Positions 1 to 64,000 of a stretch of DNA of 64,000 nt are shown piece by piece (the stretch's first letter is position 1; each line of letters starts with the position of its first letter). The notes under the pieces are model-generated. The model saw only the letters and a list, made by a program, of their open reading frames with translations, did no database searches and was not told the origin of the DNA. This DNA comes from Allolobophora icterica (lineage: Eukaryota; Annelida; Clitellata; Crassiclitellata; Lumbricidae). The translations under genes were made by a program, and so were the position numbers. The stretch spans positions 25,280,036 through 25,344,035 of the forward strand of contig OY744609.1 of assembly GCA_963556255.1 (NCBI GenBank), given 5' to 3'.

Positions 1-231
1 ATTTATTATCGCAATAATCATTCATCCTCCATAAAGTCAATGAAAGACTTAAGAAGACAGAAGGAATCAGTGGAAGAGAAGAAGGAAACTTATACACTGA
101 AGTAGATAAGCTTATAATAGTCATAGTAGTGGCAATGGCAGATAGAAAGCAACAACGATGATGCTTATTGAAAAGGCGCCACAGAAGTTCTTCACCGAGT
201 GCGCGTGATATAATATGGAGGCTGAAGCTAC

Positions 232-2359
<2,128 letters not shown>

Positions 2360-3440
2360 CTTGAACTCGTGACCTTGCAGACCATTTATAAGGCGCCTTT
2401 ACATTTCCGAATAGAATATAGCGTAAAGTAAGATTCATGTGTAAAGATCTTCAATCTGAAACAAAAAGACAGAGACGCTTCAGTGAAACAATTCTCATCC
2501 TGTGCAGAGATTTAGGTCTATAATTATAACGTCTTTGCTCTTTACGCAACAATTGTCTAATGATGAATGTGCAGGTCTGGACAAGAAAATTCGGATTAGG
2601 GGCCTACTACAAATGGCGGGTGACATCGTAAGTAAGTATGTAGACAGATCGTCATTTACATAACATTATTATAAACAAAGCGTATCAGGTTAACGAAATT
2701 AAATCAGGTAGACCTATACGACATCAGAGGCCTGTTTATGTCAGTGCATATATCAGTGTATACATGTGCATATATCAGTGTATAATATACAAGAGCGTGT
2801 ATAGGTTCAGCCTATGAAGCCCACGCATGCGTACACGCATACATGGATTCATGTATTTATTTATGGCTGTAAACATGCATACACGTACAGCTGTAGATCG
2901 AGACTTCAAAGATTAGTTGGTGTTTTATTCCTATAGATGTCGTGCTTTGAATGAACTGGCCACAGCGCATTATCTAATAGGTCTTTGCGAGGATAGGCCT
3001 CCGTGTGAATTGTACGCTCTGTGATCTTTATACGTTGTGCACATGTGTGGGTCTGTGTTCTAAGCCCATGACGTGTGGTCTCGTATGACGATCAAGTTGA
3101 TATTTATGCCGTCAGCTGAGCGTGTACAAGAGACGATTAAGAGGTTTCGGACACTTTCGAACGATCGCATTTAGCCACAACTCGAAATTCCTCCGATTCC
3201 TCGACCAAACCGACGCATCTACATCACGCTCTTAGCAACTATCGCCATGGAAACCGCGCAATTTAGCGGCATGGAGTTGTGGATTGTTGCATTTACAGAA
3301 GTGGCAACAGCAGACCAGAGTAGCAGCAGTTGTACAAGTATGCTAAGAATGCACGGAAAGTAAGGAAACATCAAAGAACCTAACAAGTGGAGGAATTTTA
3401 ATAGTATAGCACTTATACTGTTACATGGGGGGGGGGCGGG
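2360..3440. other. Upstream/intergenic region, no gene seen
   Basis: This flanks the 5' end of the minus-strand SLC16-like gene. It presumably contains that gene's promoter and 5'UTR, but I see no clear TATA box or upstream exon. There are no long open frames and only short palindromic and TATG-like words. Confidence 0.4.
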
Positions 3441-3449
3441 CGGAGGGGT

Positions 3450-3632
3450 TATACTCAAATATCCGTAGTATCGACGAGAGTATTAGCCTAACTCTGAAGT
3501 CATTCAAATCACAGTTGAAGACCTATCTTTTAAACTTTCATATGACTGTCAGTGATTTTTGTAACTCGTGTACAGCGCCCTTTTCTTCGGCCTCGACTGT
3601 GTACGGCGCTATATAAATCGTATTATAATTGC
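3450..3632 (+). mobile_element. LINE 3' end fragment
   Basis: The short frame from 3425 contains SLTLKSFKSQLKTYLLNF. This is the FK-x-LKT-x-LF pattern found at the C-terminus of many CR1/Jockey/L2-type reverse transcriptases. It is followed by a short tail reading GGCGCTATATAAATCGTATTATAATT. The copy is heavily 5'-truncated. Confidence 0.5.
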
Positions 3633-3819
3633 CATTAGCCTACTAACAGGCAGTGACTGGAAGATCTATCCATGGATATGGTAGTAGTTACTGTAGGTGT
3701 AGATTATGGTATTCGTCGATGTTACTATATCATATAGTAATTCCTATGTATATGAGTTATGCAGTGAAAATGTTAGGCCATGTTTGCACAGTCACTGGTA
3801 GGCCTAAACACCAGAGCAA

Positions 3820-3970
3820 TTATATTATCGGTACACGTGTACGTTAATAGGCCTATATTATCGGTACACGTGTACGCTAATAGGCCTACCACTTGAGACG
3901 CTATATTGCGCATATTGATGATAGAGCTAGGCCTATTAGGCCTATATTATCAGTACACGTGTACGTTACC
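3820..3970 (+). repeat. Three copies of a ~35-bp GTACACGTGTAC/AGGCCTA unit
   Basis: The word GGTACACGTGTACG followed by TTAATAGGCCTATATTATC appears at 3829 and 3862, with a third diverged copy at about 3931-3970. Each unit holds two self-complementary words (GTACACGTGTAC and AGGCCT). Confidence 0.7.
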
Positions 3971-4640
3971 GAAAAACAGTAACCGTATACAAAAGCAACA
4001 TGGAGGGCTATTAACCTGCACGTGCTAATAAGGATTGTATTTGGACGGAGAGCTGACACTAAAAGCCTGACAGGATACAAACAAGTTTTCATTGGGATAA
4101 CCGCGTTATAGAAATTAGGAAACAAGTTAATAAGAATTTCGCAAGTTGCATAACATGCTCATGAGATCGATACGAAAGTAGCCTATACAAAACTCTACCT
4201 GCGCGAATATAACATGAAGATGTGATTTTCAATCATACCTGTGACTTCTTAATTGACCTGATTGTCGGTAGTATACACATGTTCACCGGTACATTGTTGA
4301 CTAATTTTGAAAAAATGGCAGAGCTAAATTAGTTCGAGAATAGGATTTGTCATTTCGCAATCGATTTATGTCGACGGTGCGATATCTAAATCTCGCCTCG
4401 CCACATAACGCTCACGTGCACCGCAGCTGTTGCTATAGCTGTCCGTCTGTCCGTCTTTCTGCGGACTTACTGTGCGACTCCATGATCTTGAGGCAAGGTT
4501 ATTGTTTTCTTCGGAAAACCAGCAATGTATAAATGACAATGTGGCACTGATCTGAACTCGATTTTTAAGAGCAAATTGAAACTTTGATTTTCTTGTAAGA
4601 GTTACAATTCAGTTGCAGCACAGGGCTTGAGCAAAATATT
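3971..4640. other. No gene seen
   Basis: AT-rich unique-looking DNA between the minisatellite and the LINE. No splice-supported coding segment was recognised. Confidence 0.4.
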
Positions 4641-5610
4641 TAAAACTATTGGAACGATTCCACTCTATGGCCGGGCACCACTGCACCAAGGCTTATGTCC
4701 ATGGGCCTCCTTCCTCTCAACTTCTTCTTGTTCAGCGCATCGAAGCTCTTTCTCGTGATCTTCATACCTGGATGTCTTGCAATCGCCTCTCCCTCAATTC
4801 GTCAAAAACCCAGTTTATCTGGTTTGGCACTCCTCAGCAACTTAAAAAACTCGACTTTGCTGTGCTGTCTCAAAGGTTTCCGCTTTTCACTTTCTCGTCT
4901 AGCGTTCGTGATCTAGGAGTGACCCTTGACAATTCTCTCACCTTTACTGAACACATTTCCAAACTCACTCGCACTTCCTATTTTCACCTAAGGCGCCTTA
5001 GAGCTATCCGTCGCTCTCTGTCATCTCCAATTTTCACTTCAATTGTCCATGCATTTGTCTGCTCTAGACTTGACTACTGCAATTCCCTCCTCATTGGTCT
5101 TCCCAAAGTCCGTCTTGCTCCTCTTCAGTCCGTTCTCAATGCTGCTGCTAGATTAATTGCCCGTCTTCCTCGATTCTCTCATATCACCACCTTTATGGCA
5201 GAAGAACTCCACTGGCTCCCGCTTTCTGCCCGCATCCAATTTAAGGTCCTCATCCTTGTCTCTAAGGCTCAGCTTGGTTTCGCTCCAAAATATTTATGTG
5301 ACTTATTTCATCGCCCTCACTCTGCGGCTTCTCTTCGTCCTCTTCGTTCATCTGACCGTTTGGACCTCCTCGTTCCCCGTGTCAGGACTTCACTGGCTCA
5401 ATCTAGGTCGTTTGCTTCCATTGGCCCTGCTCTTTGGAATGGGCTTCCTCCGTTTGTTCGTTCTTCTATTCTCTCAGGTAGCGTCTCTTCCTCTTTTACC
5501 TTTCTTAAAACTTGCTTTTTCTCTCGGGGTCTATCGCACTGGGAGCGCTTCTGAATGGCCCTCCCGCTAGAAGCGCTTTATAAATATCCGAATACAATAC
5601 AATACAATAC
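4640..5610 (+). mobile_element. 5'-truncated non-LTR retrotransposon with reverse-transcriptase C-terminus
   Basis: A 301-codon open frame (4649-5554) encodes the C-terminal part of a non-LTR reverse transcriptase. It shows LSLNSSKTQFIWFG, then FSSSVRDLGVTLDNSLTF (the LGV-x-LD motif after the palm domain), SRLDYCNSLLIGLP (thumb region), EELHWLPLSARIQFK and a final LWNGLP segment. The catalytic Y/F-x-D-D lies upstream and is missing, so the copy is truncated. The 3' end runs through AAGCGCTTTATAAATATCC into (AATAC)n at about 5595-5610, a typical target-primed tail. The frame is free of stops, so the insertion is fairly young. The family is CR1/Jockey-like; the exact clade is not determined. 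Confidence 0.9.
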
Positions 5611-5635
5611 TGCAGTAGTTAAGCATTTTGAAATG

Positions 5636-5765
5636 TATATTTATGTATTTATGTGTGCATGTATGTACGTATACATGTATGCAGGCCTGTGTATGTGTGA
5701 ATGAATGTATGTATGTGTATATATATGTATGTGTGTATGTATGTATGTATGTATGTATGTATGGA
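5636..5765 (+). repeat. (TATG)n microsatellite
   Basis: Imperfect TATG/TGTATG array right after the LINE tail. Confidence 0.9.
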
Positions 5766-5769
5766 TTGT

Positions 5770-6035
5770 ATGAGGCGCTGGCACCCCGTTGAGGATGGAA
5801 TAACGTTCAAAATAATTTTTCTGAGGTGGACCTTGTTGGTCGGCACTGCACCTATATACACCAAGGAGCTTTATGTTCCAGTTTAAAGTAAACCTGGTCG
5901 GCCTTCGTTGCGCTCTACTGCTCGTGGAGAAATACAGGTGCCGCGCTTTTGTGCATCAACTCCATCGTGTCTTATAATGTTCTGGACCTTACTCTCGGGA
6001 CTAGCTTAAGGGACTGCACTTCATTTCTTCTAATG
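5770..6035 (+). repeat. Dispersed repeat, copy 1 (second copy at 48705-48925)
   Basis: GGACCTTGTTGGTCGGCACTG, GGAGCTTTATGTTCCAG, CTGGTCGGCC and GGTGCCGCGCTT recur in the same order and orientation in the second intron of GOT1. The two copies are diverged but collinear over about 200 bp. The class (SINE, LINE fragment or MITE) is not clear. Confidence 0.65.
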
Positions 6036-6360
6036 TTGAACAGTGGGTGGCGCTCTGCCGAAGCTGAAGCTTCAGAGACCGTCATGTGTTGAGTCTTGCT
6101 TCATCCGTTGAAATCCGTATACTGTGATCCGAATTGAGGTAAGAGACGGAAAGGGAGGGTAGAGGTGGGAGGGTGTGGTGGGATATGATTGCGTAAGCAA
6201 AAAGCCTGTCTCGTCTTATCTCGAAAGGTCAAAATAGTTGGACCCTTAACAACTTTGTCTGAATGACGAAACTGACGGATATATTGTGAAATCCATCGAA
6301 CGCTGAGCAAATAAACGATTTCGGTTATTAAACCGAAATAAGGAGGAGCTAGTCGAGCTG

Positions 6361-6429
6361 ATGATGATGATAATGATTATAATGATAATAATAATAATAA
6401 TTCACAACAACAACAACAATAATAATACA

Positions 6430-6509
<80 letters not shown>

Positions 6510-6510
6510 G
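6361..6510 (+). repeat. (AAT)n/(AAC)n microsatellite
   Basis: Imperfect then pure AAT array. It lies immediately upstream of a truncated LINE that ends in its own AAT tail. Confidence 0.95.
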
Positions 6511-6539
6511 ATGGCCTTACTTTAATTCCATGGCGCTCG

Positions 6540-6959
6540 GGTCGATGTTTGACCTGGGACGTCACTGTGGCAGACACAGTGGCCCCTTCTTATCTGCCTA
6601 CAACCTCCACTCGGGCGGGAGGTGCAGCGGAACTGGCTGAGTCCAGGAAAAACGCTAAGTACACCGATTTGATGCATTTCTATCATTTTGTTCCATTGGC
6701 TTTTGAAACCTTGAGACCAACTAACGCCGTGGGACAGGCGTTCCTATCCGACCTTGGACGTCTTCTGAGCCAAATCTCGGGAGACCCAAGGGAAACCAGC
6801 TATCTGTTCCAGCGCCTGTCCGTTGTAATTCAACGTTTCAACGCAGTCGCCTTCCACAGCACTTTTGTTCTCCCGATTCTTGACCAGGACGGCCACTCCA
6901 GAGTCAACATCACTAATTAGTATCTTGCACCTGAGGGATCATATATACCTCGGGTTAAA

Positions 6960-7030
<71 letters not shown>
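6540..7030 (+). mobile_element. LINE fragment with (AAT)n tail
   Basis: The frame 6549-6920 starts WDVTVADTVAPSYLPTTST and continues LAFETLRPTNAVGQAFLSDL and RETSYLFQRLSVVIQRFNAV. I recognise this as the C-terminal region of a reverse-transcriptase polyprotein widespread in marine invertebrates. A short 3'UTR reads CACCTGAGGGATCATATATACCTCGGGTT and runs directly into AAT repeats at 6960. The copy is 5'-truncated but its frame is intact. Confidence 0.75.
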
Positions 7031-7031
<1 letters not shown>

Positions 7032-7129
7032 GAGGTCGCCTTCCGGGGCACCATGTCGATGCTGCCCGGTGCCAAGGAGCGACCACCTCTATCACACTAG
7101 ACCATACTAGTTTATTTCGCGAAGCATAA

Positions 7130-7650
<521 letters not shown>

Positions 7651-8980
7651 GAATGAACGAATTAAGTAGGATATATCGATGTAATCTTTACGAAACAGTT
7701 TTTTGCTCGAACCATTTAAAATTTCACAAAATAACCTGCTGTTGTTTGCATAAATCATCACAAATTGCATAGACATCATACGCATTGTATTCGTCCGTAA
7801 ATAACATTTCGTCCGTAAATAATCTTTAATTTCGGGGCAGATGCTTCAGAAATGCTTCTGCTTCCACTGGCCACCGTTCTAACGTGTAATCTTTCGCGAT
7901 TTATCGATCTGTTGGCTCTAATAATCTCAACCGGTATGCAGCGCAAATTGATGTATTTATGAAATTGTTGTGCATCGGATGCTACCGCAACTGTTGATAA
8001 TGGATCATCGTCGGTGTATTATAGCTCAGCTTAATACCTGAAACTGAAGATCGCTCGGGAATGGTCTACTTCGTGGAAAGCACACTTTAATCTCTTCCCT
8101 TTCTTCCTCTCATTCCATGTCCTCCCACCTCCTCCTACTTTTCCTCTTCTTCCGCCTCCTGACTGTTCCCTTATATTGACTTATGCTGTCTGAGCTTTGG
8201 TCTCAAAAGACCACACGCATGACTCTTACTAAATCTCTTTCCCTATTGTTTCTATGACAACGTTCGACGACTCTTTATATGTTCGCACTTTCTCAAGTTC
8301 TCTCCTCACTTTGTATCCCTCTATCTAATACTACTTGTCCACTTTTTGATATCTGTCTCCCTGTTTACCTGTCTGTTTGTCTCAAACCTTTTCTCCCTAT
8401 AGTCCTATCTGCCTAGCCATGTCGTTCTCAGTCTTTAAATATATAGGCTTGTCTGTATCTCTGCCTGTCTCTATGTCTGTCTCTCTGTACTTACCTCTGC
8501 CTCTATATCTTTGTGCTCTTGTTCTCCCTGCAGAGGTTATTTTGCTCTCCCTGCCAGCTTCATCTAGCTCTCTATTTCTCCCTCTCTGTCTCTCTGTTCA
8601 TCTCTCCCTCTGTTTCTTCATCTCTCAACCTCCCTCCGTACACCTCTCGTTCGCTGTCATAGAGGTTGGTCGGACGTGACCACTTTATAGGCTGTTGGTT
8701 GCTGAAACTGGTGGCTGTTCAAATGTATCCAAAGAACATGGCCAATCCTCGTCTGATAAATGACGGATTCTGAGGCAAACGATGACCTAACATCCTGCGT
8801 CACACGATTCAACGCCTGCATACGTTTCCAAGTCACCTCGCCTGTCTGCTTCGATCGCTCTTTCCCCCGTCTCTTGTTGCTTCCTTTATCCTTCTCCCTT
8901 CTACTGTACGTCCTCTGCCCCACGTATCCAAAGATCAAACACTTAACACCTTCGGCTAAATTTCTTACCTTATTTTTCAT
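7651..8980. other. No gene seen; pyrimidine-rich
   Basis: From about 8090 onward the plus strand is strongly C/T-biased (TCTCCCTCTGTCT type). The open frames here are translations of this skew. Confidence 0.5.
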
Positions 8981-8982
8981 TA

Positions 8983-9107
8983 AGTCAGTCAGTCAGTCAG
9001 TCAGTCAGTCAGTCAGTCAGTCAGTCAGTCAGTCAGTCAGTCAGTCAGTCAGTCAGTCAGTCAGTCAGTCAGTCAGTCAGTCAGTCCGTCCGTCCGTCCG
9101 TCCGTCA

Positions 9108-9138
<31 letters not shown>
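8983..9138 (+). repeat. (CAGT)n-(CCGT)n-(CTGT)n microsatellite
   Basis: About 100 bp of pure CAGT repeats change by single-base steps to CCGT (~9086) and then CTGT (~9106). It is a chain of related tetranucleotide arrays. Confidence 0.97.
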
Positions 9139-9143
<5 letters not shown>

Positions 9144-9208
9144 CTGGATCTTTCATGAATTAGACACCAGATATAATTATTTTATCTATCTTTGCCCTAT
9201 TTTACCAG

Positions 9209-9241
9209 CGCCTCTCTCTCTCTCGCTCTCTCTCGCTCTCG

Positions 9242-9323
<82 letters not shown>

Positions 9324-9324
9324 C

Positions 9325-9382
<58 letters not shown>

Positions 9383-9407
9383 CTCTCTCTCTCTCGCTCT
9401 CTCTCTC

Positions 9408-9448
<41 letters not shown>

Positions 9449-9535
9449 CTCCCTCCTCTTCTCTCTCTCGCTCTCTCTCCTTCTATCTCATCCCTTCCTC
9501 TTCTCTTCTCTCCCTCCCTCTCTAACTTCTCCTAT
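9209..9535 (+). repeat. (CT)n polypyrimidine tract
   Basis: Over 300 bp of nearly pure CT dinucleotide on the plus strand with rare interruptions. It is a potential triplex-forming mirror repeat. Confidence 0.97.
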
Positions 9536-10514
9536 TTCCTCCATTCCTCCTACGCATTTTCCTCCTTCCATAATTGTAGTTAGTAACTTCTATCGCGCCT
9601 GTGTCGAATGTACATGGCATCAAGCGATGGCGCTCCCTCTCCCGTCACTCCAATTATCATCCGCCCATCGATAAACTTCCCATCTAAGACGGCAGATGAA
9701 TGAAACGGCCATACACTCTGACAAAGGCATCGGGCGTTGGATGCATTCAGTTCCCACCTGAAAGATAGAGGGGTGCTAAATCAGCCTTCTAAGCTTCCCC
9801 CCGACAATTGTCCCGCCGCAAACCATATCATCACACTCGCTATTGCGTTTCGCTTGCGTATACAGTCTATAGACGCCATATAAATCTCAATTTCGGTTAC
9901 GCTGATCTCCAGACAGCGGCCAATTAGCAGACGACGCGAGCGGATATGATGGAAACCAGTAATTCTATCGGCGCCGTAGAAGTTAATGATATTGCCTCCT
10001 TGTAGTGCATCTTCCTGTGTACGTGTGCCAATGGCGTCGAGGAGTCAAAAGAAGCGCCGTCAAACACACACAAACGCATCTGGAACGTTGCAACACTTTA
10101 CAGGTGTTAACTGCGACATCAGATCCCAATGGAGGCGTTATATAAATGGCTGTTCAGTAAAATTGATTGTGCGTGGGCGGACTCCCTCCCGTCACGGTTC
10201 AAAGCTCGTGAACAAACGGGTGGCTATAGTTAGTTTTTAAGTGGCGCTGTATAAGTTTCGGGGTTAGGATCACTATCGTTGACTTTTCCTATGATATCAG
10301 ACCTGATATCATAGGTATATTTGGGCAAATACTAACAAAAATAGCCATCTTTTTACTATTAGTTTTCCAAAGTTTTTTTCCAATTTAAAAGTATGATTCA
10401 ATGCTTTCATCGGGTAGTCATGATCCCTCAGACTCTTAAAACAATGTCCGGTGACTATTTGACTCAATTTTTTAATTCTTTCGTCTTCTCTGGCTTTTGC
10501 TATAACCCTGTAGC
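9536..10514. other. Intergenic; fragments of old repeats only
   Basis: Includes TAGTAACTTCTATCGCGCC near 9580, a word also found at about 33190 inside the palindromic element, so a low-copy dispersed repeat lies here. No coding signal was recognised. Confidence 0.4.
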
Positions 10515-10710
10515 CAGGGCCGTAGCCAGGATTTTGTTTCGGGGGGTGTTTTCTGTTTCGGGGGGTGTTTTCTCGTCCTTAAGCAAGCCGACAAGCAACC
10601 GAATTAACTGATCAAGGGGTTTGTAGTTAGTAAATGCATTATTTCATTTCTACATTGTTTAATTTCGGGGGTGTTTAAACACCAAAAACACACCTCTAGC
10701 TACGGCCTTG
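10515..10710 (+). mobile_element. hAT-type MITE, 196 bp
   Basis: Terminal inverted repeats CAGGGCCGTAGC and GCTACGGCCTTG are flanked by perfect 8-bp direct repeats CCTGTAGC (10507-10514 and 10711-10718). An 8-bp duplication and a 5'-CAGGG end fit the hAT superfamily. It has no coding capacity. Confidence 0.88.
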
Positions 10711-10724
10711 CCTGTAGCATCATA

Positions 10725-13302
10725 GGCTTTCACCTCCGGACGTTTCAACTCTGGATCAATCGCCTCTACGGGTTTTCACGTCCGGACGTTTCACCTCCGG
10801 ACCATTCACCTCTAGGGGCTTTCACCTATAGGGGCTTTCACCTATAGGGGCTTTCACCTATAGGGGCTTTCACCCATAGAGGCTTTCATTTCTAGGGGGT
10901 TTCCACCTACTCTCTCATCCTATTATATAGTTTGCCAGCTCTGTGTCGATAAACACTCTGGAAAGTTTGGATTGCAAACGGCCGCTGCGCTGTCGAATGT
11001 ATGGAATGTGCTGACAGGCCGCTGGCCGATCCGCCGGCCTTAGGGAGTGTTACTGGGTCTGGCCCGAAATTGAACAGGCCCCACGAACACTGGAACTAGA
11101 CAGATAGACGTACAGACGCACAGCCAGACAGACGGACGGTCAGACAGACAGACGGAATCAGTGAAGGAGGGAGGGAGAGGACAGAGCTAGTGCGCGAGGG
11201 AGGGAGGCAGATAGACGTACAGACGCACAGCTATATTACGGACGGACGGACGGTGTCTCTGCCCAGGGGCGTCTATCCCCCCCTAAGTCATTGGAGCAAC
11301 GTCCTTTTCCCCCTCTTCTTCCCCCTCCCAGTGCCTTCCGCCCTAAAATGGTGAAACACACACTGACAGATCTTCCCCTATTTCTTGGATGGAGCATTTG
11401 CTCCAAGGTTTCTATGGTGTAGACGCCCCTGTCCTCTGCCTCATTCCCTACCTCACTACCTCTCCCTATCCACACGATCTGACGGAAGTAAGTAACGCTC
11501 ACATTTTACAAAATAGACAGTTGATGTAAATGTTACTGTCATTGGATCAGGAAAAGCCCAAACTGGCCTGTCGGCTATTAGCAGCTACTACGAGCGCTTT
11601 TGACGCTCGCTTCAGGATGGTAAACTGTTCGAAGAATGGCGAGTTCATTGGTAGCCGATGCTGCAAAGTTCACATGCTCGAAGTATAGAACCCGTTAAGA
11701 CTGCATCCGCGATATTCTTGGCAACAGATGTTGTGTTGCTGGAATCTTTATAGTCCAGATCTGAAGGCCTATACAGGAGAAGCACGTGGAAATGTCTGAC
11801 TGTTCGTTTTTAGTTGTTACCATGCAACCACGTGGCGGTCGCCATGCACTGATGATTGTAGGTGTTTTAAAATCATCCTAAACGACAAAATTCCACTCAG
11901 TTTGACCTAACAGGCATCACAGAAGCGGACTCGAACGCAATATACCCACGAATAGACGAGAGACATTTGCAAGCAAACGGCTTAAAATCCACTAAAACTG
12001 AACATTCTTTCCGAACGAAATATGGCGGCGACCGGATGTTCCGCCAGCGAGATCCCGTACTCGTCAAACCGTCATGTATGACGAGTAAATATTCTACTAT
12101 TCATATAAAACGTGAGTGACTGTAATTGAGAAATGGAACTAAAATAAGAAGATAGGGAAAGCCTATTGAACCTAGCTAAGTAGGCACATGATACCTGATA
12201 ATGGCAGATGAAAACGGCAGATGAATTCGCGCGTCAGTGACTATAATTAACCACAATTAACCGTACGCGCATAATAAATGGAAATCAGATAAGAAGATAT
12301 GGGAAGCCTCTGGAACCTAGCTAAGTATAGGCACCTGATAACCCAAAAATGGCAGAGAAAAACGTCAAACAGAAAGAAGTGTATCTGCAAGCAACATCTG
12401 GGCTGAAAGTGTTCCCAGAAAATCTTATCGTCAGCTGATGGACAGTCATCCGCGTTGTAACTGCCAGTTATGGAGGCACTGAAGTTTGACATATTTGAAA
12501 GCAATCGCCCATCTTTCTCATGATGGCCTTTGTTAAGTCGACACTATAAGGGGCCGTCCATATATTACGTACGCAAAAATTCGGGAAAATTGGACCCCCC
12601 TCCCCCCCCCCCTGTACGCAAGCGTACTTTCTTCCGCACCCCCCCCTGCGTACGTACGCTTGACGCACACCCCTCCCCCCGAGAAGACCAGCCGCAGAAA
12701 GTGTCTCTCTGCACTTTAGGCCAGATTGAAGGATGAGTGAGGGCCAATATAGACAAATTATTGGTGTCTCGTTCACAGCACAGAATAACTTCACACTGGC
12801 TTTTATATAATGTAATAAAATGCCATCGGACGACTATAGGACAATACAGAGTTATAAATAGGCTAATGTGGACGTCATAATTCGAATTTATTTGCGTACG
12901 TACACATTTCGGCCACCCCCCCCCTCCCCCCCGTACGCACCCGTACGCAAAATCGCCAAAATCTTACCCCCCTCCCCCCCTCTTTGCGTACGTAATATAT
13001 GGACGGCCCCTAAGAAATCAACTTAATTACGTTAGTGAACGGTATGGACCTGCTAGTTGATAAGTTTGACACTAAGCAATCAACTTAATTACGCAATACG
13101 CAGTGATTAATGCCTGGCTTTGTCTATTTATGACATGATAATTAGTTGCATAGGTTGTAAGTTGTCTATGTTGTCTATGTTTCGTTTTCAGTGTCGTGGA
13201 AAAAATACAACAAACCTCATCGAAACGTCTCATTTTAGATTTGGGTGTGAAAACCCCTATAGGTGAAAGTCTCTAGAGGTGAATGGTCCGGAGGTGAAAG
13301 CC
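10725..13302 (+). mobile_element. Non-autonomous element with minisatellite inverted ends
   Basis: The left end starts GGCTTTCACCTCCGGA and the right end is TCCGGAGGTGAAAGCC, its inverse. Both ends carry tandem 17-18-bp units of the type CTTTCACCTATAGGGG (about six on the left, two or three on the right, inverted). CATA flanks both sides (10721-10724 and 13303-13306), a possible 4-bp target duplication. The 2.6-kb interior has no open frame of note and holds a nested MITE. The design recalls foldback elements with repeat-built inverted ends. The family is not recognised. Confidence 0.6.
12550..13010 (+). mobile_element. PIF/Harbinger-like MITE, 461 bp
   Basis: The ends GGGGCCGTCCATATATTACG and its complement CGTAATATATGGACGGCCCC are perfect inverted repeats of at least 20 bp. 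They are flanked by TAA on both sides (12547-12549 and 13011-13013), which fits the TWA target of PIF/Harbinger. The sub-terminal parts carry long C runs and CGTACGC words. A second, truncated copy lies in a GOT1 intron at 53711-54062. It has no coding capacity. Confidence 0.8.
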
Positions 13303-13547
13303 CATAGAACCAACTCTTTATATGAATTTACTTCTTAACGATATTTCTTTACAGGTGCAATGCGAATCTTTTGTTACAGTTACTGTGATGTATTTCAAGT
13401 TTGCTTTCAGGACTGAGACATTTCATTGGATTTTCTCAAAATTTTATCCCCTCCACAAGCAATCTTCTAGACAAATATAATTCAAGAGCCGGTCTTGGAA
13501 TCACGAACTCCAGAAATCTTAGAATCACGAACTCCAGAAATAGATAG

Positions 13548-14335
<788 letters not shown>

Positions 14336-14900
14336 AGAAACAGACAGGTAAGAAAACCGTAAGATGCAACGTGAGCAAGTAGATGAAAAGGACATGACGA
14401 CGTCTCATATTGTGTTTGTTCGGTCGGTTGAGTATACTGGAGTCAGGTGAGGACGACCCGATTGCTCCGTCCATCCGCCCACTTACATCTTCTTATCCGC
14501 GTACGTCTCCGGTCACCTTCTCTCAACCCACTTGCTGCACTCATCTCCTTCCCACCCTACTTGTTTGCTCTCGCACTCGATTTCATCGCAAATCTCGTTT
14601 GATCCGCCCACCCATCTATTCAGGCCATTTACCTGCTCCGATTGCGTATCCACTCATATTGTTCCAACCATATCAGTAACGTTCCTGGTCCCGGGGGCGA
14701 TCCTGGGGTCCGGCGCCTTAAGGCCAAGACCATGAACCTTGAGATTCGTGTAGACCCAATGAGATATTTCAAGATGCCTCCCCACCCGATTGGTTACTCG
14801 ACTTTTGCTCCGTCGATAGATGTGTTTCATGGTGCTTAAAGTACGCTGGCCTCAGGGTCGAGGCCATAGCGTCGCAATATAAAAACGTGTACATCTACAT
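14336..14900. other. No gene seen
   Basis: Unique-looking sequence between two repeat blocks. No splice-supported coding segment was recognised. Confidence 0.35.
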
Positions 14901-14904
14901 TTAC

Positions 14905-15520
14905 TCCACCCACCCAATTGCTCCATACACTCACCCCACAAGTCACTTGCTCCACCCCCTCAATTGCTCCACGTACTCACTTAAACCACCCACTCATTTG
15001 CTCCACCCACTCAATTATTCCACCTATCATTTGCTCCACCCACTCAAATACTCCACCCACTCAATTACTCCACCCACTCATTTGCTCCACCCACTCAATT
15101 AATCCACCCACTCACTTGCTTCACCAAATCTTATTCTACCCACTCATTTGCAGTAACCACACGCTTGCTCCACTCATTCACTCACTCACTCCACTCACTC
15201 ACTCCTCCATCCACTCACTTGCTCCACTCACCTACTCCCTCCATCCACTCACTTGCTCCACTCACTCACTCGCTCACTCACTCACTCACTCACTCACTCC
15301 ACTCACTCCCTCCCTCCATCCTCTCACTTGCTCCTCTCACTCACTTACTCCACCCACTCACTTGCTTTACCAACTCTCTTACTCCACCCTTGCACTCACG
15401 CGCTCCATCCACTCATTCCAACCACTCATCTGCTCCACTCACTCATTTGCTCCCCCACTCACTCCACCCACTCACTTGCTCCACCTCTCATTGGCTTCAC
15501 CCACTCACTTGCTCCATTTG
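14905..15520 (+). repeat. Minisatellite of CTCCACCCACTCACTTG-type units
   Basis: About 600 bp of degenerate 16-20-bp units built from CTCCACC and CACTCA(C/T)TTG. All three forward frames stay open for long stretches because the unit lacks stops; none looks like a real protein. Confidence 0.9.
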
Positions 15521-15858
15521 ATATTTTGTTACACCTACCCGTCTATTACGCCAATCCATTTTCTTGCGTTCCTGACTGCATATACATGTAGTCTTCCTTT
15601 GTAGGAGATCGATGGGTCTGTGGAGTGCCATCAGTGGAGTCGGGTTCCATCGAGATGGACTCAGCCCTCTCTCTTCAAAGACCCTCTTTGTCTGTTTGTC
15701 TGCCTCTTCCACGTTTCATTTCACACGCTCTCTCTGTCTCTGTCTCTGTCTGTCTGTCTGCCTCTTCCGCGTTTTCTTTCACAGACACTTTCTCACATTC
15801 CGAGAACGCCAACTGATTAGCACAAATGACACCACTTCATTTTAGCACACCTACGCAC

Positions 15859-15859
<1 letters not shown>

Positions 15860-15937
<78 letters not shown>

Positions 15938-16119
15938 CACACACAGACAGACAGACAGACAGACAAACACACAGATGGACGGAGAAAGACAAACAGAGAA
16001 GAGTAAGATAAACATGGATAAAGAAATACAGACAGACATAGGAAGAGAAAAACAAACTATACCACACAGACAGATAGACAGATAAATACATACAAACAGA
16101 AGGAAAACGAAAACTTAAA

Positions 16120-16200
<81 letters not shown>

Positions 16201-16215
16201 AGGAGAGAGAGAGTG
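15860..16215 (+). repeat. (CAGA)n and (GA)n microsatellites
   Basis: CAGA array 15860-15965, degenerate CAGA-like sequence, then GA 16121-16213. Confidence 0.95.
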
Positions 16216-16329
16216 AGATTAAAAGCCATACAGACAAACAGACAGCTTATGTGTAGAGAGACGGGCTTTGGCATTCCTATGCGATGGCGTGGCCTGCAGT
16301 TGTGGTCATTGAGCGCTGGACAGCAGCTC

Positions 16330-16440
16330 AACTAATGACGTCATTCGACAACTAAGTCGTCATCATCCATCCGTCCATTCTGTCCGTCCATCCATCGCTC
16401 GCTATAAAAGAAAGGGCAAGCTCTCTCTCTCCAAACTCAG
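16330..16440 (+). promoter_or_regulatory. CRE + TATA promoter of the secreted-peptide gene
   Basis: A perfect CRE palindrome TGACGTCA sits at 16336-16343. A strong TATA box (TATAAAAG, 16403-16410) lies about 60 bp downstream. An initiator-like CTCAG at 16436 is at the expected ~30-bp distance from the TATA box. This layout is typical of regulated hormone or neuropeptide genes, and CREs respond to cAMP/CREB signalling. A second TGACGTCA lies at 18365-18372, just before exon 2. Confidence 0.65.
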
Positions 16441-16611
16441 CAGCCAAGAACAGACGAAGAAGAGAACTGACATCAGCAGCCTAGCGTCGACCCAGGAACC
16501 AGAGACCGAGCGTTCAGACATTCCATCAACAGCATCTGCGGCGCCTGAGTTGACCATTCAGACCATCTCAAGGCATTCTTAGTTGTACCAGTTCTTACTT
16601 CTGACCAACAG
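16432..16611 (+). other. Non-coding first exon (5'UTR) of the secreted-peptide gene
   Basis: It runs from the predicted start site to a consensus donor ACAG/GTAAGC at 16611/16612. The exon of about 180 nt contains no ATG, as expected for a spliced 5'UTR, so the first ATG of the mRNA is the one at 18391. Confidence 0.55.
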
Positions 16612-17035
16612 GTAAGCTATTTCAATATACCCTTGAACCATTCTTTTGCGCTGTTTTAAAAAAGTTCAGAGAAATCACAATGTTTTATTTATTATTATTG
16701 TAATTTTTTCTTTTTTTTACCCGAGGTGCATTTTTCAAAATTACAAAAACGAGTACAGCAGTTATTTCTGGAATGGCTAGATTTATTAGTATTTTATGCT
16801 CTACTAGATCTATCAAAAAGGAAATTTAGATAGCGCGATATACCAAGGAGTTCCTTGCATAGAAAGTGAGTTTGAGTCAGCGTGATCAACACCTAGAGAA
16901 ATTAATGGGGGAAATGGATCGAACACCGACCGGTTCAAAGATTATTCCCACGTTCCTCTAGATGCAGCAATAGGAACTAAACTCACAACTCGCTTTACAA
17001 TGTGCGACAAAACAATTATTTCATTATAATATACA

Positions 17036-17232
17036 GAGGCGTAACTTTGGTCTAAAAGTGGGGGTACCAGTTTATTTCATACACGAAGCAAGGCCGAGAC
17101 TGCGATCTCTGGGAAGGTACAATAATAAATATATACTGGCATTGTTCAAAAAGTGGAGGGAGGGGGTACGGTACCCCAAGTCCAAAAAGTGGGGGTACGG
17201 GTACCCCTCGTACCCCCACAAATTACGCTTAT
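17036..17232 (+). mobile_element. MITE, copy 1 (GGCGTAACTTTGGTC ends)
   Basis: The left end reads GAGGCGTAACTTTGGTC and the right end AAATTACGCTTATG. The interior contains AAAAGTGGGGGTACC twice. An inverted, shorter relative sits at 19787-19916, so the family is dispersed. The superfamily is not determined. Confidence 0.6.
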
Positions 17233-17274
17233 GATAATATATCGTCATCTTCGCCGATCTCAAGGTCATCGTCA

Positions 17275-17375
17275 TTATTATTATTATTATTATTATTTTT
17301 TTTTGCCCTGAGGTACTTCATTCCCTCAGGGACTTAGAAATTATTAGTGTAATTATTCTGGAACGGCTACCCCTC

Positions 17376-17451
<76 letters not shown>

Positions 17452-17462
17452 ATTACTATTAT
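17275..17462 (-). mobile_element. LINE 3' tail with (ATT)n array
   Basis: On the minus strand, the word CCCTGAGGGAATGAAGTACCTCAGGGCAAAAAAA leads into AAT repeats. This is the same terminal structure as the LINE at 6540-7030. Only the last ~80 bp of the element is present. Confidence 0.6.
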
Positions 17463-18390
17463 TATTTTAATTTCATTTTAATTTATTTATTTAGTTATTT
17501 CGGATATTTCTATAGCGCCTCCTCAAGTCTACTACTACTCAGAGGCGCTCCCGACTACAGCATTTGATACTGTGTCGGAGTTTTCACGCCGAAGCGCCAC
17601 GAGCATTCGCGAGTGAAGGATCGACTTGCCCAAGGTCCGTACGCAACTGCTTAGTTAAAGTTCTTGACCATTATTTATTTTTTAAAGTTGGCACATTCTG
17701 TGTTCATGAATAGCTATGCAGAAACGTCACTTTGCTCGCCCCCCCCCCACAAAATATTTTGCACCCCCTACAAGAATTATGCCGACGCCAGCCATTTGAC
17801 AGCAATGGGTGCGAATGAATGACATATGCAGATTTCTTTCTTTATATGATAATGATAACGCCACCTATGAATGATGATGGGAATGGGTCAAGTAATTCTA
17901 TTAGACATGGACACAATTTGGTCCTCTTCAGATAATACCAATGAGTCATGACATATTCTTGCCAAAGCCGTGCAAGTCATACATTGAATCTGATAGCGAC
18001 AAATGATTTCCAGAAGATTGTGACTGGTGACATTGGAACCTACAAGCGCCTGGTAAGAAGTGTCCTGGCCAAATACTCAGAACTTTGGCTCAAAGTATTC
18101 TGTACTTAGTATTTAAAATACTTTTCCCAAACAAGTACTTTTACTTGTATTTAAAGTACTTGTATCAAATTTTTTTAAATACTTGTATGAAAATGTATTT
18201 CTACTTGTATTTTAAATAATTTTGGGATCAAGTATTTATACTTGTAGCCTACTCAAAATACTTTTTAAAAGTATACATGCTTCATTTTCCTCTTCTAACT
18301 GTGTAGAGCTTAATAACTGCTGAATTGACCTTTAGGTCGTGACACCATCTTTTCCTTGACCTCCTGACGTCATCTGGGTAGAAGACGAAG

Positions 18391-19058
18391 ATGTCGACGA
18401 CGACGACGTTATCGCTGACCTCCTCCTCCTCCTCCCAACGCACTCCGTTCCTCCTTGGATTCATCCTTTTGATTCACGGATTCATTCTGCTATCCGCCAT
18501 AATGGCAGGTCAGTCGCCAACAATCGCTAGATGTCGCGCCTTCAGGTTTCGTCTACGACTGTCTGTTTCTATCACTCAATAACTTACTTACTTACTCATT
18601 TAAATTTTAGGTGTGCACGGCGTATTTAAAATTTATGTAGCGACTTGTTAGAGACAGTGGAATGACCTAAATGGTTAATTAGCTAAATGATTTCTTTTGA
18701 TATAGACCTATAATGTAGTTAATCGATATTTTATATTTTTCGTATCCTATTTCTTTACCTTTGAAATGCTCATTTAGACTACTATGTCATTTTATTTCGA
18801 TAATAATTAGCATACTCTTTCTGCTGTTGTCTTCGTCCAGGGAACCACGGATCGGCAGAGGGTCGGCCTCGAAGGTCTCTTCTCTCATCATCATCGTCGT
18901 CGTCATCGTCATCGATGATCCGACCCTCTTCGCTCTACCTCTGCCTCTTCTGCTCCAGGAACACTGACCTCTGTGACCCCTTGTACGCTTGCTACCCTAA
19001 CCACGGATCCCCATCCGCCTCTGATAGCGATGCCCTCTCCGTTTTCTCGTCCATCTGA
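18391..19058 (+). CDS. Putative secreted cysteine-containing peptide precursor (unrecognised)
   Basis: Two coding exons, 18391-18508 and 18841-19058, join in phase 1 with GT..AG borders and give 111 residues. Exon 2 starts at 18382 after a GGGTAG acceptor, so the ATG is only nine bases into the exon and is the first in the mRNA. Residues 17-38 (RTPFLLGFILLIHGFILLSA) form a clear signal-peptide core. The mature part has a dibasic site at RPRRS (residues 48-52), a run of ten serines, then CLFCSRNTDLCDPLYACY. This last stretch has four cysteines spaced C-x2-C-x6-C-x5-C, enough for two disulfides. The C-terminal tail is acidic and serine-rich. The promoter has CRE and TATA elements and an AATAAA lies at 19248. 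I infer a processed extracellular signal peptide or small secreted factor and do not recognise a family. The serine run comes from a TCA/TCG repeat, so exon 3 phase should be checked against RNA. Confidence 0.55.
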
Positions 19059-19247
19059 GACCACGCGTCCAACCCACGCATGCACCTCGTTTCCACCTCA
19101 ACCCCCCCTCCATCTCGACCAACAGTATCCAACTGTTGCTTCCGTGCTGCAGTACTAACCACCTGTTTCGGAGTGGTTGGATGCGGAAACCTCCTGCTGA
19201 CAAACTTCTCAGTGCCAAGAAAAGGAAGAAGCCCAAAAGAAGCCCAA

Positions 19248-19253
19248 AATAAA
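19248..19253 (+). terminator. AATAAA polyadenylation signal
   Basis: Canonical hexamer 190 bp after the stop codon of the secreted-peptide gene. A further TAATAAAG lies at about 19453. Confidence 0.5.
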
Positions 19254-19786
19254 CATTGTATTTTCCATAATAATTATATATACATGTGTTTAACATATAT
19301 ATGAACTGTGTGTGATATATACAGTTATACACCATATATACATCATATATACACTATACCATATATACACCACATATGCACCATATATATACTCCATTAT
19401 ACCACCATATATAGTTGTATGCTATATATGATGTCGTTGTTGTGAGAGTAACTTAATAAAGAAACTCATGCAGAAAACGGTTTCTGGTGTCAGAATAATG
19501 GAGTAGAAATGATTAATTAGTAATTAATTGAACGTGCACAGTTAAGAACATCGAATTTCCCATTGCATTTATATCTCGTCTTGCCCCTTCCATCCTCAAT
19601 ATCCTCTTCATACTGGTCATGCTCCTTCCCCTCTACCTTCTCCTCCTACTTTCGCTTCTTCTTCTCACTTTCTTTTCCTCCTTCCCTTCTTTTGTCCTCT
19701 TGCTATCATGATTAGGCTCTAGGAATCCCTTTTTTGATCATAGTCGTTGCCATAATCATCATTATCGTCTTAAGCCTCATTAATAT

Positions 19787-19916
19787 CATAGGCGTAATTT
19801 TGAACAATGCCAATCAATATGTTATTATTGTGCCTTCCCAGAGATCGGTCTCTGCTTTGCTTCGTGAATGTAATAAATTGGTACCCCCACTTTTTAGACC
19901 AAAGTTACGCCCCTGA
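19787..19916 (-). mobile_element. MITE, copy 2 (inverted relative of 17036-17232)
   Basis: Ends GGCGTAATTTTG and CCAAAGTTACGCC, with GGTACCCCCACTTTTTAGACC near the right end, match the complement of copy 1. Confidence 0.6.
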
Positions 19917-20172
19917 TCAATATTATAGTCGTCATCATCATACGAATCTCGTCATAGCAACCTAAATCGCCGGGACAACAACACGTGATTGATAAACCCA
20001 TGGCATGAATCAGTCTGTGAACATAATATTCATAGCATTGAATTAATTACATGAATAATTAATTCTGCTTCCCTGACCGACTGACTGCTGACTTGAGTGT
20101 ATTCTAAGGCTTATAAGCTACTATAGCCTATGTGCATGCAGTGTTTGGATATTAAGATAGTGGGTATGTGGG

Positions 20173-21290
20173 TCAATCAATCAATCAATCAAATCATTTT
20201 ATTGCTTCCATCAAAAAAACAAAACAAAACAAAAACATGTTATGTAACAAACTATAAGTAGTCGGATTGTGGTTCTGTCTCAGATAGAGCAAAAGGTGGC
20301 CCTAAAGGGAGGTAACTCCCGCTAAGCAGGGACACCTACTAGTGTTGTACATAACTTAAGTGACTGTCAAGTCATGGTAAGCCAGAGGGAGTAGATAGTT
20401 GAGGTCTGGTGTGGAAACATGAGAGAAAGCAAAATAAATCATTGTTAAACTTAACTAATCATTTATATATACTTAACTAAACGTCAACAAAAGAAACAAA
20501 GAAACAGAAAATAGGACTATCAGTCCTATAAGAAAAGAATAAGTAGGAGAAAAAATGAATGAATGGGGAGAAGAGCAGCACGTAACCCGGCGCGGCGCGC
20601 CCACCGAGCAGCATTGGCCAAACCCTGTGGTCGTTCCAAGGTCCGTTAACAGCCATTCAAGATAAATGATTTCAGACGAGATTTGAATAAGTTTATATTT
20701 GGAGAGTGACGGATATCGGGAGGTATAGTTTCCCATACTCTGGGCCCATACGCCTTTAAACTAAATAGTCGTGAGTTGGTACGAGCCTTGACTGGTCTGA
20801 GGGCAGCGGCGTTCCTAGTATGATGGGTGTGGATCCGAGATCCTGGAATAAAATAGTCACAGAATGAGGAGGGAAGGTTATTGTGTTCAAACCGATAGAA
20901 AAATTTACCAATTTGTGTTAGCCTAAGTTGACTTATATTTAGTAGTCTAAGTCTGCTGAAGATTGGGGCAGTATGGGTCCCAAAAGGCACTCCTGCCACC
21001 ATCCGAACTGCCTTTTTTTGAAGAATTATTAATTTATTCAATCTAGATTCGTACGTGGAGGCCCAAATAATATTGCAATAATTTAGATACGGTAAAATTA
21101 AAGAATAGTATAAATTTAGCTTAATCACTTCAGGAAGTAGGTGGGCAATCCTATTGATTATACCTATGTTTTTCGCTATTTTTTGTGCGACAAAGTTAAT
21201 ATGGTCTCTCCAGGAGAGATGTTTATCCACAATCACCCCCAGGAATTTGGTAGACTCCACTTGGTCCAAGGGGGTTTCTGCGATTTATGT
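20173..21290 (-). mobile_element. 5'-truncated LINE with reverse-transcriptase C-terminus
   Basis: The minus-strand frame 21269-20646 (207 codons, no stops) starts with STKFLGVIVDKHLSWRDHI, the LGV-x-D motif after the reverse-transcriptase palm. It continues LPYLNYCNIIWASTY, RMVAGVPFGTHTAPIF and YGPRVWETIPPDIR, the usual C-terminal landmarks of Jockey/RTE-like elements. About 470 bp of 3'UTR follow, ending in a (TTGA)n tail at 20173-20190. The catalytic core is absent. The open frame suggests recent insertion. Confidence 0.9.
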
Positions 21291-21344
21291 ACTGCATATG
21301 TACTGTATAACGCATGCATGTGTCATGTGTCCATAACGTTATAG

Positions 21345-23600
21345 ATAGATGTAGTATGCACAGTCTAGAAATATATGTATATATATATTTATATGTATAT
21401 ATATATATTTATTAACACACCATGGACTTATATTTTCTATAAGAGAGCCTAAATAAGACTAAAGCGGCCTGTAGACCTAGGATTAGCGGCCTATATGAGA
21501 ATTTTTTCGATAGCTGCAATAAACACCGGCTGTCATCGATACGTCTGCGATCGCGCAACACTGAGGACAGAAGCAATTAAAACTGAAGCACTAAACACTT
21601 AGGGACATTGCAGGAGGAAGCAAACAGGAAGAGAAGGAGAAGGAGAAGGAAGAGGAGAAAGAGAAGAAGGAGAAGGAGGTAAGAGAGGAGGAGTAGACGA
21701 TTGCTTATTTTCCATGTCTCGAGTACATTGACATTATGAGCAGCAGGTCTATTATTAAGGTAGGCCTAGCTCTCGTATTGACGCCGATGTACGCACGATG
21801 TAGGCCTACTCCTCCCTGAATCAATACGCATAGCTCTATTGGTGTGTTCGCTTGATATTCATTATATAAGCACCTGCGTGCAGACTTGATTGGCGGCAAC
21901 GCTTTTTCTGCAATGCCGAGTAGAGTCTGTAGGTGACGCAGTCACGCAGAAACATATTAAATCGTTAGGCGTAAGATCTTCGATGATGCGGAACGGTTCA
22001 TTTACACACGAATTGTGGAGTCCACTGAGGCACGTCAAGGACACGAGAACAACGTACACAATTTAGGCATAACATTACAACAGTTGTCTATACATGACCC
22101 GGCTGAGAATTACGAGGTATCGCTGAGTGACGCCAACAATAGTCCTCCATTCCAAAGCGATACGACATAACCTATATGACTTTCATCGATTACTTTCGTA
22201 CATAAATACCGCTTAATTTTCAAACAATTTCACAACGGTGACATTTTTCATGATCTAGCGCAATTATTCGAATTGTTTTCTTGTGTATATATACGGAAAA
22301 TCTACATTCAACAGTGCCCTCGGATATATATTAAATTGTAAAGCCGACTGAAATACAAGAAGCTGTGCGGTCACAAGAGTCAACATGAGTAGATTATGAT
22401 TAAAGACAACGTAGAAACTGAAGACGACGATCGGCGATTGACCTGTTTTATCTGTTAAGATCACCGCGTTAGATCGTTTCTGAAGACTCCAGATTAGTAA
22501 TAGAAAATGATTGTGACCGTCAGATACGGAGGTAGGTCTCATCATCAAATACCTGTCTTCGTGAAATCATCGATCAGGTTAGAGAGGTATTGTCAGGTAC
22601 TCATTAGGCGCTGTTTTAAATGTCTAGGCTATAGATAGGCCAGGTTACGTCAGGGTTAACATGGGCTTATTAAGCGAAAGTCTGCATTACCCAACTCCTA
22701 AGACCCGGATCCTCCCCTGCTGGTATGTATGTATGTATGTATGCATGCATATATGTATGTATGTATGTATGTATAAAAATGTGTATACACGTATGTATGT
22801 ATGTAGGCATGTATGTGTGTATCGATATCTGTCAGCTAATGACTTGTCGTCCTTTTTCTGATCCTGCGCTGTTGTATGTTGCAATTTATTTAGCACCTTT
22901 CAAGACCGTGAAACCAGAATTTTATCCTGTTCTTCATTTTCTTCTTCCTCCTATTCCTTATACGCCTACTCTTTCTCCCTCTCCTTTCCTGCCTTCCTCC
23001 AGTTTTGCCTCCTCTGTTGCCTCCCCTCTCTTGGTTTCTTCATCCTCTTCCTCTTTTGCTTCATCCTTTTCCTTTCTCCTCCTCCTTTTCTTTTGCCCCT
23101 CCTCTTTCCTCTCTTCACGCTTTTCTCTTTTTAGTTGTGTCTGCTGCTCCTAAATTCTTCGGACAGGAAGCCAGTGCAGAAGTCCATTGTCTTTACGTAT
23201 ATACCTACTCTTCCGAGCTTTCAATGCGGTGGAGAGAGACTTTTCCTCTGTTACGTCGTCAAAGTTCAATTAGGATCCTGTTGCACTGAACTCTAGTCAT
23301 CGCTCTACCTCTCCCTCTCTGTCCGTCTGCTTGTCTGTCTGTCTGCCTGTCTCTGTATTTCTGTGTATGAACATATGTAGCCTAATACACGTATATTTAA
23401 CTGATGGACAGAATATATACATTTAAAGTAAGTAAAGCTGATCGCTTAGCATATGAGACGCCTCTGGAAAAGCAGCTGCATAGAGAGACGCCAAGAGTCT
23501 ATTTCCACAAATATTTCCTGTTGCTTCCATAGGCTAAGTGAGACGTACGGCCGTGTTGTGTATGTCACCCGTATCCAGCTACATAACATCTTGTATACTT
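21345..23600. other. Intergenic or upstream sequence of the C22orf15/CXorf65-like gene
   Basis: Holds a purine-rich GAAGGAGAAGG stretch (21600-21690), a (TATG)n array (22722-22825) and a C/T-rich stretch (22920-23150). The first coding exon of the downstream gene should lie here or further left, but I could not identify it. Confidence 0.4.
22722..22825 (+). repeat. (TATG)n microsatellite
   Basis: Imperfect TATG array in intergenic sequence. Confidence 0.9.
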
Positions 23601-23606
23601 TTGTAG

Positions 23607-24597
23607 AAGATGACAGTATCGTCGTAAACACTGATTGTAGTGTAAACAACCTCCTCAAATACATCCGCCGAAAATGCAGTCCCACTGAAGGTCAGTTTCT
23701 AAATTTGTTTGTTTGTCTGTCTGTCTGCCCGTCTATATGTCTGTACGCCTTCTTGTATACGTATGTATACCAATCCATTTATGGGGCGCGTTTAAAGTGC
23801 CTCACGTGTATTTCGTGAATGCATCAGTGTTTTAAACCACAGGTCTGTGGTGAAGTTTAAAGAATGCCAAATGGACCGTGGATGGCAGCTGAGCTGAAGC
23901 AAAGGAAGATCTTCGATTGTGATCTCGATATCGAGGCAGTTTAAATTGAAATATTGAAATTAAGATTGGATTGCGGGTCTTTTCACTGCAGAAGTCATCG
24001 ACCTTTCGGATGAGAGAGGAAAACCGAAGAACATGCGCTTCAAACCGTCAGATTACGGTAAAGACTACGTGACGTCTAGGGAATCTCTCATCCTCGTTGC
24101 CGTTCGCAACTCATCGACGCCAGATGGCGTCTCAGAGGTCGAAGGTCAGATTTCCACAGCGTCATATTAAGTTATAAGTTATAATATATCGGGTAATATG
24201 GTGGTTAGCGTGCTAAACTGTTAACTGTAAAGTCAACGCCAGGATGTCACGAGGTTTGATTTACACCCGAGCCCTCTGGGAAACTCAGCTTTAAAACGAA
24301 TACTTCGTAAGCCTACACTTGAGGTGGGAAGACTAGATAGCGAGGATCACGTGCGGTCATATGCCGAGGCTAAGAAAATGAAGTCGTAATTCGCTATCCT
24401 CACCCAGATCACCCGCTACCAATTATCACAATGGTTGCCTTGTTCCATTTCGATATTAGTCTAAGGGACTAACCTTAATTCTTAAAGTTTCTGTAAATTT
24501 CACTCAAATTAATATATAATATATATTATGGCTGATGTTAATAACTTGGTTAAAGATTGTCATGAGTATCAATAAAGATTTATTGAATTGAATATTG

Positions 24598-24645
<48 letters not shown>

Positions 24646-25478
24646 CTTATATCTGTTGACAGAAAATGAAGCTGCAACGGCTGTTCCGAAGCAAACGCTG
24701 GTTCCCTTGCTCACATCGAAACTTACGGACCAACTTTTTATAAGTAAGATTTGGCTCTATATGAATTCATAAGAGCATATTACGACGACGATGATACTGA
24801 TGATGACTACGACGAATATTGTGATGATGACGACGATGAAGATGACGACAACGTAGCATCCGATCAGGCGACGTATCTTGATCCATCTGATTGCAAAGTA
24901 AAGCCGCGTCAAATAAAGATGCAAAATTTAAGTCTCTCGATCAGATTTGCTCGATGCATTAAAATCAAAACAAAATTCCTAGACGACAGGTATAGACCTT
25001 GGCCTACTTCACTTCACCGGCATGCAACACCTTTTCTGTTAACCAGGAACCGTCACTCTGAAAAGTCGTTCACCCAAAACAACAAACGACCGCACAGCGC
25101 CCACTTTAAACTTCTAAGAGACCCGACTGAAATCACACTCACCCTCAAGTATTTCCAATCTCTAGCCATACGAAGTCTGCAGCCAGTCCAACCCTCGAAC
25201 CAATCCGACACTCCAGTAGATTCACGATTCGAGTGCCATATATTTACTCTTCACTCTTAGTTGTGTACCTAGCACGCACCCGCGCATCATCCCCCAAAGG
25301 CACGCAGCCACTCCAACTAACCACCAGGGCAAGGAACTCCAACAGTCGCACGTGCGTCCGTAAACAAATTCGCTGATAAAATTTTAACTATAATGCTGGT
25401 GCTGATAATTATGTTGATGATGACAAGGAGGAGAATGCGTGGTAATAACGATAATAATGACGACGATGAAAACGATTA

Positions 25479-25526
<48 letters not shown>

Positions 25527-26033
25527 CGATGATGGTGATGATGGTGGTGAAGATAATGATGATGATGATGATGATGGTGATGATGATGGTGGTGATGATG
25601 ATGATGCTCATGATGATGCTCATGATGATGATGGTGATGATGATAGTGATGGCGGTGGTAGTGATGATGATGAGGTGATGATGATGGTGGTGGTGGTGGT
25701 GATGATGATTATGATGATGATGATGATGATGATGATGATGGGTGATGATGATGATGATGATGATGATGACGACGACGACGATGATGATGTTCTTGTTAAG
25801 CCAAACTGAATGAGCCGAGAATTAAGTCGGTGACGGTGAACGAAGCGACTGCGGCACAGAAGACGGATGCAAAGTCCAAGAAAACGACGTCAACATCTTC
25901 GTTATCGTCAGCAGCAGCAACTGCAGCATCCGGAGGAGGTGGAGGAGTGGCAGATAAGAAATCTACGAAAAATGCCAATGCGAAGAGCAATAGGCAGACC
26001 TCAAAGTCGGCTGCGAAGAATTCGAAAACTTAG
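23607..26033 (+). CDS. C22orf15/CXorf65-family-like protein, four exons (5' exon missing)
   Basis: Exons 23607-23690, 23992-24144, 24663-24743 and 25801-26033 all join in phase 1 with GT..AG borders and give one continuous frame ending in TAG. Exon one reads DDSIVVNTDCSVNNLLKYIR, and exon two EVIDLSDERGKPKNMRFK then YVTSRESLILVAV. From memory, this matches the ubiquitin-like N-terminal half of the vertebrate C22orf15 and CXorf65 proteins (N-x-x-C-x-V-x-x-LL-x-Y-I, then IDL-x-D-x-x-G and a tyrosine/arginine-containing strand). Exon three has a short LVPLL motif. Exon four is a lysine/serine/alanine-rich low-complexity tail. The start codon with the expected first strand is upstream and was not found. 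The function of this family is unknown to me. An ATTAAA at 26090 could serve as poly(A) signal. Confidence 0.55.
24190..24600 (+). mobile_element. tRNA-derived SINE
   Basis: TGGTTAGCGTGCTAAACTG resembles a Pol III A box and AGGTTTGATTTAC a degenerate B box, about 50 bp apart. The 3' part ends in repeats of ATTGAATTGAATA. A related head is at 50095-50185 on the minus strand. It lies in intron 2 of the C22orf15/CXorf65-like gene. Confidence 0.6.
24603..24643 (+). repeat. (AT)n microsatellite
   Basis: About 40 bp of pure AT at the end of the SINE tail, 20 bp before an exon acceptor. Confidence 0.95.
25480..25792 (+). repeat. (GAT)n array abutting a splice acceptor
   Basis: GAT/GGT trinucleotide repeats fill the last 300 bp of the intron and run to within 10 bp of the exon at 25801. 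The Asp-, Met- and Ile-rich frames here are repeat shadows. Confidence 0.95.
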
Positions 26034-26279
26034 ATCTACACATTCGGATCAGATATTATTTACATTTTCATGAACAGGTTAATTTACAAATTAAAAACAG
26101 ATTGGATCATATTAATTAGGCCATGCACCTTCACTTAAACATTGATTCACAGTTTAATAACAATTTAGTTAATTGATTTTATATTATCGCTTGTTTTGGC
26201 CTCTTCCGTCGTACCTGAGCTTACAGATGTATATTTAATGAATATAATCTATGTCGCAACTTGACTTTCCGGGTAACTG

Positions 26280-26285
26280 ATGATA

Positions 26286-26368
<83 letters not shown>

Positions 26369-26369
26369 A
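26280..26369 (+). repeat. (GAT)n microsatellite
   Basis: About 90 bp of pure GAT downstream of the C22orf15/CXorf65-like gene. Confidence 0.97.
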
Positions 26370-26577
26370 AACAACCGAGTGTTGCCGGTTGGTGACTTAA
26401 ACCCAACACATAGGCCCTACGACCAGGACATTTCAGTCTAGACTGGCGTTTAGCGTTTGGGAGAAGTGGGCATTCCAAAGAATGCCTGGCAAATCCATGC
26501 TGTTCTGCAATCAACTGTTACCGGTTGGCAGTGCAGTGCAGTGGAGAGTTTGTATTACCCGATCTAGGACAGAATTC

Positions 26578-26899
26578 ATTCAGAGGATTTGTATAGCGCC
26601 CCTTCAAGAATTCTACTCAGAGGCGCTCCCGATCCAGTCCCGTCGAGAAAAACAGACTTTCGGACAAAATACACTGTATATTCAGTTGTTTCTCAACGCA
26701 CATTTTCTAGTAATCTAATGTCGCACTTGCGTAGATCAGCTAGGTGGTCATACAAGCAGTGGTGGACTGGCCATTGTGCCCATGTGCCATGGGCCATGGC
26801 ACATGGGCACAATGGGCACAACCGCTGCTGTACAATACATGTACCATGAGCCATGGCACATGGGCCCCTATGGTAGAAAGGATTTAATTATACGTCAAT
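26578..26899 (+). repeat. Dispersed repeat plus GCCCATGTGCCATGGGCC palindrome
   Basis: TATAGCGCC..TTCTACTCAGAGGCGCTCCCGA (26593-26635) repeats the word at 17510-17550. At 26760-26875, CATGTGCCATGGGCCATGGCACATG forms a near-perfect palindrome. This is the left flank of the large element. Confidence 0.55.
26894..26899 (+). repeat. 6-bp target-site duplication (left copy, GTCAAT)
   Basis: GTCAAT abuts the left end of the large palindromic element. The identical hexamer abuts the right end at 39262-39267. Confidence 0.85.
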
Positions 26900-26914
26900 A
26901 GTAGGTTATAAAGG

Positions 26915-27105
26915 GGTGATACGACTTCACACCCCCACGCACCACCCTCGGCCGGTTCTACTTCAGTCACGTGACTGAAGTTGTAGCTGTGGAGTGGTAG
27001 CGCTAGTACGTCACTAGCGGTACCACTCCACAGCTAGAACTTCAGTCACGTGACTGAATTAGAACCCGCTGAGGGTGGTGCGTGGGGGTGTGAAGTCGTA
27101 TCACC
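26915..27105 (+). repeat. 191-bp terminal palindrome, left end
   Basis: It starts GGTGATACGACTTCACACCC and ends in its complement. Each half contains its own palindrome CTTCAGTCACGTGACTGAAG, and the centre has a third inverted pair (AGCTGTGGAGTGGTA.GC / GC.TACCACTCCACAGCT). It could fold into a branched hairpin. It begins 15 bp inside the element end. Confidence 0.95.
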
Positions 27106-27549
27106 TCTGGAGTAGTAGCTCAAGCGTGACGTTGGCGGAGCCTAAGATGTCCTCTTCTGTGACAAACTATTTTGATTGGCTAAGGCTTTGGCCATTCTAT
27201 TTCATTGACATGTGCACATTTAAGCTATGACCAATATACTAAACTGGTTATTCCAATGTTATACTCCATAAAGAGAATATTTACATGTGACAATTCTTGC
27301 CCAATTCGCACTGAATTTGAAACATGTCCACTCAATCCATTAATTTCTTTAGCGCCATATTAATATCTCCCAATTTTAAACGCTATTTAAACTGACACTT
27401 TAAGAACAGATTCTTTTAATAATATTTCTTTTGCATCAAATATTTGGATGTACTATTGCAATGATGTATGCATATATGCTCACCCCACCCTCCCATCACC
27501 CCAACCTTTACCCAGCAAGGGGGCGGAGGGGAGGGGAGCGCTTTTGGCA

Positions 27550-28505
27550 TTACAATTACATTATATTTTAAAATTCTAATTTAACTTAAAAGTGTATTTT
27601 CAATATATTGAAAGTAAGTAGGCAAGTTTACAAATATGGCAGATCTGAATATGTCATAGACTAGGAAAACCGATGCATTCAGCTGTTTGCCAATGTTTAC
27701 ACACTGTGACATTTATTAGACTATATAGCGACTAAATATTTGTTAAGAAATACCAAACCAATAACTAAAAGAGAAGGAAGAACTCTAAAACTGTTAAGTA
27801 ATGGAAGATGAGGATGTCAGAAAAGGTACATTTTAGTCGAATTCGATATTACAGAAATGTAATTATGGAAATGGGAATCAAATGTGTCAATCTAGCATAG
27901 GCCTACTCGGTCGTTTGCATTCAAAATTCGTGTAAACGAATTAAAATTCACACAAGAGTTGTTTCTCTTGCTTAGCCGAAGACGTAAAATCAACATTATC
28001 CCAAGGAGAGGGAGGTAGAGGGATAGGAGGGAACGTGACATTATATTTTAAATATAATATAAAAAAAACAATTTTACCCATGTGTAACATATTTGCACAG
28101 CCAATGACATATTTTCAATATGTGAAAAGTTGTGTCTACATACGCAAGTAAGCAAGTTTACAAATATGGTAGGTCTGACTAAACCATTACGCAAAGACTA
28201 GGAAAATCGTTGTGTTCGCCTGTATTGCAATGTGTACACTGCTATTTATTAGAATAGTGAGTAAATATTTGCTAAGAAACTGATAAATAAAGAAAAGAAA
28301 GAACTCTAAAACCGGCAGGTAAAGAAGAATGAAGATGTCAGAAAAGTCACATCTTAATCGAATTTGACATTACAGAAATGTAGGCCTAATTATGGCTGTG
28401 ACACTCTAACATACTCAGTCGAGTTTGCATTCAAAATTTATGTAAACTAATTAAAATCCACTGCAGAGTTGTTTCTCTTGCTTAGCTGAAGACGTAAAAT
28501 CACAA
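27550..28505 (+). repeat. Direct duplication of a ~470-bp block inside the arm
   Basis: Two tandem diverged copies begin near 27550 and 28030. Both contain GCAAGTTTACAAATATGG, GAACTCTAAAAC, ATTACAGAAATGTA and GTTGTTTCTCTTGCTTAGC in the same order. The pair is mirrored in the right arm at about 37660-38620. Confidence 0.88.
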
Positions 28506-30629
28506 CATTTCAATGGCAAACTCACAGGCGACCAAAGTTAGCAAGAGTGCGTATGAGAATTTGCGTACGAGCTTAACAGTCCATTAGTTTGCAAGCTACA
28601 TGACAAAGCGCTCAATCTGCAAATTGTTCTAGCAATCACTTTGATTGCCCGAGGATTTGCAATTATATACACGACTAGGCGTCAAAATTTCAAAGTGGCT
28701 GAATCAATTTACCCGTCTGTTAAACGCGCTAACTAACAATTGGCTCGACCAAGCTGTCATATACACAGAGGTCTTTGCAATTAAGCTGTACACGTACAAG
28801 ACGCGTCAACTGTGTGAATAACAATTACAGACCCTCAGGTGGCAAATATCGCTCTTTCAAAACAAACGAATCAACTGCACTCAGAGGCAGTCATATGAGC
28901 CAATGTTTATTCCAATGTGCAAATCTACGTGCACTAAAGTGGTCAGCCCTTTGGCAAATTCAATAGAGTTATATCGGCAGGAATAATCAAAAGAAACTTG
29001 AAACAACTACATTATTATACACCTACACGCCTACGGTACGTATTACAGGTATAAGTCTACATTGGGTCAAGTTCATACGCAAAGGATTTTATTTCACTTT
29101 AATATATTAAAATACATGTGTTGGAAAAGCGATATTATAAAACCTTGCAGGTTAATAAGAAACATGCAGAGTTGCACAACATTGATAAGTTTATGTGTAA
29201 GTAGGATTAGGCCTATATGTTTGCATGTGAAGAAAAACAAATGGTGGGTAAATTCTAGCACTTGTCAGTGCGCTAAATAAACGGTTTCTCATCCTTCACA
29301 CGTGGGCGATACACAGCCAATTGGTCTCTAACACAGATGAGTTTATATGCCTAACAGGTGTATTGGCATTGCATAGCAATCTTATAACTTGTTGAAAAGA
29401 CCTATGGAAGTTTAAATAGGAAGCGTATGCCTAAGTCTTTTACTTTGCACGGCACGATGTTAGAATGTTAACTCTTAGAATGAAACATCTCATAGTTCGA
29501 AGGTTTGATTACTAAATTTCTATCTTGTAAATTCCTAAAATGCATGAAAAGTCGCCACGCACAGTAAGCTGTAAACTTTTAGACTTGTGCGATTTAAGCT
29601 AAACTTAGAATCATTAGGCTTTCAAAACATTTGGAATTGTGTAGGAGACGTTTAGATTCGTAAATGTATTGGACGATGTTAACAACTCTTAGGGTTAAGC
29701 CTTACATGATTTGTTGCTTTTGCATATAAAAATTCTGTCTCGTATATTATTACTAAGATGCGTGAAATGTCAACTTGTGCAACTTTCAACGTTTAGTTTG
29801 CCAAGTAGTGCAGAATGTATGCTAAACTTATAATCTTTAAGCCTTAGATCTTGAGCAGCAAACTTGTGGTTTTCTCGATTGTTAACAAGATTGAGACGAA
29901 GGTTTGTATAGTAAAAGTCCACCGTGCTACTTTGAAGACATACGAATGGTAGTTTTAATGCTAAAAATGAAAAGTTTAAGTTGAGGAGACGTATGCGATG
30001 ACAACTTGTGTACTTGAACTACAACTGTTATCATAAGCTTACATTTTTTTAAGATTGTAAGACTGACGAGACAAAGGTTTTTAAGTTGAAAAGATGGTTC
30101 ATATGATGAAAGTTTGGCTTTTGAAAGATGTAAAGACCAAGGTTTTGTGGTAAAATTGCTACTCATATGTTGGAAATTGGGTTGAGTGGAGATTCCTACA
30201 TTCCTATGTTAAACTTATCCATGTTAGATTGCTAAAGTCACATGCTGTGATGATAATTTAAAATGTTTTTACATTCAGAAAACACGCGGGACATAGGATT
30301 CTGCAGTAAAATACAAAGCTTAAGTTGACAAGCTGCGTCGTGTGATGATGGCTTGCTTACTAAGATGTGGAACTTTATGTAGAAAGATGAATGATTACAT
30401 AACAAGCTGACTTCTTTTAGGTTTGCACATGCAGATGAACTGAGAGATTACTTATCAAACTTATGATTTGTAGGATGCATGGAGAAATGTTATGAAGTAC
30501 TTTAAACTAAAATTGCAACTTTATGCACAAAGATGTGCAGTATGAAGTTTTCCACGACCGACTAAGGCAAGAACGTGTGGAATGAGAGTTTACTTAGCAA
30601 ACTTATTATTTGTAAGCTGTATGCAGAAA

Positions 30630-31079
30630 GAAAGGTCCGCAAAGGTTCACCAGTCACTCTGGTACAGAGTAAAGCAGGGAGGCGACCTGACCGACGACTC
30701 TGATGAGCGTAGACTCGGATCCGACCTGGGCTGGTGAACCAAAGTCCTCCGTGCCCACCTTCTCGTGGTGCGGACCGTTAGTACCCTTCCTAGGAAGTAC
30801 TCTTCCTAGGAGGGGGAACGAACGGGCACGGCAGGCAAAACCAGGGGAAGGCAATGGCAAACCACCCCTGTTAATCATGCCAAGAAAATCGTCATGCCAC
30901 ACACCAAACCACGCCGATGGTCGCGGATGGAGGGACTCCCAGGCCGGAGCGCTGAGGTGGGACTCCCAGGCCAAAGCGCGACTCAAGGGCTACTGGGAGA
31001 AGTAGCAAGACGGCAACGGAGACTGTGTGGCATGACGATCGCTAGGGCTCCTAGAGCCGACGGCACAAAGAGAAAAGAG
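30630..31079 (+). mobile_element. Retroposon-like insertion in the left arm, 450 bp
   Basis: A GC-richer block interrupts the AT-rich arm and is flanked by a 9-bp direct repeat ATGCAGAAA (30621-30629 and 31080-31088). It contains GGGGAAGGCAATGGCAAACC, a word resembling the 3' regions of some RTE-type LINEs and SINEs. It is absent from the right arm, so it entered after, or escaped, arm homogenisation. The class is tentative. Confidence 0.65.
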
Positions 31080-31964
31080 ATGCAGAAATAGTATGAAGGA
31101 TTTTAAAGTAAAATTGCAACATCATGTACAAAGATTTGTGGCATGAAGGTTTGCATGACAAACTAAGATGTCTTAGAATGCAAATACTTGTGGTATGAGA
31201 GTTTACTTAGAAAACTTGTGAATTTGAGAATGTAGACACATATGATATGAGTGACACTTGTGTCTTTTAGGTTGTATGGTGAAATGTCATGAAGGTTGAT
31301 ATGATAAGGGTTCCACATTTACATTGTACATGCGCTTGCGATGTGCGTTTGTATGCCAAAAATTACAAATTTCTACCTTTCAACGGGTTAAAAGTAATAT
31401 AAATATTATGGATTAGCCAACTCTTTCACAAATTTTGAGTTTGAGAATGCTAAAATATGAAAACTTAGGTTAAAGGATGTGTAGTTCAATGACATTGGAT
31501 AGTAAGTAAGATGTTTGGAGGTTTCATTATGGTCGAATGTTTGAAAGTAAGACTAAATTTCAAACTGTGCGTGTGTTTGAACGGTTTGGGTTATGTAGAC
31601 ACCTATTGTGGAGCGTGTGTATATTTGGATTTGTGAAAATGTGATGATTTTGAATGAAAGGAGCTGTAAAAGTTGCAGTCTTGTAGTGTTTGAGTCATGT
31701 AGAGGTTCAAGAATTTAGTTCTGGTGTATGGAAATGTGATGTTTTCAAATAAAGTACACATGCAAAGCACTTAAAATGGTATATTTTGGAACGTTCAAAG
31801 AATGGAACTGACACGTGTAGTAGCTGTAGCAGCAGAGGTCTGAAGCAAGTGTTTGCAAAGTATGTAAAATGTTTTCCATTGAAATGTACTATATTTTCAC
31901 TGAGAGGATATGACACACATATGATGTAAAATTCATAGCAACATAACAGTTGCACAAATGTTAA

Positions 31965-32475
31965 ATTCGATAAAGTTCAAGACATGACATCAATTTATTC
32001 AAGTTTTTGCATAGATCTCACAAGTACAAGTCCATTTTTAAACAGTCAAACTTGAAAACATTGTTAGAGAAAAGCGAAACTGTCTAAATGTGTCCTGTAC
32101 ACATGAATAAAAATTGTAAAGTTGTCAGTTTACAAACTTTGCACTCTAATATGATTAGAGAAACATGAAAATCCAATACATTTTCAGTTCATTTCAGTTT
32201 TGGATCATGTGCTCCTGTGCTTTTAATGGAACACTGTTGATCTGATTATTGCTTGGTTTTGATGTATGATCGGTTGATGCATGCGTGCATTAGAAACCAG
32301 CGCAGTAGAAGTTACTAATTACTTACACACTACATTAGACAGTTACAAGTCCATTTAACTTGAAAACACTTTTAGAGAAAAGCAAGAGTCTAAATGCACA
32401 CTTTACATACAAATGCAAAAGTCGCAGATGTGCATTTTTTCCTAAATGTGTGCATTTCCAAAGAAGAGTTTTAGC
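31965..32475 (+). repeat. Inner inverted repeat, left copy
   Basis: Collinear in inverse orientation with about 33050-33545. Examples are ATTGCTTGGTTTTGATG..ATCGGTTGATG and GAAGTTACTAATTACTTAC on this side and their complements on the other. The copies are clearly more diverged than the outer arms, with several indels. Confidence 0.85.
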
Positions 32476-32677
32476 CATGACAACAGCTTCAACAATTTCT
32501 GTAGAGCATTTAGCAATATTAACCAATTAAGAATTTCGAAAGCAAACTAGTCAATGGATGAAAGGTTAACAAGCACCTGAATTTCTTAAAAGTTGACATT
32601 CTTAATGCCAGTTGTCATTGTTGCTTGAGTAGTCGAGATAATCATACACGCCACCCGTTAAATTACTTAAAACTAAA

Positions 32678-33037
32678 GTGAGAATGTGTTTTATGGAAGA
32701 AAAGCAAGAAACCAGTTGTGTGCAGAACTGTGAACCAGATTGTACAAGTCGCGAAAATATGCTGAAAGAATGTGAACCAACAGATGGAAATGTCGAAAAC
32801 CCTGACAAATGTCATACTTCAAACTCCTCTCATTCTTATCTTCTCGCGCGACTTAAGACTGAGAATGAAAAATTGCAAACTTCATTGATCTGCAGATGTT
32901 GTCGTTCTACTCAAGTACAAACGCTTACACTACCATGCTGTCACATAGTCTGCTGTGAGACATGTGCCGATACTTCTAATGATTGTCCTTTGTGCAGAGC
33001 TAGAATCCTTGGAACAGTTAAGATATATCTAGCCTAA
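32678..33037 (+). CDS. Small RING-finger protein, IAP-type (119 aa)
   Basis: The only convincing gene in the giant element. The C-terminal ~50 residues form a C3HC4 RING: Cys72, Cys75, Cys87, His89, Cys93, Cys96, Cys103 and Cys106, with the sequence LPCCHIVCCETCADTSNDCP and the ending RARILGTVKIYLA. Spacing and the G-T-V-x-x-(F/Y)-L ending match the C-terminal RING of inhibitor-of-apoptosis proteins, which acts as an E3 ubiquitin ligase and dimerises through that tail. No BIR domain is present. The first 50 residues are Cys-rich without a known motif, and residues 54-70 (YLLARLKTENEKLQTSL) look like a short coiled coil. All eight zinc ligands are intact. It is flanked by the inner inverted repeats. 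Its role may be to modulate host ubiquitination or apoptosis; that is inference. No introns are apparent. Confidence 0.8.
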   Translation: MRMCFMEEKQETSCVQNCEPDCTSRENMLKECEPTDGNVENPDKCHTSNSSHSYLLARLKTENEKLQTSLICRCCRSTQVQTLTLPCCHIVCCETCADTSNDCPLCRARILGTVKIYLA

Positions 33038-33049
33038 AAGTCTTCATTG

Positions 33050-33545
33050 GAAGTGTACAACTATGTGAGAAAATGTACACCTCTAACTTTTGCATTTGTA
33101 TGTTAAGTGCGCATTTAGAATGTTTTGCTTTTCTCTAGCAGTGTTTTCAAGTGAAATGGGCTCATAACTGTCTAATGTAGTATGTAAGTAATTAGTAACT
33201 TCTATTGCGCCGATGTATCATTTACTTAGACATCAACCGATTGCGCATCAAAACCAAGCAGTAATAAGGTCAGAAGGAAAGCCCAACAGCATACACTCCA
33301 AAACTGAAATGAAGTGAAAATGTATTGGATTCTTCATGTTTCTCTAATCATGAGTGCAAAGTTTGTAAACTCACAACTTTGCAATTTTAATTTGTATGTG
33401 AAGTGAACTTTGAACAAGCATTCGCTGCAGCTGATTTCGCTTTCTACTAACAATGGTTTCAAGCTTGGTTGCTTAAAGATGGACTTGTAACTGTGAGATG
33501 TATGCAAAACGTGAATAAATTGATGTCTTGAACTTTATGAAACTT
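33050..33545 (-). repeat. Inner inverted repeat, right copy
   Basis: Inverse partner of 31965-32475, starting about 13 bp after the stop codon of the RING gene. Confidence 0.85.
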
Positions 33546-33779
33546 AATATGAAGCGATGAATTTAACATCATATGTGTAGCATTTCCCCTCTGTGAAAAT
33601 ATAGTTTGATAGTTCACACAGTTCAAACTTTGGTGACTTGGCATAGAAGTTGTGAAACTGCATTACTAACATAGCACAACTTGAAACCTGGAACTCGTGT
33701 CTTTGTTTTTGCAATACTCCTGAGAATGAAAATATGTAAAGTACCATGCATAAGGAAGTTGCTTCTCTCTCTAGCTAAG

Positions 33780-35013
33780 TTTCACATCTCTAGCTAAGGC
33801 ATGACAATTTCATCATCCTAACCCTCCAAAAATGTAACAGTTTACAATGAAAAACTCACATTTTCCAACAAATTATACCTGCAACACTTTGCTAGAACTA
33901 GCCTGCACACATGTTCCATAGTCTGAATCTCCCAAAACTGTATCATTTCACACACTTTGCAAATGTCTTCTACTCAAAAACGTCTGTTTTCAATGCAAGT
34001 TACAACCTTATGCTTACTTCCCTCCAACTAGAACTGCCATACAATTGGACTTTGACATTTTGCATGTCTTTTCCAACAAAATTCAAAGTTATACTTCACT
34101 TCATATGACCTAAACTCATGCTTGAACCATGTTACACATCATCCGAACTCTACCAAAATATATCATTTTAAGTTCCTTTCATGTGTATAATTCACCTCTA
34201 CGAAAAACCTTTAGCTAGAAATACTATGCCAAGCATTTCCATCATTTGAATTCTCTAAAATGTAACATGCTTTACATTGTAAACGTTCTTTTCCACAAAT
34301 TGCAGACGCATGTTTCTTACTTCTCCATTTAGAACTATGATACCCAACCAGTTCCATCACCTGAAATCATCAAAACGATGCACATTTTCGCATGCTTTTT
34401 ACATAATTTTAGTCAAAAACTTTAAGTTTACACAAACTAAAACTGCATGTTTCTTCCTTCAACGATCATGTACAACAGTCTCATCATTTGAAATCTGCAA
34501 AACAAGCACATTTTCAAATGCTTTAACATAATTTTAGTCAAAAAACTTTAAGTTTACAAAAACTACAACCGCATGTTTCTTACTTCATGCACAACAGTTT
34601 CATCATTTGAAATCTGCAAAACAAGCCCATTTTCAAATGCTTTTCACATTTCAGTCAAACACTCTAAGTTTCCACAAACTGAAACCACCTGTTTCTTACT
34701 TCACCTATCATGCGCAGCAGATTCTTCATTTGAAATCTACAAAAACATGTTTTTTACATCTCAGTCTAAAACTTTAAGTTTTTACAAACTGCAACCAAAT
34801 GTTTCTTACTTCACCTAACATGTACACTGCACAGCAATTTCTTCATTGAAATCTACAAAACATTTACACTTTTGCATGTTTTTAACATTTCAGTCAAAAG
34901 CTTTAAATTTCCACAAATTGCACGTTCATGCATTACACACCACACAGCTAGAATTATCATACGCATGAGTTTCATCATCTAAAGTGTCCAAAAATGTATC
35001 ATTTACAGTCTTT
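33780..35013 (+). repeat. Degenerate ~105-bp tandem repeats in the spacer
   Basis: Successive units share TGTTTCTTACTTCA, (T/A)CATCATTTGAAATCTGCAAAAC and CAGTCAAAA.CTTTAAGTTT (clear near 34310, 34450, 34570, 34680 and 34790). This block occurs only on the right side of the core and makes the centre asymmetric. Confidence 0.8.
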
Positions 35014-38000
35014 GTACATTTCAATGGAAAACATTTTACATACTTTGCAAACACTTGCTTCCGACCTCTGCTGCTGCAGCTACTACATGTGTCAGTTCCA
35101 TTCTTTGAACGTTCCAAAATATACCATTTTAAGTGCTTTGCATGTGTACTTTATTTGAAAACATCACATTTCCACACACTAGAACTAAATTCTTGAACCT
35201 CTACATGACTCAAACACTACAAGACTGCAACTTTTACAGCTCCTTTCATTCAAAATCATCACATTTTCACAAATCCAAATATACACACGCTCCACAATAG
35301 GTGTCTACATAACCCAAACCGTTCAAACACACGCACAGCTTGAAATTTAGTCTTATTTTCAAGCATTCGACCATAATGAAACCTCCAAACATCTTACTTA
35401 CCATCCAATGTCATTGAACTACACATCCTTTAACCTAAGTTTTCAAATTTTAGCATTCTCAAACTCAAAATTTGTGAAGAGTTGGCTAATCCATAATATA
35501 TACATTACTTTTACCCGTTGAAAGGCAGAAATTTGTAATTTTTGGCATACAAACGCTCATCGCAAGCGCATGTACAATGTAAATGTGGAACCTTTATCAT
35601 ATCAGCCTTCATGACGTGGAAAACTTCATACTGCACATCTTTGTGCATAAAGTTGCAATTTTAGTTTAAAATACTTCATAACATTTCTCCATGCATCCTA
35701 CAAATCATAAGTTTGATAAGTAATCTCTCAGTTCATCTGCATGTGCAAACCTAAAAGAAGTCAGCTTGTTATGTAATCATTCATCTTTCTACATAAAGTT
35801 CCACATCTTAGTAAGCAAGCCATCATCACACGACGCAGCTTGTCAACTTAAGCTTTGTATTTTACTGCAGAATCCTATGTCCCGCGTGTTTTCTGAATGT
35901 AAAAACATTTTAAATTATCATCACAGCATGTGACTTTAGCAATCTAACATGGATAAGTTTAACATAGGAATGTAGGAATCTCCACTCAACCCAATTTCCA
36001 ACATATGAGTAGCAATTTTACCACAAAACCTTGGTCTTTACATCTTTCAAAAGCCAAACTTTCATCATATGAACCATCTTTTCAACTTAAAAACCTTTGT
36101 CTCGTCAGTCTTACAATCTTAAAAAATGTAAGCTTATGATAACAGTTGTAGTTCAAGTACACAAGTTGTCATCGCATACGTCTCCTCAACTTAAACTTTT
36201 CATTTTTAGCATTAAAACTACCATTCGTATGTCTTCAAAGTAGCACGGTGGACTTTTACTATACAAACCTTCGTCTCAATCTTGTTAACAATCGAGAAAA
36301 CCACAAGTTTGCTGCTCAAGATCTAAGGCTTAAAGATTATAAGTTTAGCATACATTCTGCACTACTTGGCAAACTAAACGTTGAAAGTTGCACAAGTTGA
36401 CATTTCACGCATCTTAGTAATAATATACGAGACAGAATTTTTATATGCAAAAGCAACAAATCATGTAAGGCTTAACCCTAAGAGTTGTTAACATCGTCCA
36501 ATACATTTACGAATCTAAACGTCTCCTACACAATTCCAAATGTTTTGAAAGCCTAATGATTCTAAGTTTAGCTTAAATCGCACAAGTCTAAAAGTTTACA
36601 GCTTACTGTGCGTGGCGACTTTTCATGCATTTTAGGAATTTACAAGATAGAAATTTAGTAATCAAACCTTCGAACTATGAGATGTTTCATTCTAAGAGTT
36701 AACATTCTAACATCGTGCCGTGCAAAGTAAAAGACTTAGGCATACGCTTCCTATTTAAACTTCCATAGGTCTTTTCAACAAGTTATAAGATTGCTATGCA
36801 ATGCCAATACACCTGTTAGGCATATAAACTCATCTGTGTTAGAGACCAATTGGCTGTGTATCGCCCACGTGTGAAGGATGAGAAACCGTTTATTTAGCGC
36901 ACTGACAAGTGCTAGAATTTACCCACCATTTGTTTTTCTTCACATGCAAACATATAGGCCTAATCCTACTTACACATAAACTTATCAATGTTGTGCAACT
37001 CTGCATGTTTCTTATTAACCTGCAAGGTTTTATAATATCGCTTTTCCAACACATGTATTTTAATATATTAAAGTGAAATAAAATCCTTTGCGTATGAACT
37101 TGACCCAATGTAGACTTATACCTGTAATACGTACCGTAGGCGTGTAGGTGTATAATAATGTAGTTGTTTCAAGTTTCTTTTGATTATTCCTGCCGATATA
37201 ACTCTATTGAATTTGCCAAAGGGCTGACCACTTTAGTGCACGTAGATTTGCACATTGGAATAAACATTGGCTCATATGACTGCCTCTGAGTGCAGTTGAT
37301 TCGTTTGTTTTGAAAGAGCGATATTTGCCACCTGAGGGTCTGTAATTGTTATTCACACAGTTGACGCGTCTTGTACGTGTACAGCTTAATTGCAAAGACC
37401 TCTGTGTATATGACAGCTTGGTCGAGCCAATTGTTAGTTAGCGCGTTTAACAGACGGGTAAATTGATTCAGCCACTTTGAAATTTTGACGCCTAGTCGTG
37501 TATATAATTGCAAATCCTCGGGCAATCAAAGTGATTGCTAGAACATTGAGCGCTTTGTCATGTAGCTTGCAAACTAATGGACTGTTAAGCTCGTACGCAA
37601 ATTCTCATACGCACTCTTGCTAACTTTGGTCGCCTGTGAGTTTGCCATTGAAATGTTGTGATTTTACGTCTTCAGCTAAGCAAGAGAAACAACTCTGCAG
37701 TGGATTTTAATTAGTTTACATAAATTTTGAATGCAAACTCGACTGAGTATGTTAGAGTGTCACAGCCATAATTAGGCCTACATTTCTGTAATGTCAAATT
37801 CGATTAAGATGTGACTTTTCTGACATCTTCATTCTTCTTTACCTGCCGGTTTTAGAGTTCTTTCTTTTCTTTATTTATCAGTTTCTTAGCAAATATTTAC
37901 TCACTATTCTAATAAATAGCAGTGTACACATTGCAATACAGGCGAACACAACGATTTTCCTAGTCTTTGCGTAATGGTTTAGTCAGACCTACCATATTTG

Positions 38001-39261
38001 TAAACTTGCTTACTTGCGTATGTAGACACAACTTTTCACATATTGAAAATATGTCATTGGCTGTGCAAATATGTTACACATGGGTAAAATTGTTTTTTTT
38101 ATATTATATTTAAAATATAATGTCACGTTCCCTCCTATCCCTCTACCTCCCTCTCCTTGGGATAATGTTGATTTTACGTCTTCGGCTAAGCAAGAGAAAC
38201 AACTCTTGTGTGAATTTTAATTCGTTTACACGAATTTTGAATGCAAACGACCGAGTAGGCCTATGCTAGATTGACACATTTGATTCCCATTTCCATAATT
38301 ACATTTCTGTAATATCGAATTCGACTAAAATGTACCTTTTCTGACATCCTCATCTTCCATTACTTAACAGTTTTAGAGTTCTTCCTTCTCTTTTAGTTAT
38401 TGGTTTGGTATTTCTTAACAAATATTTAGTCGCTATATAGTCTAATAAATGTCACAGTGTGTAAACATTGGCAAACAGCTGAATGCATCGGTTTTCCTAG
38501 TCTATGACATATTCAGATCTGCCATATTTGTAAACTTGCCTACTTACTTTCAATATATTGAAAATACACTTTTAAGTTAAATTAGAATTTTAAAATATAA
38601 TGTAATTGTAATGCCAAAAGCGCTCCCCTCCCCTCCGCCCCCTTGCTGGGTAAAGGTTGGGGTGATGGGAGGGTGGGGTGAGCATATATGCATACATCAT
38701 TGCAATAGTACATCCAAATATTTGATGCAAAAGAAATATTATTAAAAGAATCTGTTCTTAAAGTGTCAGTTTAAATAGCGTTTAAAATTGGGAGATATTA
38801 ATATGGCGCTAAAGAAATTAATGGATTGAGTGGACATGTTTCAAATTCAGTGCGAATTGGGCAAGAATTGTCACATGTAAATATTCTCTTTATGGAGTAT
38901 AACATTGGAATAACCAGTTTAGTATATTGGTCATAGCTTAAATGTGCACATGTCAATGAAATAGAATGGCCAAAGCCTTAGCCAATCAAAATAGTTTGTC
39001 ACAGAAGAGGACATCTTAGGCTCCGCCAACGTCACGCTTGAGCTACTACTCCAGAGGTGATACGACTTCACACCCCCACGCACCACCCTCAGCGGGTTCT
39101 AATTCAGTCACGTGACTGAAGTTCTAGCTGTGGAGTGGTACCGCTAGTGACGTACTAGCGCTACCACTCCACAGCTACAACTTCAGTCACGTGACTGAAG
39201 TAGAACCGGCCGAGGGTGGTGCGTGGGGGTGTGAAGTCGTATCACCCCTTTATAACCTACT
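35014..39261 (-). repeat. Right inverted arm of the giant element
   Basis: Complement of the left arm, 4248 bp. It lacks the 730-bp block of the left arm and the 9 bp near 28630. Otherwise I see only scattered single-base differences. Confidence 0.93.
39056..39246 (+). repeat. 191-bp terminal palindrome, right end
   Basis: Mirror copy of 26915-27105 with the same nested palindromes. Confidence 0.95.
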
Positions 39262-39267
39262 GTCAAT
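39262..39267 (+). repeat. 6-bp target-site duplication (right copy, GTCAAT)
   Basis: Identical to 26894-26899. The sequences beyond the two hexamers differ, as expected for an insertion. Confidence 0.85.
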
Positions 39268-39439
39268 CAACAAATGGGGCCTATTCTAAACATGAATATT
39301 TCCAAATCGTTGGCCCCTTGCATGACTGAATTGGCGAGGCCCCCAAGTGATCGCAGTCCGACTCTGAGTACGTATACAAGCAGTATCGCTATTAGGAGGT
39401 GCAAACAGTACTCTTCACACCACGACTTTCAAATTGACC

Positions 39440-40025
39440 TATAGCTAGCCACAGAGGCAGACACAGAGGCAGACACAGAGGCAGACACAAAGACAGAGAC
39501 ACAGGCCGATACAGACACACATGTAGACAAAGAGACAAACACACAGACAGATACAGAGACATACACATAGGCAGGCATAGAGACAGACACATAGGCAGAT
39601 ACAGAGACAGACACACACAGAGATACAGAGACAGACACACAGCCAGACACAAAGGCAGACACAGAGGGAGACACAGAGACAGACACAAAGACAGACACAA
39701 AGACATACATAAAGACAGACAAACAGGCAGACACAGAGATAGACACACATGTAGATAAAGAGACAGACACATAGACAGACATAGAGACAGACACATAGGC
39801 AGATACAGAGACAGACACACAGACAGGTACAGAGACATACACATAGGCATACACAGAGGCATACACATAGGCAGACACACAGACAGACATAGAGACACAC
39901 ACGCAGAAACAGAGAAAGACACATAGACAGACACAAAGACACACACAGAGACACAGAGACAGACACATAGACAGCCGCAGATACAGATACAGAAGCAAAC
40001 ACACAGATAGACACACAGGTAGGCC
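39440..40025 (+). repeat. Degenerate (ACAGACAC/AGAGGC)n minisatellite
   Basis: About 580 bp built from ACAGACACA, GAGGCA and CATAGGC words. All minus-strand frames are open and Cys/Val/Ser-rich, which is a shadow of the repeat. Confidence 0.93.
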
Positions 40026-40365
40026 TAGACATAAAGTTGATGAGAGGGTGTTTGTCCATAAGTAAGCGACTGATTTTAGACGCACCCAAAAGCTGCATAT
40101 ATAATGCTAACATTTCAATGATATAATTATTAAATGATCTCATGGCTCATTACTGACCTTTATAGTCAGTTTGATGACATGTGAGCTGTTCTGTTGTTGA
40201 CTCTAGTTAACGCCATGTAGGCTATTTTTTATTTGATTTTTTATTTATTGCCTCTGGCTATCGACCAGAAGAAAGTGTCACCATGTACACTGTTGTACAG
40301 CCAGGATGGTACTGGCAGGATCCCCTAATTTTAGCCCCCCTCCCTCAGGGCAAGGTACACGATTT

Positions 40366-40953
40366 TTAACATGTATATAGTGATACTGTCGCGCCTGCGT
40401 ATTCGTCAAGTTTCACGTCACTTCTAGGACCAATTGTCGCACGTGCAAACTCTAAAGACGACCCGGCGCATCGCTGTGGAGCCCGAAATGTAGGCCAGTC
40501 AGAACTATCCATGTCATTGGCTAGGCTGAGATCAGAGGCGTGTCTTAACTGTGTATTATCATACTTATTTACCAGGCTGATGGTCGAGTGGATTGGCGCG
40601 GTTGCCGGATGGGCAACAGCCCCAGCAATATTGCTGGAACCAGGGTTCGCTTGTGACTCCACAGCGAATTTATTATTAGTAGGCATTGGCTCGAAGCGCT
40701 CCAAGCGTGATACCAGTAACTCTAATATAGCACTCTGTCTTTCCATTGCAACACTCTGTCTTTCCATTGCAACGCTTTGTCTTTCTGAGGCTTGCTCCTG
40801 GATCACACTCATTCTTTCCAGGCCTTGCTCTTGACTTACTCGCAAACTCTCTAACACGACACTTTGTCGGTCTAAGGCCTGTTCTACTACAGAACTAGAA
40901 CCTGACTGGCGCGATACAGATCTTTCAACATCTGTAGTTTCCATATTAATCAA
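40366..40953 (-). CDS. Gag-like coiled-coil frame, probable LTR-retrotransposon fragment
   Basis: A 195-codon minus-strand frame. Residues ~30-90 are a coiled coil with repeated ERQSVAM units (seen twice in tandem, with a third variant). Next comes a Pro/Ala-rich linker and DLSLANDMDSSDWPTFRAP. No zinc knuckle, protease or reverse transcriptase follows; the frame stops where the element appears truncated. Upstream in gene direction is an LTR-like segment with a TATA box. I do not recognise the protein itself. Gag is the best guess from its position and composition. Confidence 0.35.
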   Translation of the reverse strand: MINMETTDVERSVSRQSGSSSVVEQALDRQSVVLESLRVSQEQGLERMSVIQEQASERQSVAMERQSVAMERQSAILELLVSRLERFEPMPTNNKFAVESQANPGSSNIAGAVAHPATAPIHSTISLVNKYDNTQLRHASDLSLANDMDSSDWPTFRAPQRCAGSSLEFARATIGPRSDVKLDEYAGATVSLYTC

Positions 40954-40959
40954 TTTGGT

Positions 40960-42361
40960 ACAAGTTTTATAAGTTTATTATTTAATCGAAAGTAATAAGT
41001 ACAATCGTAAAGAGGTTCAAGTGTATTATTTATAATCTTATTTCTAAGTTTAACACATTCAGCAAACTATCTTACTTATAGTCAAACTAATTTAAACAAG
41101 TTTTAATGGCTACCTTACTTATAATCTAACAATATAATTATTCTATACAAGTTGAAATGGCTATCTTACTTATCAGAAACAAGTTAATATTACAGCCTTC
41201 TATTTACTTGGAGTAAAAGGGATTTTATCTAAGAATTTCCCCGGCAATATAAATAAAGATCACCGGCCAACGAATTACAAGGCCGGAAGAACAATTCAAT
41301 TTCTCGGCCTACCGTCGATCGACAAGATATTTTATACTCCAAATATTTCCAATATGTGAGAACTTATCTCCGTGAATCGATAAGATATTTATACTCCAGA
41401 TATTCCCAATATGCGAGAACTTATCTCCTTTGCCAATACGTGTAAATCACGTATTTCCACAAATTGCCGAATTATCGAATTTATATTTATATCCACAGAG
41501 AAGACGAAATATATTCCAGAATTTCCGCTCAGATTTAGATTGAAAACACGATATATCCGACTCCAGAAAAGGCGCACATCAAATTCGCTCAATTTGATAC
41601 ATATATTCCAATTGATATTTCAAACACCAGCCGACCACATCGGCGAAAACTAGCGTGCCACACACGCTTCTCCCAGGCGTACAAAACGCCGAATATCAAG
41701 AAATTCTGTGTGCCAAACACACACGCAACCTAACGACCTTCTTCTTGGCAGTCGAAATACAAGTGTCTCTTGAGAAATTCAGACCGAAATCTTATATAGT
41801 AAAGCCGTTGCTAAGGGCCTCAACCCCTCCGCAATTTGGACGGATGTCACCGAGTTATTTTTAGATTCTCCAACTTGACTTGAAAGGACGCCGCTTACAA
41901 AATGAACTCGCATGAACTGCGCTCGCCTTTCAAGTCAAACCCCCCTCCAATTTCTGTGTGTCTGGGCTCAAATGCGGGAGGTCATAATCCTTTGATCGGC
42001 CTCGACCGTCTGTCTGGCCTATGTCGACGTGCGGCTGTCCGTGCTAGCCCTCACTAAGGCGGCATGTCGACATTTGCTTTGAACCCTCTTGTATGCGCGT
42101 TTAACCCGTCGACTCGGTCTCTCTGTATCGCTAGGTCTGTGCGGCGGTCTCCCTTTGAAGCAACCCTCGGCCGTCGAGCGGTTCACCCCTTAGCAACCTA
42201 TTATGTGACGTAGGCAAAGCGCGCGAATAACAGACGCGAAGCTAGTTGAAACGGCAATACGGCCTAGGCGCTATATAATGAAACCGTATTATCAATGGAC
42301 ACAGGGCAATACAAACTGGCGCTAAATAATCGCCAGTAACGAGGGTTAGACCATCGTTACA
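40960..42361 (-). mobile_element. Candidate 5' LTR/leader of the gag-like element
   Basis: Read on the minus strand this would begin TGTAACGATGG at 42361 and contains ACTATATAAG (41800-41791), a plausible promoter TATA. A ~70-bp internal duplication (AGATATTT.ATACTCCA.ATATT.CCAATATG..AGAACTTATCTCC) lies at 41325-41430. No second LTR and no clear primer-binding site were found, so the boundaries are tentative. Confidence 0.3.
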
Positions 42362-42487
42362 ATACACTTTGATCTTAGTCAATAGACCGAGAAGCGCTAG
42401 AGCTCCTATCTCGAAATTGCCTTATATATTTTATTTCACGTCAACAAAAAAGATGTTTAAGGAGGCTTATTTTTCTGTAGCCGTAAC

Positions 42488-42709
42488 CAGGGCTGTAGTC
42501 GAGGGTATACGCGGGTATACAGCGTATACTCACCTCTAGAGACCGTATACTCACCTCACAAAATATTTTTATTTATTTATATTAAAATACTATAGCGTAT
42601 ACTCACAAAATGCTGTAGCGTATACTCACCTCTAATTTGTTTCGGAAAACTAACCGGTAGCGTGTAGCCTACTCACCTCTAATTTTACCACTAGGCCCCT
42701 ACAGCCCTG
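42488..42709 (+). mobile_element. hAT-type MITE, 222 bp
   Basis: Ends CAGGGCTGTAG and CTACAGCCCTG are perfect inverted repeats flanked by 8-bp direct repeats GCCGTAAC (42480-42487 and 42710-42717). The interior has repeated GTATACTCACCTCTA words. Confidence 0.92.
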
Positions 42710-42717
42710 GCCGTAAC

Positions 42718-43349
42718 TACTACAATTCCGCGTATGCAGAACAAGCAAATAAAACACTAAAACGCACTTCAAATATTGCAATTTATAATCCCATATCTTT
42801 AATAGTTTAAGTTTGATTAAATTGTAATAGGCCTAATTTGTGTTTTGGTTCTTATGTGACTAGCCTAATTACGGCGAACGGAGCGTGGCGCCTCTCGCCG
42901 CATTGGCGTGTAACGTCGTGTTTAAGCCTACATAAGAATCGCATGCGGTTTCTATGATAAATTTCATCAGATGAAAGTATACGAATAATTATTATTTAGC
43001 CAATAAACAATTACCTGTATAAGCGTAACATAATTATGCGCTGTATTGTCTATTACCATTTAAATGACATTTAATTTAGGCTAATTTTGAAGCTAATATT
43101 GTATAACTTTTTCAGTGCGTAACGATGCCGCAGTTAGCATACATGTACAGGCCTTGTTGTTGTTAGTATCCCCCCAGCTTAATAGTTACTTCCTCGAATT
43201 GTTTCTATGTAACAAGTTGCGTTATTGTCAACTTGAGTCTATGATTAAACGGAAATGGCTTGCTTGCTTGCTTGCTTGCTTACTTACATCCGTGACGCGT
43301 TTAAAAGGTGACTAGGTCACCAGCGCAGACGACGACCTTGACTACAAAA
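42718..43349. promoter_or_regulatory. GOT1 upstream region and candidate promoter
   Basis: A TATA-like TTTAAAAGG lies near 43301, about 50 bp before the start codon. It is followed by AGGTGACTAGGTCACC, an inverted/direct arrangement of nuclear-receptor-like half sites, and a short leader ending TACAAAAATGG. A GCTT repeat lies at about 43257-43280. Confidence 0.4.
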
Positions 43350-55825
<12,476 letters not shown>

Positions 55826-55900
55826 TTTACCAGTCAATGACTTTCCCTCTGATTTCTAATGATGTTTTTAGTCTATAACATGATTAATTGTATATGTTGC

Positions 55901-55906
55901 AATAAA
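55901..55906 (+). terminator. GOT1 polyadenylation signal AATAAA
   Basis: Canonical hexamer 76 bp after the GOT1 stop codon, followed by a TTCTGCAACTAC cleavage region. Confidence 0.65.
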
Positions 55907-55909
55907 TAT

Positions 55910-57420
55910 TCTGCAACTACTGATAAATATTCTATAGCTGTCTACATATGTTGCTGATTTGCTCAGTTATAAGACATGAACTTTTATCTGTGTTTAATTT
56001 TTCTTTATTGACTGCATCTCTATCTACTGTTAATTCCACAAACAGATAAATTACAGTCTTAATTCTTCTATTACTGATTGATTATTCTATAAAAGTCAAG
56101 GGTCAGTTGTAGCATGTTGTATGAATGCAAACTATTCACTGCAAGTTGATTTCAAATCATTTACACATCAATTAACAGTGTTAATTATTTTTCTGCATGT
56201 ATTTGTAAATCGACGAATTAAACTTGTACTCTGGTGACTTCTATAGCTTCACTGACATTTAATTTTAATTTTGTTTGTTTGAAGGTCATTTCCAAAAACT
56301 AGGTTGTTTTGCTCCCTTCTGCTGGTCTTAAAACTGTCTTAGATGCAAATTGTCATATCAGAATAGAGAATTTAAAGTCAGCTGTTGTGGCTGTTCGGTG
56401 TTTTTGGCCTCGTCTTTGAATGCAGTGGGAATTTTTTTATGCTTATGATCTTGAAGAGGCCAGTTTTTGCTCAGTATTTATGAGTTGCCAACTTAAAATC
56501 ACTAGGTCTATTATGTCTGAAAGGTTGTTGTTGTGATAGATGAAATATTCAGTAGACTGTTGATTTGAATTAGTTTTAGTTTATTAGGGCTCTGGAAGTA
56601 GCATGTAATGCTCTAATGCTTCTTTACATCTGGTGTGATGTGTGCGTGTGGTAACGGCATAAATTCTACATTTACTTTTAGAGCTTGATTTAGAGATTGT
56701 GTTAAAATTTTTGGCAGGAAGCCAGAGTTGTCAATGGAATTTATTGAACCGATGCTGATTTGCATAAAGTAGAATGACTTTTACTGAAAAGCTATGTATT
56801 ATTTGCAGACAAGGTTTTCACCATATGATGTAATTGTGATGCAGAAGGAAATCTGAACATCAAAATAAAAATATTTTTCGTTTAGTTTTGTCTGAATATC
56901 ATATAAAATAATATTCAGATAGGATTTGCTGAATATGTTCAACCCAGAAGTTGGGTTAAAATCCTTCAGGAATCAGGAATAGAATTTATTCTATTAGATC
57001 ATCTATTAGATCATCTGTGGCCAAGTATTGTATAATGCCTTTTAAGGACCTTTCAAACCTATGTATTAGTAATCTTCATTATTTGATGCACTGACTCAAG
57101 GTGTGAAATGTCGATGTAAAGATTAGCTGGGGAGGGGATAGAGCAGTCATAAACAGTAACGGCTGAGGCCAAGAAAATGAAGTTGCAAATGCTTTACTAG
57201 TGGCATTTACTTATAGTTCCTTAACACTTTAATGACAAGAATGTACTAAAAGTGACTGGGAAACCAATGAGGCTCATCGTCAAAGTGTTAAACCACTGAT
57301 TATTGGAATTACATGTAGTTATAAGTTGAATGATACATCATTTATGAAGGAGTATGGCGTTCTGCTTTAAATGTAAATCAAATGAAATTGTTATTATTTA
57401 TCACATAATTTGATTGCACT
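55910..57420. other. Intergenic, no gene seen
   Basis: AT-rich sequence with no convincing exon. GAGGC(T/C)AAGAAAATGAAGT at 57165 repeats a word of the SINE at 24366, so an old SINE tail is probable. Confidence 0.4.
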
Positions 57421-57895
57421 AACGTGTGAGAGCACAAGTAGCTGGAAAAGGATGCCTTCAAATCATTGCAGAAAGAAATTAGAGAAATCTGGTGGTAGTG
57501 AATTTCAAAGATTTGCAAGAAGGCATGATAAGTGGGGAAAGCGGTGTGTCAGAGAAGGCTGGTCTTAAGTGTGTCCTGGTGGTATTAAGCGACAATGGAA
57601 TACATACGCAAAGGTAGCTAGCTCGGTGCTAGACCATGAAGTGCCTTACATGCAAGGATAACAACTGTACAGTGAACTTGAGCTGGAAAAGATAACCCAT
57701 GTAATTTTGAAGACATTAAACCTGTTGCAACGAGAAGGATTAGTTTTCCATAGATTTTAGTCAACTCTTGTATAAATGGAGACCTTGGAGGAAACTGAAA
57801 AACTTGGTGAGCTGCTGAACGCAGAACTGATTGTATGAAGTCAGAAGGGTGGAAACTGAGCATTGAATTGCAATGATCCAAGCTAATTCATGATG
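57420..57895 (-). mobile_element. Degenerate LINE reverse-transcriptase C-terminal fragment
   Basis: On the minus strand MDHCNSMLSF, FIQSVLRSAAHQV and ILACKALHGLAPS match the L-D-Y-C-N-S-L-L ... LQ-x-V-L-x-A-A ... KALHGLAP landmarks of CR1/L2-like elements. Stops appear after LAPS. Confidence 0.65.
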
Positions 57896-59320
57896 AAGAT
57901 GGTGAAGAGCATAGCACAGCATCTTGAGTTAAAGACTGGCGAAAAGGTCCGAGTTGCCTCTGGTTAAAATAGCCTGATGATGTAATTTAGGCAAAATAAT
58001 CTTGAGATTTCCAGAGTCCCCAAAAAAGCCAAGGTGTGGGAACCCACTTGTTCACAGAAGATTCCAATGTCGACTTTAATGAAAACTCCATTAATTTGTA
58101 TAATGTATCTTGTAGGCATATGGGAATGCTAGGCATATTAGTTCTGGGAGAACCACATAAGAAATTCAGTTTATTCATGTTAAGATATACTCGGTTTCAA
58201 TACATCCAGCCATGTACTGAGGACTTGAGACATGCACAAGCATAATATTTATAAGCTTATAGTTCAATTACTGAATGGACTAGGCAAGATGCATGTATGT
58301 GGTCATCAGAATATGCATAACTATAGTGATTAAATAATGATACACGTATTAGAAAAATTACTGGCGTTGAATACAACAGAAAGAGTAAGGACCTATCGCA
58401 GAGCCATTAGTAACGCCTTATGTGAATGACGTTGAGGGGGATAAGCCACATATCACGTGTCATGACAGATTATGTGGTCGAGGTCGACCAATCTGAACCA
58501 GGTATAAACTAAACCAAGTAGTCAAGGTATATTGGTCAATATTTCCAGAAGAATAATACATCAAGAAAGCAAATGAGATACAGCGACCAGTATCAGCAGA
58601 TGGTATGATACAATTCAGAACGCCATGGTAGTTTTTGTGGAATGCCATACGCAGAAATGAAGATGATTTCTTAAATTAATTTATTAAACTGTTCGCTAGC
58701 ACTTCATACTCGTAACTGCCTCAGCGAAATCGTTAAAGGATGATTATTTCTCTTCTTCATGGAATTCGTTAAGGGACTACTCTTTTTCTTTAATACATTG
58801 CCAAATATATTGATGTCGTGAGACGTGTAATAGCGCTCAATCAACTGTATCAAATATTTATAGTTCAATTTCCTGGAATTCTCTGCGAACCTGTGGTGTT
58901 TACAAATGGCTACCAATCGTTGAATGTTTAAATACAATTCTCGAAGGATTTCAATACTTTACCGCTTACCCTTTTAAATAAAGGAACAACAAAACAAGAT
59001 CCGTGAAGATCACCTAATTATTTCTCATGGAGTCAGATGACGTAAAGTTCTTAAGAGATCAAGGTTGATACTTTTATAATGTCGATGAACTGATGATCGT
59101 TAGCGAGCTAGTTCCTACACGTCTGTCGAAGGCAGTGTTTTGGGAATGCAATGCCAATGGTCCTGGACAAGAATTGTGATATTATTCAGTAATGTAATAT
59201 GATAAAGACGGTAATTTTTCTTCAAAGATCTTTATGACTAGACCAGTTTACGCCTTGGGGTCTTATATATGAGCGCTATAGAAAGCACCAGGCTCATCGT
59301 ATCTTGATTTCACATGGGCT
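57896..59320. other. No gene seen
   Basis: Unique-looking AT-rich sequence; open frames here are short and lack family signals. Confidence 0.35.
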
Positions 59321-59324
59321 CTTG

Positions 59325-59815
59325 GGCCCAGGCTCCATGATGTGATACGGGCGACCACTGTCAATCGTATGTTATACTGTTCTCAGGTATGGTTAGGCTT
59401 TGCCAACAAGCAGGAATTGGATCATTTGGGTGCAATTATTCGTAAGTTGGTTCGTCTTGGCTACCTCCCTCCTTCTTTTCCAACTTTTGAGGAACTCTGC
59501 AAAAAAACTGATTGTGATCTCTTTAATAACATTCTTGAAACCCTAGTCACCTCCTCCATGACCTTCTACCTGCCGTTCTAAAGACTGGGTATGATTTGCG
59601 CCCACGTTCTCATAATCTGGTCCTCCCTAGATTTGACTCCCTTACCCAACGAGGTTGCTTGGGTAGGATGCTATATACAGTTAGGCTCTGTTGCTATTAT
59701 TTCATTTTAGATCTAACGTTATTATTTCTGTACTATTTCCTTTCCTCTGTGTGTAATGTTGTATGTAAAGCGCTGTGCGTTTGCTAGCGTTTATTAAAAA
59801 ATTAATATACTTACT
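59325..59815 (+). mobile_element. LINE 3' fragment
   Basis: Frame 59342-59581 reads VNRMLYCSQVWLGFANKQEL then AIIRKLVRLGYLPPSFPTF, a reverse-transcriptase C-terminal pattern (Y-x-x-x-V-W ... RA-R-x-I). After a frame change it continues YDLRPRSHNLVLPRFDSLTQ. The 3' end is AAGCGCTGTGCGTTTGCTAGCG with a short A/T tail. Confidence 0.65.
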
Positions 59816-60492
59816 TAGCTACGAGCATTGTAGAAGGCATTCGTACATTTATTATGCAGATTTGCTGCCTCACAAAAGATTTTGGCGAAGGAAAAAATAC
59901 AGTTTAAAGACGGTTAATGCTGCCTGCTTTCTTGAGAACTAATCTCAGTTACTTTCGTTTCAAAGCGAAAACTGCTGCCTTGCATAAATGTAAGGCCCTT
60001 CACTGATATCAACCAGCAGATCTGAAATAAAGAAAACAGAATTGAACAGCTATTAACCATTACAAAGAAAACCAGTCAGGGCATTAACCATTACAAAGAA
60101 AACCAGTCTTATATATCAGAAGCATTTTAGTAGATTTTTCAATTTTGTTGACTTTTGTTGACGTGTTTGGTCTCTTGTAAATTTTTGTAAGCACAGACAG
60201 TCTAGTTTAAGACTATGGAATGCCTGTAATGTGCCACTGATAAAAACTTGTGACCAGTGTTGGTGCAACGAATGTGTTTGTTAGGGAAATAAGTTTGTTA
60301 TGCAGTGTCTTTGACATTGTTTGACACGTGATTTAATTACAATATTGTTTTGAGATTTATGAGGGCTACCTTCTTATTTCTGGGCACGTTTGCATGATTT
60401 TTAATTGAGTTTGGAACTGGGAAGGTTGTGAATTTATTCTATGCATTATGGCAACATGGTAGCTGATTGGTGTTGCTTTATAATGTGGATGG
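59816..60492. other. Intergenic; 26-bp direct repeat
   Basis: ATTAACCATTACAAAGAAAACCAGTC occurs twice in tandem (about 60052-60108) separated by five bases. Nothing else was recognised. Confidence 0.5.
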
Positions 60493-60974
60493 TAGGGAGT
60501 AACCGATAAGCACTTTTCTTCCGATAACCGATACCGATAATTTAGCACGTTTTATTGGTGATTCCGATACTGATACCGATAATCGCAAATATTTGTTGAG
60601 CTTGTGAGTGAAGTTATCACAATATGATGGTTATGTTAAAATATATATTATATACAGATATATTAAAACTTTGTGGCATTTCGCTATGTATTTTGCGATA
60701 GCCTTGCTGAAGTTGCGGAAAATTTCGGTCCATGAAAAACTACATCAGCAAACTTATTTCTGAAAATGTATCAATTTAGAATTTTAGATTAATTTTAAGC
60801 ACATTTCAAGGAAGCGCACCACTTTCATTAGCTTTCTCAGGAAGCGCACCCCCGTAAAAATTACGATTTTTCGAACTTTTTATCGGTGATAGAATTTTCG
60901 GATTTTCCGATAATGGGATTTGAAGTAGTTATCGGTGCTTATCGGTTTCCGAGCCAATAACCGGTTACTCCCTA
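60493..60974 (+). mobile_element. hAT-type MITE, 482 bp
   Basis: Ends TAGGGAGTAACC and GGTTACTCCCTA are perfect inverted repeats flanked by an 8-bp duplication GTGGATGG (60485-60492 and 60975-60982). Sub-terminal CCGATAACCGATA and ATCGG.TATCGG words also form inverted repeats. Confidence 0.92.
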
Positions 60975-61634
60975 GTGGATGGTGCAGTTTCAAGCCTTCT
61001 TATTCGAGTCACTCAGAGTGTAAGAAATAGAGAGTGAGCGAGAACAGAAATAAGGCTTCATTCTTGCCCCATTTTTAGTTTAAACACCATCCGTCATGTT
61101 CCTGCAGTAACCTGTCCCCATTTCTTCACCATCCCTGCAAACACTGTTCCATCACCCACTATCCCGCATGATAAAGTTTCATCTCTGAGCCGTCCTGACA
61201 TCTTACAGGAAGGAAACACATCAATATATAGCATTTTCATTCAAAGCATATTATTAAAATTTACAAAATGATAAACGCCTATCATTCATCAATTAATTAT
61301 TTGTTTAAGCAATGGATAAACAAAAGAAATCAGAGCAGATCATCGAGGAATGTCTGTCATGGGCCTGATATGCCTTTTAAAATACTTTACTGCAATCAAC
61401 AATCCTCAGCTAGCTCTTCACTTCTGTACAAAAGTATCTGGTCTGATGTATATGTTGCGGATTTAATTTAAGAGGAATTGTTGACTTATTCCATGAAAGA
61501 AATGAAGTTGATTTCCCAACTGGCTGGTTAATTATTTCATTGATCAGTTGATTGAATGGTTGATTGTTTGAATGATCGATTGGCTAATAAAGTGTGTACT
61601 TATTGCCGTACTGTGTTGATTATAAAATTCATAG

Positions 61635-63102
61635 TTCAAAGACTCACTGCTGTTCTTGGGGACTACCAAGAACGATATAATTTGCCACCCACTGAACCAC
61701 AGGTAAGACAAACAGCAACCTCAGCAGCCAAATCATCTTCTCATCTCATATGTATGCATGTGTGTATGTTGTATGTATGCTTGTATGCATACATACAAGC
61801 ATAAATATATGTATAAAAGCATGTATGTATGTTTGCATTTGGTTATATATTATATATATGTATGTATGTATGTATTGGGGCATGACATGTCCTAGAGGTA
61901 AGGTATTTGCTGGGGGGTGACTTGTCAATGCTCATACCACACCAAAGGTGCCAGAACAGGACTGAGGCTAGCTGAATGAGGGAGTTCGGCCACTTTTTTG
62001 GAAGAGTATAAATCAGTATATTTAAGGAGAATCAGGAGCACATCTGGTTCTCTTAAGTTTTGGGTTGGTAGGAAACATTATCTGTGGAACTGTGGAAAAT
62101 TAGTTGTTTGAACTGTTTGGCTGAACTTTCATTGAAAAAGACAAGTTGACAAGAGATAGAGCTGTTCATGTTGAAGCCTGAACCTGACCCTAGATAGAAA
62201 CAAGGCTAACGCGAGGCAACATGCAACAGTATTTGTGTATAGGGTGCAAGAGGAAAGGTCTCTTATGGCTACTATTAGAGAAAGATGGAGGAAGTGGATT
62301 GGTCTTGTACTGAGAGGGGATTCCCTACTATCTTGGAGGGAAGAATGGAGTGAAAGAGAATGAGGGAAGACCTAAACAGATGCTGCTGGACTGGATGATG
62401 GTGGATGGATACAGTACACTGAAGGAGGAAGCCCAGCATCGAGAAGAGTGGCACCATTGGATGTTTGGAGAACTTGAAGAAGATTTATGTAGTGCATATA
62501 CAGAGAATTTGATGCCTTGTTTGCCATTAAATTAAATCTATCTCTGATGTGATTTTGTTATCAGACCAGTTTTACTGTTTCAACATTAGAATGAATTCTT
62601 TTGTAGGGTTTTCAGCTGTTCAAAGATTGTAGTTTTATAAAAAAAATTTATTAGGATATATGTCTGCTGCTGTTTTACTTTTGGAATTGAATCTTTTTAT
62701 GAGTTCTGTTAGTGGTGGTTTACCAATAGAATAGCTGGTGTTTATTTTTAGGATCATTTGCATGATGCAGGGGATGTCCCAGATCTGCCATGGAGCACAG
62801 ACAGGCAGTAAGTGTAATCAGTGGGATCATAAATTACATTATTTATAGCCAAATAGACTTAATGAAAGAATTAAAGGAAAATGCCTTCTGATTTATGAAA
62901 GCCTGTCCACAGCAGTGCATGATGATCCTCATGATCATGAGTAATCGATCATGAGCAAATGTTGGATCTGAATTCCTGATTATTATCTAATACTTGTGTA
63001 GCAGCAATTCAAAAGGATCTTGTCATGAAATTATAATCTTTTAGAGAAGAAGAGGAAGAGGAGAAGTACCAGAGGAAGAGGAGGAGGAGGAAGAAGATGA
63101 AG
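61635..63102 (+). CDS. Candidate internal exons of an unidentified gene
   Basis: Three segments with splice-like borders join in frame: 61635-61702 ([23 protein letters not shown] ignoring the split first codon), 62752-62807 ([18 protein letters not shown]) and 63045-63102 (Glu run, [13 protein letters not shown]). Phases agree (exit 0, exit 2, entry 2) and donors are GTAAGA, GTAAGT and GTGAAA. The product is charged and partly low-complexity; I do not recognise a family. A LINE relic lies in the intron between the first two. It could be chance, especially the third segment, which comes from a GAAGAG-rich stretch. Confidence 0.33.
61745..61875 (+). repeat. (TATG)n microsatellite, interrupted
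   Basis: TATG/TGCATA words with several interruptions. Confidence 0.85.
62215..62545 (+). mobile_element. LINE ORF2 C-terminal relic
   Basis: [17 protein letters not shown] followed, after a frameshift, by [13 protein letters not shown] and [17 protein letters not shown]. This resembles the R-x-x-x-W-x-G-H-V-L-R ... RGRP-K-x-x-W ... A-x-D-R-x-x-W C-terminal block of RTE/L1-type reverse transcriptases. Confidence 0.65.
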
Positions 63103-64000
63103 GTGAAAATGATGACGAATATATGATTGAAGTGATGGTGAGAGTGAGGGTGATGATTGGGACAATGTTAATTCAAATTCTTGGATGAGTAAATAGTGAT
63201 AGTAGTAAATGATTAGATATAACAAGTTATAATAAGTATATATAATCTGAATCATCTGAAACACCATTTGAAGAAACTTCACCAACGGAATTTCTCTCTC
63301 TTAATTCTATCTTCTGTAGCCTTTCTTCGTCCTGTCTTGGAGCCTCACAGACCTCAACTGGTTCCTTCGAGTAGACTGTGCTTTTGGAGTGTTGTTTTGC
63401 TTAGAAAGACCACCTGCTGATTCTTTGTAATAACGGTGATATAAAAGTGTCTTGAGTAGATTAGTTTACTGATGATTGATGACAATTATGAGGATAAGGA
63501 GGAGAGGCTAATGTTCTATTTGGGTGTTGCAAAGCCTTTGAGATGCTCTCCATCTATAGGCGTTGTATTAATGTATGGATGCATACATTGATACATATGA
63601 CAAGGACGAGGTGTTGCTGATGATGACAGCCTTAAGTACTAAAAGTTGGATGTCATAAATAAATAAATCATGTCATTTTCTTACCTGCATTTTCTACACT
63701 GGTCTCCGAATGAACTGAAGCTCGTGTTCATTCTTAATTGTGTTGACTGTGATGGCACTTGCAGTCACCTTGACAACGATGGCCCAAACGTGCATGGACA
63801 CCTATGAACTCAGCTATTCATACTATGACTGACAAGTGGCCTAGTGGACCGATGTTTATGGTGGAACAATCAGCAAGTGCTGTGCTAGTTCACTTGGCCT
63901 TTGCCCTAGGTCAACACTGTCAAAGGCCGTGCCTGAGTATCTTATTTCATTCTTTGCTGTGTCTTCTGCCTTATCTAGATTTCTGTCACCACTCTTGGCT
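63103..64000. other. No gene recognised at right edge
   Basis: May belong to the candidate gene's introns. No further exon could be supported. Confidence 0.3.

What the first reader, a model, noticed from the sequence alone, without database searches (positions are those of the whole stretch)
26894..39267. 12.36-kb near-perfect palindromic transposon with Polinton-like termini carrying only a RING gene
The element begins AGTAGG, ends CCTACT and is flanked by identical GTCAAT hexamers. About 4.25 kb of each arm is an inverted copy of the other with very few differences, so roughly 70-75% of the element is one giant hairpin. 5'-AGT ends and 6-bp duplications are hallmarks of Polinton/Maverick elements, but those normally have inverted repeats of up to about 1 kb and encode polymerase, integrase, ATPase and capsid genes. 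None is visible here. This could be a new non-autonomous foldback lineage mobilised by a Polinton, or an unrelated family.
Basis: partly seen in the sequence, partly recalled or inferred. Interest (0 to 1): 0.92.

Follow-up and report, generated by a model that had tools for sequence, protein, structure and literature searches.

The report
Giant mirror-image Polinton-like satellite transposon
This is one copy of a family of roughly 12-kb jumping DNA elements whose two halves are near-perfect mirror images, here around a single RING-finger gene, and they are likely copied and inserted by borrowed machinery of virus-like Polintons, with a predicted fold-back step that would keep the two halves identical.

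Summary
Confirmed and extended. The element spans 26900-39261, flanked by GTCAAT. Outer arms (3.66 kb) differ by one substitution and two small gaps; inner arms are 97%, the innermost 77%. It is not a one-off: the host assembly (1.12 Gb) holds 13 complete elements with its two end types, ends inverted and 10.1-13.6 kb apart; 12 of 12 testable have perfect 6-bp duplications. The RING gene is IAP-type and under purifying selection; 118 near-full-length RING loci were listed. In this copy the two arms share its private substitutions (58 in both arms, 0 in one, outer 3.6 kb), so one arm has apparently been re-made from the other. I favour copy-back (panhandle) synthesis during protein-primed replication by a Polinton. 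Three coding Polintons in the same genome are themselves palindromes with different fold-back centres and their own target duplications, so that route seems to operate here. Against a simple helper story: no homology to the sampled Polintons beyond the end motif, and those make 5-bp, not 6-bp, duplications. Trans-mobilisation is inferred, not shown. Ten literature searches listed no palindromic Polinton or satellite of Polintons.

The parts
26894..26899 (.). left target-site duplication GTCAAT
   Evidence: read directly; 6-bp duplications also perfect in 11 other copies
26900..39261 (.). whole palindromic element, AGTAGG...CCTACT, 12,362 bp
26900..30556 (+). outer left arm, 1 mismatch against the right arm
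35615..39261 (-). outer right arm
26912..27108 (.). terminal fold-back duplication (about 195 bp, 93%), present in both arms of this copy, absent from C2 and C14
39053..39249 (.). mirror copy of the terminal fold-back duplication in the right arm
30557..31285 (+). 729 bp present only in the left arm (arm sequence plus SINE-like insert); the right arm lacks the matching stretch
30630..31079 (.). 450-bp SINE-like insert (by look; not matched to a family) with 9-bp repeats ATGCAGAAA (30621-30629, 31080-31088); the 8 other fetched elements lack it
31286..31889 (+). inner left arm, 97% (16 mismatches)
35014..35615 (-). inner right arm, 97%
31888..32474 (+). innermost, unhomogenised arm remnant upstream of RING (77%)
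33034..33605 (-). innermost arm remnant downstream of RING (77%)
32684..33037 (+). RING gene, 117 aa, IAP-type C-terminal RING, under purifying selection
34349..34865 (.). tandem repeats of 110-119 bp in the unpaired part of the right half
39262..39267 (.). right target-site duplication GTCAAT
   Evidence: read directly

Best explanation
The element is one copy of a family of palindromic transposons with Polinton-type ends and 6-bp target duplications but without detectable polymerase, integrase or capsid genes, likely replicated and inserted in trans by a Polinton and predicted to renew its mirror symmetry by copy-back (panhandle) DNA synthesis. Shown: a multi-copy family with AGT/ACT ends and 6-bp duplications; private mutations and rearrangements of a copy that appear in both of its arms; a selected IAP-type RING gene at the centre of this copy; and coding Polintons in the same genome that have separately become palindromes through fold-back junctions. 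Inferred: the ends act as protein-primed origins; the displaced single strand folds on itself, so each arm serves as template for the other and the strand is already mostly double-stranded without separate second-strand synthesis; a Polinton integrase inserts the linear product. The RING protein is predicted to be an E3 ligase payload (dampening cell death or acting on the helper). It is probably not needed for spread, because one family member and many palindromic relatives lack it.
For: (1) Exact end 17/19-mers give 4 + 9 complete elements, ends inverted and 10.1-13.6 kb apart, plus one lone end; 12 of 12 testable have perfect 6-bp duplications. (2) The two arms of a copy agree over the outer 5 kb at 99.4-100% in 7 of 8 copies (C8b 96.1%, where 5 kb reaches the unpaired centre; its arms by blastn 99.7%), while W, C11 and C2 or C14 agree with each other at only 95.4-96.9%. 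(3) Private substitutions in both arms versus one arm: W 58 vs 0, C11 95 vs 6, C2 3 vs 0, C14 6 vs 0, C4 18 vs 0, C1 13 vs 5, C8b 20 vs 6; private indel runs: W 13 vs 4, C11 11 vs 0, C2 1 vs 0, C14 2 vs 0, C4 4 vs 2, C8b 6 vs 5, C1 1 vs 2. (4) W and C11 each carry their own terminal fold-back duplication, in both arms, absent from C2 and C14. (5) In W homogenisation stops at the 729-bp heterology: 1/3,647 mismatches outside, 16/602 inside, Fisher P 3e-13. (6) Three coding Polintons are palindromes with different centres and their own 5-bp duplications: C5 (23-nt loop), C1 (12-nt loop, centre piece without N), C3 (about 586-bp spacer); C1 and C3 were sampled at their ends, at 300 bases per arm and at the centre, not read whole. 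(7) 52 pPolB places are listed, 42 with frames of at least 1,200 aa, and the sampled ordinary Polinton has a double-jelly-roll capsid gene. (8) RING: intact in 8 of 9 fetched elements; W and C2 differ by 7 nt with no amino-acid change; dN/dS 0.24-0.42 for the more diverged pairs; 118 loci listed.
Against: No coding Polinton was found with the same ends: exact end searches hit only the palindromic family and its one-armed remnant. The arms show no blastn or tblastn similarity to the sampled Polintons; the best end match, 13 of 17 bases to C5, is weak (P 0.003 beyond AGTAG, best of 4 comparisons). The four sampled coding Polintons show 5-bp duplications (two of them could be read as 6 bp with unequal ends), the palindromic family 6-bp, so their integrase may not be the one used. 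Some sister copies are nearly as alike as arms are (C4-C7b 99.9%, C2-C14 99.8%, C1-C4 99.0-99.1%), so only W, C11, the C2/C14 pair as a unit and the comparison of subfamilies inform on co-evolution; indels in C1 and C8b do not favour it clearly. C11's 6 mismatches all lie in its outer 2.5 kb, and C1 and C8b also have a few in the outermost kilobase, not what purely end-started copying predicts. The C5 palindrome has a 200-N run in its left arm, beginning near the point where C1 turns back, and its junction is unique in the genome. None of the 118 RING loci lies near a listed pPolB (nearest 187.6 kb; that pPolB list is partial), so the RING has no visible origin in a Polinton.
Confidence: 0.57

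Rival explanations
1. The palindrome is an ordinary transposon with very long inverted repeats, and the arms are kept identical after insertion by gene conversion or cruciform repair in the chromosome, as in other genomic palindromes.
For: In W, C2, C14, C1 and C7b identity falls towards the centre, and in W it stops at a heterology, which conversion tracts could also give; a few one-arm mismatches lie near the outer ends of C11, C1 and C8b.
Against: Two of three palindromic coding Polintons have short fold-back loops, and all three their own target duplications, which points to symmetry made before insertion; C2, C14 and C4 have 0-1 mismatches in the outer 5 kb with intact 6-bp duplications.
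Confidence: 0.23
2. It is an unrelated cut-and-paste foldback family (Galileo- or Foldback-like) whose transposase is encoded elsewhere; the AGT ends are convergent.
For: No Polinton gene and no homology to the sampled Polintons; 5-bp versus 6-bp duplications; internally repeated stretches.
Against: The AGTAGT...ACTACT ends and 6-bp duplications match those printed for vertebrate Mavericks (PMC8097293, passages); palindromic coding Polintons occur in the same genome.
Confidence: 0.15
3. Assembly artefact: collapsed or mirrored contigs.
For: Contig C183 mirrors its flanks as well, a likely artefact; C5 has a 200-N run near its centre.
Against: 12 copies have different flanks on each side and matching 6-bp duplications; arms of W differ by a real one-arm insert and small indels; the C1 palindromic Polinton centre piece has no N.
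Confidence: 0.02

Closest known systems
Polinton/Maverick (Polintovirus, adintovirus) elements
   Same: AGT...ACT ends and 6-bp target duplications (as printed in PMC8097293, passages); similar overall size
   Different: No pPolB, integrase, ATPase or capsid gene detected; inverted repeats of 3.7-6.4 kb instead of hundreds of bases (229 bp in the ordinary Polinton sampled here)
Symmetric (palindromic) adenovirus recombinants and palindromic deletion derivatives of protein-primed linear plasmids (recalled, not read here)
   Same: Two identical ends of a protein-primed linear replicon joined through an inverted centre
   Different: Those are recalled as laboratory or episomal molecules; this is an integrated family with many copies
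Self-complementary AAV genomes (recalled)
   Same: One strand folds into a near-complete duplex, so no separate second-strand synthesis would be needed
   Different: Rolling-hairpin parvovirus with a Rep protein; engineered, not a transposon
Foldback / Galileo elements
   Same: Very long, internally repetitive inverted repeats (PMC3573991, start of abstract seen)
   Different: Different duplication length (recalled) and other ends (recalled)
IAP (BIRC) family RING domains
   Same: C-terminal RING, E 1e-10 to cIAP1 (PDB 6hpr), including the GTV tail of the alignment
   Different: 117-123 aa with no BIR domain found by Pfam

Membership tests
Polinton/Maverick | AGT...ACT terminal motif | tested here: met
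   13 complete elements; motif from PMC8097293 passages
Polinton/Maverick | 6-bp target duplication | tested here: met
   12 of 12 testable copies; but four sampled coding Polintons of this genome show 5 bp
Polinton/Maverick | protein-primed DNA polymerase B | tested here: not met
   longest frame in any of the 9 fetched elements is 168 aa; tblastn with the C5 pPolB negative on all 9; none of the 52 listed pPolB hits lies inside the 13 elements
Polinton/Maverick | rve integrase, A32-type ATPase, capsid proteins | tested here: not met
   tblastn with C5 integrase and ATPase and with the double-jelly-roll protein and five other right-half proteins of the ordinary C3 Polinton negative on all 9 fetched elements
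Polinton/Maverick | inverted repeats of about 0.1-1 kb (recalled; 229 bp in the Polinton sampled here) | tested here: not met
   arms 3.7-6.4 kb; 229 bp
Non-autonomous Polinton derivative (satellite) | shares terminal sequence with a coding Polinton | tested here: inconclusive
   13 of 17 bases with C5, P 0.003 beyond AGTAG, best of 4 comparisons; no exact match; two coding Polintons compared
Non-autonomous Polinton derivative (satellite) | moved by Polinton proteins | not testable with these tools
   needs biochemistry or extrachromosomal DNA
Foldback/Galileo | long internally repetitive inverted repeats | tested here: met
   arms 3.7-6.4 kb; repeated stretches inside arms
Foldback/Galileo | P-superfamily transposase and its target-duplication length | not tested
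   no search of the genome for such a transposase was made
IAP-type RING | C3HC4 RING with IAP C-terminal tail | tested here: met
   PF13920 E 2.4e-8; cIAP1, cIAP2, XIAP and ML-IAP RING chains E 1e-10 to 1e-6

The most novel reading that the evidence does not exclude
A class of self-complementary satellites of Polintons: germ-line elements, probably hundreds of copies in one eukaryotic genome, whose single strand is its own duplex, so that they skip second-strand synthesis, out-replicate their helper like natural defective-interfering genomes, and in part carry an IAP-type RING gene as their only selected cargo. Coding Polintons in the same genome are caught turning into such palindromes by copy-back.
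Probability: 0.4. Interest if true: 0.92.

Novelty: new variant of a known kind. Interest (0 to 1): 0.82.

Why it matters
How Polintons replicate and whether they have parasites of their own is, to my knowledge, not settled. A family of 12-kb palindromes with Polinton-type ends, next to coding Polintons turned into palindromes by fold-back junctions, gives sequence evidence for copy-back synthesis and suggests satellites that depend on Polintons. Arms that are re-copied at each cycle would act like LTR pairs, so each copy could be dated from its own arms. A selected IAP-type RING gene that spreads this way is a candidate for cell-death control by a satellite.

Tried and rejected
Rejected: assembly artefact for the window copy (duplications and arm differences). 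C183 was fetched and its arms measured, but I set it aside for target duplications and as evidence on private variants (335 in both arms, 1 in one), because its flanks are mirrored too. C7b was not given to (8 of the 9 fetched elements were used, in two groups of four). In one search the window copy was taken with its two hexamers (corrected from then on).

Led nowhere: Rfam and ARAGORN gave no RNA gene in the window; PHROGs gave no match for the RING protein; the phage collection has no DNA match to the outer arm; the viral contigs hold no relative of the RING protein. The global protein search gave three relatives at 54-68% identity on contigs of 656-1,777 bases, too short for context. A second pPolB type (C4:19457700) gave no inverted repeat between the two pieces fetched. 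The C5 fold-back junction occurs once in the genome. The tested RING of the 58% group (C6:58410391) showed only short inverted matches across the gene and no facing partner of its upstream piece among the 40 scored hits, so a perfect palindrome there is not shown. The host species was not identified. Of ten literature searches, some with capped lists, none listed a palindromic Polinton or a satellite of Polintons by title or by the start of the abstract shown, for five spellings of non-autonomous or defective Polinton/Maverick, found 0 papers. Preprints outside PubMed Central and most subscription journals are not in that library. Papers opened: PMC8097293, PMC2836005, PMC6431247 and PMC1864894, passages only. 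The SYREC search returned unrelated papers, so that analogy is recalled.
Full report
Observation. The element lies at 26900-39261 with GTCAAT on both sides; the finding's interval includes the two duplications. The outer arms, 26900-30556 and 35615-39261, pair with one substitution and gaps of 9 and 1 bases; the next 0.6 kb pairs at 97%, the innermost 0.6 kb at 77%. Five ORFs of 80 aa or more lie inside it. One, 32684-33037 in the unpaired centre, is a RING gene; the other four have no Pfam match over a cut-off.

A family, not a single palindrome. The assembly that holds the window has 1,117,693,669 bases in 328 contigs. The exact 17-mer AGTAGGTTATAAAGGGG occurs 9 times: four inverted pairs plus one lone end. 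The 19-mer AGTAGTAAGTAATATGRGG occurs exactly 18 times, as nine inverted pairs; the 15 further two-mismatch hits are unpaired and fit the background (33 hits in all; the reversed control has 31). So 13 complete elements were counted, 10.1-13.6 kb long. Target duplications were read for 12: GTCAAT (window), GTTATG, AGGAGG, TACACA, CATGAA, CACGTG, CCTGTT, CCTGTT, CTCCAG, AGCTTT, AGTGAA, CTTGTG; all are perfect. The thirteenth, C183, has mirrored flanks and could not be tested. The lone end on C7 belongs to a remnant in which only one arm was found. Four of the 13 (C2:25186741, C3:4262631, C3:9348633, C4:14776032) were seen at their ends only.

The nine fetched elements (window included) are all giant palindromes. 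Arms reach 6.4 kb in C11 and 6.0 kb in C4, leaving about 0.6-0.7 kb of unique centre that holds the RING gene. Over the outer 5 kb of eight copies, the two arms of a copy agree at 99.4-100% (C8b 96.1%, since 5 kb reaches its unpaired centre). Between copies of the AGTAGG type W, C11 and C2 or C14 agree at 95.4-96.9%, but C2 and C14 at 99.8%; within the AGTAGT type C1, C4 and C7b agree at 99.0-99.9% and C8b with them at 94-97%; between the two types agreement is about 86-91%. So the contrast between arms and copies is strong for W, C11, the C2/C14 pair and between types, and weak among the young C1, C4 and C7b.

The arms evolve together. For the outer 3.6-4.0 kb, private substitutions were split into those in both arms and those in one arm: W 58 and 0; C11 95 and 6; C2 3 and 0; C14 6 and 0; C1 13 and 5; C4 18 and 0; C8b 20 and 6. 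Private indel runs: W 13 and 4; C11 11 and 0; C2 1 and 0; C14 2 and 0; C4 4 and 2; C8b 6 and 5; C1 1 and 2 (C183, 335 and 1, is set aside; C7b was not included). W has a roughly 195-bp fold-back duplication at its very end and C11 a different one of about 91 bp; each is present in both arms of its own copy and absent from C2 and C14. In W, mismatches jump from 1 in 3,647 to 16 in 602 where the left arm carries 729 extra bases (Fisher P 3e-13). Part of that stretch is a 450-bp SINE-like insert with 9-bp repeats, absent from the eight other elements. In W, C2, C14, C1 and C7b identity drops near the centre; in C11 and C4 almost the whole arm is identical, and C11's 6 mismatches all lie in its outer 2.5 kb. 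The gradient is therefore not universal.

The RING gene. It matches PF13920 and IAP RINGs in the PDB (cIAP1, E 1e-10). It is intact in 8 of 9 fetched elements; C8b has none. W and C2 differ by 7 nucleotides with no amino-acid change; dN/dS among the more diverged pairs is 0.24-0.42, and random placement of the same number of changes gives as few amino-acid changes in at most 0.08% of 5,000 runs in each of four comparisons. A genome search scored 150 of 186 candidates; I listed 118 of them as full or near-full length (one starts at residue 11), 5 with one stop. The nearest of the 52 listed pPolB hits is 187.6 kb from any of the 118; that list is partial.

A wider group. A piece from beside a 58%-identical RING (C6:58410391) resembles the arms of W, C4 and C183, and the two flanks of that RING contain two short inverted matches to each other. 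Searching 650 bases of that flank gave 434 candidates, 40 scored; 32 of the 40 form 16 facing pairs with 1.2-3.4 kb between, 14 with equal bit scores, and there are no same-strand or back-to-back neighbours within 20 kb. The C6 locus itself has no facing partner among the 40. None of the 16 pairs has a scored RING hit between its arms; the one centre that I read is a 91.6% self-palindrome without a RING match. So palindromic relatives are numerous and the RING is probably not needed for spread. The ends of this wider group were not read.

Polintons in the same genome. pPolB rings at 52 listed places (91 of 1,541 candidates scored), 42 with open frames of 1,200 aa or more. An ordinary one (C3:95238389-95255910) has 229-bp inverted repeats, AGTAG...CTACT ends, a 5-bp duplication GCCTA and a double-jelly-roll capsid gene. 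Three others, found as facing pairs of the C5 left end among 40 scored of 581 candidates, are palindromes. C5:5765430-5783577 has 8.7-kb arms with one mismatch, both carrying the pPolB, integrase and ATPase frames; the sequence runs into a gene just before the place of the capsid gene and turns back after a 23-nt loop; duplication TTCCA; a 200-N run sits in the left arm, starting near the point where C1 turns, so the left half needs a check. C1:60202324-60219759 has pPolB on both sides (300 of 300 bases sampled) and a centre piece without N that turns at a different place with a 12-nt loop; duplication CCGCT. C3:8283433-8298035 agrees at 299 of 300 sampled bases, has a spacer of about 586 bp and duplication GGTAG. 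C1 and C3 were sampled, not read whole. The C5 junction is unique in the genome. Different junctions with separate duplications point to separate fold-back events, each followed by insertion. In C5 and the ordinary element the duplication could also be read as 6 bp with unequal element ends; in C1 and the palindromic C3 it cannot.

Mechanism. Polintons are thought to replicate as protein-primed linear DNA (established knowledge; PolB for replication and a DDE integrase for integration in PMC6431247, passages seen). If a nascent strand folds back, a molecule with the same end twice results, and the displaced strand of such a molecule is a duplex of several kb with a loop. Copying or repair inside that duplex makes both arms one lineage, which is what the private variants of W and C11 show. 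The ends and 6-bp duplications fit a Polinton-type integrase. Shown: family, ends, duplications, arm co-evolution, selection on RING, palindromic coding Polintons. Inferred: protein priming of this element, use of helper proteins, role of RING.

What speaks against it. No helper with the same ends was found; the arms have no similarity to the sampled Polintons; the sampled Polintons make 5-bp duplications, so the helper, if any, is probably another Polinton group. In-place gene conversion could also keep arms alike.

Verdict. The finding is real and larger than reported. It fails membership as a Polinton (no genes, oversized repeats) but most likely works as a Polinton satellite. I rate it a new variant of a known kind, with high interest because of the palindromic coding Polintons found beside it.

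Noticed in passing
G000:C5:5765430-5783577, C1:60202324-60219759, C3:8283433-8298035 (pieces L049-L051, L068-L071, L073-L078): Coding Polintons that are themselves palindromes, each with a different fold-back centre and its own 5-bp duplication.
   Followed up: partly
G000, 16 facing pairs such as C19:22238008-22241517 and C15:4258588-4261211: A larger group of palindromic relatives without a scored RING hit in the centre; 434 candidates, 40 scored.
   Followed up: partly
G000:C6:7348799-7350646 and C1:82913098-82915161: Two places with a diverging pair of RING genes about 1.1-1.4 kb apart, as if the palindrome had extended over the RING gene.
   Followed up: no
G000:C183 (36,101 bases): Short contig whose palindrome includes both flanks of the element; probably an assembly walk through the hairpin.
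   Followed up: partly
G000:C1:11.55-11.90 Mb: Cluster of RING matches at 41-44% identity, all on one strand; possibly host IAP/RING-like genes.
   Followed up: no
G000:C13:39422731 and 39449285: Two pPolB frames 26.5 kb apart on the same strand, perhaps neighbouring Polintons.
   Followed up: no
window 39450-40015 and 26278-26368: Simple-repeat arrays close to the element on both sides.
   Followed up: no
window 12549-12906 and 53713-54063: Another inverted pair in the window, 84% identical over about 360 bp; an interspersed repeat by the look of it.
   Followed up: no
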